A stretch of 64,000 nt of DNA, taken from positions 1-64,000 of the IMG/VR virus record IMGVR_UViG_3300018080_000105; one strand, 5' to 3'. Under the pieces are notes generated by a model, which was not told where the DNA came from, searched no databases, and saw only the letters and a program-made list of their open reading frames with translations. This document shows, in pieces, positions 1 to 64,000 of this stretch. How positions within the stretch are numbered: the stretch's first letter is position 1; the number at the start of each line of letters is the position of its first letter. This DNA is from a virus. The position numbers were made by a program, and so were the translations under genes.

Positions 1-401
1 ATGTACAGGCCTGAAGGAAGGCCATCGACATTCGCCAGTCGTCCAATGACAATTTTTCCAACGCTGTCGTCGTAATCATCGGAACCAGCCAGGGCGTAGC
101 TACGGTTCTCTTCGTGCGCGTCCTTCGGAATACTTACACTGGCAACGGTGGGGTAGTCGGACCCGTCATCGTAGCCAAGCGTGATGGTATAGCCGGTGGG
201 ATAGATCCCTAACGTTTTGAGGTAAAACTTTTCCGGTTGCACGTTCAAACCGGCATGCACCGGAAAGTCGAGCCCTACTATGAAATCGTCCGGAATCGTG
301 ATCGATGCGGAGTCATCTTCGGCCGTACCCCAATCCGCCAGCGGGTAGGACCGCTGGCTGTTGTGGTTCAGCCATTGCAGATTGAAATTACCGACAGGCA
401 T
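1..401 (-). CDS. Tail/virion protein, 3' end outside window
   Basis: This reading frame starts at an ATG at 401 behind an AGGAGG ribosome site (about 405-411) and stays open for 133 codons to the window edge, so its C-terminus is missing. The protein begins MPVGNFNLQWLNHNSQRSYP and looks beta-rich and acidic, with no signal peptide or membrane segment. It is the last gene of the leftward tail operon visible here and starts 15 bases after the stop of the 622-residue tail protein. I do not recognise a family; position suggests a baseplate or tail-fibre-associated structural protein. Confidence 0.7.
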   Translation of the reverse strand, partial: MPVGNFNLQWLNHNSQRSYPLADWGTAEDDSASITIPDDFIVGLDFPVHAGLNVQPEKFYLKTLGIYPTGYTITLGYDDGSDYPTVASVSIPKDAHEENRSYALAGSDDYDDSVGKIVIGRLANVDGLPSGLY

Positions 402-416
402 TGCGACCCTCCTGGT

Positions 417-2285
417 CTACGATCCGGCAACGATGACCCCACTGGGACGAAGCAGTCCGATGTCGTTGTTGTACTCCGGTACTGCGAAATCTTCTCGGGT
501 CATCGTAATAAACACGGTGTCGCCCGCACTCACCGCGAACTCGCTGCTCTCCACTTCAATAGCGTTGTCTGCTGGCAGATCTGTACCACCGCCGTCGTAG
601 TCATCGGTAGGCGTCACAATATCGTAGGTCAGCGATGTCGTTGACGGCGGTACCGATGTCGGTGTCCCGGCCGTCGGCCGAGCCACGCGGGCATAGACCA
701 TCAGGATTCCGGAGAACGGACCTGTGGCGCGGCCAAAGACTTGTGTACGGATCTTCATCTGCGGATTGGTGGGCAACCCGGCCGGCGGGACACGGAACTC
801 CATGATCAATGAAGAATCACGGCCCGGCGGGAAGGCCAAGTAGGTCATACCACCCAATTCGCGTTCCAGCGTATCATTCAGTTTCGTGATGTGCGGCAGT
901 AGCTCTCGCTCTGTCGGGTCCGTGACGACGTCCACCGTGATAAGCCCACGATGGATCATTGGGTTAGACTCGCTCTCGACCTCTTCCGGGTCGGTCAACT
1001 CCTGGTTGCTGCCGGTCAGTTGCACGGCGTCAGATCCGGCAATCAACCCTTCCGCCACCCACCCGCGATTGAAGCTGAGTGTGTTATCGTCAAGTGACTT
1101 GAAAACGTTGCCGCCACGTTCATTTTCGTCCTGCACCATCGCATCGGTATCGAGTGAGGCGTACAGGTCTCCTGTGGTGGCGTCTGCGCCCTCGCAGTCC
1201 ACAAACCGTAGCGGGGCGCCCGCAGCTGGCTGCAGACTGGTGACCACGCTTTTGTCGGTCGCAAATGTCATTTTCAGGAAAGACAAGACCACACGCACCG
1301 GGGGTTCGAGCGGACAGCTTTCGCTGGATGTCGTGTCGTTGGTAGTGCTCCACGGCACCTGGTTGTAACAGTTCGTCATCCACCAGATACCAAACTTGTC
1401 GATCGTGATGTAATCGGACGGTACCCGTTCCAGGCCCTCGAATCGTTCAATCTCTGTCAGACTCGGCTGGTGCATCTCGATGATTGCGGCAGAGATGGGT
1501 ACCGGCGGCCAAACATTGTTCAGGGCGGTATGCGCGGCCATGTTGTAGCCGAACATGGCACCTTCCGGAGCGTTACCATTGAACGAGGCGTCATCCGCCG
1601 GCAGCCACCCCATCTGGGCGCTGTCCGCTGACGTGATCGTATGAGGGTTGCCGGCCGACGGGGGTGTGTGCGTACCCGCTGGTTCGGCTGTCAGATCAAA
1701 CTCGTAGTGGATGTGGTCTTCAAGGAAGTCCCGCATCTGCGGATTGATGTACACCCACGAAGCTGTCTCACAGTCATCGGCCGGGCCAAGCACGTAAAGC
1801 ACTGCCACGCTTACCGGTGGCCGCTGAGAGACCAGCTTACCGGGGTTGGCTGATGACAGGTAATACCGTCCAGGCGCGGTCGTACCGTCGATCATAGATT
1901 CCAGCACGTCATTACTGACCTGCACCATACCGACAAGGCCGATCGTACCAGCGGTGGACGATTCCTTGGTCACACAGATTCCGAGGCAATCAGACGATGC
2001 CGTTGGAAGCAGTGAGTTGACCTCTTCGTTTTCCACTACACCAGCGAGCGCTCGATCGAATCGCTTGTTTTCGTCATCCCAATAGACCGCGTCACCTTCC
2101 ACGACATCGACAGCCACGGCTTGCTCCCGGCGTACCAGGAGCTGCCCAGCCTCGATTGCGTCGATGACGGCTTTGAGATAATTGGTTCGCGCTTCCAGGT
2201 CTCGGGTTGAGGCACTGGTGTTGCCTGCACTGACCGCAGAGTTCGGTTGTACATGGCTGACGCGACTTGGAAAGTTGCTGCTCAT
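417..2285 (-). CDS. Large tail/baseplate structural protein (622 aa)
   Basis: The start at 2285 has an AGGAG site a few bases upstream. The N-terminus (MSSNFPSRVSHVQPNSAVSA) contains a short helical stretch around residues 30-50, and the rest is acidic, Gly/Thr/Pro-rich and probably mostly beta-structure, as in fibre-attachment or baseplate-periphery proteins. There is no signal peptide, coiled coil or catalytic motif that I can identify. It lies distal to the baseplate J gene in a leftward operon, where tail-fibre or receptor-binding proteins usually are. Function is inferred from position only. Confidence 0.75.
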   Translation of the reverse strand: MSSNFPSRVSHVQPNSAVSAGNTSASTRDLEARTNYLKAVIDAIEAGQLLVRREQAVAVDVVEGDAVYWDDENKRFDRALAGVVENEEVNSLLPTASSDCLGICVTKESSTAGTIGLVGMVQVSNDVLESMIDGTTAPGRYYLSSANPGKLVSQRPPVSVAVLYVLGPADDCETASWVYINPQMRDFLEDHIHYEFDLTAEPAGTHTPPSAGNPHTITSADSAQMGWLPADDASFNGNAPEGAMFGYNMAAHTALNNVWPPVPISAAIIEMHQPSLTEIERFEGLERVPSDYITIDKFGIWWMTNCYNQVPWSTTNDTTSSESCPLEPPVRVVLSFLKMTFATDKSVVTSLQPAAGAPLRFVDCEGADATTGDLYASLDTDAMVQDENERGGNVFKSLDDNTLSFNRGWVAEGLIAGSDAVQLTGSNQELTDPEEVESESNPMIHRGLITVDVVTDPTERELLPHITKLNDTLERELGGMTYLAFPPGRDSSLIMEFRVPPAGLPTNPQMKIRTQVFGRATGPFSGILMVYARVARPTAGTPTSVPPSTTSLTYDIVTPTDDYDGGGTDLPADNAIEVESSEFAVSAGDTVFITMTREDFAVPEYNNDIGLLRPSGVIVAGS

Positions 2286-2294
2286 GTCGAACTC

Positions 2295-2936
2295 CTATTC
2301 AAACGAGACGTCCCAGGTGATTCCGATTTGACTGGAGGCGAGCTTCAGGGTTTGGTTCCCGGTTGCGAAGTACGTGCGGGCTACGACTACGTCCTGTGTG
2401 GGATCTGCAAAGTCCGGCGTAGCTACGAGTGCCACTCCGAAGACTTTGGAATTGGCCCCGGCACTGAATGATTTCCCGTGAAACCCGGTTGAACCCTGGC
2501 TCTGGGTGTAGAACGTGGCCTGGTTACCATCGACCCCTGCCGTGAAGTAGTCTTCAAAACCAGCGGCAATCGAAATGCCGGGCTCTACCAATAGAGGGGC
2601 GCGGATGAAGTCCCGGTTGGCGCTGAGCGACAAGTCGGCGTAGTAATCGTAGCCTTCGTCGCGCCCGTATGTCGGAACAGCGACCGTATCACCCGGAGAG
2701 GCGACGTTCTCGTATTCGATGTAAATCGCGTTGACTTTGAAGTTACGGTTGCCTTTGGCAATACATTGGGCTGCTACAGTGCCCCAGCCGTACTGGATCT
2801 GGTTGGCCTGTGAAAACAAATGCTCCTCTCGGGAAGGTCGATGTTCAGGCTTACGGCCGCGGTCACGTATGTTGTGACAAATACGACTGACGCTGATTCG
2901 CCCGTTGGGCCGGGCGATTCTATCCTGCGTATCCAT
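2295..2936 (-). CDS. Tail-associated protein (213 aa), unknown
   Basis: I place the start at the ATG at 2936 (MDTQDRIARPNGR), which has a perfect AGGAGG site; the frame stays open to 3065, but that part overlaps the upstream gene and reads like out-of-frame sequence. The first 40 residues are basic and polar, followed by a beta-rich body (YGWGTVAAQ, then Tyr/Asp/Gly-rich segments). No known domain was recognised. It is located between the tail-protein-I-like gene and the 622-residue tail protein, so it is probably a minor virion protein at the tail tip. Confidence 0.65.
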   Translation of the reverse strand: MDTQDRIARPNGRISVSRICHNIRDRGRKPEHRPSREEHLFSQANQIQYGWGTVAAQCIAKGNRNFKVNAIYIEYENVASPGDTVAVPTYGRDEGYDYYADLSLSANRDFIRAPLLVEPGISIAAGFEDYFTAGVDGNQATFYTQSQGSTGFHGKSFSAGANSKVFGVALVATPDFADPTQDVVVARTYFATGNQTLKLASSQIGITWDVSFE

Positions 2937-2949
2937 GATTGCCTCCTGC

Positions 2950-4554
2950 TTATTGACAGGTTCCATTGACGATTCGGACGGCCACTCGCTGATCAGAGAC
3001 CAGTGAAACCGGTACGCTGTCTGCCAGCGGCTCCATCCCTGTAAACAAAGACAGCTCTTCGTCAATTTGGGTTACTGTAACGGAATCGGCTGCCACAGTC
3101 AGGTCCACTATTACGAGCATGGCACTGTGTGGCGGAGCGATTTTTCTCAGAAGTTGGGCATTTCCCAGTCCTGTCCCGTTTTGAGCTGCTGCCGCTTTGA
3201 TGCGAACGATCCACGCATTGTTGCGTAGCACGTTCTCCACCAGAAACTGCAAAGGATTGATTGTCGCGGGCAGGTGGGCAGCCTTGGGTTCGCCGATCCG
3301 CTCCTGTCGAGTGTCCAGCAGGTGTGCGATGGTCCCTACGCGGGCGTAGGTCGTCTCCTCGTCACAGTCATTTGCCGGGTAGGTAATCTTTTCTTCACCA
3401 GCACAGTCGTCCACGCCGGCTTCAGCTGCCTCGACGCCACGAGCGTGCATATCATCGAAAAACTGGGCTACGTCAAGAGGGAACCCGCCGAGTGGCCAGC
3501 TCACTTTTGTGTAACCCGAGGGGTGGTCAGTCTCAACGGTAATTGGAAGATCTTGATTTTCAAAGACCAGGTCCGAGTAGTAGCACGTGGCTAGCATCCC
3601 CTCACCAAGAGCGAGGGCCGCCAAGTCTGTCGGCGTCGTCCCCGTATTCAGCTCGTAAATTCGCAGGGCGTCAGTCAGCACGTCGCAGCGTTGTACTGTG
3701 TCACCTACTTCGACAATCGGGGTGGCGTCCAAACCGTACGTGTAAACATGCTGGTCAGTGATGATTAACAGCTTGTCGGCATCTGCGGTGATGTCTTCCA
3801 CGACTTCTGTGGTTTCTCTCACCAACGGTACACCTGTCATCGCTGACAATGCCAGTTTCATCGCCCCGCGAGTCGGGCCACCAACCATGCCGTCGTAGAT
3901 CGCGTTCATGACGTCACGGTAACCGGCGCTGGATGCCATCCGGAGCCCGAGTACATATCCGAATTGGCGATACACGGTGTCCCAGTCAAACTGGCCTTGA
4001 AACACCCAGATCAACGCCTCTGTGTCTACAGCGACGCCATCTTCGTACAGCGTCCGTTTGGCGACGCGCACATCATTGAACGGGTTATTCAAGAAGACCA
4101 CAGCATCATCTTCCAGAATGAAATCAATGCCGGGACTCAGGACCAGTGTAGGGTCTGCAAACCGATTCATCAGCAACGGGATCTCAACAAGATCTGCTGG
4201 TTTTGGGAACGAGTACAAAGGCGTCGGCCGCGGTGCGTCGTATTGGTGCCCGTCCCCGTAGTCAGTGCTGCTATCAAATTGCAGCATGGCACTGTCTGGA
4301 GTATTCAGTTCGCTCTGTTTCAGATACAGCGGGTACCAGTTGCTGGTGTGGTAAATAGGAACCGAAAAACGACTGAGGGAAGAGATCAACTCCAGCAGGT
4401 CCAACATGGTCTGCGTTTCAGCTTGGCATTTGGCGTCAACTAGCGCACTGACTTGGTCCCGCGCAGCATACTCGTCCACCCACCACGAACCGAGGACGGA
4501 GAGCAGATTCTCTGGACGATCGTAAACTGATTCCGGGAAGACGAATCCAGCCAT
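2950..4554 (-). CDS. Baseplate protein, tail-protein-I-like position (534 aa)
   Basis: The protein starts MAGFVFPESVYDRPENLLSV, and its start codon overlaps the stop of the baseplate J gene at 4554 (ATGA-type coupling). In contractile-tailed phages the gene immediately after J commonly encodes the gpI/gp7-type wedge component, which fits the position. Visible features are an N-terminal helical region (residues about 20-70), a central mixed region, and a C-terminus rich in beta-forming residues. No catalytic motif is visible. Assignment is by gene order rather than by clear sequence similarity. Confidence 0.6.
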   Translation of the reverse strand: MAGFVFPESVYDRPENLLSVLGSWWVDEYAARDQVSALVDAKCQAETQTMLDLLELISSLSRFSVPIYHTSNWYPLYLKQSELNTPDSAMLQFDSSTDYGDGHQYDAPRPTPLYSFPKPADLVEIPLLMNRFADPTLVLSPGIDFILEDDAVVFLNNPFNDVRVAKRTLYEDGVAVDTEALIWVFQGQFDWDTVYRQFGYVLGLRMASSAGYRDVMNAIYDGMVGGPTRGAMKLALSAMTGVPLVRETTEVVEDITADADKLLIITDQHVYTYGLDATPIVEVGDTVQRCDVLTDALRIYELNTGTTPTDLAALALGEGMLATCYYSDLVFENQDLPITVETDHPSGYTKVSWPLGGFPLDVAQFFDDMHARGVEAAEAGVDDCAGEEKITYPANDCDEETTYARVGTIAHLLDTRQERIGEPKAAHLPATINPLQFLVENVLRNNAWIVRIKAAAAQNGTGLGNAQLLRKIAPPHSAMLVIVDLTVAADSVTVTQIDEELSLFTGMEPLADSVPVSLVSDQRVAVRIVNGTCQ

Positions 4555-6191
4555 TAAGTGCTCCTGTTGACAACGCTAAGCCCTACGTCCTCCGCGTAGA
4601 GAATGAATGCGGTCGTGTTCGGTGTAACCAATGTGCTCGGAGAGTCTGGAAGTGACAGAACTTGACTGTCTCGCACAACGGTCGTTTCACCATCTGGCCG
4701 CAGAATCACACCGTGCATGTCCAACGGACCAACGGCCTGGCTTCCGCTCAGATAGTTGTGGATCACATCCAGGATCTGTGAGGCATACAGCGTTCCTGGA
4801 AAGTTTAGGTTATTGACGTAGTTGGCTACCGCCGCCCGGATGTCGTTAAGTAGCGGGGCGGATTCATTGGAGTCCTTGACAATGTCACAGTTGATACTGA
4901 GGAAGCAGGGGACAGCCGCTTTGACCAAAATGTCCGAATTCAGTGGCCGATAGGCTTCGCCGGACAAAAACTCTTGGATCTCGCGGATCAACGGTTGTGC
5001 TCGAACATCCGCCACGTAAGCACCCGTATCACCGACAGTCATGTCTGTTACGTCAGTCAGTGTGTCAGCAAAGCGAATGACAGCCGTTTGGTACCGAGAG
5101 AATGCGGCTTCAATCGTCGTCACGATATCCGGGTTCCAGGCGTCGTCATCGAAATCAAAGCCACGCTCGTCGTACGTGAGAGCAAAGCCATCCACGTCTA
5201 CCGGGTCTTCTGCCCGCCGTACAGTACGTACATCATAAAAGCCCGGCAACGAGTCGCGGTCCAGCGTGAACTGCCAGATCGAATCAGTGGCCCGCTTCTC
5301 GACCAGTGCCGCTGTCACGTTCAGCTTTACCGTCTGTGGCAGTGCATCGTTGTGAGCGTACACGTCTGTCCGGCCGCCGCCGGAGACAGGGAAGATCCAG
5401 TGCTGATCACGGGTCATCTCGGGGTCACCATAACCCACGATCGACAGGTGTTTGATGTCCGCGAATACAGGCTGATCTTTTACCAGCGACTCAATGTTCA
5501 AGCGGCCAGCAGCCACCTTGGCCGGGATACCGGTCTGCATGCGTGCAACCAGCTCTGTATTCGTTTCGTCCGACGTGCCTCCGGTAAAGTCTGCGGTAGC
5601 GAACGATGTCACATACCGTGGCGGTTCCGGGTTCGGCGTGAAGCGGGAGCCCGACTGCACATTGCCTTCCTCTCCAACTTCTACCGCGGTGGCTGGCACC
5701 GTGAATTCATAAGAGCCGTCTCCGCGGTCAGTCAGCACACGGTCATTGATGTTGGTCGTGGTCGACCCGGTTGGTAAGGCCGTAATAGGAGCGTCTACCT
5801 GGAACTCTACACCGTTGGCTGTGTAAGAGGCACCGGCACCGATCACAACAGCAGAGTTACCTTCTACAACGATCGTGACGTCCCCGGCCGCACGTTCCCC
5901 CGTCCTGCGGCTAATCAGGTAGTTGGACAGCAGATGGTCCACCAGTTCTGGGTCCGCCAATTGCGGGTTGGTTTCCAATGCGAGCAACGAGCGAGACTCC
6001 AGGACGCGGTTGATCTCAGTTCGGTTGATGGCCGTGTTGATAGAACCGAAGAATTGCACAATGTCATGGATGACACCGCGCTTCAGTTCCACTTCCGGGT
6101 ATTTCTCCTGGATCATCTGCGAAAGCTCAGCCTGGATCGCTTCCACCTGGTCAGCGCTGAGTTCGTCGATGCTGGTTACTGTCAGGGCCAT
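4554..6191 (-). CDS. Baseplate J-like protein (wedge)
   Basis: This is a baseplate wedge protein of the J/gp6 family, forming the ring that connects hub to periphery in contractile tails. The N-terminus has the typical helical start (ELSQMIQEKYPEVELKRGVI), followed by a region with the family's characteristic block: GEEGNVQSGS and FTGGTSDETNTELVARM around residues 170-220, matching the 'G.EGN..aG' and 'GG.D.Etd..lr.R' signatures. Length (545 residues) is longer than P2 J (about 300), as in larger phages. It lies between the gp25-like gene and a tail-protein-I-like gene, the normal order. Confidence 0.85.
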   Translation of the reverse strand: MALTVTSIDELSADQVEAIQAELSQMIQEKYPEVELKRGVIHDIVQFFGSINTAINRTEINRVLESRSLLALETNPQLADPELVDHLLSNYLISRRTGERAAGDVTIVVEGNSAVVIGAGASYTANGVEFQVDAPITALPTGSTTTNINDRVLTDRGDGSYEFTVPATAVEVGEEGNVQSGSRFTPNPEPPRYVTSFATADFTGGTSDETNTELVARMQTGIPAKVAAGRLNIESLVKDQPVFADIKHLSIVGYGDPEMTRDQHWIFPVSGGGRTDVYAHNDALPQTVKLNVTAALVEKRATDSIWQFTLDRDSLPGFYDVRTVRRAEDPVDVDGFALTYDERGFDFDDDAWNPDIVTTIEAAFSRYQTAVIRFADTLTDVTDMTVGDTGAYVADVRAQPLIREIQEFLSGEAYRPLNSDILVKAAVPCFLSINCDIVKDSNESAPLLNDIRAAVANYVNNLNFPGTLYASQILDVIHNYLSGSQAVGPLDMHGVILRPDGETTVVRDSQVLSLPDSPSTLVTPNTTAFILYAEDVGLSVVNRST

Positions 6192-6201
6192 ACCTGGGCT
6201 C

Positions 6202-6687
6202 CTACAACGAAAGGTTCACGGGCGTAATGGAGATCGGGAGAATGACTTTTCGAGAGTCTCCTGCTCTGCTGGTCAACGTGACACCCAATTCCAACTGGCC
6301 AGGAGCCAGCCCAATCTCGTCAAGGCTCACGCTGCCAAACCGCTCCTCGTCCGGCATTGTGTCATCTTCTTCCAGCAACAACTGCGTACGAGTCTGCTCA
6401 GCAGCGAAGCCAAAGTAGGCCGTGACGTCATATTCGGTTCGCAGAATACCGCTGCGAGCCCACGTCATGAATTCACTGCCACGTGTTGCCATGTGAAAGC
6501 CCATAGACCCTTGCTCGGTCATGAACTCCAGCAACCAACGCTGCGCGAGCTTCTGTATGCCGGTACAGACTTCGCCGCCAACATCAGCCCCAAACAATGA
6601 CTGTTCGAGATTGATGTCGCCGCGAGATTCTGCCCCGCGAAACGCGAGTACATCAAAGAGGCGGCCGGCGTAGTCAGATGCACTCAT
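6202..6687 (-). CDS. gp25-like baseplate wedge protein (161 aa)
   Basis: A small soluble protein (MSASDYAGRLFDVLAFRG) encoded directly upstream of baseplate J. Proteins of this size and position are gpW/gp25-like wedge subunits that copy the tube/sheath initiator function in the baseplate. The C-terminal half (PGQLELGVTLTSRAGDSRK) reads like the family's terminal beta hairpin, but I cannot see the full EPR motif of T4 gp25, so the identification rests mostly on size and gene order. Its start overlaps the stop of the 154-residue gene at 6687 (TAATG). Confidence 0.6.
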   Translation of the reverse strand: MSASDYAGRLFDVLAFRGAESRGDINLEQSLFGADVGGEVCTGIQKLAQRWLLEFMTEQGSMGFHMATRGSEFMTWARSGILRTEYDVTAYFGFAAEQTRTQLLLEEDDTMPDEERFGSVSLDEIGLAPGQLELGVTLTSRAGDSRKVILPISITPVNLSL

Positions 6688-7151
6688 TAAGCTCCTCCGG
6701 CCGCGATGATTGATGTAATTTCCCGTTCCACTCCTTTACCAGCGGCCCACAGGATGCCCTTGCCCTGGCCTCGTCGCCGTCCGTGCCCGAGGCACATAGC
6801 CCGACACAGGCTCATGTGCCGGTGGCGAAAAGCTCGTTCTTCCATGGCGTTGTAATCAATTTGGAGCTTCAGGGCGATAACATCTCCGGTGGTGCCGGCG
6901 TTTGCTGGGTCATTTGTCGCACTATCGTACTCGTTGTTCATGTCCTCCCGCTCGAAAGCCGGCTCGTGCAGCTTCTCGACCTCCAGCAGTGATGTGCTCA
7001 TTTCTTCAGGAATTTGCCAGGATCGCTGGCCGTTTCCCTGAAAAGCATCCTGCATCGCATCAGCATTCTTCTGCAGCTCACGGAGCCGCTTTGTGAATGT
7101 GACGGAAACACTTGCCTTAGTTGTGCCGCGAGGGCCGCCTCCAGCTGTCAT
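6687..7151 (-). CDS. Unknown protein in baseplate cluster (154 aa)
   Basis: The product starts MTAGGGPRGTTKASVSVTFT. It has an N-terminal helical segment (residues 20-45), an acidic middle, and a Cys/His/Arg-rich section near residues 105-130 (RHRHMSLCRAMCLGHGRRR). The Cys and His residues could bind metal but do not form a standard finger. It overlaps the sigma-factor gene at its 5' end (ATGA at 7148-7151) and the gp25-like gene at its 3' end, so translation of all three is probably coupled. No family recognised. Confidence 0.65.
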   Translation of the reverse strand: MTAGGGPRGTTKASVSVTFTKRLRELQKNADAMQDAFQGNGQRSWQIPEEMSTSLLEVEKLHEPAFEREDMNNEYDSATNDPANAGTTGDVIALKLQIDYNAMEERAFRHRHMSLCRAMCLGHGRRRGQGKGILWAAGKGVEREITSIIAAGGA

Positions 7152-7954
7152 GCTCCACCTCCGAAGACGTTGTTCGTGGTGCGTTCATCCAACATCGCCT
7201 GGATCTTGGCTTTTCGCTGACTAATTGCTCCTGCGGAAAGACCTAGCCGCTGTGCGATTTGCTGGGTGCTCAATTGCGGCGAGCCCCGCAACCCGAGTGA
7301 GTAATCCATGATGGCCTGGTCGACACGCCCCAGGTCATGATAGACCATGTCCTGCCAGGCGTCTGCCGCACTGGTGTCGCCAGGAATATGAGATGCTGGG
7401 GAATACGGCATACCCGCGTCGTCCAGGATAGAGCCCGTGTTCGTGGCTCCGTGCGCTCCTCGCACGTATCCGATCCGCTTCAGCGACAATCCGGTGTAAT
7501 CGGCGATCTCTGCGTCACTGGGTGCCCGGCCCAGTTCGTCCTGTAGCTGCTGCTCCGCCTGTGACAGGTGCTGACGGTCAAGAGCCACGCGTTCCGGGAT
7601 ACTGATGACTTGGGCTGACTGGGCTGACGTACGTTGCAGACGCCGCAGATTGGCCAGTAGATGGTTCTCCATACTGCCGCGGTTGGGGTCGTATGTCTGG
7701 AATGCCTGCATTGCCAACAACTTGGCCTGACTTCGCGCTGCCGGGCCGGGGTTCTTGCCAGCATAGCTTTTGACGCCCTTGTCGATAGTCGGCTGCATCA
7801 CCCGCAGCAGTTGCCCGCGGCTCTTCGGCGTGTCGTTGTCTTTCCACGCGGTATAGGCTTCGTCGATCTTCGGCGCGGGCGTTGCTTTGCCGCCAGAACC
7901 AAATGGTAGTTCGGGGTCGAGGATCGATTTTGGCAGGTTGCTGTATGCTGGCAT
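7148..7954 (-). CDS. Phage sigma-70-family RNA polymerase sigma factor
   Basis: A 268-residue protein with a sigma-70 layout. Residues about 75-118 look like a reduced region 2 (FQTYDPNRGSMENHLLANLR), residues 119-165 are region 3 (ISIPERV followed by ELGRAPSDAEIADYTGLSLKRI), and residues about 225-260 are a region 4 helix-turn-helix (STQQIAQRLGLSAGAISQRK). It should direct an RNA polymerase, host or phage, to specific promoters. Region 2 lacks the clear aromatic melting motif of housekeeping sigma factors, so promoter opening may differ. The gene sits inside the tail operon, coupled to its neighbours by 4-base overlap and a shared stop/start base, which suggests production late in infection. 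Confidence 0.85.
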   Translation of the reverse strand: MPAYSNLPKSILDPELPFGSGGKATPAPKIDEAYTAWKDNDTPKSRGQLLRVMQPTIDKGVKSYAGKNPGPAARSQAKLLAMQAFQTYDPNRGSMENHLLANLRRLQRTSAQSAQVISIPERVALDRQHLSQAEQQLQDELGRAPSDAEIADYTGLSLKRIGYVRGAHGATNTGSILDDAGMPYSPASHIPGDTSAADAWQDMVYHDLGRVDQAIMDYSLGLRGSPQLSTQQIAQRLGLSAGAISQRKAKIQAMLDERTTNNVFGGGA

Positions 7955-9585
7955 TATGAGGTCTCCGGTCCTGGTGCGCTAGGTATGAGCTTCGCCCCTC
8001 TCCATGCCTGTTGATACAGCGGAGGACCAGAAATGGCGAAACCGGGTGTATTATTCTCCCCTTCTGTACGGAGGTGATCAATACTGAAGGCTGTCCCTGC
8101 TTGCTGCGACTCAGCGTTGATGGATGTTGTTACCTGCAGCACAGTTCCGTAAACGTCCTGTGACAGCTGGGACTGGTTCGGAATCCCGACCCCGCCTTTT
8201 GCGTTGACACGCACTGTGGAACCCGGGGCGATATCGAACCGGAGCTTGCCGCCGACCTCGCCCATCCGTGCTTTCAGGTTCTCGACAACGTACCACTGCT
8301 CTGCGAACTTGTTCAGCAGAAATTTGTAAGCACTGTCAGCTTCTTTGGGGTCTGGACCGGTAGAGTCCTCACCAGTGCCTTCTTCATCCACGGCGGTGTT
8401 CGTTGTCTGATCATCCCCGATCGCTTCTGCATCGAATGAATGTTGCGGAGCCTGCAGGGTGTCTGTCAGCCACTTCGGTGGCCGCTTCAGCATCACCATG
8501 CCAGCCTCCTGCCCTGCTGGTTCAAACCACCCTGCCAGGCCGCCCCGGTCGATAGGGGTGGTGCCTTGCCCCAGGTCAAGGCCGGTGGCCGAGATCGTCG
8601 GGTGTGTGATGCCGACGCCTTTGAGAATCTGCGACATCTGAACGTTTAGATTCTCAGACGCCCAGTCTTCGCCACCAATGACAGCCCAAGGCTCGCCAGA
8701 CAAAGAGCCCACGTATGGAACAACCAACGCATCTTCGACACGTGGCACCACACAGAACCAGTAAGCAGGTGCCCATTCGCCGATCAGCTTGCCCCACAGG
8801 GTTGTGTTGATCCAGTTCCCGAATGTCTCGTTCGTCAATGCCTGCGTGATACCTGACGCGATCTGACTGGCGTTGTAACTACCGCTCACCAGTTGTAGCG
8901 GGACACCGTCCCCGCCCGGTTTCATACGATCAATCGCATCCAGCACTTTCGGATCGCCGCCGCCCTGTCCGCCGTTGATGGCCACATCGAACGGGTCCAT
9001 CTTGGAGACGGTCTCCATCCATTTGTGCAGCACGTTGCCCCAGATGTCAGACAGCCCTGCCGCCGAAATGGCGTCAAAGTTGATCGACGGCACCCATGAC
9101 GCTCTCGACGCCGCGGCAGTCTGCCCTGTCGGGTCCATCGTCGTGTACACACCTGGGTAAATGAAGTTTGCCGGATTGCCGGGGTGGCTCGTAGCAGATG
9201 CCGCAGAGGCGTAGTTGATATGTGACAACCAGTGCAGCAGATTCAGCCGGAAACGAGCACCGCCGGTCGTCCGCATCCAACCTGCCCCCACTAGCACACC
9301 CTCGAAGACCAACACTTCACTCTGCGGAACGCCGAAGTCTGCCTCAAACTCCGTCACCTGAAACGATCGCAGATAGACACGTGCTTCCATGCGGGGCGCT
9401 AACCCGTCCGCAGCTTGGTGAATGGTCGCCAAACTATCGTCATTAACAGATCGACCCACGGCGACCGTAACGGATGCCATAGGGATGCTGTTCAATGCGA
9501 ACGTACTATCGAAGGCAACGACATCATCAAACACGAAGTCGCCAATGATGGCTCGCAGACGTAGTTTACCACTGGCACTCGACAT
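7954..9585 (-). CDS. Baseplate hub-like tail protein (543 aa)
   Basis: The ATG at 9585 is chosen because it follows AGGAGG and overlaps the preceding stop (TAATG); the frame is open a further 35 codons upstream but those overlap another gene. The N-terminus (GKLRLRAIIGDFVFDDVVAF, then 'SVTVAVGRSV') resembles the beta-barrel start of gpD/gp27-type hub proteins, in which a channel-lining ring binds the tube and spike. A C-terminal segment (FDIAPGSTVRVNAKGG) also fits hub beta-domains. A low-complexity acidic linker is found around residues 395-430. Hub identity is inferred. Confidence 0.6.
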   Translation of the reverse strand: MSSASGKLRLRAIIGDFVFDDVVAFDSTFALNSIPMASVTVAVGRSVNDDSLATIHQAADGLAPRMEARVYLRSFQVTEFEADFGVPQSEVLVFEGVLVGAGWMRTTGGARFRLNLLHWLSHINYASAASATSHPGNPANFIYPGVYTTMDPTGQTAAASRASWVPSINFDAISAAGLSDIWGNVLHKWMETVSKMDPFDVAINGGQGGGDPKVLDAIDRMKPGGDGVPLQLVSGSYNASQIASGITQALTNETFGNWINTTLWGKLIGEWAPAYWFCVVPRVEDALVVPYVGSLSGEPWAVIGGEDWASENLNVQMSQILKGVGITHPTISATGLDLGQGTTPIDRGGLAGWFEPAGQEAGMVMLKRPPKWLTDTLQAPQHSFDAEAIGDDQTTNTAVDEEGTGEDSTGPDPKEADSAYKFLLNKFAEQWYVVENLKARMGEVGGKLRFDIAPGSTVRVNAKGGVGIPNQSQLSQDVYGTVLQVTTSINAESQQAGTAFSIDHLRTEGENNTPGFAISGPPLYQQAWRGAKLIPSAPGPETS

Positions 9586-10364
9586 TAAGCAGCCTCCTGC
9601 GGCAACGTAGATGTGTGGCGAGCAATCGCCAGCAACAATGCGGCAAATCGCCATGCTGTTGCTGGGTGCGTCCGCCAGACTTCTTCCCACTCAGAGACAG
9701 GTTCTGCTGCTCCCGGCGGAAACAGTTTCACAATGTCACTGGAACTGAGTGTCTGCGTGACACGAGTCATTAACCGTGACAAGTCCAGCGTCGGACGGGC
9801 AACTGATCGTACCCGTGCTTTGAATCCCGTAACCGCGTCCGCCATGTACAGCAGTAACTGGGAGTCAGGCAGAATCACTGGCGAGCTGGCGTCGAAAGAG
9901 AGTTGCTGACTGATCAACGACCCCCGTCGTAAATCAACGTTAGCTACGCCAGGAGCAGTTACCTCCACATCCCAGATCGCCTCAGTACGCCCCAGGCTGT
10001 AATCGGCTTCGTACACACCGCCGACTGTCACGACAGCGGCAGGCCCTTCCAACCGTGTGACGGTTGTGCCGAACGCCTCAGTGAACAGCTCGGCATTGAA
10101 CGGCAGGTACGTGATACGTCGATCATCCAGAGTTACATCTCGCCCCAGCGGGGTCGCATGTAACAGCTGCATGATCTGTCGTGCCCGGTAATTCAAATAG
10201 ATCCGGTCTGGCTGCGTGCCAAACAGAATCCGTTGAATTCGAGCAATCATACTGTCAGCTTGTCGCGGCACGAAATCGGCAGGGATGTACTCCTCGCCGG
10301 GTGTGTCGAGACCGCTCCCTTCTCGGCTACGATTTAGCAGCAGCGTCCTGACATGGTTAATCAT
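9585..10364 (-). CDS. Tail protein, unknown family (259 aa)
   Basis: A soluble 259-residue protein starting MINHVRTLLLNRSREGSG. An N-terminal segment around residues 40-75 (RIQRILFGTQPDRIYLNYRA) is helical; the middle (TYLPFNAELFTEAFGTT) and C-terminus are mixed alpha/beta. I associate this N-terminal pattern with conserved hypothetical tail genes located between tape measure and hub genes of other phages, but cannot name a function. Overlaps at both ends (10361-10364 and 9585-9587) tie its translation to the tube-like and hub-like genes. Confidence 0.7.
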   Translation of the reverse strand: MINHVRTLLLNRSREGSGLDTPGEEYIPADFVPRQADSMIARIQRILFGTQPDRIYLNYRARQIMQLLHATPLGRDVTLDDRRITYLPFNAELFTEAFGTTVTRLEGPAAVVTVGGVYEADYSLGRTEAIWDVEVTAPGVANVDLRRGSLISQQLSFDASSPVILPDSQLLLYMADAVTGFKARVRSVARPTLDLSRLMTRVTQTLSSSDIVKLFPPGAAEPVSEWEEVWRTHPATAWRFAALLLAIARHTSTLPQEAA

Positions 10365-10837
10365 ATCGACTCTCGTGGGAATGTGTTAAACCGGAAAGAC
10401 CATTCACCAAGTTGCAACTCAGGGTTCGACACGTTCAACGACAACCCGACCAGAAATGATCGGTAAACCGTTGTTCCAAAACTTACCAGTACCGGGGCGG
10501 CTCTTGTTGCGATCCGATTCACACGGTATCGCTCCAGCACCTGTTCCATACCGCTCTCCCCGCCGCTACAAGGGTTCGCAAAACAGATCCCTGAGACAGT
10601 CAGCTCTCCGATGCGGTCACCGAAGATGTATGCGTAGATCGTCTCACTGACAGTGTGCAGGAACTGAACGTTTCCTTTTTCGTTGATACTGGCAGACGTA
10701 ACAATCGCATTGACGTTCTGAGAACCAATGCCCACGCCTTGCATCAGAACACGAAACGGCAGTACGCCACCGCCTCCGCCGTTCTGGCTAGTCACGCGAA
10801 CTACCGCGCCACGGTCATGTGCAAAGAAAGCTGGCAT
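10361..10837 (-). CDS. Tube-like tail protein / baseplate-tube adaptor (158 aa)
   Basis: The protein (MPAFFAHDRGAVVRVTSQNG) is short, beta-rich and glycine-rich, with the repeated pattern of strands expected for the tail-tube fold ('FLHTVSETIYAYIFGDRIGE', 'LTVSGICF'). It also begins with MPA-F, like the tail tube at 18941-19375. In contractile tails a tube-like protein often caps the hub (T4 gp48/gp54 or P2-type adaptors), and this gene sits between tape measure and hub genes where such a protein belongs. Similarity to the tube is visible only in general character. Confidence 0.5.
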   Translation of the reverse strand: MPAFFAHDRGAVVRVTSQNGGGGGVLPFRVLMQGVGIGSQNVNAIVTSASINEKGNVQFLHTVSETIYAYIFGDRIGELTVSGICFANPCSGGESGMEQVLERYRVNRIATRAAPVLVSFGTTVYRSFLVGLSLNVSNPELQLGEWSFRFNTFPRESI

Positions 10838-13800
10838 TATCCAATCCCCACAGCAGACATCATGCGATCGATAATTCCCTCACCTTCACCTTCCACTGTC
10901 GCGGTTCCGTCTTCGTTGAGTGTGAGGTTTCCACTCTTCAATGTGATAGTCATCTTCTGATCTTCGGTCTTTTCTTCTGGCGCCGCACCCTGAATCCCGC
11001 CGATACGCCCCAGCAGATCATTGATAAGATCAGCCCCGTCTGCATCTGTGCCGAGACCGCTCATGCCGCCAGCACCTTCCTGCATTCGTTCCAGATCTGC
11101 TCTCTCTTCGTCAGTCAGGTCCAGATCAGATATCAGGTCGTATGCTGATGCACGCTCGTCGTCGGTGAGCTGTGACAGGTTCGTTTTGTCTCCGAACGCA
11201 CCACGCGACAATCCCATCCGCAGCATCTCTTCGGTGTTGCGACCCATGCGAGCTACGGCCCCGCCGCGGTCGCCTTCCGTCATAGCCTCCAGTAGCCGTT
11301 TGCGGCTTGTGGGGTCCTGCAACATTGCGGCGTCTTCGGCGGACATAACCGACGACAGCTGATCCAGGGCAGCTTCCGAACGAGCATCCCGCGTGCCGTG
11401 CATCCCGCGGAACCGCAAGTCTGCGTCGAGAGCGTCCTTTTCTGACTGAGTCATAGCTTCCTGGTCATTGGAGCCTTTGCCCGGCAAGAATCCACCAGCC
11501 TCTTCTCGGCGTTCCGCAATTTCGTCGCCCGCATCGGTAGCCTTGTCATACAGTGCTTGTGCTTTTTTCCGGGCCGTCCGCCCCGCTTTGCCGTCGAGCA
11601 ACTCACTCACAGTGACTCCGTGTTCGGCCGCCAGGCCTTCCAGCTCACGGGTACTCTGTGACAACGTCTGTGCCAGCGCTAGGCCACCACGCCCGAGGCC
11701 TTCCATGGAAGCCCGGTCGCCCATCAGCGATCGTGCTCGTGCGCCTGCACCTTCAACCCAGACATCGAGATCTTCGCCTTCCAGGTCTTGGCCACCCGCC
11801 ATAGTAGCGATCTGTTCGTCTGTCATAGTTGCGCCAACCATGGCGCCCATGTTTTCTACCTGAGCACTGACACTTTGCCCGCTACCGGCGGCGTCCAACA
11901 GCTCCAGCAACTCTTCGCTGCCGTATGTAAAGGAGCCGTCATCAAGACGAGCAGCTCGCATCTTCTTGGCTTCAGCCTCTGCGGCCGGGCCACCATCCAC
12001 CAGTGCTTTCATGATTGCGGTGTTTCGCTGGATCTGTGCAAATTCTGCTTCGTCTCGCGGATCCAGGCGGTTGTTGTCCTGGGCCAGGCCCAGCAGTGCG
12101 GCCACTGGGCCGTCGGGAGATGCACTCATAAGGGCTTTGTACTCAACGCCGCCCAGCGTGTCGGTAATCAAATCACCGATATCGGTGTCTGAGTCAGCTG
12201 TCTGGACGGCATCCATCAGTCGCTGGATCGGGCCGGACGCGCCTAAGTGAGACATAGCCGACTGCCGCATAGCGGTTGCCGACGCCTGCCGCCCGCGGCT
12301 GGCTGCTTCCTCCATCACACGCTCGTTGTTCAGGCCATAGAAACCCTGTGCGTTCCGCCATATAGGATTCTTGGATGCCTGCGCGTTGATCGTGGCATAC
12401 GTGGCTTCGCCGATTGCGTTTATTTCGGATGCAGGGGCCACCTGATCCAACAACGCATCGATTTCCGCAGCACCTGCATCCGGCATTCGTGCCTGCAAAG
12501 CTGCACGCATGTTTTTCCGGTAGGCTTCCCCCAGTGCTTTTCGGCGAGCTTCTGGATCACGGACAGTGGCTTCGTCCATCTTCAGGAATTCCAGCCCCAT
12601 CTGGCTGCCGATATCGTCTGCCAGCTTGGCAACATCAGCTTCGTTGACCACAGCCCCGGAAGAGATCAGTGTCTGGTCGGCTCCGTCGCCTGCCAGGATG
12701 CCGCGGTACCGGTGACCCAGCATCGGGCTGATGGATTGGTCCAGCGCCTCCATTGCCTGAATCTTGCGAATCACGTTCGTCGTGTTGTACTTCTGTCCGA
12801 ATTCCTGGTTGCCATTGTAGTCTGACAGCATGGTGTACGCTTCGGCCGCTGACACGCCGCCGTCCCGTTCCATCATCTGAGTTAGATCGGTCCACGCCAT
12901 TGCCACGCTGCGGGACTTCCCGTTGAAGGTGTAAGCATCCTTTCCCTGGCGGATAGCATCCAGCATCGCTGCCGTCTCTGTGCCTGCAGCGGCATTTAGC
13001 ATACCGGTATCGGCCATTCGGAGCATGGCGTTCATCTGGTTGGCCAGTGGGCTGGCAGCGGCGTGCATACGCAGTTGCTGGTCTGCCAGCGTCAACTGTT
13101 CCTGGCTCATGGCACCCCAGACTGGAATGTCCATTCGCAACGTGGAGCCGGCCGCTGCCCCGTACAAAGCAGCACCTTGTGCGCCACTCACCACGTAAGA
13201 ACGGTCCAGGCCGAGGGCATCTGCCAGCGGGGCGCCAAACTGTCCCTGCATTAACCCCATCATGCCGCCGACGCCGATCCCCGTCTGACGGGCAATCGTT
13301 TGTGTGCGGCGGACCATCATTTCCAGGTCACCAGGATTCATCGTGGACAAACCGCCCTGCGTCAGAGCTTCCAGGCCGTTGATCAGCTCTCGCATTGGGG
13401 CGTTCGGATTACCCATGTCGCCGAAGATGTCCCGCATGGCCTTCACAGCACCAGACAGGTTGCGGAGCTTCGAGCTGATGCGGTCGGCATCAGCTGCTCG
13501 AATGATCTCTTGCCCGCCAGGCATGTCTTCCAGATCTTCTGCGAACATCTGTTGTGCCGGGTCGATCAGCTGCGAATGGCTATCCCGTACCGTGTCACGG
13601 GCCTGTTGCAGCATCGCTTCACTGGGGGTGCCACCCTCGGCCAGCACATCACGAATTTCCGGAAGCGTCTCTGCAATCCTATTGACCAGATCATCTGCCA
13701 ACTGTTGCGGCAAGGCTGCTCGCTGCTCCTGGAAGCTCATAGCACCCATCGGCGTGCCGAGCATTCCGCGAGCCTGCAACTCGCCGGCAAGGATACCTGC

Positions 13801-14478
13801 CTGGCCGGCGGACATGCCTCGAAGCGCATCAATGTTGGCATCAGGGCCATACAGGTTGTCGTAGATCTCCTGCGTGACGCGGCCAGACGAAGAACCGCTG
13901 TACCCGACCATTCCCGTTACCGGGTCCAGGCTGGTACGCATTGCATTGTGAATCTGCTGTGCGAACACCGTCGCGGAACCGCGGGAACCATGCAACCGAT
14001 CGACCATGTCCGGCCCGAGCAATTGCGTCATGACGGGCATGAACTGATTCATCATTTGGGACATACGGAAGTTCTGAGCTTCCTGTGCCTGCGTCAGCGG
14101 CTGCCCAGTCATCATCTGCTGCACGCCGCCGAGCATGTTCTGCATCGCAGCCATGTCGCGGTTAGCTGCGTCCTGCATCGCCGACTGTTGATCCATGAAG
14201 TGCCGGGTGGCCTCCATCTGGTCGTACAGATTCTGCTGCGGGAAGAACTGCCCTGCAAAACCGCCACCTGTGAAGCCAGACATAATTGCCGGCATCAACA
14301 TCTGCAGCATGCCCATGTTACCGCCGCCGAAGTTGAACGGGCCGGTAAACGTGTGACCTGGATCCATTGCAAACATAGGCGTGTGGCCGAGCATCCCTGA
14401 CGCCATACTCGGCGGCATTCCGCCGGAGGGCATTCCTGGCCACGTCGTTTGCGGGTATGGATACATAGGGTGCCTCAC
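10837..14478 (-). CDS. Tail tape measure protein (1213 aa)
   Basis: At 1213 residues this is one of the largest tail proteins, and it directly follows the G/GT chaperone pair, which is the hallmark position of the tape measure. The tape measure sets tail length and is released during DNA ejection; at about 0.15 nm per residue this would give a tail near 180 nm. The sequence is Ala/Met/Gln-rich and mostly helical, with a Met/Pro/Gly-rich N-terminus (MRHPMYPYPQTTWPGMPSGG), and it lacks obvious long hydrophobic membrane segments or peptidase motifs. The C-terminal 200 residues are very acidic and Asp/Glu/Arg-rich. Confidence 0.75.
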   Translation of the reverse strand: MRHPMYPYPQTTWPGMPSGGMPPSMASGMLGHTPMFAMDPGHTFTGPFNFGGGNMGMLQMLMPAIMSGFTGGGFAGQFFPQQNLYDQMEATRHFMDQQSAMQDAANRDMAAMQNMLGGVQQMMTGQPLTQAQEAQNFRMSQMMNQFMPVMTQLLGPDMVDRLHGSRGSATVFAQQIHNAMRTSLDPVTGMVGYSGSSSGRVTQEIYDNLYGPDANIDALRGMSAGQAGILAGELQARGMLGTPMGAMSFQEQRAALPQQLADDLVNRIAETLPEIRDVLAEGGTPSEAMLQQARDTVRDSHSQLIDPAQQMFAEDLEDMPGGQEIIRAADADRISSKLRNLSGAVKAMRDIFGDMGNPNAPMRELINGLEALTQGGLSTMNPGDLEMMVRRTQTIARQTGIGVGGMMGLMQGQFGAPLADALGLDRSYVVSGAQGAALYGAAAGSTLRMDIPVWGAMSQEQLTLADQQLRMHAAASPLANQMNAMLRMADTGMLNAAAGTETAAMLDAIRQGKDAYTFNGKSRSVAMAWTDLTQMMERDGGVSAAEAYTMLSDYNGNQEFGQKYNTTNVIRKIQAMEALDQSISPMLGHRYRGILAGDGADQTLISSGAVVNEADVAKLADDIGSQMGLEFLKMDEATVRDPEARRKALGEAYRKNMRAALQARMPDAGAAEIDALLDQVAPASEINAIGEATYATINAQASKNPIWRNAQGFYGLNNERVMEEAASRGRQASATAMRQSAMSHLGASGPIQRLMDAVQTADSDTDIGDLITDTLGGVEYKALMSASPDGPVAALLGLAQDNNRLDPRDEAEFAQIQRNTAIMKALVDGGPAAEAEAKKMRAARLDDGSFTYGSEELLELLDAAGSGQSVSAQVENMGAMVGATMTDEQIATMAGGQDLEGEDLDVWVEGAGARARSLMGDRASMEGLGRGGLALAQTLSQSTRELEGLAAEHGVTVSELLDGKAGRTARKKAQALYDKATDAGDEIAERREEAGGFLPGKGSNDQEAMTQSEKDALDADLRFRGMHGTRDARSEAALDQLSSVMSAEDAAMLQDPTSRKRLLEAMTEGDRGGAVARMGRNTEEMLRMGLSRGAFGDKTNLSQLTDDERASAYDLISDLDLTDEERADLERMQEGAGGMSGLGTDADGADLINDLLGRIGGIQGAAPEEKTEDQKMTITLKSGNLTLNEDGTATVEGEGEGIIDRMMSAVGIG

Positions 14479-14981
14479 ATCCTTGCGGCGGCAGCCTTCC
14501 GGGCCTCACGGCGAGCCCGTCGAGCAGCGCGGTCTTGTTCCTTCTGCCTCTGCGTCAGTTTGCCCCGAGCAAACTCCTTCGTCAGGGCGTCGACCATCGC
14601 TTCATATCGTGGTTCACCCGGTCGTCCCACCATCTCATGGTAATCTGCAACAGCTTGTTCCCGGGCCGTCTGTGCTCCAACTTCTCCAATCTGTTCAGCA
14701 AACCACGGGTAGCTTAATCGAAGAACCTTGTTCAACGCACTACCAGCGTTGCCTCTAAATGTCTCGTAAGCCTCCTCTTTCACCCGCGGATTCGCTGCCA
14801 ACGTGGCCCAATACATGGCTTGTCGCTGCATCAGGTCTCGGTCGTCTCGATCTCCTACCTCTTTGAGGACCCATCGCAGTTTTCGCCAAGCCCAAAAATC
14901 CCAGGGATCAAACCGGCTGAAATCGAACGCCCCGCTGACGTCCGCTCGCAGCATCAGACGGATGGTTCGATCCCTTTCCAA
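14475..14981 (-). CDS. Tail assembly chaperone T part, likely made by -1 frameshift
   Basis: This 168-codon frame begins only at a TTG with no good ribosome site and overlaps the end of the preceding frame by 28 bases in the -1 frame. It is basic at the C-terminus (ending in RRARREARKAAAARM) and helical. Placement between a G-like gene and the tape measure, with overlap in the -1 frame, matches the lambda G-GT arrangement, in which a small share of ribosomes slip to make a G-T fusion that guides tape measure folding. A fusion would be about 551 residues. Independent translation is possible but unsupported. Confidence 0.7.
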   Translation of the reverse strand: MERDRTIRLMLRADVSGAFDFSRFDPWDFWAWRKLRWVLKEVGDRDDRDLMQRQAMYWATLAANPRVKEEAYETFRGNAGSALNKVLRLSYPWFAEQIGEVGAQTAREQAVADYHEMVGRPGEPRYEAMVDALTKEFARGKLTQRQKEQDRAARRARREARKAAAARM

Positions 14982-16129
14982 AAATCCGAATCATTTGCCA
15001 TCGCCTCCAGTGCCTCCACCAGGCGTTGGAATTCCTGATGTGCCTTCCCGATCATTCGCCGAAGCGATTCTGTCTTCGCGGCCCCTTCGTAGAATTTATG
15101 CCGCATGATCGGCAAAGCTGTGATCGGCATGATTTTCGGGCGGGCTGGGTCTTCTTTAATATCCTCATCTTCCAGCACACCTGCTCGATACACGTGATTC
15201 CCGCCTACAACCAGTTGTGCCACACTGGCGACCATACGCAATTCCATCAGGTTGAGCAGGTATTCGCCCTGCCCAGCACTGGTGCCTTCACGCATCATGT
15301 GACCTATTTCCAGCATAACCGTTTCGGTCTCACGACTGGTGAGGCTGCGGAACCGCACAACAACACTACCTCCCAGTAGCGTGTAGTCCTTCTCAAACCG
15401 GTTGAGGCCCAACATCGCTGCCATGAACTGTTGTTTGTCCTGCGTCGTAATCTCGACATCAAACGGTGTCCGAACCGGCCACTGACAACGTGGACAGTTT
15501 TTCGGCCCGGGCGGTAATTCCGCCATTGGGGACGGAGGTGTTTCACTCCTGGGGGCTGTTTCACTCGCTGGTGAAACAGGTGGTTCCAGTAAATCTTCAC
15601 GGTCGTCAATGACAGTGGACTGCTGCATCCGCGCCGCTTTCGCCTGCTCGCCTAACTGGATTTGGTTCCGCATGATGTCACGTTGCTCACCCTGCACACT
15701 GGGCGGGATCTGTGCTTCGATCTCGTCAGCGTGGGTCTGCACACGAGCCTGTTCTGCTACTGTCGCTTTGTACTCCTGCAGGTAAGCAGCTACTTCCTGC
15801 TGTTGTTCTTCCGGCAACTCTGTGATGTTGACGATCTTCGCTTCCACCGGCTTCCAGTTGCGAGCCAGTTCGGTGTCTTCCAGTCGTACCTCCTTCGCCA
15901 GCTCTGCTTGAATCTCTTTCAGTCGCTGCCCCAGATCAGATGGTATCGGATCGCCTTCCGTCCAGCCCACCGCCTCCAATTGCTCGCGAGTGTGCGGTGT
16001 CACGTGTGCTGACTTCGCTTTGTGAACCTGCCCGGTCTGTAGTGGCGCTCGTCCTGCTCCCGGAAGTTTTTCGGGAGGAATGCCGCCGTTTGCGGGCGGG
16101 GGTACTGGTTTAGGTCGCATTTCGTCCAT
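14954..16129 (-). CDS. Tail assembly chaperone G-like protein (391 aa)
   Basis: The first 210 residues are Pro/Glu/Gln-rich and probably disordered or coiled. A C-terminal domain starts with a CPRC motif (about residues 218-221) and continues with 'VEITTQDKQQFMAAMLGLNR', 'YTLLGGSVVVRFRSLTSRET'. I recognise this arrangement (Cys pair, then a short helix, then a GG-x-V-x-V-x-FR-x-L-T strand pair) from tail assembly chaperones of other phages, where only one Cys pair is present. It binds the tape measure during tail assembly. A -1 frame follows in the overlap with the next gene. Confidence 0.7.
   Translation of the reverse strand: MDEMRPKPVPPPANGGIPPEKLPGAGRAPLQTGQVHKAKSAHVTPHTREQLEAVGWTEGDPIPSDLGQRLKEIQAELAKEVRLEDTELARNWKPVEAKIVNITELPEEQQQEVAAYLQEYKATVAEQARVQTHADEIEAQIPPSVQGEQRDIMRNQIQLGEQAKAARMQQSTVIDDREDLLEPPVSPASETAPRSETPPSPMAELPPGPKNCPRCQWPVRTPFDVEITTQDKQQFMAAMLGLNRFEKDYTLLGGSVVVRFRSLTSRETETVMLEIGHMMREGTSAGQGEYLLNLMELRMVASVAQLVVGGNHVYRAGVLEDEDIKEDPARPKIMPITALPIMRHKFYEGAAKTESLRRMIGKAHQEFQRLVEALEAMANDSDFWKGIEPSV
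14978..14984 (-). promoter_or_regulatory. Candidate -1 ribosomal frameshift site (T TTT TGG)
   Basis: On the minus strand the overlap contains T TTT TGG, with TTT and TGG in the zero frame. A one-base slip lets the Phe tRNA re-pair perfectly with TTT, while the Trp tRNA would meet TTG, so it is not a textbook X XXY YYZ heptamer. It is still the best site in the short window between the last upstream stop in the -1 frame and the zero-frame stop at 14954-14956. Confidence 0.45.
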
Positions 16130-16133
16130 GGCT

Positions 16134-18845
16134 CTACCTGATCACGGTGTACTGATTGAGTGATACGGGGTTCGCTGCCCCGAACTTCGGTTCCTTGTAC
16201 TCGTCGGATAGCGAGGGCTGTTCGCCACGATCTTTACTGTGTCCTGCAGATGCGTCAAACAACTCCAGGTCTTGTTGAATGAAATTGTCGTCAGAATCAA
16301 AGGCTTCTTTGCCCGGGTACGGATAAGTGTCCTGGCCTTTGAACGTGACCGGCCGCTCCTGCCAGGTTGCCGACGCCTTGCCAGTGATTCGCCCCAGCTG
16401 CTGCCAGACGTCTTCGTACAGTTTGAATTCTTCGGTGCGGTAGTCTTCCTGGATCCGGAGGCTGAAGCTGACGTTCTCGATGACTTCGTCACTACCTGGC
16501 CGCTGGCTCTCGTAGAATCTCGGCTTCAGGACGCTGTCCATCGTTTGCTGGCCGATTTGCTGCGGAATGAGTTCTTCTCGGTAGTTCTTGGCTTCCTCCA
16601 GGGCATCCTGCACTGCTGTGAGCGCGTCACCTTCCAGAGGGGCCACGAACGGGTAGACCACCCCGGAATAACCACTGGTCGAAAGAACCGATCCGTCGAA
16701 CATCCCCGAACCTTCAGCGATGATGGATCCACCGCAAAAGACCGTACCAGGCAGTGACGTGGTGTTATCGGTAATAGAGGCAGAAGGGCCATCAACCGTC
16801 TCATCGTTGGTGTTGAAGTGCCAGTAGGTGCCGTTCTTCACGTAGTTCTGGGACTGCTGGGCATACATCGTGATCATGCCCTCGCCCTTTCCGGCATCCA
16901 GCACGATCGGCCCGTTCGACAGGTCGCCACCTCCCGTTCGCAGGTAAATCTCGCTGGACCAGCTGACGAACGGGGCGTATTGCGACCGGATGCACACACC
17001 GGCCAACTCTGTTTTCTCGCCAGGCTCGTCGAACTTGTACTCGCCAGCCCCGCGGCTCTCCAACAGGATCCCGCCAATACCTTGATTACCGCCCAGGGCC
17101 ATCAAGTTCTTCTCGGCCTTTAGCCGGCCATCCCCCTCTGAAGAAGTGATGTCCCAACTATTCTTGGCGCGAATGATCGCGTCCTGTCCCGCCCAGACAT
17201 TGCAGTTCCGGCCGCCTTTCATCCAGACATCACCAGGAGCCGAGATTTCGACGCTACCGCCTGTCATCCGGATTGAGCCTCCGTAGCCGTCGGTGATCAG
17301 AACTGTCCCGTCGTCGAGCAGCTCGAAGCCACAGGACAGCGTGTAGAAGCTCTGCTCCCCGTACCGGTGGTCGATATTCCAGGTCTTTTTGTAGTCTTCG
17401 GCGTCAATGTACGACTCCGAAGCGAGTTTCCCGTAATCCGGTACTTCCGCACTCTTTCCTTCACTCCAGCTGGCGTCGCTCTCCTGATAGACCTTGTAGT
17501 CCTCGGCGTGGTAGAAGAACGGATGCAGGCCGGCATAGTTGAAGAAGTAGGCGTGCATGTCCCGGATACCCGCTGCACGGGTAAACCCGCTGTGTTGATC
17601 CTCGGGTACTTCGATGTCGCCGGTGATCTCGTGGTCCTCACCGCTGCCTTCTTGGCCGCTGGCTTTGTAATTCTCCTCAGTGTCTCCCTGGGCGTCCTCC
17701 GGCCGCCGTCGCCGCGTGGGCGCCATGATCGCGGCTCGTTTGACCAAGGAGATGCCTTTGGCCGCCTGAACGCACCAGCGGCCGTCTGCGGTGACGAAAG
17801 AATCGAATAGCCCTGGGTGACGGGCATCCGGGACACCGCCGCCGTCAGCGTACGACGCGAACGCGTCGCTGGACGCTAATTCTTCTGCCGGAGCCACTAC
17901 AATTCGTTTGCCGCCCTGGCCCAGGTAACCGTGGAACTCACGCTCTCGGTGCCACGGCATCATGTAGTTGTCTTTCGGCTCCATAGTGCCGTAGTACGGC
18001 TCGTCGACCTGCCATTCTGAAGCCGACTTCACCACTGCCGGGTTGCCCTTTGCTCCCATCCCCAGCTGTTCCCACGGGTACATGGCATAGCCGGTCCAGT
18101 CCAGGGTCTCTTCCTGGTCATTCATGGACTCGTGCTCACGACAAGCTGTCCACATCTGGAACTGGTACGTGGCAAGCCTTGCCAACATGTCATGGTGGTA
18201 GAACGTGAGCTGGTTGCACTCTTCACCGCCAATCTGGGCCATGAAGGAATCCACAAATACTCGCAGGCCGGTCTCGGAGATGTAGCCTGCCTCGCCGCCG
18301 TGAGTGGCGTCGTATGGTCGCCCAGCCAGGAATGCCGGAATGTTTCCATTGTTCTCCATACGAAATGGAGCTTTGTGAGCTTCGTCCACACGGGCGCGTG
18401 TCGCCTGGCTGAGGATTGCGTGCAGGTTTTGGTTCGAGGCCGTACCTACACCAGGCACTACCCCGATAATGCCAGCGAACGGGAGCTCGTCATACCAGAC
18501 GCAGACCACCATGGTTCCGGGGCGTAGCGTTGCCAGGTCACGAGCACCGAACGTACCGGTGGAGAGGCGTGAATTGTAGAAGGCGACGACCGGCTGTTTG
18601 AGGCCGTCGAGCTGGACGCGGTAGGCGTTTCCGATCGCCGTACTGTCCGAGATCATCCCCAACAGGAGACGCCCAGTTTCACCCAGACTGAGAAGCGATG
18701 CGGCGGACTGACTCTGTGGGTCCTGCCGAGGCTGGGTCTGTGCGTACGCACCAGGCGTACTGTGCTGATTTTCCAACATGCGGAGACGCAGCTCACGCAA
18801 CGTAGAGCCGTGTCCGCCGGATAAATGCCCGGGTCGTGTTCTCAT
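16134..18845 (-). CDS. Baseplate spike/hub protein with OB-fold and beta-helix-like region (903 aa)
   Basis: I start the gene at ATG 18845, four bases after GAGGTGG; the frame is open to 18914 but that stretch contains the upstream terminator hairpin. Residues about 75-115 (LATLRPGTMVVCVWYDELPF) look like the OB-fold of gp5/gpV/VgrG proteins. Around residues 525-610 there is a strand-turn pattern (GGSIRMTGGSVEISAPGDVW) like the spike beta-helix. The C-terminus is acidic and helical. It should form part of the membrane-piercing central spike or its carrier. It follows the tail tube gene. Confidence 0.55.
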   Translation of the reverse strand: MRTRPGHLSGGHGSTLRELRLRMLENQHSTPGAYAQTQPRQDPQSQSAASLLSLGETGRLLLGMISDSTAIGNAYRVQLDGLKQPVVAFYNSRLSTGTFGARDLATLRPGTMVVCVWYDELPFAGIIGVVPGVGTASNQNLHAILSQATRARVDEAHKAPFRMENNGNIPAFLAGRPYDATHGGEAGYISETGLRVFVDSFMAQIGGEECNQLTFYHHDMLARLATYQFQMWTACREHESMNDQEETLDWTGYAMYPWEQLGMGAKGNPAVVKSASEWQVDEPYYGTMEPKDNYMMPWHREREFHGYLGQGGKRIVVAPAEELASSDAFASYADGGGVPDARHPGLFDSFVTADGRWCVQAAKGISLVKRAAIMAPTRRRRPEDAQGDTEENYKASGQEGSGEDHEITGDIEVPEDQHSGFTRAAGIRDMHAYFFNYAGLHPFFYHAEDYKVYQESDASWSEGKSAEVPDYGKLASESYIDAEDYKKTWNIDHRYGEQSFYTLSCGFELLDDGTVLITDGYGGSIRMTGGSVEISAPGDVWMKGGRNCNVWAGQDAIIRAKNSWDITSSEGDGRLKAEKNLMALGGNQGIGGILLESRGAGEYKFDEPGEKTELAGVCIRSQYAPFVSWSSEIYLRTGGGDLSNGPIVLDAGKGEGMITMYAQQSQNYVKNGTYWHFNTNDETVDGPSASITDNTTSLPGTVFCGGSIIAEGSGMFDGSVLSTSGYSGVVYPFVAPLEGDALTAVQDALEEAKNYREELIPQQIGQQTMDSVLKPRFYESQRPGSDEVIENVSFSLRIQEDYRTEEFKLYEDVWQQLGRITGKASATWQERPVTFKGQDTYPYPGKEAFDSDDNFIQQDLELFDASAGHSKDRGEQPSLSDEYKEPKFGAANPVSLNQYTVIR

Positions 18846-18888
18846 TGTCCACCTCGAAAGGCGATATCGTGGGTTGAAGAAACCCCAA

Positions 18889-18910
18889 CCCCGGGCCGTC
18901 TGGCCCGGGG
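18889..18910 (-). terminator. GC-rich hairpin after tail tube gene
   Basis: A perfect 9-bp stem (CCCCGGGCC / GGCCCGGGG) with a 4-base loop lies 31 bases after the tube stop codon on the minus strand, followed by TTGGGGTTTCTT. The trailing T tract is weak, so it may pause or stabilise mRNA rather than fully terminate. Confidence 0.6.
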
Positions 18911-18940
18911 TCATTGTCCACCGTTACGGTGCGTCTCTGC

Positions 18941-19375
18941 TTAGTAGTTCAGGTTGACGAAGATGAACTGAAGCGACTCGTTCACCACGACATCCTGTGC
19001 CGTCACCGTGACCCCGAGTGTGGTCAGCACGGCATCTTCCAGCGTGTACTCCGTTCCGCCAGCTTCGCAACCGGCGCTGGCATCAAAATTGATGTCCTGC
19101 GGACTACACAGATCGTTGAACCGAGTAATGAAGTCCCCGGCCAGAGGCGACGGCCCCACCACGCGAGCCAGTGAAGCACTTCCCTGTGCGCGGCCACCGA
19201 CGTAGTACACGTTGGATGAACCGATCTCGTACAGAGTGCTCACCTGCTGAGCGTATGAGAACTGAACCTGCTGAACCAGGAAACCGTTGACGTCCGTCCC
19301 GCCAAACTGCAGCGAGACCTGGTCCGCACGGAAACCTCCGTTATGAGTTTGCGCTCCTGAAAAGACCGCTGGCAT
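18941..19375 (-). CDS. Tail tube protein (144 aa)
   Basis: A 144-residue beta-rich protein encoded right after the sheath gene, the standard sheath-tube order of contractile tails. It starts MPAVFSGAQTHNGGFRADQV with an AGGTG site before ATG 19375. The strand pattern (VQQVQFSYAQQVSTLYEIGS, then a polar loop, then SLQFIFVNLNY at the C-terminus) and the phrase 'ARVVGPS' fit gp19-like tube subunits, which stack as hexamers to form the DNA channel. Strong hairpins precede and follow the gene, so it probably has its own mRNA level. Confidence 0.8.
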   Translation of the reverse strand: MPAVFSGAQTHNGGFRADQVSLQFGGTDVNGFLVQQVQFSYAQQVSTLYEIGSSNVYYVGGRAQGSASLARVVGPSPLAGDFITRFNDLCSPQDINFDASAGCEAGGTEYTLEDAVLTTLGVTVTAQDVVVNESLQFIFVNLNY

Positions 19376-19397
19376 TTTATCACCTCATGTGAAAAGA

Positions 19398-19409
19398 GGG
19401 CCGAAGCCC
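19398..19409 (-). terminator. Short hairpin with TCTTTT tail, sheath-tube spacer
   Basis: GGGC-TTCG-GGCC-type stem with a stable UUCG loop followed by TCTTTT on the minus strand. It is the second hairpin in the 92-base sheath-tube spacer. Confidence 0.5.
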
Positions 19410-19431
19410 AAAACGTGGCTGAAAACAACCC

Positions 19432-19457
19432 CTCCCCCGGCCACCGGGCCGGGGGAG
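19432..19457 (-). terminator. Strong hairpin after tail sheath gene
   Basis: An 11-bp perfect stem (CTCCCCCGGCC / GGCCGGGGGAG) with a 4-base loop starts 11 bases after the sheath stop codon, followed by GGTTGTTTTC on the minus strand. It probably limits read-through from sheath into tube or protects the 3' end of the sheath message. Confidence 0.65.
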
Positions 19458-19467
19458 AAACAGTACG

Positions 19468-22395
19468 TCAGATTACGAGATGCAATTCAAGGAAGTTGAG
19501 CGGTGCCGGAACCGTCAGGTTCAGCACGATCTCAACACGGTCAGCCGCCAGCGGATGAATCCGCACGATTGGCTGGCCTTCACTATCCAGTGCAATCTCG
19601 CCAGAGATCAGCTGCGGGCCGAGTTCGTCGGTGTAACCATTGCTCGTGAGGAACTTGATTACCTGGCGAACTTCGTAACGCAGTTTCCGCAGCATAGTTT
19701 CCGTTGCGTTGGCTCGGCCGATGAACGGCTCCAGTCGACGCAGGAACACATAGCTGATGGAGTCCACGTTTCGGCGGATCATCTCTTCCTGAGAGTTCAG
19801 GTCCGTGGTACTCGTGGTCAGAGCGTGCCGCGTATGCGGTGTTCCGTCACGGTCCTCGGTTGCGATCCAGACTCCACCTTCAGCCAGATTATCCAGCTGG
19901 CTGGCAGTGAAGAGTTCCTTCGTTCGAGAGGCCAGGTCGTCAAACCCGGAGATCTCGACATTGGTCAGACCCTGGTGTGGCACCACGCCAGAGACCAGGC
20001 CGGCGAGCGCTGCACCCAGGAAGTAACCTTCCTGAGAGTTGCCAGCTGTGCCGACAATGTCCGGCCAGACTGCGACGACGCGGCGATCCGCGAACGCCTG
20101 AGCCTTGTCGACAATGTCGGTGACCATCTCGTCCTTGGTCTGAGTGTGATAGATCTCGACCATCTGCGGGACGGACACAGGAGCTGTGTTACCGGCCTGC
20201 AGCAGCAGAGAGCTTTCGGACAGCACTCGATCCACCACAAACTCAGAGTAGGTCGCGTCGCCGAAGGCGTCGATCGAGAACAGGTAGCGAACAACGTCGC
20301 CAGCCTGAACTCCATGAGTGACGAATCCAGCATTGTTGGCCGGCACACTCAGTCGCGTGTACTGAGTCCCGCTGGACTGCGGGTCGTCGTCCAACGTAGC
20401 CAAAACCGTTTCGCCATCGACAGACGTCGGTGTCAGAGCCTGAGTGTCCGCGTCGCTCTTGCCGACCACCATTCGTACGGACGGAGTCTGCAGGTTGACG
20501 AACATGGCTTTCCAGTTGCCCGCTTCGGCACTGGATTCCGCCGTCACCTGAGCGTGGAACAGGTTCTGAACCTCGGTGTCGTAGGTCAGTGGCACGAAGT
20601 TGTAAACGTCGTCCCGGCCAGACAGTTGCTCCAGCACATCCTGCCATGAATCCAGTGAAGTCGGATCCGCGACAGCGGTGTAACCCACCTTGGTGCCGTT
20701 GGCGTTCTGCAGTGCACGGTAGACACCCCACTTCAGTGGGTTGCCTTCGTCCAGCTGTCCCGGGATCTGATCGATATCCGCGATATCGTCGATGAACCCG
20801 ATCGCGCCGGTGAGAGCTGTCAGCCACTCAGCGTATTCGATGTAAACCACACCGAACTCGGTTGAGCTGGAAGCTGTACCAGACACGCCGTCCCAGACCG
20901 GCATGGCCTGCTCAACGCCGGACTTAGTCCAGGTGGCGTCGTAGGCAGTAATGCCGGCCTTGGTGATCAGCTGGGTGGTCTCAACTTCGTAGTTGACGTT
21001 TGGCGGAGAGCTCAGACGGTTTTCCGTGACCTCGATGGTCTTCGGAATGAACAGTCGAACGTCCAGGTCGGTTGCATCCTGAAGGTCTGTCGGGAGGTCG
21101 TCCCGCAGGATCAGGGTGCGAACCGGGCCATTGCTTCCGCTCACCACAGAAATGTGGAACTTGTCGCCCTTCCGCAGACCAGCGAGGGTGTCGTCACCCA
21201 TGCCGAAGCTGAAGGTAGCAGACGAGCTGGAAGACAGGTTCCCGCAGTCCTTGAACTGAGCAGTCAGTCCGTTGGAACCGACAGGGAAGCTGACGTTAGC
21301 CGCCGTGATGACAGTCGGGCCGGACGTATCCAGTCCCTTCGCCGTGGTCACAGAGACTTCAGGGAGTTCAGCCCACAGGCCGCCCTTCGTCACTTCGATC
21401 ACGTAGGTGTCATCGAAATCACCAGTGTACGTGGAACCTTCTTCGATGCAGGCTCGCTCGAACGCCTGGGTGACTTCCACAGTCCATTCCTGGCCGACAG
21501 TCAGTTCGCCGTCTTCGATACCGGCGGAGCTGGCAGAGTCAGAGCAGGTACCGGCAACGTCGCTGAACGTCACGGTCAGTCCACGAGTTCCGATGGTCGT
21601 GGGAGATCCCAGATCCGCCGGAGTCACGTCGTCAGCGTTGTCCGTACCGCTGTCGCTCACCACACGCAGGCGTGCAGCATTACAGCCGGAGACCGCAGAC
21701 TTGGTCACGGTGATCGTGTAGGTCTCACTGACGTAACCGTCAGCCAGGCCATTATAGGAGCCGCCAACGGCCGCCGCGATACAGTTGATCGGACCAGCGG
21801 TCTGACTTACTGAGCTGGCAGCTGTTTTAGAACCCTGGTTGTTGGTGTCATTCGTAGCACCAAAGATCGTGGCAGTCCCTTCTTCCGCCACAAAGCCGTC
21901 GATGTACGTCCAAAGTTCTTTTTCCGTACATTCGTCTTCTTCGCCGGCTACACCGCGAATGTAGGCCACGTCGCCAACCTGGGCGTCGCGGTCGTTCAGC
22001 AGAGCTGATCGCGGGTAAGATGTGCCGTTGGACTGGTAAGAGATCGTCGAGCTGGTCACGCGGTTTTTGTAACCAGCAACCGGCGTGTTGACTCCGCGAC
22101 CACCGGAACCATCTCCGATGACGTCCTCGAAGTACATCAGCAAGGCGTTTTCGATCCACACCTTGATGCTGTCTGGATCAACCAGACTGCCAGCGGTGCG
22201 ATCGGGCCACGGGTAGTTTTGGTCAGTGAGGCGATCATACGCCCCGACGTCGATATTCGCCTTTTCAGCTGCTTCCGAGTAACGGTGCAGCATGGCGTTC
22301 GCGCCGGAGATATGGGCTCGCAGCGGGTCTACTACCTCAGAAGAGGCCAGGCTGAATTCCTGGAAGACCTGCACTTGGGGCTTAACGTAGGACAT
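19468..22395 (-). CDS. Tail sheath protein (975 aa)
   Basis: The sheath forms the contracting outer cylinder of the tail. The conserved C-terminal domain is clear: 'GGVWIATEDRDGTPHTRHAL', then 'EEMIRRNVDSISYVFLRRLE', then a C-terminal strand region 'ADRVEIVLNLTVPAPLNFLE', which are the strands exchanged between subunits. At 975 residues it is much larger than typical sheaths (about 400-660); the extra mass is in the middle (about residues 150-450), Ser/Thr/Gly-rich and containing three Cys-bearing, Ig-like-looking repeats, probably surface-exposed decorations. Only two K-x-A tripeptides occur among about 25 lysines. Confidence 0.9.
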   Translation of the reverse strand: MSYVKPQVQVFQEFSLASSEVVDPLRAHISGANAMLHRYSEAAEKANIDVGAYDRLTDQNYPWPDRTAGSLVDPDSIKVWIENALLMYFEDVIGDGSGGRGVNTPVAGYKNRVTSSTISYQSNGTSYPRSALLNDRDAQVGDVAYIRGVAGEEDECTEKELWTYIDGFVAEEGTATIFGATNDTNNQGSKTAASSVSQTAGPINCIAAAVGGSYNGLADGYVSETYTITVTKSAVSGCNAARLRVVSDSGTDNADDVTPADLGSPTTIGTRGLTVTFSDVAGTCSDSASSAGIEDGELTVGQEWTVEVTQAFERACIEEGSTYTGDFDDTYVIEVTKGGLWAELPEVSVTTAKGLDTSGPTVITAANVSFPVGSNGLTAQFKDCGNLSSSSSATFSFGMGDDTLAGLRKGDKFHISVVSGSNGPVRTLILRDDLPTDLQDATDLDVRLFIPKTIEVTENRLSSPPNVNYEVETTQLITKAGITAYDATWTKSGVEQAMPVWDGVSGTASSSTEFGVVYIEYAEWLTALTGAIGFIDDIADIDQIPGQLDEGNPLKWGVYRALQNANGTKVGYTAVADPTSLDSWQDVLEQLSGRDDVYNFVPLTYDTEVQNLFHAQVTAESSAEAGNWKAMFVNLQTPSVRMVVGKSDADTQALTPTSVDGETVLATLDDDPQSSGTQYTRLSVPANNAGFVTHGVQAGDVVRYLFSIDAFGDATYSEFVVDRVLSESSLLLQAGNTAPVSVPQMVEIYHTQTKDEMVTDIVDKAQAFADRRVVAVWPDIVGTAGNSQEGYFLGAALAGLVSGVVPHQGLTNVEISGFDDLASRTKELFTASQLDNLAEGGVWIATEDRDGTPHTRHALTTSTTDLNSQEEMIRRNVDSISYVFLRRLEPFIGRANATETMLRKLRYEVRQVIKFLTSNGYTDELGPQLISGEIALDSEGQPIVRIHPLAADRVEIVLNLTVPAPLNFLELHLVI

Positions 22396-22444
22396 CGAGT
22401 CTCCTCCTGGAACAGGATGATTGAATTCGAGTTTAACTGCGGTA

Positions 22445-23164
22445 TCAGTACCCCGCCAGAACTTGCGACGTTCGCCACGTGATTCGTTTGATCCGCGGTG
22501 CTTCTTCCTGCAGTGTCCAGAATTCAGGGACAGCGTAGGCGACAGTCAGCGGAACAACGTAATTCTCCGTGGACTCCTTCAGGGCTGATACAGATCCGAT
22601 TGAAACAGGTACAAAGCGCTGAAGTTCCAATGCAGAAATGATCTGACTGGAGAACCACAACAGGCACTTCATAGTCTCGATGGCAAGCGTCTGAGCCTCC
22701 CGACCGCCATTCGCGATGGCGAAGATCGTATGAGTACCGGTCCAGTAGCCACCAAAGGTCTGAATACCTGACCTGAATTCGGTGCCTGCTTTGTCTCCGA
22801 TACCCAACCGCAGCCAACGCCACTCCCCTTCCTTCAGGATCAGCGCTGGTCTCGATTCCGTGAGCTCGGGCCGCCACCGATGCAGAGACTCAATCATGAG
22901 TCCGTTCTCGTTGTCCGGGCTCCACACCCCGTCGCGTTCCATCATTGCTCGCATGGATCGTGACAGGATGTTATTGCTGTCTGCGTAGTGCTGAATCAGC
23001 ACCTGCCGCAAGGCTCCCTGCATGACCAGTGGCGACTGGCCATAAGAGCAAAGCGACGAGATCGACTCGACTCGTTTCTCTGGCTTAGAACCCTGGGGAT
23101 ACCGGGACTCCACCGATTCGGGATTGTCCGGTTGTTCCGGGCATGTTTGCGAAATCGGGGCCAA
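22445..23164 (-). CDS. Neck/tail-completion-like protein (239 aa, start uncertain)
   Basis: The frame opens with a TTG at 23164 preceded by AAGGAAGGA, and overlaps the small upstream gene by 80 bases; a shorter start could be used. The body (LVMQGALRQVLIQHYADSNN, then 'RPALILKEGEWRWLRLGIGD') is alpha/beta and resembles small neck or tail-completion proteins located between sheath and connector genes. Residues 30-60 and 180-220 are the most conserved-looking. No catalytic motif is visible. Position just upstream of the sheath in transcription supports a neck or tail terminator role. Confidence 0.65.
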   Translation of the reverse strand: MAPISQTCPEQPDNPESVESRYPQGSKPEKRVESISSLCSYGQSPLVMQGALRQVLIQHYADSNNILSRSMRAMMERDGVWSPDNENGLMIESLHRWRPELTESRPALILKEGEWRWLRLGIGDKAGTEFRSGIQTFGGYWTGTHTIFAIANGGREAQTLAIETMKCLLWFSSQIISALELQRFVPVSIGSVSALKESTENYVVPLTVAYAVPEFWTLQEEAPRIKRITWRTSQVLAGY

Positions 23165-23303
23165 AGGTGAATCCTTCCTTGGTTTCGGCAGGTAGCTTTC
23201 CCAGAGCTGCGTTTATTGCATCCTGGTCCGGCTCGAACTCGTGCATCGACAACTTCGGCAGAAAACCCATTTTGACTTTCTTGTCTCGGTCGTCGTCTGA
23301 CAT
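23085..23303 (-). CDS. Small acidic protein (72 aa)
   Basis: The start ATG at 23303 has an AGGAGGC site seven bases upstream. The product is MSDDDRDKKVKMGFLPKLSM followed by an acidic region and a Gly/Pro-rich C-terminus (PGTTGQSRIGGVPVSPGF). No domain is recognised. It overlaps the next gene by 80 bases if that gene uses its TTG start. Likely a small virion or assembly protein in the neck region. Confidence 0.6.
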   Translation of the reverse strand: MSDDDRDKKVKMGFLPKLSMHEFEPDQDAINAALGKLPAETKEGFTFGPDFANMPGTTGQSRIGGVPVSPGF

Positions 23304-23354
23304 GATTGCCTCCTCGCGTAGGATAAACGCCGGGACGCGTGACAGCAATACCGG

Positions 23355-25100
23355 CTAGAATCCGCCAAAATCATCTTCAAAGTTGAAACGCTTACCTGCG
23401 TCATTTTGAGGGAGCCGTGGCGGTGGAGGCGGCGGGTTGCCGGCGGGAGGGGCGGCTGTGAGAGGAGCGGCGTCGCCAGCAGTGGCTTCGATACCGGTGA
23501 TTTCGACTCCGATGTAATTTAACAGCATTTCAGCCGAACGGTGGCCTGCCCGAAGTTCGACCCCGACCTGGAAATTCTCAAAATCAGAGGCATTCCAGAC
23601 GCCGGTAAACGTGACTACCTCAGTCTTCTCGCCGTCATCGTTGTCGAAATTGACTTGCAGAATAGACGACCAACCACCTCCGGCGTAAATCCGCACAAGA
23701 ACATCAAAGTCACTACTTGTAGCTTCTGCTTTCACAGACACATCGACTTGGGTAATACCATTGTCTATGTACGTTTTTACCGGGTTGGTTGTGCCGAAAA
23801 TACTCTGCTGGTATTCCGCAGAGTCATCAACAAAGACCGTAACGAGGTCATCGGCATGTAATGCGTAATAATTACCCCAAGGAACTGCGAAGTCCTCGTT
23901 CAGCACCAGCATCTCAGACGTGGTGAGTCCTGTCGATGACTGTGAGCTACAGTCTTCCGTGACTACGACAGTGGCTGTATCCGGACCAAATTCACCTGGC
24001 TTCTCAAATTGCAGTACATACGTATCGGGGACCAACAACATTGCCGTCGTCCACATCCCGTTCGCGTCTGTCTGGCTGGAAGCGACAGCATAATCCGGCG
24101 TACGGTTATTGGCTTCCCAGTTTGACTGCGTAAAGGCCAGGATTGTAGCGCCATCGATCGGGCAGCAGTCTGCTGCCTGGTAGATGTACTCACCTGCCCC
24201 ACAATAGTCGTGATCGATGCGGACGCATCCGGTGCCATCAGTTGGCTGGTAGTCTTCACCGCCTTCCCCGGTGGCAGGGTCGTACGACATCCCAGTCACA
24301 GGGATCTTGTACACAACATCGTTGTACGGCAGCAGGTTGATGGTCGCTTCAACGACCAGCGGAACACCGCGAAGTTTGGCCACGACCTGTACTTCATCGA
24401 TGCTCCATCGCTGATCGTTGCGAGCATCGACCCAGACATCTTCCTTGGAAATGGCAGGAAACCCGATAAACCGAGCACGCACAGTTCCGGGCCGGGAGCT
24501 GTACTGGGCAATGTTGTCACCGCCGCGCTTCTCAGCAATGAACTCCCCGGTCATGTCAGCCATGACCGGAACAGGTGGGTGGTACCCAACCTTAAAGGCG
24601 GTGCCCCATGTGGATAGGTCACCGCTGTCAATGACTTCGTCTGTGAGGAAGTCAGTGTTCTTCTCGCTCTTCACGCCATACCGCATCTTGCGGATCAGGT
24701 AGCCGTGACTGCCAGCCTGTTTCAATCGCAGCGATTCTTTGCGTACGATCTCTCGGGCCAGGTTCCAGTCCTTCGACTCCAGCAACCCCCAGATGCTTTC
24801 CGGGCCGGAGACGTAACGATGGCGAGAGGTTGTAAGGACAATCCGGTAATGTGTCCGAAGAGTCTTACCGGATTGCTCCCGGGAGGTATCATCGTCCAGG
24901 TAGGCTGGATTGACCGCAGCAGAACCAACGTCGACCCAGTCGAGCGCGTTGTCCGTGCCGGTATAGCTGGCCTGCAGCTGGAACGTGTACGGGTGAGGAT
25001 CACCAAAGGTATCCGCCAACTCCCACCAGATCCGAGAGGATCCATGGAACATGTGGTCGACCATAAGACGTTTGAACGGCCACCTATGACTCGAAGGCAT
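23355..25100 (-). CDS. Neck/virion protein with Ig-like insert and Pro-rich C-terminus (581 aa)
   Basis: The first 270 residues (for example 'YTFQLQASYTGTDNALDWVD') look like a beta-rich structural domain. Around residues 300-385 there is an Ig/SpaA-like segment with the typical text 'SSQTDANGMWTTAMLLVPDT' and 'YVLQFEKPGEFG', followed by a second beta-domain and a C-terminal tail of seven or eight prolines (GNPPPPPPRLPQ). Such carbohydrate-regulatory or SpaA-like modules are common on phage surfaces. It overlaps the small upstream gene by 17 bases. Function is inferred as a neck or surface decoration. Confidence 0.65.
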   Translation of the reverse strand: MPSSHRWPFKRLMVDHMFHGSSRIWWELADTFGDPHPYTFQLQASYTGTDNALDWVDVGSAAVNPAYLDDDTSREQSGKTLRTHYRIVLTTSRHRYVSGPESIWGLLESKDWNLAREIVRKESLRLKQAGSHGYLIRKMRYGVKSEKNTDFLTDEVIDSGDLSTWGTAFKVGYHPPVPVMADMTGEFIAEKRGGDNIAQYSSRPGTVRARFIGFPAISKEDVWVDARNDQRWSIDEVQVVAKLRGVPLVVEATINLLPYNDVVYKIPVTGMSYDPATGEGGEDYQPTDGTGCVRIDHDYCGAGEYIYQAADCCPIDGATILAFTQSNWEANNRTPDYAVASSQTDANGMWTTAMLLVPDTYVLQFEKPGEFGPDTATVVVTEDCSSQSSTGLTTSEMLVLNEDFAVPWGNYYALHADDLVTVFVDDSAEYQQSIFGTTNPVKTYIDNGITQVDVSVKAEATSSDFDVLVRIYAGGGWSSILQVNFDNDDGEKTEVVTFTGVWNASDFENFQVGVELRAGHRSAEMLLNYIGVEITGIEATAGDAAPLTAAPPAGNPPPPPPRLPQNDAGKRFNFEDDFGGF

Positions 25101-25284
25101 CAGTATCTTCTCCCCAGCAGGATTTTTGAATGTCTTCGATTATATCTTTTGGTGCGTGTACAACCGGTTGTGCGAGGGGTATGCGCGGTATCAACTTCTT
25201 CGCCAGCAGTAGCGACTCTTTTAGCGGTAGGTCTGCCGGAAGAGGGCGAGGAGACACAGGCACCCCGAAAAGATATTCAGTCAT
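25084..25284 (-). CDS. Small protein (66 aa), unknown
   Basis: A 66-residue product (MTEYLFGVPVSPRPLPADLP) with a Pro-rich first third and an amphipathic helix in the middle (LKESLLLAKKLIPRIPL). It overlaps the upstream gene by four bases (ATGA) and the downstream gene by 17 bases, which supports translation. No family recognised. Confidence 0.55.
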   Translation of the reverse strand: MTEYLFGVPVSPRPLPADLPLKESLLLAKKLIPRIPLAQPVVHAPKDIIEDIQKSCWGEDTDAFES

Positions 25285-25619
25285 GAAAAGTCTGCCTGCG
25301 CAAGTTTACTGGTGGCGCCGATCACCGCGCCGAGAACTTCCCGACGATAACCGGCGTCGTATAATCGTTGATTTTCTTCTACGGTACGATTCTTCTTCTT
25401 CGCCAATACATCCAGTTCTGCAGCTTCCGGATCTTCCAGATTGAGAAGTGCACGGCGTTCTTCCGGTAACAAGTCCTCTACCGGGACCGTGTCAAAACAT
25501 GCCCCGAAATCCTTACCAAACAGAATCATCTTCTCGCCAATCGTCTCGCGGACGTAGGCCTCAACGCGGTCCAACTCACCGCGGATCGAATAGAACGTGT
25601 GATTGATCACCTCGGTCAT
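25281..25619 (-). CDS. Small helical protein (112 aa), neck region
   Basis: The ATG at 25619 (MTEVINHTFYSIRGELDRVE) overlaps the stop of the 341-residue gene (ATGA), so I prefer it to an upstream in-frame start. The protein is mainly alpha-helical and charged (EDLLPEERRALLNLEDPEAA), with no membrane segment or enzyme motif. Its neighbours are neck or connector-type genes, so it may be a small head-tail completion factor. Confidence 0.6.
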   Translation of the reverse strand: MTEVINHTFYSIRGELDRVEAYVRETIGEKMILFGKDFGACFDTVPVEDLLPEERRALLNLEDPEAAELDVLAKKKNRTVEENQRLYDAGYRREVLGAVIGATSKLAQADFS

Positions 25620-26644
25620 CACGAATACCTGTATGGAGAACCGACGCCGCCGTAACAATTCTCCAGGTTGATGGTTCCCTTCTGACGAGCTACGAAGATC
25701 TTGAATTCATCAAGTCGTCGCTGAGCGGCCTTCTCGTAGTTGGGTTCCTTGTCCTGGTCGTTAATGTTCACTCCTGCCGCAGAATACTGCAAGTTGTTCC
25801 GCCGCATTTGTTCTGCAGCAGTCAGAAACAGATAGCCGGAGATCGCCATCAGCCAGTGGTAGCGATACGGGAAGTTGGAAGTGGTATGAATGCTGACCGG
25901 CGGCGGGATCTCGTTCCAATACTGCACCGGCAACCAGATTGCCTGCATGATCTCTTCGTCAGAGAACGCCAGGTTGTCGAGCAGGTAGCTCTCTGCCGGA
26001 TCTGTGTCTCGCAGGTGCATCCGGATCTCGGGCAAAGACGGCGGACCCAGCGGGCCGTGCGAGCCCATGCGGTTATTCCACAGGTTCCGGCCAATGTGGA
26101 CATACACAGTGTTCGAGAAGACCGGGCGGTCCAGGTCTTCAGTGTCTGTCGTACATTCCACCAACACGAACTGCCCGAAGTACACACCCGGCGTACAGGT
26201 TGCCTCTTCTGGCAGGACAGCTGTGACGGAGCCGGCTGCGGCATCCGCCACTGTCACGGGATAATCAACGCCACTGCCGCCACTGAGGTATTCGTTAAGG
26301 CGGAAGACCATGTTGTAAGCGCACGCACAGTCTGACTCCGAAGAAGATTCGGACAGCGACAGTGAGCCGCCTTCGTCAGTACAAAGGCAGCCACTCAGAT
26401 CCACAGGGCTGCCGTCAGCATCCCGCATGATGTGAGAGATTTCGGCCTTCTGCTGACCCGGGATCTCGATGGCCCGAGTGCGGGTCAGCAGAGGCGTACC
26501 GGTTGACGGTTCCTTTGGCTCACGAGGAGCCAGCACATGTTGTCCGACGCACGAAACAGGGGACGGGTTCGGGAGAACTGCTCCCGGCGTACCATCCACG
26601 GTGCATGTTTCCGGGTTTCCTGCTGGTGTTCCAGTGATAGGCAC
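25619..26644 (-). CDS. Head-tail connector-region structural protein (341 aa)
   Basis: The N-terminal 130 residues are Pro/Gly/Ser-rich with several Cys pairs (SGCLCTDEGG, SDCACAYNMV), suggesting an exposed, possibly disulphide- or metal-stabilised beta region. The C-terminal 150 residues are helical (SDEEIMQAIWLPVQYWNEIP and 'YEKAAQRRLDEFKIF') and contain a pattern reminiscent of head-tail connector proteins of the gp6/gp15 type. A strong terminator lies immediately upstream (26663-26699), so this gene begins a new transcription unit leading into the neck and tail genes. Role is inferred. Confidence 0.6.
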   Translation of the reverse strand: MPITGTPAGNPETCTVDGTPGAVLPNPSPVSCVGQHVLAPREPKEPSTGTPLLTRTRAIEIPGQQKAEISHIMRDADGSPVDLSGCLCTDEGGSLSLSESSSESDCACAYNMVFRLNEYLSGGSGVDYPVTVADAAAGSVTAVLPEEATCTPGVYFGQFVLVECTTDTEDLDRPVFSNTVYVHIGRNLWNNRMGSHGPLGPPSLPEIRMHLRDTDPAESYLLDNLAFSDEEIMQAIWLPVQYWNEIPPPVSIHTTSNFPYRYHWLMAISGYLFLTAAEQMRRNNLQYSAAGVNINDQDKEPNYEKAAQRRLDEFKIFVARQKGTINLENCYGGVGSPYRYS

Positions 26645-26662
26645 GGCAGCCTCCTGATAGCT

Positions 26663-26699
26663 AAAAAAAACCGGACCGGACGGGCCGAAGCCCGCCGCG
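26663..26699 (-). terminator. Rho-independent terminator with 8-T tract
   Basis: On the minus strand CGGCGGGC-TTCG-GCCCGTCCG forms a GC stem with a UUCG loop, followed after a short CGG-rich spacer by eight T residues (complement of 26663-26670). It is positioned between the small membrane-protein genes and the connector gene and is the most canonical terminator in the window. Confidence 0.8.
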
Positions 26700-26723
26700 G
26701 TTCAGTTTAACAACGGATCCGGA

Positions 26724-26903
26724 TCAGGGGTAGATCGGGCCGCGGGACTCCAGAGAGTCAGGAATCCGTGTCACAGCAGTCAGAGGTGCCGACTCGGGAT
26801 AGACGGCGTCATAGAGCAGAATGCTCGTGAGTGACATGAGGGCGCCCAGCATGCAGGCAGTGAACACGGCGTACGCTGAAATCAGAAACTTGGGAATGTA
26901 CAT
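26724..26903 (-). CDS. Small single-pass membrane protein (59 aa)
   Basis: A 60-codon frame from ATG 26903 with AAAGGA eight bases upstream. The product begins MYIPKFLISAYAVFTACMLG and has one hydrophobic segment (residues 5-31) followed by a short polar tail ending in GPIYP. It is too short for most gene finders. The lack of a cleavage site suggests a membrane anchor with its tail outside. It is just upstream of a strong terminator and close to two other small proteins; function unknown. Confidence 0.65.
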   Translation of the reverse strand: MYIPKFLISAYAVFTACMLGALMSLTSILLYDAVYPESAPLTAVTRIPDSLESRGPIYP

Positions 26904-26950
26904 GAGAGATCCTTTGAAAATGGTTCACGAAAAGAGGGTACTTTTGTGAA

Positions 26951-27196
26951 TCAGTCGCGGTTGACAGACGCTTCCAGATTGCGGAGCAAGTCTTCCATGT
27001 CGTTCGCTTCGGGCAGCGTGTTCACAAGCCCTCCTTTGTACGCTACGCGGTGGACGTGCTCAGCCACGTTTTCAAGATCACCGCCCACCGTGCTGAAGGT
27101 TTCAGAAGCGGAGTGTCCATTGAACCAGCCAAGAACGACCAGGCCGACACAGATCAGGCCAAAGGCCATAACAGTATTTACAACGAATTCTTTCAT
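26951..27196 (-). CDS. Small membrane-anchored protein (81 aa)
   Basis: I choose ATG 27196 (MKEFVVNTVMAFGLICVGLV) over a TTG five codons upstream. One transmembrane helix spans residues 5-28, followed by a polar domain with Asp/Glu-rich C-terminus (DMEDLLRNLEASVNRD). The leader reads TTTGAAAGTTAC, almost the same as that of the neighbouring gene at 27456, with only a weak ribosome site. It lies in a cluster of small proteins between neck and head genes; possibly a membrane-acting accessory. Confidence 0.65.
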   Translation of the reverse strand: MKEFVVNTVMAFGLICVGLVVLGWFNGHSASETFSTVGGDLENVAEHVHRVAYKGGLVNTLPEANDMEDLLRNLEASVNRD

Positions 27197-27240
27197 GAGG
27201 GTAACTTTCAAAGTGAAGTGAGGTGAAAAGTGAGGTGGAA

Positions 27241-27456
27241 CTAAAAAGACTCGTGGTACGCCCCGTATTCAGTCACGGCGTCCATGACTTCCTGCTGCCA
27301 GCGGCTCTCTTCGAGCAACTCCTGGTAAGCCGGTTCGTCCAACGCATCCATCTCGTCGCGAAGGGCACGCAGGTTCTCCAGTTCTTCAATGTCAGTGGCG
27401 CGTTCGATGGCAGCTTCCACACCAGCCTTGCGGCGTTTGAGATCAGCAGTAGTCAT
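27241..27456 (-). CDS. Small charged helical protein (71 aa)
   Basis: From ATG 27456 (MTTADLKRRKAGVEAAIERA) the protein is a nearly continuous charged helix up to residue 60 and likely forms a coiled coil. The start is preceded by TTTGAAAGCTAC, which also precedes the 81-residue gene. There is no enzyme motif. Its small size and position in the small-protein cluster suggest an assembly or regulatory accessory. Confidence 0.6.
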   Translation of the reverse strand: MTTADLKRRKAGVEAAIERATDIEELENLRALRDEMDALDEPAYQELLEESRWQQEVMDAVTEYGAYHESF

Positions 27457-27467
27457 AACAGTAGCTT

Positions 27468-27701
27468 TCAAACAAGGGTTTTACGGAGCCGTTTAACTGC
27501 ACATGTCCATCGCAGCCGATAACGCTGATTTTGCATGGACAGTGGGACATCCCGGTAACAACAGGGACAGAACGCATACTTCAACTCTTTGTCGAACAGC
27601 GAGTTGTAGAACTCGGTGTCTGGGACCGCTGCGGGCGGCACCGGCCGCTGGCATACTTCACAGAGTTGAAGCTGCAGCAACTGCATGGCGAGTCCTGGCA
27701 T
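27468..27701 (-). CDS. Small zinc-ribbon-like protein (77 aa)
   Basis: The ATG at 27701 (MPGLAMQLLQLQLCEVCQRP) has a clear AGGAGG site, whereas the frame open to 27746 lacks one. The protein contains a CxxC pair at about residues 14-17 and a CPCC cluster near residues 44-47, consistent with one zinc site, followed by a basic helix. It could bind nucleic acid or protein. It follows a hairpin (27734-27761), so it may have its own promoter or processed transcript. Confidence 0.6.
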   Translation of the reverse strand: MPGLAMQLLQLQLCEVCQRPVPPAAVPDTEFYNSLFDKELKYAFCPCCYRDVPLSMQNQRYRLRWTCAVKRLRKTLV

Positions 27702-27733
27702 AGTGGCCTCCTGCGGTGAGTGGTAAATAAGAA

Positions 27734-27761
27734 CCACCGCGAGCATGGCGTCTCGCGGTGG
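27734..27761 (-). terminator. Hairpin upstream of zinc-ribbon-like gene
   Basis: A perfect 10-bp stem (CCACCGCGAG / CTCGCGGTGG) with an 8-base loop. On the minus strand it is followed by TTCTTATTT, on the plus strand by CTTTCTCT, so it could act on either strand. Being in the leader of a gene, it may be an attenuator. Confidence 0.5.
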
Positions 27762-27773
27762 CTTTCTCTGTTC

Positions 27774-27790
27774 GACAGGTAATACCTGTC
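27774..27790. promoter_or_regulatory. Palindromic site GACAGGT-AAT-ACCTGTC
   Basis: A 7-bp inverted repeat with a 3-base spacer lies between the terminator at 27831-27858 and the hairpin at 27734-27761. Its size and symmetry resemble a dimeric repressor site, but no protein partner is evident and it could be part of an RNA structure. Confidence 0.35.
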
Positions 27791-27830
27791 TACTTCACAT
27801 GCCGCATTTTCGCCGTTTGTTTAGCGCACG

Positions 27831-27858
27831 AAAAAAGGACGAGTCCGAAGACTCGCCC
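27831..27858 (-). terminator. Rho-independent terminator with T6 tract
   Basis: On the minus strand GGGCGAGTC-TTCG-GACTCGTCC is a 9-bp stem with a UUCG loop, followed by TTTTTTCG. It is 44 bases after the stop of the 120-residue gene and should end the head-operon transcript. Confidence 0.8.
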
Positions 27859-27901
27859 TTAATATCCCAGGCAGGATGGGATCTCATTTTTCAGAGGAAG
27901 G

Positions 27902-28264
27902 TTAGACAGCCGCGTAGCTGTCTGAGTCATCTGAGGCGTAAGTTGGGTCAACGGTCCCGAGGGAACCACCCACTACGCTCAAAGAGACTGGCTGCTCGTC
28001 GGTGGTGTCCCACAGGACGGGAGCCGGCCGACTGTTGATCCGGATGTCCTGTGCTTTCACCGCTCGTTCGAGTCCGTCGAACGGTCGGCGTCGGCCGCCC
28101 TGCTGGACTTTGGAGCCCAGAGAGGCGATCAGGTCACCAGGAATGTTCACGACTTCCCCGGCACCCAACCTCATTCCGCGAGGGCCAAGGAACCCGAAAG
28201 TACGTTCACCGCCGGTGAGGTTTTCAACCACGGTGTACAGTTCGTCAGTAGAAGGATTCGCCAT
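27902..28264 (-). CDS. Virion-associated protein (120 aa), unknown
   Basis: A soluble 120-residue protein (MANPSTDELYTVVENLTGGE) with a beta-rich first half ('RTFGFLGPRGMRLGAGEVVN') and an acidic, Ser/Asp-rich C-terminus. It follows the head genes and is ended by a canonical terminator. The beta pattern and size would fit a small head-decoration or head-tail joining protein, but there is no diagnostic motif. Confidence 0.65.
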   Translation of the reverse strand: MANPSTDELYTVVENLTGGERTFGFLGPRGMRLGAGEVVNIPGDLIASLGSKVQQGGRRRPFDGLERAVKAQDIRINSRPAPVLWDTTDEQPVSLSVVGGSLGTVDPTYASDDSDSYAAV

Positions 28265-28324
28265 AATGGCCCTCCGTTGAATTTATGGTGAAGTGCGTCG
28301 TTCGCACGTCGCCGGACAGGCAGG

Positions 28325-28705
28325 TCAGGCACTCGCGGCGTGAGTATGAATACTCAGAATCGCGTGAGCCAGTTCCTGGTCTTCCTTTGACAGGTGAGCG
28401 GCAGCCACTTTGATGTTGTCAGTCTGAGGATCTTCTGCCAGTCCGGAGTCAACAAGCTGAGCATCGAGTGCCTGGCTTGCAGCATCCAGCATGGAGTTCG
28501 GTGACTGTGCAGCGGCTTGCTTTTCGTGAGCGTTCCGCAGTTTGCCAGCCATCTGGAGCATCTGTGCAGCCTGTTCGTCGTTCTCTGGTCGGATGTTGAA
28601 ATCCTGGGCCAGCTTGGCGAAGAAAGGCGGCGTGTACAGACGGTGCATCACCATTGAGTGAGCATCGTCAAACGACATTGGATTGTTGGGAGTCTGATCA
28701 GTCAC
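28325..28705 (-). CDS. Small head-associated helical protein (126 aa)
   Basis: The 126-residue protein (MTDQTPNNPMSFDDAHSMVM) is mostly helical and Ala/Gln-rich. It contains K-x-A tripeptides at EKQAAAQ (about residue 62), AKLAQ and IKVAA, the same motif found near the capsid protein N-terminus. It is encoded immediately after the major capsid protein and may be a minor capsid or scaffolding component that is trimmed during maturation. No family recognised. Confidence 0.6.
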   Translation of the reverse strand: MTDQTPNNPMSFDDAHSMVMHRLYTPPFFAKLAQDFNIRPENDEQAAQMLQMAGKLRNAHEKQAAAQSPNSMLDAASQALDAQLVDSGLAEDPQTDNIKVAAAHLSKEDQELAHAILSIHTHAASA

Positions 28706-28737
28706 GAGACTGGTTCCTTTATGAATTGAGGCTGCGG

Positions 28738-28773
28738 GAGAGGCACCCAGCAGAACGCCTGCCGGGTGCTCTC
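28738..28773 (-). terminator. Hairpin after major capsid gene
   Basis: On the minus strand GAGAGCACCC pairs with GGGTGCCTCTC around a 15-base loop, with CTCCCGCAGCCTC downstream and no strong T tract. It lies 22 bases past the capsid stop codon and may stabilise or attenuate the capsid message. Confidence 0.45.
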
Positions 28774-28794
28774 ATCAGTCCCGATGAACAGAGG

Positions 28795-29724
28795 TCACGC
28801 GAAGTCCGCCCGCGCCAGGCCGCCAGAGTGGCCAATGGAGCCACCACAGGTTTCATAGCTGAAGAACTCCAGCATGTAGGCCTCGCGTCTCACGTACATC
28901 GTTGTATCCTCCAGAAGGTAGGATTTCCCGATGAACTTGGGGTCTGCGAACATGAACATCGTGTCATCTGGGACCAAGTCTCGCTTGATCGTGATGATCC
29001 ATCGCATGTTCATGAATTCGGTTTCAGCCCAGCCGTTCTTGACGACGTCCTGGCTGAAGTCACCACCCATTTCGTCACGACCGAACTTCTCGACTTCCTT
29101 GATCGTAACGTTGTTGATCAGTGCTGTGTGAGCTTCCAGATGGCTTGGCCCACGAGGCATGATCTTACGGGCGTCCTGCAACGTCTCACGAGTGATACCA
29201 CCGGAGATCGTTTCCCACTGCACAACGTTGCCGTTGTACGGTACAGGAGTGTCCGGGCCGATCATGGCCTGATTCACGGCAGACAGGAATTTGCTGTCTT
29301 CCTCTGCCAGCATATCCTTGATGGAGTTATCCGACAGAACCTGTCGAATGTCCATCACCCAGGTACGCAGCTCGTCAACGTCTTTGACGAAGCGAGGGGT
29401 AACGATGCGGTCGAACATCACGCGGTAGCGAGGACCACGGATGTACACGTTCGACGGCAGAGTTGCGAACGGGATAGAGATGGCTGCCGGTGAATCCGGT
29501 TCCTTGTCGACGATCTTCACTGGCTTGTCAGTGTCGTACTGACGGTCCAGTTCGTCGTTGCTGATTTGCAGCGGGGGAAGGATTCGACGGTAAACGCCAT
29601 CTTCCCGCATGGTTGTGCGGGTGAAGTCGTTGACCGCGTCGATAGCCTGTTTCTCCATTCCAGGAGTGTTGAGCTGCTCAAACAGTGTTTCGTTGAGCAT
29701 GTCGATTTCGGCACGAGTCGCCAT
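28795..29724 (-). CDS. Major capsid protein (309 aa), candidate
   Basis: The protein (MATRAEIDMLNETLFEQLNT) has an N-terminal helix that would be the delta/scaffold domain, then a K-x-A tripeptide (MEKQAID, residues 23-29), then a body with the strand and helix order of HK97-fold shells and a C-terminal domain ('MFMFADPKFIGKSYLLEDTT', 'MYVRREAYMLEFFSYETCGG'). Its position after scaffold, decoration and protease genes, with hairpins on both sides, fits an abundantly made capsid subunit. Size (309) is compact. If K-x-A is the maturation site, mature capsid would start at residue 28. No search was possible. Confidence 0.75.
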   Translation of the reverse strand: MATRAEIDMLNETLFEQLNTPGMEKQAIDAVNDFTRTTMREDGVYRRILPPLQISNDELDRQYDTDKPVKIVDKEPDSPAAISIPFATLPSNVYIRGPRYRVMFDRIVTPRFVKDVDELRTWVMDIRQVLSDNSIKDMLAEEDSKFLSAVNQAMIGPDTPVPYNGNVVQWETISGGITRETLQDARKIMPRGPSHLEAHTALINNVTIKEVEKFGRDEMGGDFSQDVVKNGWAETEFMNMRWIITIKRDLVPDDTMFMFADPKFIGKSYLLEDTTMYVRREAYMLEFFSYETCGGSIGHSGGLARADFA

Positions 29725-29784
29725 TGTATTTCCTCCGTGAAAGTCCCGCTGTGAAGCGGGGCGGATTAGTTTGAAACTACTTCA

Positions 29785-29812
29785 ACTAAGGGAGCCCGCA
29801 GGCTCCCTTAGT
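29785..29812 (-). terminator. 12-bp perfect hairpin after decoration-like gene
   Basis: ACTAAGGGAGCC pairs with GGCTCCCTTAGT around a 4-base loop, 16 bases past the stop of the 194-residue gene. TTGAAGTAGTTTC follows on the minus strand. It probably separates the decoration-like and capsid messages. Confidence 0.65.
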
Positions 29813-29827
29813 GAAAGATCAGGTTAC

Positions 29828-30412
29828 CTACGCGGCAGCTGCCGGCAGGTAGACAGGCCAGAAGGCGAGAACGTCAACGCCGTGCTCGTTCTGGAACTGA
29901 CCGCGAGAGACAACGCCACAAGCAGCTTCCTGGTACTGACGAACAACACCAGAAGATCCACCGGCACCAGCGCGGTCGTTGGACAGAACTCCGCCAGTTG
30001 CCTGGACAGTGTTACTGGCCAGCGCCGTCAGAAGCTGGTTAGGCGCGTATGCAGTGTCCGGGGTCGTATCGAACTCGGTTGATTCGAGTTCGTACCCACC
30101 AGTGGCGACCAGCCCAGACATCGCACCGGTCGGAGCGATGGCCTGGTGCATGAAAGTACCAGAGCCGGTGGTTCCCGGGTTGCTGACGTCGTAGTCGGTA
30201 TCAGCCTGCAGAAGAAAGATTGGCATCGCCGCACCGGAGATACCCATTTCAAACTCGCCGCTGGAGTTCAGGTGAACAACGCGGCCACCGTAGGCTTCGA
30301 TGGTCACGGCTGAGGCGAGTTTGGCAACAAAGTCCAGAGCGGCAGGCTCGAACCATCCCTTGGGGTGGCTAAGTGCGTGCTCGAACATCAGAGAAGGAGA
30401 TGCGCCAGGCAT
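29828..30412 (-). CDS. Head decoration/auxiliary capsid protein (194 aa), candidate
   Basis: A small soluble protein (MPGASPSLMFEHALSHPKGW) rich in beta-strand residues, Gly, Thr and Ala. It starts just after the small scaffold-associated gene and ends before the capsid gene, with a hairpin on its 3' side. This is the usual place for capsid-decorating trimers or cement proteins. The C-terminus (VDVLAFWPVYLPAAAA) is hydrophobic and could insert between capsomers. No catalytic motif or K-x-A tripeptide near the start. Confidence 0.6.
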   Translation of the reverse strand: MPGASPSLMFEHALSHPKGWFEPAALDFVAKLASAVTIEAYGGRVVHLNSSGEFEMGISGAAMPIFLLQADTDYDVSNPGTTGSGTFMHQAIAPTGAMSGLVATGGYELESTEFDTTPDTAYAPNQLLTALASNTVQATGGVLSNDRAGAGGSSGVVRQYQEAACGVVSRGQFQNEHGVDVLAFWPVYLPAAAA

Positions 30413-30494
30413 AAGATTGAACCTCCATATTCAGTGAACTGCTCACCATGAGCAGAGGGTCGAAAACGTGTGTGACTGCTTCGTGCTGTGTCTA

Positions 30495-30956
30495 CTACTC
30501 GGTCGGCGGTTTGAGTCCCAGCCCTTTGAACAGGTTGACGCTCGACTGCTTTTCGCGAGTCGTTCGCTGACCAACAAAGGGAGTCGTAAGACTCGCACCG
30601 GGATCATGACTGGTGCCGGCAGCCGAAGCCTGCTTGACACCTGTACCGAGCTGTGATTCGTCTCGGTTGCGGTGACCCGCGGCCTTGATCAACAGTTCAA
30701 GGGCCTGGGCCGGATCTTTGAGCATTTCCGCACACTTCTCAGCCTGACTCGGCTGAATGCGTTCATGCTTCACAAGGGTCTCAACGACTTGCGGGATCAG
30801 GCTATCAACCTGGGCCTGCTTTTCGTTGGTTGCCTGCTCAGCCGCGGCGGCTTTTTGCAGGGCTGCATCAGTTAGACGGACGTGCTCGATTACACGTTCA
30901 GGCATTGTCATGCCGTCGGTGTCGATCGCAGCAGCGTTATCAGATGGAGTAGGCAT
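30495..30956 (-). CDS. Helical scaffold-associated protein (153 aa), candidate
   Basis: ATG 30956 (MPTPSDNAAAIDTDGMTMPE) has a GGAGG site; the frame is open 14 codons further. The protein is helical and Ala/Glu-rich (LQKAAAAEQATNEKQAQVDS) with several K-x-A tripeptides (QKAA, VKQASA, IKAAG), like the larger neighbour. It is probably part of the scaffold or internal core. The C-terminus is basic (NLFKGLGLKPPTE). Inference is from composition and position. Confidence 0.6.
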   Translation of the reverse strand: MPTPSDNAAAIDTDGMTMPERVIEHVRLTDAALQKAAAAEQATNEKQAQVDSLIPQVVETLVKHERIQPSQAEKCAEMLKDPAQALELLIKAAGHRNRDESQLGTGVKQASAAGTSHDPGASLTTPFVGQRTTREKQSSVNLFKGLGLKPPTE

Positions 30957-31015
30957 CGTTTCGATTCCTCCGTGATTGCCTGTTTGAAACTGGGTCAAGC
31001 GGAAACCGCGTACGG

Positions 31016-32455
31016 CTACTTACCGTACGCCATCATCTCCTGAATGTGGCTTTTCAGATGGTTACGCAGCTGACGCTCCGTGGTGCCATCTTCGGCGGCC
31101 TTTTGCTCGTACTTGCCCTGGCGTTTGAAGTCCTGGACAGCCTGAGCGATTTTCATACCTTCGGTCATTTCCGGAGGAGCAGGTGCTCCACCTTCCATCG
31201 GAGGCATGTTGGCGTCCGGGCCGGCAAGACCAGCTGGAGCACCTTCCAGACCGCCACCTTCGAGAGGAGCTTCCGCGGGAGCACCGGCACCAGCCAGTTC
31301 TTCCAGAGGAATACCCAGTTCTTCCAGGGCAGCCACCAGCTGCATCAAAATCTCTTCCTGGGAAGCCCCGGCAAGTGGATCTCCACCGCCTTCGGCCAAC
31401 GGGTCACCGCCAGCCATGGGATCTTCACCGATAGCAGGAGCTGCTTCTCCGCCGCCTATCAGGCCGCCGAGATCACCACCGCCTCCGAGATCTTCCTCGC
31501 CGCCGCCCGCGGGGGCACCTTCTGCAGGAGCGGCCTCAGACTCCCCCGGCGTTTCTCCCCCGGCACCTTCAGCTTCGCTGGCGCCCGAAGTTACATCACC
31601 GGCTTCGTCATGGTCTTCACCGTCAGCAGCGTCAGCAGCCTGCTTGTTGAAGCCAGTCAGGTAGTTGCCGAGAAGCTCAGCATCCAGACGGGCATCTTCG
31701 AGCACGGCAGCAATCTCGTTGCCAACCAATTCCTGAGCAGCTTGCTTTTCGATGCCGAGCTGAGCCGCGAGCTGGTAACCAGCCGCCAGATCAGCGTCGA
31801 CTTCTTCGTTGCCACCTTCAGCAACAGCAGCCGCAGCTTTTTCAATCAACTGAGAAGTCTCAGTGATCTCGTTGGTGTCGGCAGCAGGAGCAGCGTCAGC
31901 CGCTTCCTTGGTTGCAGCTGGTGCGGGCTGTTCGGTCAGTTGATTTCCCTGACCGGTTGCCAGGTCCGCGAGGATCGAGTTTGCCAGCTTCGTATGAACT
32001 GACAAAGAATCCTGCAGACTCAGACTGGCATACTTGTGCCCGTCAAGCGAGTCGTTGTCGGTGCGAGCCGGGTGAGATGATCCAGGATCATCTTTGCCAC
32101 CCTTGTAGTCGTCCTCTGTCCCAGGGTCTTCCCCGGTGGCCGACTGGTTCGTGCCGATGTTCAGCTGGACATCGTCCTGCTGGCCAGGCTTAGCATCGGA
32201 AGCCTGATTGACTCCCGGAGCGCCCTGGTCTTTGTTGACATCGGCGGTGTGTTCGGATCCGCGAGAACCTTCCGACGCTTCCTGGCCGCGGTTGTCCACG
32301 TCCTTGGTCGCGTGAGTGGTTGCTCCCTGGTATCCACCGGGATCATCCGGCGTTGGGGTTTCTGCTGCTTTCTCAGCAGCAGCTTTTTCCTGGCCGTCGA
32401 TCGGCTGAACGAGTTTGTTCAGAGAATCAAACAGGCTTTGGGTCTGTGTACTCAT
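31016..32455 (-). CDS. Acidic scaffolding/core protein, candidate (479 aa)
   Basis: This very acidic, Ala/Gly/Glu/Pro-rich protein has a low-complexity centre (residues about 290-430) and helical ends. It lies between the prohead protease and the decoration and capsid genes, like T4 gp22 between gp21 and gp23. I count ten K-x-A tripeptides among about 20 lysines (EKAAAEKAA, HKYAS, TKLAN, TKEAA, IEKAA, IEKQA, NKQAA, MKIAQ, QKAAE), the highest density in the window, consistent with being cut into small pieces during maturation. Scaffold identity is inferred, not matched by a family motif. Confidence 0.6.
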   Translation of the reverse strand: MSTQTQSLFDSLNKLVQPIDGQEKAAAEKAAETPTPDDPGGYQGATTHATKDVDNRGQEASEGSRGSEHTADVNKDQGAPGVNQASDAKPGQQDDVQLNIGTNQSATGEDPGTEDDYKGGKDDPGSSHPARTDNDSLDGHKYASLSLQDSLSVHTKLANSILADLATGQGNQLTEQPAPAATKEAADAAPAADTNEITETSQLIEKAAAAVAEGGNEEVDADLAAGYQLAAQLGIEKQAAQELVGNEIAAVLEDARLDAELLGNYLTGFNKQAADAADGEDHDEAGDVTSGASEAEGAGGETPGESEAAPAEGAPAGGGEEDLGGGGDLGGLIGGGEAAPAIGEDPMAGGDPLAEGGGDPLAGASQEEILMQLVAALEELGIPLEELAGAGAPAEAPLEGGGLEGAPAGLAGPDANMPPMEGGAPAPPEMTEGMKIAQAVQDFKRQGKYEQKAAEDGTTERQLRNHLKSHIQEMMAYGK

Positions 32456-32499
32456 GAGTCTGTCAACTCCTTTTGACGCTGGAGCCTCCTGGCAAAGTC

Positions 32500-34008
32500 T
32501 TAGGCTGCGTAATTCTGCAGCAAGACCAGATCGGCTGTCAACGCTAAATCGGGTTTATGGGTAGGTTGTGCCCCGAGAAAACTCAGTTGGTACAGGGCAT
32601 ATTCTTCGGCCAGCTTACTCACATCACTGTTATCGGAAGCAACCTTCTCGTTCCCACTACGAAGAACAGGAGCTTCTTCCAGGTACAGTGCTGCTCGCGT
32701 CACTCGATCCTGCACGTGTGCCGGATGTAGTGAGAAGTGGCTGGCCAGCTTGGCTGCCCACGTCTCGAACCGGGGCGGTGCGACGGCAACTGACGGTGCG
32801 TAGTGACTTTTCTTCACTCGCGCCGGCAGATCTCCCTTCTCCAACATCCGTGTAAAGATCCCCGGGAGTTCCCGGGAAACCAACGCTGACACGGTCGCCG
32901 CTTTCTCGTGAGAGATATCGGTCGTGGCAGCGAGGAACGCGGACACTGGAAGGCAGATCTGCTGATCTGCCATTGCGCGCAGAGCGTACGCAAACTTATA
33001 GCGGAACTGTGGAGGCAGTTCCAAGTCAGCGTCCTGCACAGAGTCCCGAAACGCTAAGGCAGAAGTCGCCGACAGCGTATTCGGATCCTCGTGTATCTGG
33101 CTTTCTCGGGCGGCCAACAGGTAGGCCGTTTTGATCAGATGCTCGACTTCTTTGGGATAATCACCCTGCAGCATCATTTCGATTGGTTCCACAATGCCCA
33201 TCTGATGGGCCAGCTCGGCGCTCTTAATCACACGCCCATGAACGGCGGCGGATTTCTCCAGAGCGCCCATCACATAAGCGATGCGGTCAGCCGGCCGGTA
33301 GACGTTGCTGATATCGAAGAAGCTGGGTTGTGGGTTGTCAGCGTGCAGATGGTGGATACCGCCATCAATCTCGATCAGCGACCCAATGTTGTCGCGAAGC
33401 CCACCAGCTTTGCACATACCACCCTGGTAGGTCCCGGAACAATAATCAGCAGTAGTAGGAGCCACGTTCGCACAATACGAACAAACGTCGTGCGGAACGG
33501 AGCAGGCCATTGAGACAGCGATCTCTTTGTTCGCTGCCAGCTTTTCCATCTCACGATCAGCAATCAGCCCGCCGTTACGCCGGGCCGCGGCCTCGTTAGC
33601 GTTGAGAGCGACCAGCAGTTCGATCCGCTTCATGGGATCATGCCATGCAGATTTAACCACACGGCCGTAGCTCTTCTTGGGATCTTTGTTCTGATGGTTG
33701 CGATAGAAGCGAGCGAACTTCTCAAAGGTCGGGTGGTACTCGCGACAAACAGAAGCACGGAACCCATCACCGTTACGGTTCGGCCCGTAGAACTCCGTGG
33801 CGCCCATTGCCAACATGTGGACGAGCACCTCGTCGGACGCCACCTTCTCGCGGATACGATCAATGTCCCGGAGCAGGTCGTCAGAAGCGCGCTTCACGAA
33901 CGCATCACGGTCGCTGCCCGTTAGGCCGCGACCTGTGAGTTTGACTTCGCTTACCACGGGCTCGTCGTAATTGAGCGAGTCCGGAGTGACAACTTTGACG
34001 ATGCTCAT
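32500..34008 (-). CDS. Prohead maturation protease (502 aa), candidate
   Basis: Residues about 74-135 contain 'FYGPNRNGDGF', 'NHQNKDPKKSYGRVVKSAWH' and 'MKRIELLVALN', matching the strand with catalytic His (N-H, about residue 105) of prohead serine proteases of the HK97/T4 gp21 class. Around residues 163-180 'EIAVSMACSVPHDVCSYCAN' fits the catalytic Ser strand, with Ser166 the likely nucleophile, followed by a Cys-rich knot. The remaining 320 residues are helical and contain many K-x-A tripeptides (VKRAS, EKVAS, EKLAA, EKSAA, IKSAE), likely self-processing sites. It sits just before scaffold and capsid genes in transcription. Confidence 0.75.
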   Translation of the reverse strand: MSIVKVVTPDSLNYDEPVVSEVKLTGRGLTGSDRDAFVKRASDDLLRDIDRIREKVASDEVLVHMLAMGATEFYGPNRNGDGFRASVCREYHPTFEKFARFYRNHQNKDPKKSYGRVVKSAWHDPMKRIELLVALNANEAAARRNGGLIADREMEKLAANKEIAVSMACSVPHDVCSYCANVAPTTADYCSGTYQGGMCKAGGLRDNIGSLIEIDGGIHHLHADNPQPSFFDISNVYRPADRIAYVMGALEKSAAVHGRVIKSAELAHQMGIVEPIEMMLQGDYPKEVEHLIKTAYLLAARESQIHEDPNTLSATSALAFRDSVQDADLELPPQFRYKFAYALRAMADQQICLPVSAFLAATTDISHEKAATVSALVSRELPGIFTRMLEKGDLPARVKKSHYAPSVAVAPPRFETWAAKLASHFSLHPAHVQDRVTRAALYLEEAPVLRSGNEKVASDNSDVSKLAEEYALYQLSFLGAQPTHKPDLALTADLVLLQNYAA

Positions 34009-34019
34009 AGTTTCCCTCG

Positions 34020-35030
34020 CTAGTTCACGCCACTGCTGAGAGCCGTACCAGCGTTCCGGTAGGCGTTCGTCAGGTCGCGGCCAAACATATAGTTGCCGAG
34101 CAGGCCGACGCCTGCGCCCATAAGTCCGCCGCCAATTTTCCCGCCTATGCCGCCAAGTCGCGGGGTGTATCTACCCACACCTGTACGAGGCGCCAAATGT
34201 CCTGGCATCGCAGACGTACCAGCTCGCAATCGTTCCGCAACAATAGAATTCGGGCGTACGCGTTGCCGCAATGCCTTCCGCTCTGCTTGTGATTGTGAAC
34301 TGTAGCGGTCAAGGTCGCGCTGTGCCCTGTTCGGCAGCGCCGCTCGACGCTTTTGCTGTTGATCCCGAATATACTCTTGCTGAGCAAGCATGGTTTTCTG
34401 GTCACGCAAATTTTGCACGTTGCGAGCTTCTGCCGGATCCGGTTTATTGCCGAACAACTCTTCAACATTGTACTTGCCAACTGCCTGCCGAACTTTACGC
34501 GTATCATGCACGCGGTCAGCTACGTGCCCAGCCGCTGCGCCCGCCGCACCACCTGCCGCGGGCATCCCCCAATCAGTTGCCATCGCCAAATTACTTTCAG
34601 CAGTCGGCGACAATCCGGCCTCGTCTTGATAAGTCTCAGGCGTTATCTTATCGCCAGTACCCGCAGCGTCGAATCGACGCTGCACCGATTCAGGAGTCTC
34701 GATCCCTCCGTTATTGTACTTACGAGGTTGCTCACGAACCCCGGGAGCCTGTCGCTGATCCCACCAGTTCTTGCCAGCAGCACCAGACGCGCCAACGCCC
34801 GCACCCAGCAGCGAACCCAGGATCGCATTACGGAGCCATCGCTTTTTCTTACGCTTGCTCAGCGCACTTGCCAAGAGCCCGGTGCCAAGGCCGACACCGC
34901 CACCAATCAACGCAGAGCGACCCACATCGACCGCCTGCTTCTCATGGCCCACACTAAGCACAGCCTGGATTGCCACGAGACGTGACGCGTCATCAAGCGT
35001 CAGTATATTGGGGTCAAATGATTGAGGCAT
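34020..35030 (-). CDS. Glycine-zipper membrane-active head protein (336 aa)
   Basis: ATG 35030 (MPQSFDPNILTLDDASRLVA) follows AAGGAAG; the frame extends upstream only by overlap. A K-x-A motif (GHEKQAVDVG, about residue 35) precedes a glycine-zipper segment (ALIGGGVGLGTGLLASALSK), a basic patch, and a second one (AILGSLLGAGVGASGAAG). A third lies at the C-terminus (GGLMGAGVGLLGNYMF). Such segments oligomerise in membranes, and the middle is charged and helical. I infer an internal head protein that is proteolysed and ejected to form a membrane channel; no family match. Confidence 0.6.
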   Translation of the reverse strand: MPQSFDPNILTLDDASRLVAIQAVLSVGHEKQAVDVGRSALIGGGVGLGTGLLASALSKRKKKRWLRNAILGSLLGAGVGASGAAGKNWWDQRQAPGVREQPRKYNNGGIETPESVQRRFDAAGTGDKITPETYQDEAGLSPTAESNLAMATDWGMPAAGGAAGAAAGHVADRVHDTRKVRQAVGKYNVEELFGNKPDPAEARNVQNLRDQKTMLAQQEYIRDQQQKRRAALPNRAQRDLDRYSSQSQAERKALRQRVRPNSIVAERLRAGTSAMPGHLAPRTGVGRYTPRLGGIGGKIGGGLMGAGVGLLGNYMFGRDLTNAYRNAGTALSSGVN

Positions 35031-36402
35031 GTTGACTTCCTTGTGAGAGTGCTGCCTGATCACGAAGTTTCTTGTCGGCGTCAAGGATCTGATCCTGCTC
35101 GAATGTGTCGAGAGCGCCCTGCTGGAGCTTCTTCCGCAGAAGACTCTGTACCAGCATCCGCTGCCCGGCAATGTTCGGCGACAACTGCACCAGATCGTTG
35201 TATGCGTCGGTCACTTCCGGGGCATCGTAGCCAGAAATAACCTCGTCGTTCAACATGAGGTCCTGCAGAGTGGCTTGCGAATTGATTGCCCGCATCTGCG
35301 CCTCGTGCTCAGGATCGTGCAAACTAGCCAATGCCCCGCTCACCCGTTCATCTTCCGACGGCCCGCCCAGCTTCCCGAGACCTTCCGCAAGGTTAGTCGC
35401 GGCAGAGGCTCCGATCAGCGTCGTAAAGGGGTCCATCGACTGCTTTTCCCGCTCGTCAGATGATGAACCCAAGATCGAAGGGCTGACGAGGGGTTCCACG
35501 AAAGGGGCCAGGTCGTGCTCCTGATGGGCAGCCGCAGCCTTATTGGCTTCTGCCAGCTCGCCAGCAGCGATTCGGACATCTTCCGCAGCTTTCAGGACAC
35601 GGTTGACGATCGTGAATGGCGCCTCAGTGGCGTCCAGGTCATCGACAGTTACCGGAAAGGCGTGGCGGCCGGGACTCAGCACAGAGTGACCCAAGTGGTG
35701 GTCTGACAGCTTGGTCAGCCCCGGGTTGACGCTGATCAGCTCGTCCATGACCCGCTTGCCTTTGTTGCCGTGCATCAGCACAACTGCTTCCTTCACAACC
35801 GGAATCGGGTGAGCACCCGGCCGGCGGAAGTAGTCAGTCAGATCGTTGAACGCACTACCCAGTTCATCGAACGCACTGGCATGCTTGCGGCGAGCATCGT
35901 CACAAGCCCACTGCAGCCGCCGCTGTTCGTTGAGTACCGGTCGGAATTCGTTCTTCTCAGATGGCAGGTCTTCCGCCTTCTTGATCAGCATGTCACGAAG
36001 TTGCGACCACTCAGGCAATGATGCCTTCTTCATCAAGCGATGCCGCCGTTGCAGCATAGCTCGCGGACTATAGTTGTACTCCGAGGAGACCACCGTATCG
36101 ATCACAGAGGCTGAGGCCTCTTTGGTCTGTGGCGGGTACAGCGTGTGCTTGACCACTTGCAGGTCTGCCAGCGGGAACTCCGCGCGCTTCTGCAACAAGT
36201 CTTCATTGCTTTTCCGCTGGTGAGTCGTCTGGCCGACGTTGTACGCGTGCACAACCAGGTCGAGTTCTCCCGGGCGCAACTGCATCTCGCGAGCAACCTT
36301 GACGATTGCTTTGTTCGGATCTTCTCCGGCAAGCACGGCATCGGTGGTATGCGAAATCGCATCCATCATGCGTCGCTCTGTTTCCGGTGCGATCTTTTTC
36401 AT
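35014..36402 (-). CDS. Internal head protein, unknown (462 aa)
   Basis: The product (MKKIAPETERRMMDAISHTT) is soluble and helical with at least eight K-x-A tripeptides (VKVAR, QKRAE, TKEAS, KKASL, IKKAE, VKEAV, LKAAE, NKAAA) distributed along the first 300 residues. A short segment near residues 340-360 (TTLIGASAATNLAEGLG) is glycine/alanine-rich. It overlaps the next gene by 17 bases. The K-x-A density and neighbours suggest an internal, protease-processed head protein. It has no recognised enzymatic domain. Confidence 0.6.
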   Translation of the reverse strand: MKKIAPETERRMMDAISHTTDAVLAGEDPNKAIVKVAREMQLRPGELDLVVHAYNVGQTTHQRKSNEDLLQKRAEFPLADLQVVKHTLYPPQTKEASASVIDTVVSSEYNYSPRAMLQRRHRLMKKASLPEWSQLRDMLIKKAEDLPSEKNEFRPVLNEQRRLQWACDDARRKHASAFDELGSAFNDLTDYFRRPGAHPIPVVKEAVVLMHGNKGKRVMDELISVNPGLTKLSDHHLGHSVLSPGRHAFPVTVDDLDATEAPFTIVNRVLKAAEDVRIAAGELAEANKAAAAHQEHDLAPFVEPLVSPSILGSSSDEREKQSMDPFTTLIGASAATNLAEGLGKLGGPSEDERVSGALASLHDPEHEAQMRAINSQATLQDLMLNDEVISGYDAPEVTDAYNDLVQLSPNIAGQRMLVQSLLRKKLQQGALDTFEQDQILDADKKLRDQAALSQGSQHASII

Positions 36403-36404
36403 GG

Positions 36405-37367
36405 TTACGCCTCCAGAATCTGGGTCGATTCAGTTTGTGGGAACTCCAACCGTCGTAATACCTCGGGCCGGATGATGTCCTTTCCAACGGACACACGCAT
36501 GGTTTCTTCGTACGTCAGTTCAGCTGCTGTAGTATTGAACTCGTGAGTCACGCTGAACAACTCTTCCTTCTTCCGTCCAATACTGAACGGCAACGTCGTC
36601 ATCATCGCATGGATGTGATCGAGTACCTGTTCCTGTGCTTTACCCGCACTGTCTGTGTTTCGTTCGACTTCAACAAACTTCGTGAACTGTTCCATCAACG
36701 CCAGTTGTGTACCCTGGTTGACGCTGACAGTTTTGGCTGCCAACGCTGCTTTCAGCTTCAGCGTACTGACCGCGTCGTCCAAAACACTGGCACCTACGGC
36801 ATCTGGTGTGCCACACCATACAGGATTTGCGAACTTACTCTCCAGAGCGTCTACGATGTAAGGCCCCAGAAAATATCCATACAGCTTCCAAAGCAGGTCG
36901 TGTTCTCGTTCTGACAAGCCCCGGTGAATCGCTGGCCCCATGACACAGTTCAGAATGTACGAGCGATGTTCCAGCTTCTCTTTGACGTTGAAAAACAAGG
37001 CTTCGTAAGCCGTGATCACCGCCGGGTCCATGTCGCAGCGGAACGCGATAGAGAAATCATCGGTCCGAGCCAGAAGGTGGGCTTCGATCAGGTGCTTCTG
37101 AACATTGGTCGCGGAACTCCAGGCAGTGTGCGCCCAGAAGATGTGAGGTCGTTTAGTAGCCAGGCGGGCCAGTGCGGCTTCGTCCTCAGACGCTCTCTGG
37201 TAGGCACGCAAAAACGATACGGCTTTATTGATCCACTTAAAGCCTTTGAGCCCGTCGCGCTTTCGAGAAGCACGCGGGCCGTCGCGATCGACAATCTCTA
37301 CCGCCCGTTGCCACATCCAGTCGGCGGGGCGGAAGGGATTGCTTGCCATAATGTGGAGAGCGGGCAT
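36405..37367 (-). CDS. Unknown helical protein in head cluster (320 aa)
   Basis: The start is uncertain: ATG 37367 (MPALHIMASNPFRPADWMWQ) has a weak site, and ATG 37349 is possible. The body is helical with Trp/Arg-rich sections ('GLKGFKWINKAVSFLRAYQR') and a conserved-looking segment 'DMDPAVITAYEALFFNVKEK' around residues 112-131 that I have seen in hypothetical phage and bacterial proteins, where it is part of a putative DNA-binding unit, but I cannot name the family. It overlaps no gene and abuts its neighbours closely. Confidence 0.6.
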   Translation of the reverse strand: MPALHIMASNPFRPADWMWQRAVEIVDRDGPRASRKRDGLKGFKWINKAVSFLRAYQRASEDEAALARLATKRPHIFWAHTAWSSATNVQKHLIEAHLLARTDDFSIAFRCDMDPAVITAYEALFFNVKEKLEHRSYILNCVMGPAIHRGLSEREHDLLWKLYGYFLGPYIVDALESKFANPVWCGTPDAVGASVLDDAVSTLKLKAALAAKTVSVNQGTQLALMEQFTKFVEVERNTDSAGKAQEQVLDHIHAMMTTLPFSIGRKKEELFSVTHEFNTTAAELTYEETMRVSVGKDIIRPEVLRRLEFPQTESTQILEA

Positions 37368-37371
37368 GTGA

Positions 37372-37794
37372 TTATCCGTTCAATGCCGACGGTTCAATCA
37401 ACAGGCTGAGGCCGTAGGTTTCCGTCCCAGAACCTCCACTGTTGATACGCATCCACAGCCGCCGTACAGGGTTTGTCGGCGTGCCGTCTCTATTGATGTA
37501 AGGGTAGTCTACCGCCGCCCGGTACGCCCCGCTCGTAATGGACACTTGTCCATTCGTAATCGAGTGCGCTTCCGGGTCACCGCCTTCCGTGGCAGAATCG
37601 GCAGACGAGCCAGCTGTCGCCATCGCCGCTACTTCGGAATCATAGATCTCGAAGTTGCCGGCGTCGGTGCCAGAGAGCTGTTTCAAATTGATCTGTTTGA
37701 TCGTCCCACGATGCGGCACATCAAGTCGCACGATCTCTTCCTGTCCAGCCTCGACAGAAAACTGAACAGGGCCATAACCCCATTGGTTACTCAT
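37372..37794 (-). CDS. Small beta-rich virion protein (140 aa)
   Basis: ATG 37794 (MSNQWGYGPVQFSVEAGQEE) has a GGGGAA-type site and lies inside the last bases of the HNH gene. The sequence alternates hydrophobic and polar residues in a jellyroll-like way (EEIVRLDVPHRGTIKQINLK and 'RRLWMRINSGGSGTETYGLS'), typical of small capsid-surface or fibre-tip proteins. No Cys, no membrane segment. Family unknown. Confidence 0.6.
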   Translation of the reverse strand: MSNQWGYGPVQFSVEAGQEEIVRLDVPHRGTIKQINLKQLSGTDAGNFEIYDSEVAAMATAGSSADSATEGGDPEAHSITNGQVSITSGAYRAAVDYPYINRDGTPTNPVRRLWMRINSGGSGTETYGLSLLIEPSALNG

Positions 37795-38518
37795 GGTCGG
37801 TTCCCCAAAAGATGTTGAATTCGTCAGCGGCCTGCGCGATCTTGATAGCCATCTCAGGCGGGAGTTCAGAAAGGTCTTTGGCGCCCTTCTGCGAGTTGCA
37901 GACACGGCACAATGTAACAGCGTTGCCTGGTCGAAGGCCGTGCCCCTTGGACAACGGCTTTACGTGGTCAGTACACAGACTACGCTGACTGTTACAGTTC
38001 ACGCAGGCCGGCTGCGACTCCCGGAGAGCCTGCTCCATTTCAAGAGTCCACGCGGCATCCAACTGCTGTTTCCTTTCCATCCTCTCGCGGACTTTCATAC
38101 GAGCATACGCAGGCGTCCTTGACTGTCCGTGCGTGCTATTAACCGCACTAGCCCGGCTCCGCTGATAGCACCCGCAGGACTGTGTGTGCCCGTTGCGGAG
38201 CTTGGCAGCCATCACGGCAATCTCACGACCACAGTCACAAAGACATGGCCAGAAATTATTTCCAGGAGCAGGCCGGCGAAGAATCATCAGCCGACCGTAA
38301 CGAGCACCTACTACGAGACGCGATGGCAAGTTGTCCAAGTGCTCTCTCAGAACACAACCACAAGACGTGATCTTGCCCTGCTGGAGGTCCCCAGACCTGA
38401 TCGACTTCTCATTACCGCAGGTACAAACGCATAACCAATACACGCCCTTCCGCGAGGTGTCTCGCTGAAGGACGGTCAGCCGTCCATATCTTCGTCCTGT
38501 GCGGTCAATGAGTTTCAT
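37787..38518 (-). CDS. HNH endonuclease with two CGC zinc-ribbon repeats
   Basis: The N-terminal 125 residues contain two similar repeats: 'RYGRLTVLQRD' then C-x-C-x-CG and 'SCGC', and again 'RYGRLMILRRP' then 'CLCDCGRE' and 'SCGC'. This is the AP2-like DNA-binding zinc-ribbon arrangement of phage homing endonucleases. A C-terminal HNH domain follows: 'CVNCNSQRSLCTDHVKPLSK' with the DH pair as the first catalytic site, then 'NAVTLCRVCNSQKGA' for the terminal N and zinc Cys. It cuts DNA at a target site and spreads the gene. The start overlaps the upstream stop (ATGA) and the end overlaps the next start. Confidence 0.85.
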   Translation of the reverse strand: MKLIDRTGRRYGRLTVLQRDTSRKGVYWLCVCTCGNEKSIRSGDLQQGKITSCGCVLREHLDNLPSRLVVGARYGRLMILRRPAPGNNFWPCLCDCGREIAVMAAKLRNGHTQSCGCYQRSRASAVNSTHGQSRTPAYARMKVRERMERKQQLDAAWTLEMEQALRESQPACVNCNSQRSLCTDHVKPLSKGHGLRPGNAVTLCRVCNSQKGAKDLSELPPEMAIKIAQAADEFNIFWGTDHE

Positions 38519-40962
38519 CAGTTTGCAACATCCCGAAGACTAAGGTCAGAACTGTCTTCTTCTGGGTACGGTTCAATTGTCTTTTGCTTTAAGAAGAGCA
38601 CGATATCGCCAGTCGACTCGAACGCGTTCCGCAATGAGTCTTCCAGTTCGGGCATATCCTGCTTGCCGTACCTATCGGCAAACTGCTCCTGGTGCCAGTA
38701 GAACTGGAACAGGATACGCCCTAATCGATCAACCGACCGGATGATATCAGGAATGTACCGATCAATCATCGTATCGTCTCGCACAGCTTTCAGCATGGAG
38801 CCGATCATCGCTGTGTCGAAGACTTCCTTCTGACCGGAAGCAGCTGCGTCTGCTACAGCTGCGTGATCCATCGGTCCCGGTGTGGCGCCAGGGCGTACAT
38901 CATAAACCGAAGGATCGGTGTTAGCTGCTGACAACGCCTCGACAGGAACCTCTTCTTCCTGCATGGCGATCGTGTTGCCCTGGAAGCCCATCGGGTTGTA
39001 GCCGCCCTGCATCGCTTCCGGGAATGATGGAGCCATCGGGGCTCCCTCGGTCAGGAAGGGATTAGCGTACTTCACGCGACAAACCATGCCGTTACCAGCA
39101 TGGCTTTTGTGCTTCGCAGTCTTCAGCAGTTCCTGAGAGGCCGGCACAGAAAGCCCGTGGTCATAAACCAGGTGGACCTGTGCATCCCGCGGAGTTAGCC
39201 GGTGACCATTGACGATGTAGCGGGTGCCCTCGTCTACGATTCGCAGCTTTGCGGTTTTCTTCATGATGTTCGCAGTGGCGTCGAACAGGTTGCCAGGCTG
39301 GATCGGCGGATCCTTGCTCGTGGTGTCGTCAGCACAGCAAGGCTCGATATGAGCCTTGTTCTTCCGACGCTCATCCCAGTTCGTCATCTGGACTTTGACA
39401 ACCTTGCAACCCTTCGGCACAAACAAGTCGCCTCGACTGGACCGCATATCGGTTCCGTCTTTGGCATCCAGATGAATCCGTTGCCCGTCAGACCATTTGC
39501 TATACCGATCATAGTTGGATGACGTATCGTAGTCTGTCCAACGACGCATACCCACTTCACGACTACGCGGGTGGTCAGTCTCGAAGTCGACTTTGTAAGA
39601 GTCATCGCCGATCGAATCTTCCACGCGGAACGTACAGGTCGCGTTGCGTCGCGGTCCAACAAGCATGTAGCGATCACCAACAGTCAGAGAGCTGGCGTCA
39701 GACTGACTATCGAGCCAGTCTTGCCAATTCTCTTCGCCGCCCATTTCTTCTTCCTGGCCGGCGGTCCAGATGTCGTGGCGGTCGAAGTTGCCCCAGCTCT
39801 TGTCCCCTTCAAGCCGCACAACCAGGCAGGTGCTTTCACGCCCATCTGGGCCGACTGGGTTGATGACTACCAGACACTTATCGAACTCGCCCGGCTTCGT
39901 CAGCACCTGATAGATGCCAGTTTCACCAGGATTGACGAGCTTTTGTTCGACCTGCAGGTTTACCGCCACAGAGATCTCATCGCCGGAGCGGTGATCTTTG
40001 ATCAGCATGCCGTCTCGCAGCAGCTTTTCCTGGTCCTCTTCGGCGAGGTCCTCGGGCGGCCCGTCCACCATACTCTGTTCGCTGGTGATGATACGGATCT
40101 TCTGACGTGCGTCCGGGCCGTCGTCATCGTCGGCCGCAGTCTTCTCGCCCAGGATGGAACCGGTGATGATTTGGTTCTTATTTACCGAAGCGTACGGGTC
40201 ATCCATCACGGAGCTGATGTTGCTCCGGTTGCGTGCCTCTGACACGGCATCGGTCAGCACATCCATCCCGTGCCAGTTAGCGAAGGCAGCTGCGATCTTG
40301 GGCTTCCGCTGCATCATTTCCACAACCGCCTGCAACGCTGGCAGGCTGGCTTGCTTCATGAAGTCACTCAGATCGAGCTTCGTTTGACAATGATCCGCAA
40401 ATTCGGAGATGCTGTCTTGCAGAGGCCGTGTCGCTAAGTGCCCAAACACTGGCATGAACGCAGCGACAGCAGACGCGTACTTGTGCGGCGACTCGCGGAG
40501 CTTCGAGAGTTCTGGCTGGCTCACGCCGATAGCCGACAGGTTACGGTCAATACCTGCGCCAATGATGTTCGGCTTACGATTGATGACGTAGTTGAGCCAG
40601 TTCTCTTTGAGCGGGACAAACATGTCCTGATTCTTCAGGTACAACAGTTCGTGGCCCTTCAGCTCACCTTGAAGAAAGAACACTGGAGCAAACAGCTGAG
40701 AGCTGCCTACCTTAAAGGCCATCACACCGACAGCCTGGGTGTTCTCTTCGTTGCGGTCGAGCAGCTGGAAGCCCAGCTCGTGATCGAGCAGGGTCGGAGC
40801 TTTATCCCGCATGTAAGCGTGAGCCAAATTGGAGAAGGCCTGCTCAAAGGGAGCGTCGGCACCATCTCCTCCCAATTCGGCTACTTTGATCGTCTGTTCC
40901 GGCGCGTGTGCGTAGTCACGGACACGGTTCATCCAGTAGTCGATTTCATGAGTCTGAGGCAT
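38518..40962 (-). CDS. Large head/virion protein, unknown (814 aa)
   Basis: I prefer ATG 40962 (MPQTHEIDYWMNRVRDYAHA), which has GGAGCG eight bases upstream, over an ATG four codons earlier. The first 260 residues are helical, a middle portion (about residues 330-560) is acidic and beta-rich (for example 'YMLVGPRRNATCTFRVEDSI'), and the C-terminal 110 residues are helical. K-x-A tripeptides occur at IKVAE, MKQAS, EKTAA, KKTAK and LKTAK, many in the head-cluster pattern. Probably a large processed internal or surface head protein, possibly ejected. No family match. Confidence 0.6.
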   Translation of the reverse strand: MPQTHEIDYWMNRVRDYAHAPEQTIKVAELGGDGADAPFEQAFSNLAHAYMRDKAPTLLDHELGFQLLDRNEENTQAVGVMAFKVGSSQLFAPVFFLQGELKGHELLYLKNQDMFVPLKENWLNYVINRKPNIIGAGIDRNLSAIGVSQPELSKLRESPHKYASAVAAFMPVFGHLATRPLQDSISEFADHCQTKLDLSDFMKQASLPALQAVVEMMQRKPKIAAAFANWHGMDVLTDAVSEARNRSNISSVMDDPYASVNKNQIITGSILGEKTAADDDDGPDARQKIRIITSEQSMVDGPPEDLAEEDQEKLLRDGMLIKDHRSGDEISVAVNLQVEQKLVNPGETGIYQVLTKPGEFDKCLVVINPVGPDGRESTCLVVRLEGDKSWGNFDRHDIWTAGQEEEMGGEENWQDWLDSQSDASSLTVGDRYMLVGPRRNATCTFRVEDSIGDDSYKVDFETDHPRSREVGMRRWTDYDTSSNYDRYSKWSDGQRIHLDAKDGTDMRSSRGDLFVPKGCKVVKVQMTNWDERRKNKAHIEPCCADDTTSKDPPIQPGNLFDATANIMKKTAKLRIVDEGTRYIVNGHRLTPRDAQVHLVYDHGLSVPASQELLKTAKHKSHAGNGMVCRVKYANPFLTEGAPMAPSFPEAMQGGYNPMGFQGNTIAMQEEEVPVEALSAANTDPSVYDVRPGATPGPMDHAAVADAAASGQKEVFDTAMIGSMLKAVRDDTMIDRYIPDIIRSVDRLGRILFQFYWHQEQFADRYGKQDMPELEDSLRNAFESTGDIVLFLKQKTIEPYPEEDSSDLSLRDVAN

Positions 40963-41043
40963 GGGGCGCTCCATCCATGGTCGCGGGATTGCGTTATCAC
41001 CGAATTATGTTAGCAGGGCGAGGTTTTTGAGACTACCTCAGCC

Positions 41044-42939
41044 CTACGGGGTCGTTTTGTTAGTGTCAAGATCCTTCCAGCCCTGGGTTGCTCCATGCTC
41101 CCCAAAGCCAGCTCCGTGGGCCAGGGCCGGCACATAGCTGGTCCCGCCCTCGTCCGATACAGCACCTCGTCGGGCGCCTTCCAAAAGACTGTTTTTCTGG
41201 TAACTACCCAACATCCTGGTCATCCAGTCCGGGTCATGTGCCGCATTCGACATTCCCCGAATCATTTCCGGCTGAAACGGAGGAGGCTCGGTATGTGCGT
41301 AAATCGACCGAACTCCGTGTTTCTGCAGATGTTTTACCATCGAAGGCTGGATCTTGGTACCCACGGAATAATGTAGGACGGGTCGTTCGAGATATTTTCC
41401 TGCTGCCTGGTTCGGTGTAATGACCGCGTGGCCCTCACGCGGTTTCCACTGTCGCTCCAGTAATTGGTAAGGAACCACATCATCCTGGACCCAGTCACCC
41501 ATCTCTTCGGTGAGCCTGACATGGTTGATCAGGCCCCGAGAAAGCAGCTCGATATTACGTCGGTGACCACGTGTTCCCATACCGTCAAGCGTGTCGCGGA
41601 ATGCCTTCACAAAGTACCGTCGACCTTCTCCGACGCCTTTATGCTTTACGACTTCGGCCGGGTTGGGGATTCCTTCGGAGATAACATCTCCGGCTTCGAC
41701 CGTGTCACCCTTTTTGACTTTGAGCTCGTAGCCGTGACCAACATAGTGGTCTTCGTTCCCAATGTGGACGTAGTGTCCGCCCTGCGGAGCTTCTCGCACA
41801 GAGTGCACAGTCCCGTCCAACTGAGCATGTGCCGCACCCGCGGCGAATTTCTTAGGGACTTGCACCAGCTGGTTGATGAACTGGAAACCTGAGATGGCAC
41901 CCGCCCCTGCTCCCGCCACGCCCCCAGAATGCTTTGAGGAAATTTGGGCCTGCGTGATCGGTTCCGCGAGTGCCTGGGCCGCGGCAATACCAACATAGTC
42001 ACCGATTGGCGACAATCCTCCACGTTCGCGATATCCCAAATCACGGGCATAAACTCCGCCGTCCTGCGGCCCGCCCACGGTCGGACTGCGAACAAGTATT
42101 TCATCAATGCCATCAGCTTCCAGCTCTTTCAAAATCTTCGGTGTCAGGACCGTATTGCGTTTGTACCCGCCGATCGGGTGCGCCAGCAGTGAACCAGCTG
42201 TATCTGAGTCGTTCGTATTTACCGGCAAACCGCGTGGCGTAGATTCGTCGTAGGGATCGTCATCATCGTCTGACGTAACCAGCAGGCGATGAGTTGCCTG
42301 CACGAGCTGCTTTGCCAGGAATCCGGCATCCTGTGTCGCACTCTTCAAGTCCTGAATCCCTTTCCTCGCACCGAACGCCCCGGCGAAATACTCATAGGGC
42401 TTCAGTCCCATGGAATAACTGCGAAGCACAGGAATCGGCAATGCGTTGCCGCGGTGGTCGGTGTACAGGAGGTCAGCTCCGCGAAGAGAATTCAGATTTA
42501 CGCTGTTACCCCGCGAACCAGACTGTACCTGCATTGCAAGCGGGTTGCCTTCGTCCTTGGATTCCTGCAGGACATCTTTGTGCAGCTGTCCCTGATATTT
42601 CTGCACAGCGAGCAAGACTGCGGTGTCCTTTTGTTCGTCAGACATGTTGGACGAATAGATCTTGTCCAGTTCCTTCTGCATCTTCATCCGCATCTGCCGC
42701 CCAGCCAGTGACTGTCGCAGAGATTTCAATCCAAATGAATAGCCACCCTCGGAGAACGAAGCATCCCGCCCAATGTCAGACAGGCGTTTGGCGACTTCGC
42801 GATATTTATCCGGGTGTTTATCGGCTACTTCCTGGAGCAAAGCACGGATGCCTTTCTTGTCCAGTACCCGGTCGTGGTCGACCAAGTCTTCTGGCAAGAC
42901 ACTGTTGATCCAGAGTTGTCCAAGAGTCGTTTCCAGCAT
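41044..42939 (-). CDS. RNA polymerase beta-prime C-terminal subunit (631 aa)
   Basis: This is the second half of the catalytic beta-prime subunit. Residues about 135-215 contain the trigger-loop region (AMQVQSGSRGNSVNLNSLRG, then 'SYSMGLKPYEYFAGAFGARK', 'GIQDLKSATQDAGFLAKQLV'), matching bacterial beta-prime 'SGARG' and 'FGARKG..DTAL.TA.SGYLTRRL' blocks. Residues about 320-340 (YVGIAAAQALAEPITQAQIS) are the 'GIIAAQSIGEPGTQLT' switch block. The N-terminal domain corresponds to beta-prime sequence just after the catalytic core. With the 1475-residue gene it makes a complete catalytic pair. The start has only a weak ribosome site, so translation is probably coupled. Confidence 0.9.
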   Translation of the reverse strand: MLETTLGQLWINSVLPEDLVDHDRVLDKKGIRALLQEVADKHPDKYREVAKRLSDIGRDASFSEGGYSFGLKSLRQSLAGRQMRMKMQKELDKIYSSNMSDEQKDTAVLLAVQKYQGQLHKDVLQESKDEGNPLAMQVQSGSRGNSVNLNSLRGADLLYTDHRGNALPIPVLRSYSMGLKPYEYFAGAFGARKGIQDLKSATQDAGFLAKQLVQATHRLLVTSDDDDDPYDESTPRGLPVNTNDSDTAGSLLAHPIGGYKRNTVLTPKILKELEADGIDEILVRSPTVGGPQDGGVYARDLGYRERGGLSPIGDYVGIAAAQALAEPITQAQISSKHSGGVAGAGAGAISGFQFINQLVQVPKKFAAGAAHAQLDGTVHSVREAPQGGHYVHIGNEDHYVGHGYELKVKKGDTVEAGDVISEGIPNPAEVVKHKGVGEGRRYFVKAFRDTLDGMGTRGHRRNIELLSRGLINHVRLTEEMGDWVQDDVVPYQLLERQWKPREGHAVITPNQAAGKYLERPVLHYSVGTKIQPSMVKHLQKHGVRSIYAHTEPPPFQPEMIRGMSNAAHDPDWMTRMLGSYQKNSLLEGARRGAVSDEGGTSYVPALAHGAGFGEHGATQGWKDLDTNKTTP

Positions 42940-42944
42940 TCGTA

Positions 42945-43196
42945 TCAGCCAGATTTGATCTGAGGTTGCCCCGGGGCATTAACGTCGATGACTGCGACCG
43001 TCTTATCGATACCAAGGTTACGCAGTACCTCGTTGAACTGTCGCTGCGTAGATTCCTGTGCAGTCTCTGCGATGATCAACTCATCTCCAAGTTCTGCGGC
43101 GACGGCGATCGGATTGTCGAACTTATCAAGAACAACGACCCGAGTGACTTCTTTGGTTGTGAAGTCGCCCAGGCCATTGTGAAACATGATCTTCAT
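42945..43196 (-). CDS. Small protein between RNA polymerase genes (83 aa)
   Basis: The product (MKIMFHNGLGDFTTKEVTRV) is a compact alpha/beta protein with a beta-strand opening, an acidic turn and a helix (ETAQESTQRQFNEVLRNLGI). It shares its start base with the previous stop (43196). Small proteins lodged between RNA polymerase subunit genes are often polymerase-associated, but no family is recognisable. Confidence 0.6.
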   Translation of the reverse strand: MKIMFHNGLGDFTTKEVTRVVVLDKFDNPIAVAAELGDELIIAETAQESTQRQFNEVLRNLGIDKTVAVIDVNAPGQPQIKSG

Positions 43197-43879
43197 CAGA
43201 CCTGCGTCCTCTGCCGCATAATTGCCGCCACAGCCGCAGCCCCGGTCTCGGGGTCGTAGTTGTTGAGAACATCACGCACAGTCAACTGTGCTGCCTTCTC
43301 GCCTCCGCCCCCGGCCAAGCCGGCCTGCATCGGGTTAATATCTGGAATCGGTCCACCGCCGTCATCCGCTGGAGCCATTGCAGCTCCCGGATCCTGCGGC
43401 CCGCCAGGCACTGCCGCTTCCGCGACAGGTGTCGGCGAGCCTGGAGGTGTGATCAGGGCACCCGGATCGAGCTGAATGCCCTGTGCGTTCATAATAGCCG
43501 TCAATTGTTGCTGCAGATTGTACAACCTGAAGTCCAACATCTGCATCATTTGCTCGGGCTTCATTTTTGGCGGGGCTGCTCCAGCACCGCCGGCGGCAGC
43601 TGCCGCCGGGTCGGCTGGAGGAGCGGCACCAGCTGCCATCGCTGGGTCCATCGCACCACCGACCATAGCTGGATCAACAGGAGGCGCCGCTCCGGGCATT
43701 GCTCCAGCCATTGCCGGGTCCATCGGGGGCATGCCGCCTGCAGCCGCCATAGCCGGGTCCATCGGGGCGCCGGCGGGCGCTGCAGGAACGACTGCAATCT
43801 TTTCCATTGAAGGACCGCCTTGATCCTTCCACACACGATGCTGCGCGAGTTCAAGAAGAGCAGGGTTGTAACCGGTCAT
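43196..43879 (-). CDS. Low-complexity DPAMA-repeat protein (227 aa)
   Basis: The N-terminus (MTGYNPALLELAQHRVWKDQ) is followed by five imperfect repeats of (M/V)DPAMA, in a Pro/Gly/Ala/Met-rich stretch (residues about 35-100). The second half has a helix (KPEQMMQMLDFRLYNLQQQL) and another Pro-rich part, then a C-terminal helix. K-x-A tripeptides (EKIAV and EKAAQ) flank the repeats. The protein is likely a flexible linker or internal head protein. It overlaps the HNH gene by one or two bases. No enzymatic domain. Confidence 0.6.
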   Translation of the reverse strand: MTGYNPALLELAQHRVWKDQGGPSMEKIAVVPAAPAGAPMDPAMAAAGGMPPMDPAMAGAMPGAAPPVDPAMVGGAMDPAMAAGAAPPADPAAAAAGGAGAAPPKMKPEQMMQMLDFRLYNLQQQLTAIMNAQGIQLDPGALITPPGSPTPVAEAAVPGGPQDPGAAMAPADDGGGPIPDINPMQAGLAGGGGEKAAQLTVRDVLNNYDPETGAAAVAAIMRQRTQV

Positions 43880-44487
43880 CAGTTGATCTCCGAATCAGAT
43901 TGGCACGGGCATACGCCGTCATTCATCTTCTTGCCGAAATTGCAATTTGCGCACAACGTCTGCAGAGTATCTGGGAAACCATTCTGAATAGCCCAACGAT
44001 ACAAGTTCGTGGGACCGATTTCCTTCCGGTGAAGATACCCGTCATCGTTCACATGGTCAATTTGTAAGAAATACTCGCGAGTTTCGCCACAGCAGACGCA
44101 TTTCCGTCCGTAGTGATCAAAGACTTGTGACTTCTGCCGCTGATACCGCTCAACCTTCTTGGCCTTGCAGCCCAAGCAGTAAACTCCCGTCTCTACCGGA
44201 GTAGTACAGGTCGGACACAGGCCGGCTTCTCTCCAGGCTGCTCTCCGTTCGTTACTGTTCCGCTGCTGGCTCTTGGCACAGACGGCGCATCTTACACGCC
44301 CAGCTCGGGGTGAGCGAACCCCGCAGTTGACACATTTCCCCGAATTCTTCCGCCGTTCTCGCCGGTCCCTGGATTTCGCCTTGGCGATCTCCGCACAGGC
44401 AGGGCACAGAGCCTTGTCGGTCGGAGTCTCGCACTCAGTGCACTGACCCGCAGCACGACGCCGCCTGTATTGCATGAGGGAAGCCAT
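43879..44487 (-). CDS. HNH endonuclease with multiple zinc ribbons
   Basis: Residues 1-125 hold three CxxC-based zinc ribbons (C-x2-C at about 16-19, 52-55 and 92-95, each with a partner pair) separated by Arg-rich linkers. The last 75 residues form an HNH domain: 'KCVCCGETREYFLQIDHVND' with the ID-H motif, and 'LCANCNFGKKM' with the terminal N-x-N. It lies between the RNA polymerase fusion gene and the DPAMA gene, joined to both by TAATG and TGATG overlaps, so it looks like an invading gene kept in frame with the operon. Confidence 0.85.
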   Translation of the reverse strand: MASLMQYRRRRAAGQCTECETPTDKALCPACAEIAKAKSRDRRERRKNSGKCVNCGVRSPRAGRVRCAVCAKSQQRNSNERRAAWREAGLCPTCTTPVETGVYCLGCKAKKVERYQRQKSQVFDHYGRKCVCCGETREYFLQIDHVNDDGYLHRKEIGPTNLYRWAIQNGFPDTLQTLCANCNFGKKMNDGVCPCQSDSEIN

Positions 44488-47400
44488 TATTTCTCCATGA
44501 TCTTGACCCGCCGACCGACGCCGATCTTGCCCTGTTTGTAGGCTTTGACCGCATCCTGGACAGTGGCGAAAGTGGCGGGGGCGTTCTTCTTGTCCTGCTG
44601 GGCCGAGGCTTCGTAGAGGCCTCCGATATATTCTTGGGAAGGTAAAAAATGTACGCCAAAAGAAGCTGCGCTAAACAAATTCCTGGATGGCAACATTTTC
44701 TGCAGCGCCTCTTCCTTCGCGTCGTCGTCCAGCGGGACGTGATACTGCATGGCGTCCCCGTCGAAATCTGCACCAAATCCGCCCACCACGAGAGGACTAA
44801 TCTTCAAAACGGTGCCTTTCACCAGCCGTGGACGGGCTGCCATGACACCATACCGGTGCAACGTGGGAGCCCGGTTGATCACCACCACGCCACTTTCCAT
44901 CTCGTCCATCATGGCTTTTCGAGCTGTCGGGGTCTTATCTTCAACAGCCCGAGCAGCATCCACACGACTCATACCGCGTCGCACCATCCGGCGAATCATC
45001 GTCGGGCGATAGATCTCCCAGGCTGTCTCTTCCGGAATACCCACTTGATCCATATCGAGGTCAGGGTCCGGGGCAATCACTGAACGACCAACCATGTCTG
45101 TAGAGGAACCCAGCAAACGACGCTGAACCGTCCCGGTCTTTGGGGACGATCCAAAGATGTGTTTCAGAATTCCTTTGACCTTCCGCTCCTGATTCTTTGG
45201 GTGCGTCGGATCACCGAGACCTGTCACGGCTTTGAACGCCTCGTATGTTGCGAGACGTTCATCACCAATATCCTCTTCGTCAAGCTGTTCAGACAACTGC
45301 TTCAGATTGTTGTTTGCATCCCACAGCTCTTTGTAGAGATAGTTCGGGTCCGCAACGAGTGGTAACTTCTTCGCACCCATCGTCGACACCGGACGAAACG
45401 CCGGAGGCAAAACAGGGGCGCGCTTCAGCACCCAGTCTCGCGGATGGATGTTGAGACGCTTTGCACTCTTCAGATATCCGAGCCGGCGGACCGCTTTGTC
45501 TCGGTGAGTCTTCTTCCCGCTGGCGATCTCAGCTCGTGCCCTCGCAATCTCCTTGTCGAGTTCGAGCCCGTTGAGTGCGGCGGCAACAGCGCCCGGACCG
45601 ACACGTCCGTTGAGCTTCTCGCGGCCCGCCAGAATGTCGTTGAACTTGTTCTTTGTCAGCCCCAGCAGCCGCCTGATCGGTTCCTCCATCACAGGGTTCG
45701 GCATGGGTTCCGCAAGTTTGATCGCTGCCCATCGGTTTCCTCCTCCATCGGCGGTTTGGTGCCCGCCAGTCAGCGACTGGTCAAAGAGTCCGCCTTTTGA
45801 CGGCTCCATCGTCTTCCAGTCTACGGTTTCAACATTCTTCAATTCGCGTTCGCCAGCCAGTTCATCAACGTCCTTGTCGGTGAGTGCCATGATATGCACT
45901 TTGTCACCGTTGCGGACCACGTTGATCCCTGACGCTTTCAGACTGTTCACGAACTTACGGTACACATGCGGCACCTCCGGAGTCGGAGGTTTGAACCCGC
46001 TCATATACTGTGCCCAGTAATCCGGATTGGCCTGGCCCCGGATGATGCTGCCGTCTCGAACCACCGATGTAGCTCCGTGTGACAGCAGTGCGTTTGTTTC
46101 CAACATCCCGACACGTTTAGCGCCAGTCTTCCCGCCCTTCGCCGGCGTACGCTCGGCGGTGTATGAGCCAATGCCGCGACCCTGCGCTTTGGAATCAGCT
46201 GTGTGGTGCAGCTTCATCACCCAACGATTACCGGTGAAGATGTCATTCACCTTCCGGTCGTTGGTTGGGTCGATGATTGTCTCCGTGTCTTCCAACCCGG
46301 CTTTCTGAAGTTCGCGTAACGCGAACTCGATCATGTCTTCCTCGTCCTGGAAGTCTGGAACCTTGAATGGCTCACCACGTTTGGCCGCGATCTTTCCAAG
46401 AGCAGCTTCCACAATCTGAGCAGGATTGGTACGGCTGATGACACCCAACGGGTTAAGCAACAGATCGTAGGCTTTGCCATCCTGGTCGGTCGGCATTTGA
46501 TCGTCGGGAATGACGTGGCTGATGATCCCTTTGTCGCCATACCGTCCGCTCAGCTTGTCGCCGACCTTCATTGGGATAGATGCCTTCACAACCACCGACG
46601 CACCCTTCGGCGTCTGGACTACATCAATCACTTCGCCATCGTAGTCGTGGTCCCACTTTAGACTGACGTCCTGAAAGCTGGGCTTCCCACCTTTCAGCAG
46701 ACTCTTCTTGTTTCGTTCCTTTTCACGCGCCACCAGGATCAGTGGGTCGCCTTCTGAGACTTTAGTACCGGGCTTTACCACACCTTCATCGTCGAATCGC
46801 TCCAGAATGTCGCGCCCGTACTTCGACGGAAAGATCGACTGGAACGATTTACGTCCGCGGTGGTCACTCTTCTCCCAGTCATGCGAGTTCTGGTAAGTGT
46901 GCTGCGACGACATTCGCTTCGCGAACGATGCACTGATGACATTGGCATCTTCAAAGTTAAGGCCACCCCATGGAACGTACGCCACACGGGCATTCATTCC
47001 GAGAGCAGTAGTACCCTGTTCGTCTGTGAAGTTAGAGCGCGCCAGCAACTGTCCAGCCTCAAACTGATCACCAGGTTGGACAGTGGCTGTCTGATGCAAG
47101 CTGGTCTTCCGATTGAACGGGAAGTTGTTGTACAGAGGTAGCTCTGCCTTTTTCCCGTCGGCGTAGCGAACCTTGATCCCGTCCGGCGACACCGCTTCAA
47201 CCACCCCTGGCTGGTCAGCGTGAAGGGCGCCCATCTTGTCGGCATACTCTTGCTCGAAGCTGCGACCCTCAACGCCGGGCATCCCTGATTGCACGAGAGG
47301 AGCCTCGGCACCATCCAACGGCATAGCCTGCGTAAGCATTCGTGCGGCCATCACCGCTCGCTGCCCCTTCACCATGGATTTCATGGGGATCATGTTGCCG

Positions 47401-48914
47401 AGAGGACTGAACGTGTCCTCCATATCGGGCACCTCGAAGTCAACCTGTGACTTGTTGACGGTGCGGACCTTGCCGCGAACCAGCGCTCGCACAAAGTCCT
47501 GATCCTTATTCATCTCATTCGGGAACGCTACCACAGAGTCCGCAAAGTCTCGCGGCGATTTGTACACGGTCTGACCGTCCAGTGTCTTCACTGGCGTGTA
47601 CAGTTGTCCGTCTTCCCCTTTGACCGCTCCACGGGCTAATCGCACATCCACGCCAACCTTGCCGCTCTCCGGGGTCCGGAGGAAGTCGATGAAGCCGAAC
47701 TGAGATGGCTGAACCGCGCGGCTCTCGTCCGGGATAGCGTCCAGCGACGTGATACCGCCCTCGCCCATCCGCGTTACACGAGACTGCTGGTCGTACACCT
47801 CGGCCGGGTTGATCTCTTCCAGCGGAGATGCCAGCCCGGAACTCATGAGCGTCGACATCACCGTGTCCTGGTAGGGACTGGTCGCCAAGTTGTCGAGATT
47901 CTTCCGCGGCGTTGCCTTCCACAGCATCTGCCGGGCCACGTTCTTAGCTCGCGACAACCGATCAGCAAACAGGTCTTCGGGACCGTACAGCTTCTGATAA
48001 GCCAACGCGTCACGGTCATCCTCTTCGTCTTCGTCTTTCGCCACACGGATCAGTTTACGGGTGACTTCCAACAGCGTGTCCGCATTGACGTTCTTTACCC
48101 CACGGCCCAGTGTTCGCTGCGTCACCTCCGGATCCAGTTCCATCTCTTCAAACGACTTCACAACAGCAGCCACCTGCCCGAGATCGTCGGCAGTGCCGTT
48201 GCGGTGCAACTTTTTGTACAGCTTACCGATCGCACCTTTGTCGAGCTTCTTCATATTCTCGGCGGTCAGCTCGTTACCCCAGGCCTCTCGCAGCTGCCGG
48301 TCTTCGACACCCATAGCCTTCAATAACGGCATCAGCGGAATACGAGCCTGTCCCATCTGAATGCGGAACACACCGGTCGCGGGGTCGAGGTACAGACGAT
48401 GGCCGTACCCTTTGGAGACATTGACGTGGCTCTCGATCTCGCCGTTGCTCTTCCGGCGAGTGAAGATGCCAGGCCGCAGCCGGGCCTGGTGAGCCATTGT
48501 GTACTCGTTACCGTTCAAAATGAACGTGCCGCGCTGGGTCATGTACGGGACCTTCGCCAGCTGCATGCTACGGCGGGAGACCTCGTTGCCTTCCAGATCT
48601 CGCAGCACGGCATCACCAGTCAGCTTCCTCGCGAGAGTCCCGCGGGCCAGCAAGGCCTTCTTCTGCGCAGCAATGTCGTAGCTGTCCGGCCCGGCCCATC
48701 GCGGGTTTTCGATCGCCAACTGATACTGAGAGTTGCTGACTGGCTCAAACGACTTCGCTGCGGCCAACACGTTGTCAAAAATCATTTGACGCGTACGGGC
48801 GGCGTCTCCGAACCGCCGAAAGTTCCCCGGCCCAACCGCCGGAGCGGGAGCCACTGGAGTTGTCGGCGTCGGTGCGGGTTCTTGATCGTCCAGAATACTG
48901 GGATCAGGCCGCAT
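44487..48914 (-). CDS. RNA polymerase beta/beta-prime N-terminal fusion (1475 aa)
   Basis: Residues 1-960 are a beta subunit: 'YMTQRGTFILNGNEYTMAHQ', 'SPLEEINPAEVYDQQSRVTR' (rifampicin-region block), 'YVPWGGLNFEDANVISASFA', 'GDKLSGRYGDKGIISHVIPD' with following 'NPLGVISRTNPAQIVE', and 'RVGMLETNALLSHGATSVVR'. From about residue 1000 beta-prime N-terminal sequence follows: 'DWVLKRAPVLPPAFRPV', 'VQRRLLGSSTDMVGRSVIAP', 'VVINRAPTLHRYGVMAARPR', and the catalytic magnesium loop 'GADFDGDAMQ' (about 1381-1390). All catalytic motifs are intact. It is encoded in the structural cluster, which suggests packaging in the virion. The leader peptide is Pro-rich. Confidence 0.93.
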   Translation of the reverse strand: MRPDPSILDDQEPAPTPTTPVAPAPAVGPGNFRRFGDAARTRQMIFDNVLAAAKSFEPVSNSQYQLAIENPRWAGPDSYDIAAQKKALLARGTLARKLTGDAVLRDLEGNEVSRRSMQLAKVPYMTQRGTFILNGNEYTMAHQARLRPGIFTRRKSNGEIESHVNVSKGYGHRLYLDPATGVFRIQMGQARIPLMPLLKAMGVEDRQLREAWGNELTAENMKKLDKGAIGKLYKKLHRNGTADDLGQVAAVVKSFEEMELDPEVTQRTLGRGVKNVNADTLLEVTRKLIRVAKDEDEEDDRDALAYQKLYGPEDLFADRLSRAKNVARQMLWKATPRKNLDNLATSPYQDTVMSTLMSSGLASPLEEINPAEVYDQQSRVTRMGEGGITSLDAIPDESRAVQPSQFGFIDFLRTPESGKVGVDVRLARGAVKGEDGQLYTPVKTLDGQTVYKSPRDFADSVVAFPNEMNKDQDFVRALVRGKVRTVNKSQVDFEVPDMEDTFSPLGNMIPMKSMVKGQRAVMAARMLTQAMPLDGAEAPLVQSGMPGVEGRSFEQEYADKMGALHADQPGVVEAVSPDGIKVRYADGKKAELPLYNNFPFNRKTSLHQTATVQPGDQFEAGQLLARSNFTDEQGTTALGMNARVAYVPWGGLNFEDANVISASFAKRMSSQHTYQNSHDWEKSDHRGRKSFQSIFPSKYGRDILERFDDEGVVKPGTKVSEGDPLILVAREKERNKKSLLKGGKPSFQDVSLKWDHDYDGEVIDVVQTPKGASVVVKASIPMKVGDKLSGRYGDKGIISHVIPDDQMPTDQDGKAYDLLLNPLGVISRTNPAQIVEAALGKIAAKRGEPFKVPDFQDEEDMIEFALRELQKAGLEDTETIIDPTNDRKVNDIFTGNRWVMKLHHTADSKAQGRGIGSYTAERTPAKGGKTGAKRVGMLETNALLSHGATSVVRDGSIIRGQANPDYWAQYMSGFKPPTPEVPHVYRKFVNSLKASGINVVRNGDKVHIMALTDKDVDELAGERELKNVETVDWKTMEPSKGGLFDQSLTGGHQTADGGGNRWAAIKLAEPMPNPVMEEPIRRLLGLTKNKFNDILAGREKLNGRVGPGAVAAALNGLELDKEIARARAEIASGKKTHRDKAVRRLGYLKSAKRLNIHPRDWVLKRAPVLPPAFRPVSTMGAKKLPLVADPNYLYKELWDANNNLKQLSEQLDEEDIGDERLATYEAFKAVTGLGDPTHPKNQERKVKGILKHIFGSSPKTGTVQRRLLGSSTDMVGRSVIAPDPDLDMDQVGIPEETAWEIYRPTMIRRMVRRGMSRVDAARAVEDKTPTARKAMMDEMESGVVVINRAPTLHRYGVMAARPRLVKGTVLKISPLVVGGFGADFDGDAMQYHVPLDDDAKEEALQKMLPSRNLFSAASFGVHFLPSQEYIGGLYEASAQQDKKNAPATFATVQDAVKAYKQGKIGVGRRVKIMEK

Positions 48915-49851
48915 TGACGGTGTCTTCCTCAGTTGTTGCCATCAGCGATACAGGTGCCCGAGACGCCTGCTGCTGTCGGCGGAGCTTCAGTGCTTTGTCC
49001 AACACAGCTTTGTCGGTACTGTCACGACCCCAGTTGTACCCTGCTTTACCGCCAGCCAGCAGTGCCAGCAGCTCCCCGCCGTGAATAGCCCCTCGCGTAG
49101 CGGCCCACCGGTCAGCATTCATACCCGGGGCCTTCGAGATGAGACCATTTTTACGCGTGATCTCGCCCAGCACCGGAATGTTATCAAGCAACGGGAAGAA
49201 TGCCTGCTTCTCCTGCCCATTAGCAACGGCGTCGGCATACTGGTCGGCCAGATCGTTGATGCCCAGGTCGTCACCGGCATTCTTGGCCGCCATTGCTGAC
49301 GCATATTGGTCGCGAATCGCCTGCTGGTATTCACCTTGGGCGGCGTCAACATCTTGTTGATCTGACCAGGCTTTCTCTTTACCGAGCAACCAGTCAATCA
49401 GCTTGTAGCCGCCAAGAGCCCCGGCGCCGCCAACGCCAATAGTCGCCGGTACGCCCCAGTCATTAGCCAATGGATTGGACGTATCACTGACAGGCATCAA
49501 CTTTGAACCGGCATCAAAAGCCTTCTGCCCCAGCTGTTGGGCGCCTCGGCCGATATTCTGAACCGTGTCGCCGAGATCGAACGCCTGTTTGTCCTGCCGC
49601 GGCGGCCCTTGCACGCGCACCGGCTGGGCCTGGTACATCGGCGGCACCACAGTTTCCTGGGTATCGCGAACCATATCCCCGATGCCTTTAAGGCCGCGGT
49701 ACGCCGCACCGCCGGCCGCCCCCACACCAAACGTCAGCAGCAGTTTCCGAAGAGCTTCTCGCTGCAGAGCTTGATTCATCTGTGGCGAGGCTTGCTTCTG
49801 AATGTTACGCAAAAGCGGTTTGCGCTGCGATGGCTTGGATTGTGGTTCCAT
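48904..49851 (-). CDS. Glycine-zipper membrane-active head protein (315 aa)
   Basis: ATG 49851 (MEPQSKPSQRKPLLRNIQKQ) has an AGGAGGG site; the frame is open 56 codons upstream without support. Hydrophobic glycine-rich segments occur at about residues 47-62 (LTFGVGAAGGAAYRG), 150-170 (ATIGVGGAGALGGYKLIDWL) and 265-285 (GELLALLAGGKAGYNWG). K-x-A motifs precede or separate them (IQKQAS, DKQAFD, EKQAFF). This is the same layout as the gene at 34020-35030, suggesting a processed, membrane-inserting ejection protein. It overlaps the polymerase gene by 11 bases. Confidence 0.6.
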   Translation of the reverse strand: MEPQSKPSQRKPLLRNIQKQASPQMNQALQREALRKLLLTFGVGAAGGAAYRGLKGIGDMVRDTQETVVPPMYQAQPVRVQGPPRQDKQAFDLGDTVQNIGRGAQQLGQKAFDAGSKLMPVSDTSNPLANDWGVPATIGVGGAGALGGYKLIDWLLGKEKAWSDQQDVDAAQGEYQQAIRDQYASAMAAKNAGDDLGINDLADQYADAVANGQEKQAFFPLLDNIPVLGEITRKNGLISKAPGMNADRWAATRGAIHGGELLALLAGGKAGYNWGRDSTDKAVLDKALKLRRQQQASRAPVSLMATTEEDTVNAA

Positions 49852-50224
49852 GACTCCCTCCTGGAGTTGTGCCGTTGGGTGATTTGGCGTTTGGTGACTC
49901 ACCGTAGATCTGCACCCATTCGAGGATAACGTGCAGGCCCTGGTGTTCTTCGTTCCAGTTGTCTGTTCTTTTGGACACTGCGTACCAACCATTGACCACT
50001 CGGTCCATGATCGTCGCAAACTCCTTCATGTCATCTTCCTCCCACAGCTTGAACTGCTGGATGTGGAAGTCCATCACATGAGGAAGGTTCTCGAACTCTT
50101 CTCTGCGAAGGTCTGCTTTACCACCACGAACAGGGAATCCGCCAGCGGTGCCTGGCCAGTGAAGGTCGCCACCATGTTGCGGACCCCCGTGTTCGCCGTG
50201 ATACTTCTTTCTGCTAAACGTCAT
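49805..50224 (-). CDS. Small protein upstream of RNA polymerase (139 aa)
   Basis: From ATG 50224 (MTFSRKKYHGEHGGPQHGGD) the protein has a basic, His/Gly-rich N-terminus and then a helical domain ('FENLPHVMDFHIQQFKLWEE', 'MKEFATIMDRVVNGWYAVSK'). The C-terminus overlaps the next gene by 47 bases. It has no recognised domain. Its closeness to the polymerase and KOW-like genes makes an accessory role in transcription or packaging plausible, but this is only context. Confidence 0.55.
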   Translation of the reverse strand: MTFSRKKYHGEHGGPQHGGDLHWPGTAGGFPVRGGKADLRREEFENLPHVMDFHIQQFKLWEEDDMKEFATIMDRVVNGWYAVSKRTDNWNEEHQGLHVILEWVQIYGESPNAKSPNGTTPGGSHGTTIQAIAAQTAFA

Positions 50225-50232
50225 GCTGCTGA

Positions 50233-50442
50233 TCAACCTGAACAGTTACTGTAGCTGATCGGATCCGTTGATGTGATCACACGCATTTGAGCGGTGAGCA
50301 ACGATACACGCGAGTTGCAACCGTGACCGGAGAGACGCACTTCATGCGAATCGCCGGAGACGGCCTTCACAACCCCACGCTTGTTGCGGTACTCAGAGTT
50401 CTGGTCAGTGACCAGGACTTTGTCATCCACACTGTGGGCCAT
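50233..50442 (-). CDS. KOW-like small protein A (69 aa)
   Basis: The 69-residue product (MAHSVDDKVLVTDQNSEYRN) has the KOW layout: a basic patch (YRNKRGVVKAV), a central loop and a strand 'HEVRLSGHG', as in NusG or ribosomal L24-type folds that bind RNA or polymerase. It is similar to its neighbour at 50493-50699 (shared pattern MA-x3-DD-x-V-x-VT-x-Q, R-x-K-x-G-x-V, VRL-x-G). The two are tandem duplicates. Confidence 0.7.
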   Translation of the reverse strand: MAHSVDDKVLVTDQNSEYRNKRGVVKAVSGDSHEVRLSGHGCNSRVSLLTAQMRVITSTDPISYSNCSG

Positions 50443-50492
50443 GATTGCCTCCAGAAAGAAAAGAGATCGTAAGCAGCAAACGCTGCCGTCGA

Positions 50493-50699
50493 TCAGTAAG
50501 TGATGGGTGAAGCGTGACCCGTCGTGTGCAGTTCGCTGTCACTCAGCCCAACGGTTTTCCCGACAGCATAGCCATCAAGACGAACCTGGTTGAGAGAGTT
50601 GGGATCAGCGGCAGCCGCAATTTCAACCGTGCCGAGTTTGCCTCGCCATGGTGATTTTTGACTGGTCACTTTGACACGGTCGTCAGCATTGAACGCCAT
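50493..50699 (-). CDS. KOW-like small protein B (68 aa)
   Basis: A 68-residue paralog of the neighbouring KOW-like gene (MAFNADDRVKVTSQKSPWRG), with 'KLGTVEIAAAADPNSLNQVR' and 'VRLDGYAVG' aligned to the other copy. KOW proteins commonly act on transcription elongation complexes or RNA. It is encoded about 1.6 kb upstream, in transcription, of the phage RNA polymerase fusion gene. The domain call is based on pattern only. Confidence 0.7.
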   Translation of the reverse strand: MAFNADDRVKVTSQKSPWRGKLGTVEIAAAADPNSLNQVRLDGYAVGKTVGLSDSELHTTGHASPITY

Positions 50700-50709
50700 G
50701 GTAGGCCTC

Positions 50710-51120
50710 CTATGACATGAGTTGAGGTTCAGCAGGCACGGGAGCCTGCCGGTAACTGCGCTGCTTGGCTCGCTGCCGAATGCGATCTGCGTGCATTCGA
50801 TACAACGCCGCCAGTTCCTGCTGTTTGATTTCTTCGGGGTCGCGGGCCTCGCCCATGGCTTTGCCTAATTGCCGGCCACCATACAACCCCAGTGCCCCGG
50901 CCCCGGCCATGCTGGCACCAACCCCGTACACGGGATACTTAACCAGCCAACTCGCCAAGTTGGTGAGGTGGTCTGTAAAGCCTTCAGCTTCTTTGATCAG
51001 CCGAGGTAGTTCCTTGGCCAGTTTGACGCGTGTTTGGATCTCGTCCCGGTCGCAGCCTTCCTCAGCGCAACGCAGCAGGAAGCCCATCCGAAAACGCTCC
51101 TGTTGTGTCAGTCCATCCAT
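50710..51120 (-). CDS. Helical protein with glycine-zipper segment (136 aa)
   Basis: The first 50 residues (MDGLTQQERFRMGFLLRCAE) are helical and contain VKLAK and IKEAE, which fit the K-x-A pattern. Residues about 60-90 form a hydrophobic, glycine-rich segment (GVGASMAGAGALGLYGG), and the C-terminus is basic and helical. Likely another internal or ejected membrane-interacting protein. It has no recognised family. Confidence 0.6.
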   Translation of the reverse strand: MDGLTQQERFRMGFLLRCAEEGCDRDEIQTRVKLAKELPRLIKEAEGFTDHLTNLASWLVKYPVYGVGASMAGAGALGLYGGRQLGKAMGEARDPEEIKQQELAALYRMHADRIRQRAKQRSYRQAPVPAEPQLMS

Positions 51121-51135
51121 GGTCTGGTCCTCGCG

Positions 51136-51657
51136 TTATGTGATCAGTCCGCTACGGTTCTTGCGGACAGGTTTCTTGTGGAGCTTCACGCCTTGCGTCA
51201 CGTTCTGCTGTGGCACGCTGCTACCGATAACGCCGGCACCCGCGCCGAGAGTTGGCAATTGAGGGTAACCAGCCGCATCGCAACCCGCACTCAGCGAGAC
51301 CGAAGAATTTCTCTGGTGACGTTGCCAATACGCCTGCACTTTCGGGTCGCTCGGATCACCCATCTCGCGAGCCTCGCGAATGCACTCCATGCAGTTCTCA
51401 GCACCCTGGATGCGTTTGTCCATCTGTGCACGCTGAAACTTGTCGAGCTGAGCACGGGTCTTGCCGCGGTATGGCTGATTGACCGCTGTAATGCGTTCCT
51501 TCAGCTCTTTGGGCGTGACGATGTTAGCTTGACCTTCGTCCTTGCCAGGACGTTCGTCAATAATGCAAATCAGGCCCTCGCACGCGAACACGGATAAATC
51601 CATGAACTTACGAACGGGACCAGTACGGGCATCAACAGACCAGGCAGGTTTTTTCAT
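51136..51657 (-). CDS. Unknown virion-cluster protein (173 aa, start uncertain)
   Basis: I tentatively use ATG 51657 (MKKPAWSVDARTGPVRKFMD), which has a weak GAGAG site, because the part upstream overlaps the nuclease gene; an upstream TTG at 51768 would add 37 residues. The protein is basic and contains C-x2-C near residue 92 (NCMECIREARE), possibly a metal pair, and a Gly-rich section near residue 145. No known domain. It follows the nuclease gene. Confidence 0.5.
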   Translation of the reverse strand: MKKPAWSVDARTGPVRKFMDLSVFACEGLICIIDERPGKDEGQANIVTPKELKERITAVNQPYRGKTRAQLDKFQRAQMDKRIQGAENCMECIREAREMGDPSDPKVQAYWQRHQRNSSVSLSAGCDAAGYPQLPTLGAGAGVIGSSVPQQNVTQGVKLHKKPVRKNRSGLIT

Positions 51658-51727
51658 TGGGGCTCTCGGCTTCTCGGGAGGCGGCGAGGATAACAAATCC
51701 CAGAACGCACTACCAGAGAATAGCAAC

Positions 51728-52195
51728 TCAGGAACCGCCTGAGTAGGTCTCTGCATAGCCGGCGGCAATCATCATCTGATTGATATTTACCTTCCGGCCC
51801 CGATTGTCCGCTCCGTAGAGCGTCACCAACCACCGGCCGAACTTCCCTTTTTCCGACGCTGGCAGATCATCAAACCACTTATTGTGGCCTTTCTCCGTGC
51901 GGATTTTGAACTTCAGTCCCAGCTGTCGTGTTTCAGAATCGTGCCGATTGAGGGCGTACCGCGTCAACAGCTTCTGCAGGTGATTTCTGGCTCGCTCACC
52001 CGCTTTCCGCGTCACGAGAGGCCAGATCTCCGGGGAGTCGATATCCAAAAGGCGGCCTGTTTGAAAGGCCGCCCAGTGGTTGTAACCGAGATCCGCGTGG
52101 TAGTAGACCGTGTCACCGTCGTAGACGTCGAAGATGTAACAGTCAGATTCGTACCGCGGTTTCAGTGACTCAGCAATGTCTTCCGGAAAAGCCAC
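51728..52195 (-). CDS. SNase-like (thermonuclease) protein (155 aa, GTG start)
   Basis: The SNase domain is visible: 'FDVYDGDTVYYHADLGYNHW' (DGDTV with the first acidic residue), 'RLLDIDSPEIWP' (the R-x-L-x-x-ID-x-PE motif, with Arg, Asp and Glu), and 'GRWLVTLYGADNRGR' carrying the second Arg. These match the catalytic residues of micrococcal nuclease. I place the start at GTG 52195, just after the neighbouring stop; 52219 is an alternative. It would degrade DNA or RNA, probably late in infection. Confidence 0.75.
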   Translation of the reverse strand: MAFPEDIAESLKPRYESDCYIFDVYDGDTVYYHADLGYNHWAAFQTGRLLDIDSPEIWPLVTRKAGERARNHLQKLLTRYALNRHDSETRQLGLKFKIRTEKGHNKWFDDLPASEKGKFGRWLVTLYGADNRGRKVNINQMMIAAGYAETYSGGS

Positions 52196-52196
52196 T

Positions 52197-52523
52197 CTAC
52201 CACTCTTGGTAATAGACACGCCTACCGCCGCCGAGCAAGCCAAACAGGCCGGTCGGCTGATAATTCCACACGTACCCACGTGGACGGCGAAGCGGTACTC
52301 TGACCGGTACTTTTGGGTAAAAGTATTCCGGGCCGAGGACACAGTGCGAAGAACCTGCATTACCGGTGTTACACGGACAATCATCTCCACATTTGCAACC
52401 TGGCCCGCAAGGACAGACGTCCCCGCAGCGGCAGCCTTTGGCATCAGCTGTTTCATAAAAACCAGCGAAAGTAGCTGGCGAAGCACACAACAGCAACATG
52501 ATTGACGCAACAATAACCTTCAT
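52197..52523 (-). CDS. Secreted Cys-rich metal-binding-like protein (108 aa)
   Basis: ATG 52523 has a GAGGAAATC leader. Residues 1-20 (MKVIVASIMLLLCASPATFA) are a signal peptide; 'MLLLCAS' could alternatively be a lipobox. A following block (CRCGDVCPCGPGCKCGDDCP, ending in Cys) contains eight cysteines in four C-x-C pairs, reminiscent of metallothionein-like motifs. The C-terminal part is basic and Tyr/Pro/Gly-rich. Probably exported and metal-binding; phage genes of this type are unusual. Confidence 0.6.
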   Translation of the reverse strand: MKVIVASIMLLLCASPATFAGFYETADAKGCRCGDVCPCGPGCKCGDDCPCNTGNAGSSHCVLGPEYFYPKVPVRVPLRRPRGYVWNYQPTGLFGLLGGGRRVYYQEW

Positions 52524-52540
52524 GATTTCCTCCATGATGT

Positions 52541-52906
52541 TCAGGCTGGCGGTGTTTCCGGCAGCCTTCCATTAGCTCTGAGAATGTCCTGGGCTTGCTT
52601 CTCTACGGCGCTTTTGAAGTCGTCGTCGAGAGCGGCAGCCGCAATCATCTCTGATGCCCACCGCGAATGCCATAGCATCTGCTCTTTGTAGTACGGATCG
52701 GCCGCGATTTCCTCCGGAACCGGAACCGTAGGCCCAGGCAGGACGTATCCTTTCGCTACGCGATCTCGATGGTCAGCCAACAATTTGAACAGCTCCTCAT
52801 TGGCTTGGGCCTGGTTGGCTTGCATCTGCTCAATCCCCTTTTGAAGGATTGAGGAGATTGGAGACGGCTGCGGAGGCTGCTGATCTGATCCAACTGGGTC
52901 AGTCAT
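52541..52906 (-). CDS. Small helical head-type protein (121 aa)
   Basis: ATG 52906 (MTDPVGSDQQPPQPSPISSI) overlaps the previous stop (ATGA). The N-terminus is Gln/Pro-rich, then comes a helix (QMQANQAQANEELFKLLADH) and a C-terminal helix containing VEKQAQ, a K-x-A tripeptide. Likely an internal or scaffold-associated protein. No family recognised. Confidence 0.55.
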   Translation of the reverse strand: MTDPVGSDQQPPQPSPISSILQKGIEQMQANQAQANEELFKLLADHRDRVAKGYVLPGPTVPVPEEIAADPYYKEQMLWHSRWASEMIAAAALDDDFKSAVEKQAQDILRANGRLPETPPA

Positions 52907-53570
52907 CTTCGGATTCCGTGAGAGTTTCTGCGATCTGCTGCATGACCTGTTCACGCAACGCAGGGTTTTTCTGGAATGCTTCCAGTGTCTTTTCACCCAG
53001 CGGTGTTCTGGGAGCACTCAGACCTTCCGAACGAAGAAGGCTCAGCGTGTCGGCGTCGGCTGCCACGGGGTCCGCAGGAGCAACCACGGCAGGAGGTTGC
53101 GGGGCTGGTGGTTCGTCGCCATCCGGCCACAGCGACCACAGGGCGGCGACGGCCGCCAACCCTGGCACGCCAGCCAGGCTGCCGATCGTAGCCAGCTTCC
53201 CGAGAGACAGATCAGTCTTCCCGGCAGCAACTTTCTCAACTTGCTGGTTTTGATGCTCCATCGCTACCTGGCGTTCGATCTGCGAGTTGGTCTCTTTCTG
53301 ACGTAGCAAGCCGACCAGGTCCTGCACAGTTGTGTCGACCTGCTCGGTTTCAACTTCATCATCCAGAATGACCCGCTCCCCAGCGCTTGGCAGCCCGTGC
53401 CGGATAGCTGACATCTGCTTAATCATGTGGTCAGCGTCTAATTGCGTCTGCAGAAACGCTCGTCGTTCTTTGGGGGTCATCTGAGACAGCAGGTTAGTTC
53501 GCCGAGTACGTGTTGTAAGCGGTACAACAGCTCCGGAACCGGGAGTTGCTGCGGGGGCCTGATCAGACAT
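52899..53570 (-). CDS. Helical protein with one membrane-like segment (223 aa)
   Basis: ATG 53570 (MSDQAPAATPGSGAVVPLTT) follows GGAG; a GTG three codons earlier is possible. A helical N-terminal half is followed by VEKVAAG (K-x-A) and a hydrophobic glycine-rich stretch (LATIGSLAGVPGLAAVAALW, about residues 127-146), a Pro-rich linker and a helical C-terminus. The layout again matches the head-associated, membrane-interacting proteins in this region. Confidence 0.6.
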   Translation of the reverse strand: MSDQAPAATPGSGAVVPLTTRTRRTNLLSQMTPKERRAFLQTQLDADHMIKQMSAIRHGLPSAGERVILDDEVETEQVDTTVQDLVGLLRQKETNSQIERQVAMEHQNQQVEKVAAGKTDLSLGKLATIGSLAGVPGLAAVAALWSLWPDGDEPPAPQPPAVVAPADPVAADADTLSLLRSEGLSAPRTPLGEKTLEAFQKNPALREQVMQQIAETLTESEDD

Positions 53571-53575
53571 AGTGA

Positions 53576-53830
53576 TCACTCCTGCGTGAGTGGGCTTTCC
53601 GGCTCCTCGCCCGCTGACTCCCCCTCGGTGGTTACTCCGGGGGCAGCTTCCGTGACGTCTACCGGTGCGTTCGGGTCTGCATCAGTGAGTCTCGCGCCAA
53701 TGCGAGCCTGCTGCAGCAACATGATGTTCGTGGCGTTCGCTCCCTCGTTCGCCCGTGCAATCTCGTCCAGGTCTTCTCGCCGCTCCTTGCGTGCATCCCG
53801 AATAAATGCGAGCATTTCGTTTGGACTCAT
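53576..53830 (-). CDS. Small acidic protein (84 aa)
   Basis: The ATG at 53830 (MSPNEMLAFIRDARKERRED) is chosen; the frame also extends to 53866 where it overlaps the next gene. The N-terminal half is a charged helix and the C-terminus is acidic and Pro/Glu-rich. No known domain; probably structural or assembly-related. Confidence 0.5.
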   Translation of the reverse strand: MSPNEMLAFIRDARKERREDLDEIARANEGANATNIMLLQQARIGARLTDADPNAPVDVTEAAPGVTTEGESAGEEPESPLTQE

Positions 53831-53852
53831 GATCGACTTTCTACTTTGCAGG

Positions 53853-54161
53853 TTACGTAACGGCATTCAGTCCGGCGAAGCTCACCATATCCTGCGACTT
53901 CTTCAAGGTGTCAGCAACCGCCGCATCGAGCGGCGACAATTCCGTCACTGACTTCAAAAGGCTCATACTACCTTGCTGCACGCCCAATGTCAGCATGGCG
54001 GCGTTGGCCGCTACATCATTTCGAGCAGCCATCGCGTTGACTTCAAAGTTGTGACGCCCCATTGACAGAATCTGTGTCGTGATCTGGTCTGCCACTGCCG
54101 GGTCGAAATCCGGACGATCATCGTTGGCGTAGGCATTTGAGAATCCAGAATCAAAAGGCAT
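53853..54161 (-). CDS. Paralogous small protein B (102 aa)
   Basis: ATG 54161 (MPFDSGFSNAYANDDRPDFD) has an AAGGAG site. The shared core is 'DPAVADQITTQ', a helical middle, 'LTLGVQQ', then 'SPLDAAVADTLKKSQDM' and 'FAGLN', which aligns with the gene at 54249-54539. These are tandem duplicates, with the helices arranged in the same order. Function is unknown. Confidence 0.65.
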   Translation of the reverse strand: MPFDSGFSNAYANDDRPDFDPAVADQITTQILSMGRHNFEVNAMAARNDVAANAAMLTLGVQQGSMSLLKSVTELSPLDAAVADTLKKSQDMVSFAGLNAVT

Positions 54162-54189
54162 CGTATTCTCCTTGTGGTGAATCAAAAGA

Positions 54190-54217
54190 TGCCGCCCCAC
54201 CCGCAAGCAGGGCGGCA
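54190..54217 (-). terminator. Hairpin after paralog A
   Basis: An 8-bp stem (TGCCGCCC / GGGCGGCA) around a 12-base loop, followed by TCTTTTGAT on the minus strand, lies 31 bases past the stop of the 96-residue paralog. It is a plausible terminator or attenuator. Confidence 0.6.
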
Positions 54218-54248
54218 CCTATTACGTCGGCAGATCCTGCCGCATCAC

Positions 54249-54539
54249 TTAACCAGTGATGGCGCCGGACTTAGGAATCCCTGCCGCAGTATTCAAGCCA
54301 GCAAAGTGGCTCGGATCCTGTGACGAGCGGACGTTAGCAGCAGCAGCTGCTTCCATCGGGTCCAGTGAAGTCTGCTGCTTCAGACTTGCAGAGTTGATCT
54401 GCTGTACGCCCAGAGTCAGAACGGTACCCGCAGCGGCCGTCATGTTACGGTCCATTGCGCCGTTCAGCTGCTGAGCATTCTGTGCAGAAACCAGCGTCAG
54501 CTGAGTCAGCTGGTCTGCGATGGCTGGGTCCAGTGCCAT
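54249..54539 (-). CDS. Paralogous small protein A (96 aa)
   Basis: A 96-residue helical protein (MALDPAIADQLTQLTLVSAQ) with a good AGGAGG site. It aligns with 53853-54161 in the ADQ(L/I)T start, 'LTLGVQQINSASLKQQTSLD', and FAGLN end. A hairpin lies downstream. Tandem duplicates with separate leaders suggest an abundant structural or secreted product; no family is assigned. Confidence 0.65.
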   Translation of the reverse strand: MALDPAIADQLTQLTLVSAQNAQQLNGAMDRNMTAAAGTVLTLGVQQINSASLKQQTSLDPMEAAAAANVRSSQDPSHFAGLNTAAGIPKSGAITG

Positions 54540-54618
54540 AGTTATTCCTCCTCATGAGAAATGACCCATTCCTGTCAGCCCTGCCATCACGCGATGACAG
54601 ATCTCAACTGCCAGGGTG

Positions 54619-56391
54619 TCAGAATTCGTCGCGAACAATCTTCTGGAGAATCTTGGAAACTCCGTCAGTGCCTTTGACGATCTCTGGTTCCCCCGTACCT
54701 CCAACGGGGTAGACGACGATCTGCGGCAATTCTTTGAACCGAAGTCCCTTGCCTTTCACGTCGTACAGGACGATGGCTGGATACTTGGCCTTGGCAGCTT
54801 CGTACTCACCCTTCATTCTGTTCCAATGGTCAGCGGAAGTATCCGTTACAAGTACCATGTGGTCAACGCCAGTGCTCTGCTGGAGCGCCCAGAGGACAGA
54901 AACGTCAACGTAGGCGGGACTGATGTAACGCCCTGATTCGACTTTGAGCGTGACGGCCGCCTCTGATGGATTATCCCGAAGCTCCCGTACCAATTCCAAA
55001 ATCTTAACCTGGTTTTCCTGAAGCCCCTGAATGCCCTGTAGCAACGATTCATGCTCACCGCTGGGTGCCGATAGCTTCCCAGACAACTCGTCCTGTTTAT
55101 CCGCCAGTCCCTGGATCAGTTTGATTAACTGCTCGTGATCCCTTCTCAACGAGTGCTGGTTCTCGATAAGCACGTTGATCGGATCCAATAGGCCAGGAGC
55201 CGGTGTCGGATTGTTGGCCGGCGGGCCTGTCGGCGTGTCCGGGTTGCCAGAAGGCGGATTGCCTGATGGCGGGGTGTCCGGCACAGAATCCGGGACAGGT
55301 TCAGTAACAGGTTCCGAAGGAGGAACAACAACGGGCTGCTCACCACCCAAATCTTCCGTGGGATGCGGGAAAACTTGCGGAGGCGGCGACTGCGGGCGGC
55401 TTCGAGGCGGCTGCGGCGAAACAGGGCGACGTGGCTGCGCGCGAGGCTGAGGATAGTATGGGTAGCATGGTTGCGACGGATAACACGGCTGACAACTCGG
55501 GGATGATGGCGGACAACACCAGGCATACGTTTCACTGACCTTCGTTCCGAGGAACGTTGTGATCGTGCCGGCATAGGTCCCTATCGATCCAGAGGAGTCC
55601 CCGCCCCAGAACACACCAACCAGTTTTCCGTTCGTATCGAACATCGGGCCGCCACTGTCACCTCTACGAAGATGACCAGACGCCACCAGCAACTGATTGT
55701 TGCCGCTCGTCACAAACTGATGCGAAGGGTGTCCCGGAACAAACTTACCAGGCGAGTCCGCTTTGTAGCCGGCGGAAGTGTAACCTTGCAGCGCGCCAAA
55801 GTGTGCCCGGTAAATGTTGCGTGTCCCGCCGAAACCCGCCACGCCAATGTTAGGCTCTTTATCTGGATCAATGATCTTCGTATTGATCTCCATCGGGACA
55901 GTGCCTTTAGGAGCATACACTGCCAACGCACACAAATCATTTTCCCAGTCAAGCGCCAGCACCTTGGCACTTGACCGCATGCCTTTGAACTCTGCGACCG
56001 GTTTCTGCGATTCGGCACATTGAATATCACCGCACTCAAAGATGTGAGCGCACGTCAGAATGACCGCGGTGACCCGTCCATCTTTTTCCGGACGAGTGGC
56101 GATAACCGTCCCAGTGCCCAGCGAACGAGTCCTGGTCATGTGCAGCCGCACGACCGAACTACGAACGCGATTGTACAGCGCAACCGCTTCTCTATCGCTC
56201 GCCTTCGGAGACCACACGGCACCGCCCGAAGCACGGTTACGCGCAACCTTGTAACTGCGCGTCGGGGAGTTCGGATCCTGTGGGACCCGAAACACATGAA
56301 ACCCTTCCGGATTGAACTTCACCGGGAGGGCGGCATAGGTCTGTGACACCAGCATGACCACTGCCACGAGAACGCTGAAAATCCGTTTCAT
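54619..56391 (-). CDS. Secreted trypsin-like serine protease with Pro-rich stalk (590 aa)
   Basis: Residues 1-20 (MKRIFSVLVAVVMLVSQTYA) are a signal peptide. The protease domain (about residues 60-290) carries the full triad: His116 in 'TCAHIFE', Asp152 in 'WENDLCAL', Ser246 in 'RGDSGGPM'. A Cys/Pro/Tyr-rich linker (residues 295-430) with repeated PxP follows, then a short coiled coil around 420-480 (for example 'LIKLIQGLADKQDELSGK') and a C-terminal alpha/beta domain. It should act outside the cytoplasm on proteins. The catalytic residues appear intact, so it is probably active. Phage-encoded members of this type are rare. Confidence 0.85.
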   Translation of the reverse strand: MKRIFSVLVAVVMLVSQTYAALPVKFNPEGFHVFRVPQDPNSPTRSYKVARNRASGGAVWSPKASDREAVALYNRVRSSVVRLHMTRTRSLGTGTVIATRPEKDGRVTAVILTCAHIFECGDIQCAESQKPVAEFKGMRSSAKVLALDWENDLCALAVYAPKGTVPMEINTKIIDPDKEPNIGVAGFGGTRNIYRAHFGALQGYTSAGYKADSPGKFVPGHPSHQFVTSGNNQLLVASGHLRRGDSGGPMFDTNGKLVGVFWGGDSSGSIGTYAGTITTFLGTKVSETYAWCCPPSSPSCQPCYPSQPCYPYYPQPRAQPRRPVSPQPPRSRPQSPPPQVFPHPTEDLGGEQPVVVPPSEPVTEPVPDSVPDTPPSGNPPSGNPDTPTGPPANNPTPAPGLLDPINVLIENQHSLRRDHEQLIKLIQGLADKQDELSGKLSAPSGEHESLLQGIQGLQENQVKILELVRELRDNPSEAAVTLKVESGRYISPAYVDVSVLWALQQSTGVDHMVLVTDTSADHWNRMKGEYEAAKAKYPAIVLYDVKGKGLRFKELPQIVVYPVGGTGEPEIVKGTDGVSKILQKIVRDEF

Positions 56392-56404
56392 CTTACACCT
56401 ACCT

Positions 56405-57244
56405 TTACGACGGTTTGAGGGTGAGTTCCATTCCGTCCAGATTGATGGTGACCGTCCCTGTCACATCGAACGGCCCTTCAGGAAAGGCCGGAGCGCAAGG
56501 CTCAGAAGCATTGGGTGCCGGGGTTGGGGTTTCTTCCAAACCATAGACACGGGCCAGCCTGGCCTTGTCGCCTTCTTGTGGGTAGATCACCTGGGGATTG
56601 TAGTAAGGAGCCATCAGGTCGGCCGGATCAGCACTGTGCTCCAAGCCCATCAGATGGCCAAGTTCGTGCAACCACACGGCCCTCATAATGACACCTGGGC
56701 CGGACTCACGCAAGTTCCATGGCTCCGTATCGTCGAACATCGACAAAAGCTGAGGGTCGCCAGCCCTGCAAGGCAGCTCCGCCCAGGCCAGGACATTTCC
56801 GGGGCCGTCAAAGTCCCATCTACTGCCCCGTCCACGACCTACGCGTATATCTGCCTCGTTCCAATTATTGATTTCAACAAAGGTCTTACCCGTCAACGCC
56901 TCGTAGTAGGTGAACCCCTCCCGCACGATATTCTTGCTTTTCTCGACCTGCCCAGCCAACCGAAACTTGCTGCCAATCGAGTACGTGATGGTGTCCTTTT
57001 CCCATTTGCAATGATTCCCGTCAACCCTTACAGGCTGCCGCAGCGGGCCGTCGCCCCTCGCGCACCGAAACAACCCCATCGCCCGACGTGTCACCGGGCC
57101 AGCAATTGCATCCTCCACCAGCCCGTAGATCTTTTGCATCTGTACAATCGCTTTATCGAACTCATCGGCTGTCGGGTAACGTGAGAGCAGATACCCAAAA
57201 TGATGCAACCAGGCGATCGTCTTCTGCGGCGTATCAATGGGCAT
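56405..57244 (-). CDS. Matrixin-like zinc metalloprotease with cysteine-switch-like propeptide (279 aa)
   Basis: Residues about 1-65 are a peptidoglycan-binding-like propeptide ('LHHFGYLLSRYPTADEFDKA', 'MQKIYGLVEDAIAGPVTRRA') ending in FRCARGD, which resembles the PRCGVPD cysteine switch of matrix metalloproteases (Cys61 binds the catalytic zinc). The catalytic domain has the full zinc motif HELGHLMGLEH (residues 193-203) and a Met-turn (DLMAPYY, Met211). There is no signal peptide, so it may act after lysis or in the virion. The start overlaps the neighbouring gene's end by 11 bases. Confidence 0.85.
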   Translation of the reverse strand: MPIDTPQKTIAWLHHFGYLLSRYPTADEFDKAIVQMQKIYGLVEDAIAGPVTRRAMGLFRCARGDGPLRQPVRVDGNHCKWEKDTITYSIGSKFRLAGQVEKSKNIVREGFTYYEALTGKTFVEINNWNEADIRVGRGRGSRWDFDGPGNVLAWAELPCRAGDPQLLSMFDDTEPWNLRESGPGVIMRAVWLHELGHLMGLEHSADPADLMAPYYNPQVIYPQEGDKARLARVYGLEETPTPAPNASEPCAPAFPEGPFDVTGTVTINLDGMELTLKPS

Positions 57245-57917
57245 TCAATCGCTCCGAGTTCAAAGCTGCTGTGGCTACCGCTTCGCCGCCGGCATGCTGG
57301 CCGGCGATTGTAAACTGGTACTTGTAAAACAATGAGTACGTCAACATGGTCGGCGTTACCAGGTAATGAGGGCACCGCGGCACTGGATCGACACGGCCGC
57401 CCAAATGTGTAGCTAGACTGACGGCATGAGAACAGAACGGTTGACGGATAGGCTTACCATCTACAGGCAACTGGTCGTTTGTCGTTGGCGGGTACAACCG
57501 CCACAGAAACGGTGTACGACGGGCCGCCATTCGCCAGATACCGAACCAACCGTATTCGTGATCAGTGAGTCTTCGCATAGCGGTTGCCGCGCCGTCACCA
57601 TCAAACTCAGACCACCGCACCGTGTCAGGTGCGAACACATCAATCCGCTGTGGCTGTGATAAGTGATACGCCAACGTACGGCGCTGTCCGCCTTTGAACT
57701 CTCTCAACTCCAGCACGTCAATCTTGCCGCCGCCATTTTTGAGGAACATAGCACTGTGCGAGTGCACGCCCTGCGTACTATTACGGATCAATCGCGACAC
57801 AAACGTGTCAGACAGATATTGCCCAATCCACCCGCTCTGGATCCGTGACGCAGCATACTCCTCCGTGACCCAAAAAGGAGCCTCAACGTCAAACTGGCGA
57901 CCCCGAAGACCCCCCAT
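57234..57917 (-). CDS. Permuted NlpC/P60-like (YiiX-type) hydrolase (227 aa)
   Basis: From ATG 57917 (GGAGGTTGATC leader) the protein contains 'GVHSHSAMFLKNGGGKIDVL', with a His in the HSAM strand, and later 'RQPFCSHAVSLATHLGG', where Cys is followed by S-H at a helix start. The order His-then-Cys is that of circularly permuted NlpC/P60 (YiiX/DUF830-like) enzymes, which hydrolyse amide or ester bonds in cell-wall or lipid substrates. The remaining sequence is alpha/beta. Family call is inferred from this pattern. Confidence 0.6.
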   Translation of the reverse strand: MGGLRGRQFDVEAPFWVTEEYAASRIQSGWIGQYLSDTFVSRLIRNSTQGVHSHSAMFLKNGGGKIDVLELREFKGGQRRTLAYHLSQPQRIDVFAPDTVRWSEFDGDGAATAMRRLTDHEYGWFGIWRMAARRTPFLWRLYPPTTNDQLPVDGKPIRQPFCSHAVSLATHLGGRVDPVPRCPHYLVTPTMLTYSLFYKYQFTIAGQHAGGEAVATAALNSERLNAH

Positions 57918-58452
57918 GATCAACCTCCGATAATAGTTCTGGATGCGGCGACGGCGAACGGCCAGCAATGAACATCTGGATCCGACTCAACGCGGCATTA
58001 TATGTCTGCTCCTCGACCGCCGAAAGCTCTGCACGTACCGGGCGTACATTCTTCTTGTTCCAGTCATCACCTGTGGGATCCGGCACAACCAAATCGTCAT
58101 CGATACGATGCAGGTCCTGAGTAATGGCGTACTGCTTGTATTCAAAAATACGAGAAACAAACCATTGAGCAACACCAAGTTGCTCTCGATCGAGCCCCGT
58201 TTCCGGGCCAAATTCATCGAAACCCTCGACCGGCGAAAGCGTAAGCATTTCATCAATTTGCGAACCTGCCAGGTCAACACGAAAGGTCCAATCACCGTTC
58301 GCAACCGTAAACCCTTCAGAATCCATCGCTACGAGCTGCCCCGTAGGGTCACCGGTATCGTTGATTTTTTGGTAGAGATCCGGAAATCGTTCCTGCATGG
58401 TACTCAACAGCTTGTCGGATAGACGCACACGATCACCAGGCTTGAAACTCAT
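57889..58452 (-). CDS. KOW-like N-terminal domain protein (187 aa)
   Basis: The protein starts MSFKPGDRVRLSDKLLSTMQ, an SH3/KOW-type opening, followed by a loop and strand ('GQLVAMDSEGFTVANGDWTF'). Residues 85-165 are helical (YKQYAITQDLHRIDDDLVV) and the tail is Ser/Pro/His-rich. The fold could bind RNA, protein or DNA. It overlaps the hydrolase gene by 29 bases. No enzyme motif. Confidence 0.55.
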   Translation of the reverse strand: MSFKPGDRVRLSDKLLSTMQERFPDLYQKINDTGDPTGQLVAMDSEGFTVANGDWTFRVDLAGSQIDEMLTLSPVEGFDEFGPETGLDREQLGVAQWFVSRIFEYKQYAITQDLHRIDDDLVVPDPTGDDWNKKNVRPVRAELSAVEEQTYNAALSRIQMFIAGRSPSPHPELLSEVDHGGSSGSPV

Positions 58453-58456
58453 TCGG

Positions 58457-60121
58457 TCACCTTAGTCCAAGAACAGAGCCAGTTACACCGCGAATCATAC
58501 CGCCCCACAATCCCATGTTCTGCAACTTCTTCTGGGCTTGTGGTTTGAGACCGCCAAGAACTCCAAGAACGCCACCCGCGATATGTGCCGTCGCCAAATC
58601 CACGCCGGCTGTCGCCAACCCGCGAATGAAATGCCGCGGCGACAACATCGACGGATTACCATGTAGTTGCTGCACGCCGGTAACCAGTCCGGAAGCAGCC
58701 GCTGCGTGCATCGGTGGAGTGTGGCGACCAGCATCACCCCAAATTGCACGATTAAACGCGTCAACCGGGACAGACTGTAACGCTACCCCGCGACTGCCCG
58801 TGTACCCACTGGAGTTCACTGCGCGTTTAATTCGGTTGACACTTTTCTCAAACTGATCGGACGCTGTGAGTCCCAACGTGTCGAGGTAATCCAAAGCCTG
58901 CTGCTGCGCGCTGGCCTTGTAGTGATTCATATAATCAATTTCGCTCGGAGCGATGTTCTGCTGCGTGACCGGCTGCAGGAATGACTTCCGCCACTGCGGC
59001 TTCCCGGTCGCGTTCTGGTTCATCTGTGCATTAGCCAAGCCTTGTGGGACATGTAAAGCCGCGCCGCCAAGCCCGCCGAGTATCGCCAGGTTCCGTCGCA
59101 GTTTACCGCGTTCCAGGTACTCTTCTGGCAGCAACTGCTCAGCAAGCCAGCCACCGCCGTAACCCAGCCCGGCGCCCAGCAACCCAGACACGATGGAGTT
59201 GGACATTGCCGAAGGCCCACCGGTCAGCTTACCCGCCGCACGGTATGGCAACCCCAGGTACTCCAGCGCAGAGGCTTTCTTGACCATGATCCAATTATCA
59301 GAGTCAGACGGGCCAACCTCAGATTCGGCGATGACTTTGTCGACCCCGTCGATCGAGTTGACGGCTTTCTCCCACTGCTCATAAACCTCTCGGCCGTCAG
59401 AGTCACCAAGCACGATCCACGCCGTCTTGTTTTCCGGATGCCAGTAAACGTAACCGTAACCAGGCATAGCCGGCAGATCTTTAATCGCCGTCTTTAGGGC
59501 GTCCCGGATGGCAGCCGCGAGCTTTAAGCGTTGGGTGACAAGTGCCGGGACCTGTCGCCACAGCGACAGTTCGCCCTTTTTTTCGATGCGTTTGATAGTT
59601 TCATCAGCCACGGTTTTCCATGCCCTCCTGGCGTCTACTGCGCGGTCGTCGAGATAGAGGTCCGCTACAACTTTGTCTGAGGCATCTTCCGGCTGGTCTG
59701 GGTTCTCGTTGATATGGTCGAACGGAATATCGTGTTCTTCCAACCAGCTGCGAACCAGTTTTTTGTCACCACGCACCGTGTTAATGATGATCTGATAACC
59801 CTCGTCCCGAAACCGCTGCATACTCTTCTTGGCGCCCGGCCTCGGCTTCTCGATCTTCTTCGGATCGAACTTGTCGTACATCGAAGCTAGCGTGCCGTCG
59901 AGATCTACAGCCACTGTGGGGAGTCGGTCCGCACGCGACTTCCCCGCAGCGGACTTTCGTCGCCCATCCAACACAGCACTGAGGCCGTCCAGCGGCAGAG
60001 AGGCTTCGGGGGTTTGTATGATCGTGGATAGTCGCGACATTGCGTTTCCCATGACTCCATGGCCTCTTTGAACCACTTCCAGAAAGCCGCGATCGCTCGC
60101 CGCCTTTGTTTGCTTCTCCAC
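58457..60121 (-). CDS. HAD-like phosphatase fused to glycine-zipper region (554 aa)
   Basis: A HAD domain occupies about residues 68-170: 'TVAVDLDGTLAS' (D-x-D-G-T; Asp73 nucleophile, Asp75), 'IIINTVRGDKKLVRSWLEEH' (motif II Thr and motif III Lys) and 'DLYLDDRAVDA' (motif IV DD). A middle domain (about 195-280) follows. At residues 281-283 a K-x-A (VKKASALE) starts a C-terminal half with several glycine-rich hydrophobic segments. The start is uncertain: GTG 60121, or an internal ATG near 60037. It overlaps the basic protein gene. Confidence 0.65.
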   Translation of the reverse strand: MEKQTKAASDRGFLEVVQRGHGVMGNAMSRLSTIIQTPEASLPLDGLSAVLDGRRKSAAGKSRADRLPTVAVDLDGTLASMYDKFDPKKIEKPRPGAKKSMQRFRDEGYQIIINTVRGDKKLVRSWLEEHDIPFDHINENPDQPEDASDKVVADLYLDDRAVDARRAWKTVADETIKRIEKKGELSLWRQVPALVTQRLKLAAAIRDALKTAIKDLPAMPGYGYVYWHPENKTAWIVLGDSDGREVYEQWEKAVNSIDGVDKVIAESEVGPSDSDNWIMVKKASALEYLGLPYRAAGKLTGGPSAMSNSIVSGLLGAGLGYGGGWLAEQLLPEEYLERGKLRRNLAILGGLGGAALHVPQGLANAQMNQNATGKPQWRKSFLQPVTQQNIAPSEIDYMNHYKASAQQQALDYLDTLGLTASDQFEKSVNRIKRAVNSSGYTGSRGVALQSVPVDAFNRAIWGDAGRHTPPMHAAAASGLVTGVQQLHGNPSMLSPRHFIRGLATAGVDLATAHIAGGVLGVLGGLKPQAQKKLQNMGLWGGMIRGVTGSVLGLR

Positions 60122-60255
60122 AACGTATGTGATTTCCTGACTGACTTTGCTGCCCGCCGATAATCTTTCGGGGGAACCTTCCTCTGCAGGTTTCGCCGGC
60201 GGCGAGCTCTCTGCTTCGGGGTCATCGGACGCTTCACAGGTTGTGTTGAAACCAT
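59905..60255 (-). CDS. Basic protein overlapping HAD gene (116 aa)
   Basis: ATG 60255 has a very good AGGAG site five bases upstream, and the first 70 residues (MTPKQRARRRRNLQRKVPPK then 'KSHTLWRSKQRRRAIAAFWK') form a strongly basic amphipathic stretch. The last 45 residues overlap the HAD frame and read like out-of-frame sequence, so the true C-terminus or a frameshift relation is unclear. It could bind nucleic acid. Moderate confidence only. Confidence 0.45.
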   Translation of the reverse strand: MVSTQPVKRPMTPKQRARRRRNLQRKVPPKDYRRAAKSVRKSHTLWRSKQRRRAIAAFWKWFKEAMESWETQCRDYPRSYKPPKPLCRWTASVLCWMGDESPLRGSRVRTDSPQWL

Positions 60256-60325
60256 GCTTTCTCCTGAATAAAAGGATCGTCAGAAGTGCGGCGGGGCAAG
60301 TCTACCAGATCACACGCAGATGCCG

Positions 60326-61243
60326 CTATGTGCCTTTTCGAGGCCGCTTCTTCGGAGTCTTCTTCGGAGTCTTCTTCGGAGTCTTTTTCCGTGGTGGAAT
60401 TTCGGGAACTTTTCGCTTTGGACGTTTCTTTCGCTTGGGTTTCTTCAGTACGTGTTTTGGTGCCTTCTTTTTTCGCTTTTCATTCTTTCCCTCCAACACG
60501 TCCTGCCGGCCACGGGCTCTTTTCTTCCTGCGACGCGGACCTTTTGGTTTACCGTCCGGATGATCTTCCTTCCACAGCACCTTCTCTTCTCTCACCATAG
60601 GCGTCTTACCATCGACGTCGACTGGAATTGGCTGTTCCTCAATCGACGGCAACACGGGAAGATCATCGAGGTCAATCTCCGGAGGCACAATCACTCCGTT
60701 CCGAATATCTTCAGCAATCTGCATGTGAGTGTACGGGTACTCACCGTTCTCGGCTTTCCACTCGTCGTGAACTTGTTGCACAAGATCAGGCAACAACGCC
60801 GCAGAGCCATTGTTGTCGATGACAATGTCACAGTCTTCCGGACGAATTTGACAAGAGTCCACATTCTCCGGCGGATGACGTTGCGACGCATCAACCCAAA
60901 TGGACACATCCACCAGACCGATATCTTTCAACGCCTGCAACTCAGCAGTGCGGCGGATGCCTTCAAGAATGTCATTCTCTTCCAGCATGTCAACGTAGAG
61001 TGTCAAACCGCTGGGCTCGTTGTACTGCCAGATGATGTCGGCCCACTCGGCACGGTGGTTGTGGCGATCATCCCAGCACTCCTCGATGCTCTGATAGCCG
61101 TAAACCGACTTCAAAGTCTCATAGACGACACGTGCCGCGCCTTCGCTGGTGGATTCTTTGTACGCAAGGCCACTGATGCTGGAAAGAATTCGTGCTGTTG
61201 TACCTTTGCCGTGCCGGCCGTAGCCGCAAATCGCAACTGCCAT
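60326..61243 (-). CDS. P-loop nucleotide kinase with histone-H1-like Lys tail (305 aa)
   Basis: Residues 5-16 (ICGYGRHGKGTT) form a Walker A loop, G-x4-GKGT, as in dNMP kinases such as T4 gp1 and related phosphotransferases. Around residue 120-150 'ASQRHPPENVDSCQIRPEDC' and 'DIVIDNNGS' fit the lid and the nucleotide-binding end of this fold. From about residue 220 a highly basic, low-complexity tail follows: 'PRRRKKRARGRQDV', 'KKPKRKKRPKRK', and three TPKK repeats at the end. The tail would bind DNA. Three 12-bp DNA repeats encode the TPKK part. Confidence 0.75.
   Translation of the reverse strand: MAVAICGYGRHGKGTTARILSSISGLAYKESTSEGAARVVYETLKSVYGYQSIEECWDDRHNHRAEWADIIWQYNEPSGLTLYVDMLEENDILEGIRRTAELQALKDIGLVDVSIWVDASQRHPPENVDSCQIRPEDCDIVIDNNGSAALLPDLVQQVHDEWKAENGEYPYTHMQIAEDIRNGVIVPPEIDLDDLPVLPSIEEQPIPVDVDGKTPMVREEKVLWKEDHPDGKPKGPRRRKKRARGRQDVLEGKNEKRKKKAPKHVLKKPKRKKRPKRKVPEIPPRKKTPKKTPKKTPKKRPRKGT
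60347..60382. repeat. Three tandem 12-bp repeats inside kinase gene
   Basis: CTTCTTCGGAGT occurs three times in tandem (60347-60358, 60359-60370, 60371-60382) and encodes the TPKK repeats of the kinase tail. Such repeats can expand or contract by slippage. Confidence 0.85.
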
Positions 61244-62371
61244 TTATCGCACTCCCTGCAGGAAACGGTCCAATGGATGATGCACCAGTGGCTTCCGTTG
61301 ACCTGACAGGTATGAAGACAGCTGACGCATGGAACGATCTGGATCAGCAGCATTTGCCAGCCGATCCTGTGCGGCAGCCTCGCTGATTGCTCGGTCACCG
61401 CGATGCTTGACCGCCCCCACATGGTTTACCAGATTATCGAGCACTCCGCGAGTGTGGTCGTACTGAAACGGAGTCTGATTGATTGCATTCATGTAGACGC
61501 TGCCGGCCTGCTTGGGTTCGCCGTACGGTTTTCCTTTGTACTGGTACTTCAACGGCCCCAGCACATTAGTTGTACGAACATAGTCAGCCGTCAGCTCCTC
61601 GCCAGAGACAATGTCTCGCAGAGCCCGCATCTGGACATACCCGTCACCTTTGACAATTTCAGTGTTCGGACTGTCCGAGTGATTGGTGTAACGAGCGTCA
61701 TCTGATTGTTCATAGACGTGCTTGCCGTCTTCGTTATCCGGCAAAACTGTCATCAGGCGATCAACGATGATGTCGCCATCGCTGAACTTCTGCGCAGCGA
61801 ACAAACCTTTACCGTGAATAGCCGACTCCCCCACACGGACGGACCTCGCGGCCGCCTTTTGCATGTGGATCATCGACGGCTGTCGTCGTTTCTTCTTACG
61901 GATAGCAAACGTCACATGGAACGGATACTGCGGCGGGCCGAGGCCCAGGTTACGACGAAGCTCCATCAGCCCCGGCGACTTGGCTTCCAGCGCCCAGCAC
62001 TTGGAAACACCGTCCCACGTATGCGGTGTGATCTTTCGGACCACGCCCAGGTTGAACCCGAACATTTGCCCGCGTTCTTTGATCCCGTCCGGGCCGCCGA
62101 TCGATTCCAACTCTTCAGGACGCGCCACAGAGATGTGAGCGTTGTACTGCCCGCTGGAGTCCTGTTTCGGTTGCTCGACCCCGGGTTCGTCAAGAGCCTG
62201 AAACGCACCATTCCCGATTGCATTGGGAACGTCAAGCAAAAGCCATCCAGAGTTGGAAAGGTACAGCTTCCCTTTCATCGCATATGACAGCGGGGGACGT
62301 GCGTCCGCCTGTTTATCTCGCTGCGACAATAGAACAGCCGCTTCCCCGATATCGTATAACGATGCAGACAT
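61244..62371 (-). CDS. 2H-phosphoesterase/SET-domain fusion protein (375 aa)
   Basis: Residues about 30-160 hold two H-x-S/T motifs, H79-I-S81 in 'NAHISVARP' and H152-V-T154 in 'FHVTFAIRK', as in 2H phosphoesterases (LigT/Acb1-like), which cleave 2'-5' or cyclic phosphodiesters. Residues about 177-270 are a SET domain: 'IHGKGLFAAQKFSDGDIIV', 'NHSDSPNTEIV' (residues 230-240) and 'GEELTADYV' (residues 257-265), matching the AdoMet and lysine-binding motifs GKGLFA, NHS.PN and GEEL..DY. A K-x-A (HMQKAAARS) lies in the linker. The C-terminal 110 residues are helical. A SET gene in a phage is unusual. Confidence 0.8.
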   Translation of the reverse strand: MSASLYDIGEAAVLLSQRDKQADARPPLSYAMKGKLYLSNSGWLLLDVPNAIGNGAFQALDEPGVEQPKQDSSGQYNAHISVARPEELESIGGPDGIKERGQMFGFNLGVVRKITPHTWDGVSKCWALEAKSPGLMELRRNLGLGPPQYPFHVTFAIRKKKRRQPSMIHMQKAAARSVRVGESAIHGKGLFAAQKFSDGDIIVDRLMTVLPDNEDGKHVYEQSDDARYTNHSDSPNTEIVKGDGYVQMRALRDIVSGEELTADYVRTTNVLGPLKYQYKGKPYGEPKQAGSVYMNAINQTPFQYDHTRGVLDNLVNHVGAVKHRGDRAISEAAAQDRLANAADPDRSMRQLSSYLSGQRKPLVHHPLDRFLQGVR

Positions 62372-62376
62372 ACCAG

Positions 62377-63135
62377 TTACTTAAAAGAGTTGGCGGCACC
62401 TTTGAGCCGGCCTGCCAGCAAAGTGCACCGCAAAAATGTCGCGTCTGAGATACTGCCTTCATGAGCAGCGAAAGAACAATATGTAACCGCCCGGGACTCG
62501 CTATTCGGTAAGTCCCGATCTTCAATGTGAAACCATGCTGACGCGGATACACCTTCTGCCTGGTAAATCTGTTTGATGCCCACGTCGTCCGGAAGGGCGT
62601 CCACATCAAAACGGATTTTGCCCGTACGAGAGATTTCCTGCAATCGTAAAATATAGTCACTGTCCAGTTCGTAATGCACGTAACTGATTGGCTCTTGCTG
62701 CCCTTGTCGCACCTGCAATACCGCCGTCGTCCATCTTGGTGACAGCACACCATTCCACGCCCGCAGGATCAGGAAACGATCGATATTGGTGTTTTCCATT
62801 AAATTGTCGAGCTCGCTTACAACATCCGACCATTCTTCCATGAACGAAGAAAAATCCAAGCTCGCAACTTGGAACTCCATCTCGTTCTCAGCCATCACCC
62901 GTGCTTGGTTGTGCTTCAACACCCCGAGGTAGCCGAAATAAGCGGTGACGCAAACGCCCGCAAAACCAATCCCAGCAACGATGACTTCTGTTGAGAGTTT
63001 GTGATCCTTAAAGGACTGCACTCCGAACGTGATGCCAACCGTCACAAGCACAGAGAGTAACGCTACGACCACGAGAAGAGCTAGATGGGCGGGGAATGTA
63101 AGCGGAAGAACATAATCCTTTTTACGGTCACTCAT
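62377..63135 (-). CDS. Two-helix membrane protein with GAF-like domain (252 aa)
   Basis: ATG 63135 (MSDRKKDYVLPLTFPAHLAL) is chosen over a longer frame. Two transmembrane helices (about residues 14-38 and 50-72) are followed by a cytoplasmic coiled stretch and an alpha/beta domain ('NIDRFLILRAWNGVLSPRWT', 'GVSASAWFHIEDRD', 'YCSFAAHEGSISDA') that resembles a GAF fold. The domain may sense a small ligand. It is followed by the SET fusion gene. Function unknown. Confidence 0.55.
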   Translation of the reverse strand: MSDRKKDYVLPLTFPAHLALLVVVALLSVLVTVGITFGVQSFKDHKLSTEVIVAGIGFAGVCVTAYFGYLGVLKHNQARVMAENEMEFQVASLDFSSFMEEWSDVVSELDNLMENTNIDRFLILRAWNGVLSPRWTTAVLQVRQGQQEPISYVHYELDSDYILRLQEISRTGKIRFDVDALPDDVGIKQIYQAEGVSASAWFHIEDRDLPNSESRAVTYCSFAAHEGSISDATFLRCTLLAGRLKGAANSFK

Positions 63136-63173
63136 CGGCGCTTTGCATCCTTTCGGCGACGACACAACGACAA

Positions 63174-63383
63174 CTATCGGACCCCCTGCCATCCCCGAGC
63201 GACAGGGTCCGGGCTCTCAAAGAGAACCACAACAGCGGCATACTCGGGTACTTCCACTGCTCCACCTCCCCCACCGTAGGCGTTTACCAGATGAGGTTTC
63301 CAAAACTCCCTAACGAATCCATTTCGCTGGATGTTCTCTACCGGTCGGTACCTCGACCAATCCGATAACTGTCGTTGTATCAA
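63174..63383 (-). CDS. Small protein with TTG start, translation-coupled (69 aa)
   Basis: The TTG start overlaps the stop of the preceding gene (TTGA), so coupling could drive its translation. The product has a basic start and a Gly-rich middle (VNAYGGGGGAVEVPEYAAVV). There is no recognisable domain or ribosome site. Real gene status is uncertain. Confidence 0.4.
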   Translation of the reverse strand: MIQRQLSDWSRYRPVENIQRNGFVREFWKPHLVNAYGGGGGAVEVPEYAAVVVLFESPDPVARGWQGVR

Positions 63384-64000
63384 GTACGCCCTAGAAAGGC
63401 GTTCTGCGCTTCAGGTGACATCGCTCGCAATTTTTCCATATTGGCTCGCTGATCGTCCGACAGGAAGGTGCTCCAGACTGACTCTGGCAAAGTCTCCACA
63501 GCCCAGTTTTTCGCACCATCCTTCATCCTATCAAACCAACCTTGTTCGCCAGCATCTGATGTCGCAGGCTGTGGAGCCTGTTCGCCGCTTCCCTGGCTTC
63601 CGAAGAGACCAGAGATCGCGTTCTGTGCTCCTTCACCGAACATCCCCGCACCGGCAGCCGCGGCTCCTGCCCCGCCCAGTCCCAGGGCCGCCATCAGCCA
63701 AGACTCAATCCCGCCATCAGACAACGCACTAATCAACCCGATACCGCCAAGCGTCACGCCGAGCCCAAGTAACCACTTCATTGGCGTGTCCATGTTGTTC
63801 CACATCTCGGGGATCTGTTCCATGCTAAAACCGTTCTTGGCCAGTTCAGCTGTACCAGTTTCCTGCATTCCCGGAGTCATCTCGCCAGTCTCTAACGCTT
63901 TAGCGACTTCCTCGTTGCCCGACCACATGTCTTTGATCTTGGTACCCAAGTCAGTAGCCATCGCCGTCGCTTGCTGCGGCATGGACGCGACGAAATCAGC
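63380..64000 (-). CDS. Glycine-zipper virion-like protein, 5' end outside window
   Basis: The frame is open from the window edge, and the ATG at 63982 has no ribosome site, so the true start is probably upstream of position 64000. The visible part has a helical N-terminus, two hydrophobic glycine-rich segments ('MKWLLGLGVTLGGIGLISAL' and 'LMAALGLGGAGAAAAGAGMF'), an acidic linker and a C-terminal helix ('AMSPEAQNAFLGRT'). This resembles the other membrane-interacting proteins of the region, probably internal head or ejection proteins. Confidence 0.6.
   Translation of the reverse strand, partial: ADFVASMPQQATAMATDLGTKIKDMWSGNEEVAKALETGEMTPGMQETGTAELAKNGFSMEQIPEMWNNMDTPMKWLLGLGVTLGGIGLISALSDGGIESWLMAALGLGGAGAAAAGAGMFGEGAQNAISGLFGSQGSGEQAPQPATSDAGEQGWFDRMKDGAKNWAVETLPESVWSTFLSDDQRANMEKLRAMSPEAQNAFLGRT

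Follow-up and report, generated by a model that had tools for sequence, protein, structure and literature searches.

The window, a 64,000-nt stretch of DNA read 5' to 3' on one strand, is part of a 184,021-bp virus contig (IMG/VR record IMGVR_UViG_3300018080_000105). The record is viral; the window carries genes for baseplate J, tail sheath and a multisubunit RNA polymerase, and the phage has DNA polymerase, ligase, ThyX and dUTPase genes of its own. At the position given in the original prediction lies, on the minus strand, an ORF encoding a 279-aa protein (the window matrixin) that starts with an ATG at 57244 and ends at 56405. The ORF overlaps the preceding gene, a GGAG ribosome-binding site is located 7 nt ahead of the ATG, and a stop codon abuts the ATG on its 5' side, which leaves no room for a concealed N-terminal extension or signal peptide. 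The GC and GC3 contents match those of other genes of the phage. The window matrixin is the single match to the Pfam M10 profile in the entire 184,021-bp record; the same phage encodes a second, 716-aa HELGH protein (L007 9176-11323, minus strand, corresponding to G000 111176-113323) that searches did not assign to M10. The features of the locus are as follows.

56405..57244, minus strand: putative matrixin zymogen gene (ORF, GGAG, Peptidase_M10)
57074..57223, minus strand: predicted three-helix prodomain, residues 8-57, resembling peptidoglycan-binding domains and MMP prodomains (PG_binding_1, model, proMMP alignment)
57050..57070, minus strand: cysteine-switch-like motif FRCARGD, residues 59-65, with Arg60, Cys61 and Asp65 (conservation)
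57011..57049, minus strand: linker GPLRQPVRVDGNH, residues 66-78, between the switch and the catalytic domain (low model confidence)
57008..57010, minus strand: Cys79 (co-occurs with Cys159)
56540..57007, minus strand: catalytic domain, residues 80-235
56735..56839, minus strand: S-loop region, residues 136-170, lacking the three structural-zinc His
56768..56770, minus strand: Cys159 (co-occurs with Cys79)
56636..56668, minus strand: motif for the catalytic zinc, HELGHLMGLEH (residues 193-203), with Ser204 of the matrixin type directly after it
56600..56617, minus strand: Met-turn and S1' wall LMAPYY, residues 210-215
56408..56461, minus strand: C-terminal tail VTGTVTINLDGMELTLKPS, with two strands predicted at low model confidence (265-269 and 272-276)
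57237..57917, minus strand: upstream neighbour, a protein with conserved His, Glu and Cys that is YiiX/NlpC-P60-hydrolase-like by motif only
54619..56391, minus strand: downstream neighbour, a predicted exported trypsin-like protease with a proline-rich linker (Trypsin_2, E=2e-12)

The catalytic domain matches Pfam Peptidase_M10 (PF00413) over the full length of the profile (positions 1-159; E=3.6e-24, 85.9 bits against a cut-off of 24). The HExxHxxGxxH motif plus Ser that characterizes M10A is present as HELGHLMGLEHS (residues 193-204), and the Met-turn contains Met211 (DLMAPYY). The FDGPG and FDDTE sequences, which may form a structural calcium site, are retained. The original prediction, which had called HELGHLMGLEH, a Met-turn and an FRCARGD motif including Cys61, is correct in each of these elements. 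It had also described an N-terminal peptidoglycan-binding-like region; by Pfam alone this description is weak (PG_binding_1, 20 bits, under the cut-off of 23), and it gains strength from a profile of relatives that aligns with MMP prodomains.

A single-sequence search returned karilysin, the best catalytic-domain match (2.7e-18), and many MMP catalytic domains, with the matches to proMMP-7, -9, -3 and -1 reaching into the prodomain. A profile built from ten relatives of the window matrixin aligned over its full length with proMMP-1 (6.6e-64), proMMP-9 (1.2e-59) and proMMP-3 (1e-58), and its RCGVPD fell on the proMMP switch, Cys on Cys. An AlphaFold model built from 27 sequences (pLDDT 84.4) places the prodomain helices at residues 6-15, 26-39 and 50-56, ahead of the catalytic domain, an order also found in the PDB and profile comparisons. 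The first 20 PDB matches of the model were proMMP zymogens only (8k5v, 1slm, 9csx and 1su3 among them), the best with E 1.7e-16 and a target TM of about 0.80. A search of the PDB with the prodomain half by itself found nothing. Since the model and profile matches cover both prodomain and protease, these data indicate that the fold of the whole zymogen, and not of the protease alone, is MMP-like.

Relatives came into reach only through a wider alignment: no match at E<=0.01 was obtained among 50,697 phage records when L043, L048 and the window protein served as tblastn queries, and scans of viral contigs with single sequences or a two-row alignment found no relatives. Two overlapping alignment-based scans of viral contigs yielded 48 and 80 loci, which together with the window formed 60 clusters at 80% identity; the prodomain-bearing viral set comprises 32 clusters, counting the window and excluding a bacterial-looking contig (L066). 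H193, E194, H197 and H203 are unchanged in 32/32 of these clusters, M211 is present in 94%, and P213 and Y215 are each present in 91%. Full invariance in the first 78 residues is confined to L13, R60 and C61. Position 65 is Asp in 31 clusters and Glu in one, and position 62 is Gly in 29, Ala in two and Met in one. The most divergent motif of the 32 is the window's own FRCARGD, with F for P59, A for G62 and G for P64; the consensus G and P of PRCGxPD thus differ, while its R, C and D are retained. Bacterial relatives of similar layout carry PRCGLPD (a Paenibacillus sonchi plasmid), PRCGVPD, PRCGFVD or PRCGTPD, and one bacterial protein (L012) has PRYDERPD and no switch Cys. The original prediction had named lack of Cys61 conservation among relatives as one ground for rejecting it, and the clusters show the opposite. 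Its reading of the protein, a matrixin zymogen bearing a motif like the cysteine switch, is supported by this conservation, by the proMMP-led PDB matches and by the full-length alignment to proMMP-1, -9 and others.

The window matrixin has cysteines at positions 61, 79, 159 and 250. C79 and C159 occur together in 21 of the 32 clusters, neither occurs in 11, and one alone occurs in none, with the caveat that the clusters are related by descent and represent fewer than 32 independent events. The simplest reading of this pattern is that Cys79 and Cys159 probably form a disulfide, which would leave Cys61 as a free conserved Cys. The C-terminal tail is also shared, with a GTIxINGxxYxLVP motif in relatives, and L035, L036, L043 and L074 have this ending; a search of the other proteins of this phage for the tail motif found no match.

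A structural zinc site composed of three His and an Asp has been stated to be present in all MMPs (PMC12587646). The three His are absent from the window matrixin and from the viral set sampled, and because this site is missing we class the protein as a Peptidase_M10 homologue rather than a canonical MMP. Bacterial relatives have an MMP-type S-loop (HGDG...LAHAF...HFDD). In one alignment, all three His were lacking in 22/22 viral sequences and present in 5/5 bacterial or bacterial-like ones. In 32/32 clusters, position 154 is occupied by Trp or Tyr and position 169 by Met, Arg, Lys or Leu, where bacterial relatives have His. In a tree of 32 catalytic domains from which very divergent or misread bacterial rows had been removed, 23 viral rows were split off by a 100/100 branch and the trait changed once; in an earlier, larger tree that included divergent bacterial rows, the viral group was not recovered (two changes), nor was it rejected (AU p 0.39). 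The sequences therefore support loss of the structural-zinc ligands across the whole viral group sampled. Bacterial sampling was thin (Acidobacteriota, Chloroflexota, Actinomycetota and one plasmid) and partly guided by patterns in the S-loop area, so bacteria with a viral-type matrixin may exist.

The viral matrixins are of two kinds. Type I proteins, including the window matrixin, have the prodomain and mostly lack a signal peptide. Type II proteins (the Tat-signal group) have an N-terminal RRxFL twin-arginine-like signal and no prodomain, and most contain a Cys in an RCG-like motif just ahead of the catalytic domain; counting type II and a few others, 21/26 non-prodomain viral clusters have Cys at the aligned position. 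Retention of this Cys in exported proteins despite loss of the prodomain suggests selection for latency before release. DUF1501 was found in 8/10 type II records tested and was sought in the window's phage, where it is absent; contigs on which it accompanies Tat-type matrixins are L037, L042, L049, L057, L059, L060, L054 and L064. Type II records also include one Planctomycete extracellular motif protein, one rIIA-like gene adjoining the matrixin, and several terminase matches. Taken with DUF1501, these genes make the type II carriers look like, and they likely are, phages of Planctomycetota. In addition, L040 encodes a second matrixin in the same phage (4240-5583, plus strand) that has a signal peptide and no Cys-switch motif, and L164, a 408,349-bp viral contig, encodes a type I matrixin and lacks the window's RNA polymerase.

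The window RNA polymerase is 53-56% identical to those of 11 large contigs with type I matrixins, the most complete of which are 157-235 kb. Its identity to the RNA polymerases of the cultured relatives Salmonella phage Arash and Vibrio phages D69, D148 and D181 is about 31%, and tblastn found no matrixin in these four phages. To avoid selecting contigs by their matrixins, we fetched 80 contigs by RNA polymerase alone. A type I matrixin lies about 5 kb upstream of the RNA polymerase in 54/80 of them, and a 55th has a distant M10 protein without the RCGLPD motif; several of the remaining loci end before the matrixin position, and for at least one, L264, the matrixin lies elsewhere on its contig. 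RCGLPD is present in all 54. Their flanks are also conserved and encode small proteins, either membrane or exported, together with a protein that is papain-like by motif alone, with no Pfam or PDB match, although this co-conservation in the sister lineage is due in part to close relationship.

The two neighbours of the window matrixin differ from those of the sister lineage. The YiiX-like upstream neighbour has no Pfam match, and its AlphaFold model (pLDDT 31) was excluded from evidence; L040 and L062, which are otherwise unrelated, have homologues close to the matrixin, and homologues also occur in the L100 and L101 records. The trypsin-like downstream neighbour begins 13 nt past the matrixin gene and has a signal-peptide-like N-terminus, a proline-rich linker of considerable length and an extra C-terminal domain. 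An exported trypsin-like protease is also found in L040; searches for relatives of the neighbour in 50,697 phage records and for a homologue in the sister lineage returned none. Activation of the matrixin by this adjacent protease was considered and is weakly supported, since its sequence has His at the S1 position, six residues ahead of the catalytic Ser, where trypsin has Asp, and the sister lineage yielded no homologue. A small protein adjoining the matrixin is common to L035, L043, L040, L062 and L074.

Together, our data make it quite likely that the window ORF encodes a phage pro-matrixin zymogen with a cysteine switch. Under the reducing conditions of the cytoplasm, Cys61 would bind the catalytic zinc through its thiolate, with a salt bridge between Arg60 and Asp65 keeping it in place as happens in proMMPs, and the enzyme would presumably be harmless during virion production. 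After lysis (or, in the Tat-signal group, export), either a partner peptidase or the enzyme itself, acting in trans, would cut the linker, probably within residues 66-78; alternatively, Cys61 could be oxidised or its thiol modified. Either event would take Cys61 off the zinc and leave the protease active. Outside the cell, a Cys79-Cys159 disulfide would form and pin the new N-terminus, and it may help to stabilise a domain devoid of structural zinc. The substrate would most likely be a host envelope or extracellular protein, whose cleavage would free progeny or clear debris. The place and role of action, with the enzyme latent inside the cell and switched on outside at about the time of lysis or following export, are a more tentative proposal to which we give somewhat less than an even chance. 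Points that count against the pro-matrixin reading are the divergence of the window's own switch motif, the lack of a signal peptide in type I proteins, which bears on the export route, the share of close relationship in the neighbour conservation of the sister lineage, and the different neighbours in the window. More doubtful still is the generalization that this branch is widespread and phage-specific, has given up its structural zinc (partly in exchange for a disulfide), and provides timed, self-protected cutting as large phages, among them phages infecting Planctomycetota, exit or open host cells.

Four other explanations were weighed against a latent phage protease. The protein could be a host-derived exported protease, a general fitness factor unlinked to lysis in which latency merely shields the producing cell. 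Bacterial relatives do share the zymogen layout and the host-like DUF1501 gene occurs on type II contigs, but the viral proteins group apart with full support in the cleaned tree and the gene is syntenic and retained through most of one lineage, making a host-derived role unlikely. A protease for maturation of the virion or prohead, working within the cell or particle, would fit the missing signal peptide, the proximity of the gene to RNA polymerase and structural genes, and the conserved C-terminal tail, which could tether the enzyme to the particle; it seems improbable given that the Tat-like relatives are exported and the neighbours are exported or membrane proteins and that known head-maturation proteases belong to other families. 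If the N-terminal domain truly bound peptidoglycan, it might direct an enzyme used in lysis or carried by the virion to the cell wall, with Cys61 structural and no zymogen formed. PG_binding_1 is the sole Pfam match of this region; many cell-wall proteins of bacteria contain similar domains, and weaker counterparts occur in Nitratiruptor phage lysozymes. However, MMP prodomains share this fold, the R-C-(G)-x-x-D sequence lies outside PG_binding_1 and yet is conserved, the proMMP profile and fold matches extend across prodomain and catalytic domain, and the Tat-signal group lacks the domain while mostly keeping the Cys, so we consider cell-wall targeting very unlikely. An inactive pseudoprotease or decoy, which loss of the structural zinc site might suggest, is scarcely credible with the catalytic residues invariant in every prodomain-bearing cluster.

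The proposed pro-matrixin shares the order and fold of prodomain, cysteine switch and catalytic domain with animal proMMPs (proMMP-1, -3, -7, -9 and -10; M10A). Unlike them, it has no signal peptide and no structural-zinc His, and it has FRCARGD and a short tail where proMMPs have PRCGxPD and hemopexin. Bacterial matrixins with a prodomain and PRCGxPD (the Paenibacillus sonchi plasmid protein, L013, L015 and L022) have the same zymogen layout and conserve R, C and D in their switch, but they are 26-35% identical to the window matrixin and retain all three structural-zinc His. Karilysin from Tannerella forsythia also keeps these His in the alignment, and it has a 14-residue propeptide with an aspartate switch (PMC6949598). 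Cysteine-switch latency has been demonstrated for promirolysin and promyroilysin, bacterial relatives of pappalysins and astacins (PMC6949598); these belong to other families and have short prosegments without an MMP-type prodomain. The Listeria Mtz-Tim pair, of phage origin, includes a phage-derived metzincin and sensitises cells to phage lysins (PMC8235301), but it differs in having a signal peptide and a TIMP-like lipoprotein partner, and the paper mentions no cysteine switch (PMC8235301). The best matches in a viral structure library were MMPs of granulovirus, nudivirus, iridovirus and ascovirus, which are virus-encoded matrixins whose insect-virus carriers are unrelated to this phage. Phage M10 proteins are already on record in BFVD (Lactobacillus phage 3-521, Synechococcus phage P60 and an uncultured Caudovirales phage), and an Acinetobacter phage record is annotated Matrixin.

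We found no description in the open-access literature of phage matrixins with an MMP-type prodomain and switch, or of MMP-like enzymes without structural zinc. The loss of structural zinc, the probable pairing of the other cysteines and the position of the gene, conserved across a phage lineage as a whole, go beyond the original prediction. An MMP-type zymogen with a cysteine switch, best known from animals, appears to be a standard gene in a lineage of large phages and to represent a natural MMP fold without structural zinc. Its presence there argues against the view that microbial MMPs are solely anti-animal-matrix enzymes (PMC12587646) and suggests that, besides cell-wall enzymes, some phages require a protease that stays locked until the right time.

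Several other genes of this phage were observed along the way. At window positions 61244-62371 (minus strand), 2H phosphoesterase and SET domains are joined in one protein, whose sister-phage counterpart combines 2H with a P-loop kinase-like part. Two small neighbouring proteins (53853-54218 and 54249-54539, minus strand) are 44% identical to each other and look like a recent duplication. Finally, HldE-like (sugar-kinase/cytidylyltransferase) and GmhB-like genes (G000 161806-163236 and 137718-138368; L010 and L008), names given by eye except for the Pfam matches to PfkB and CTP_transf_like, suggest phage-driven heptose synthesis.
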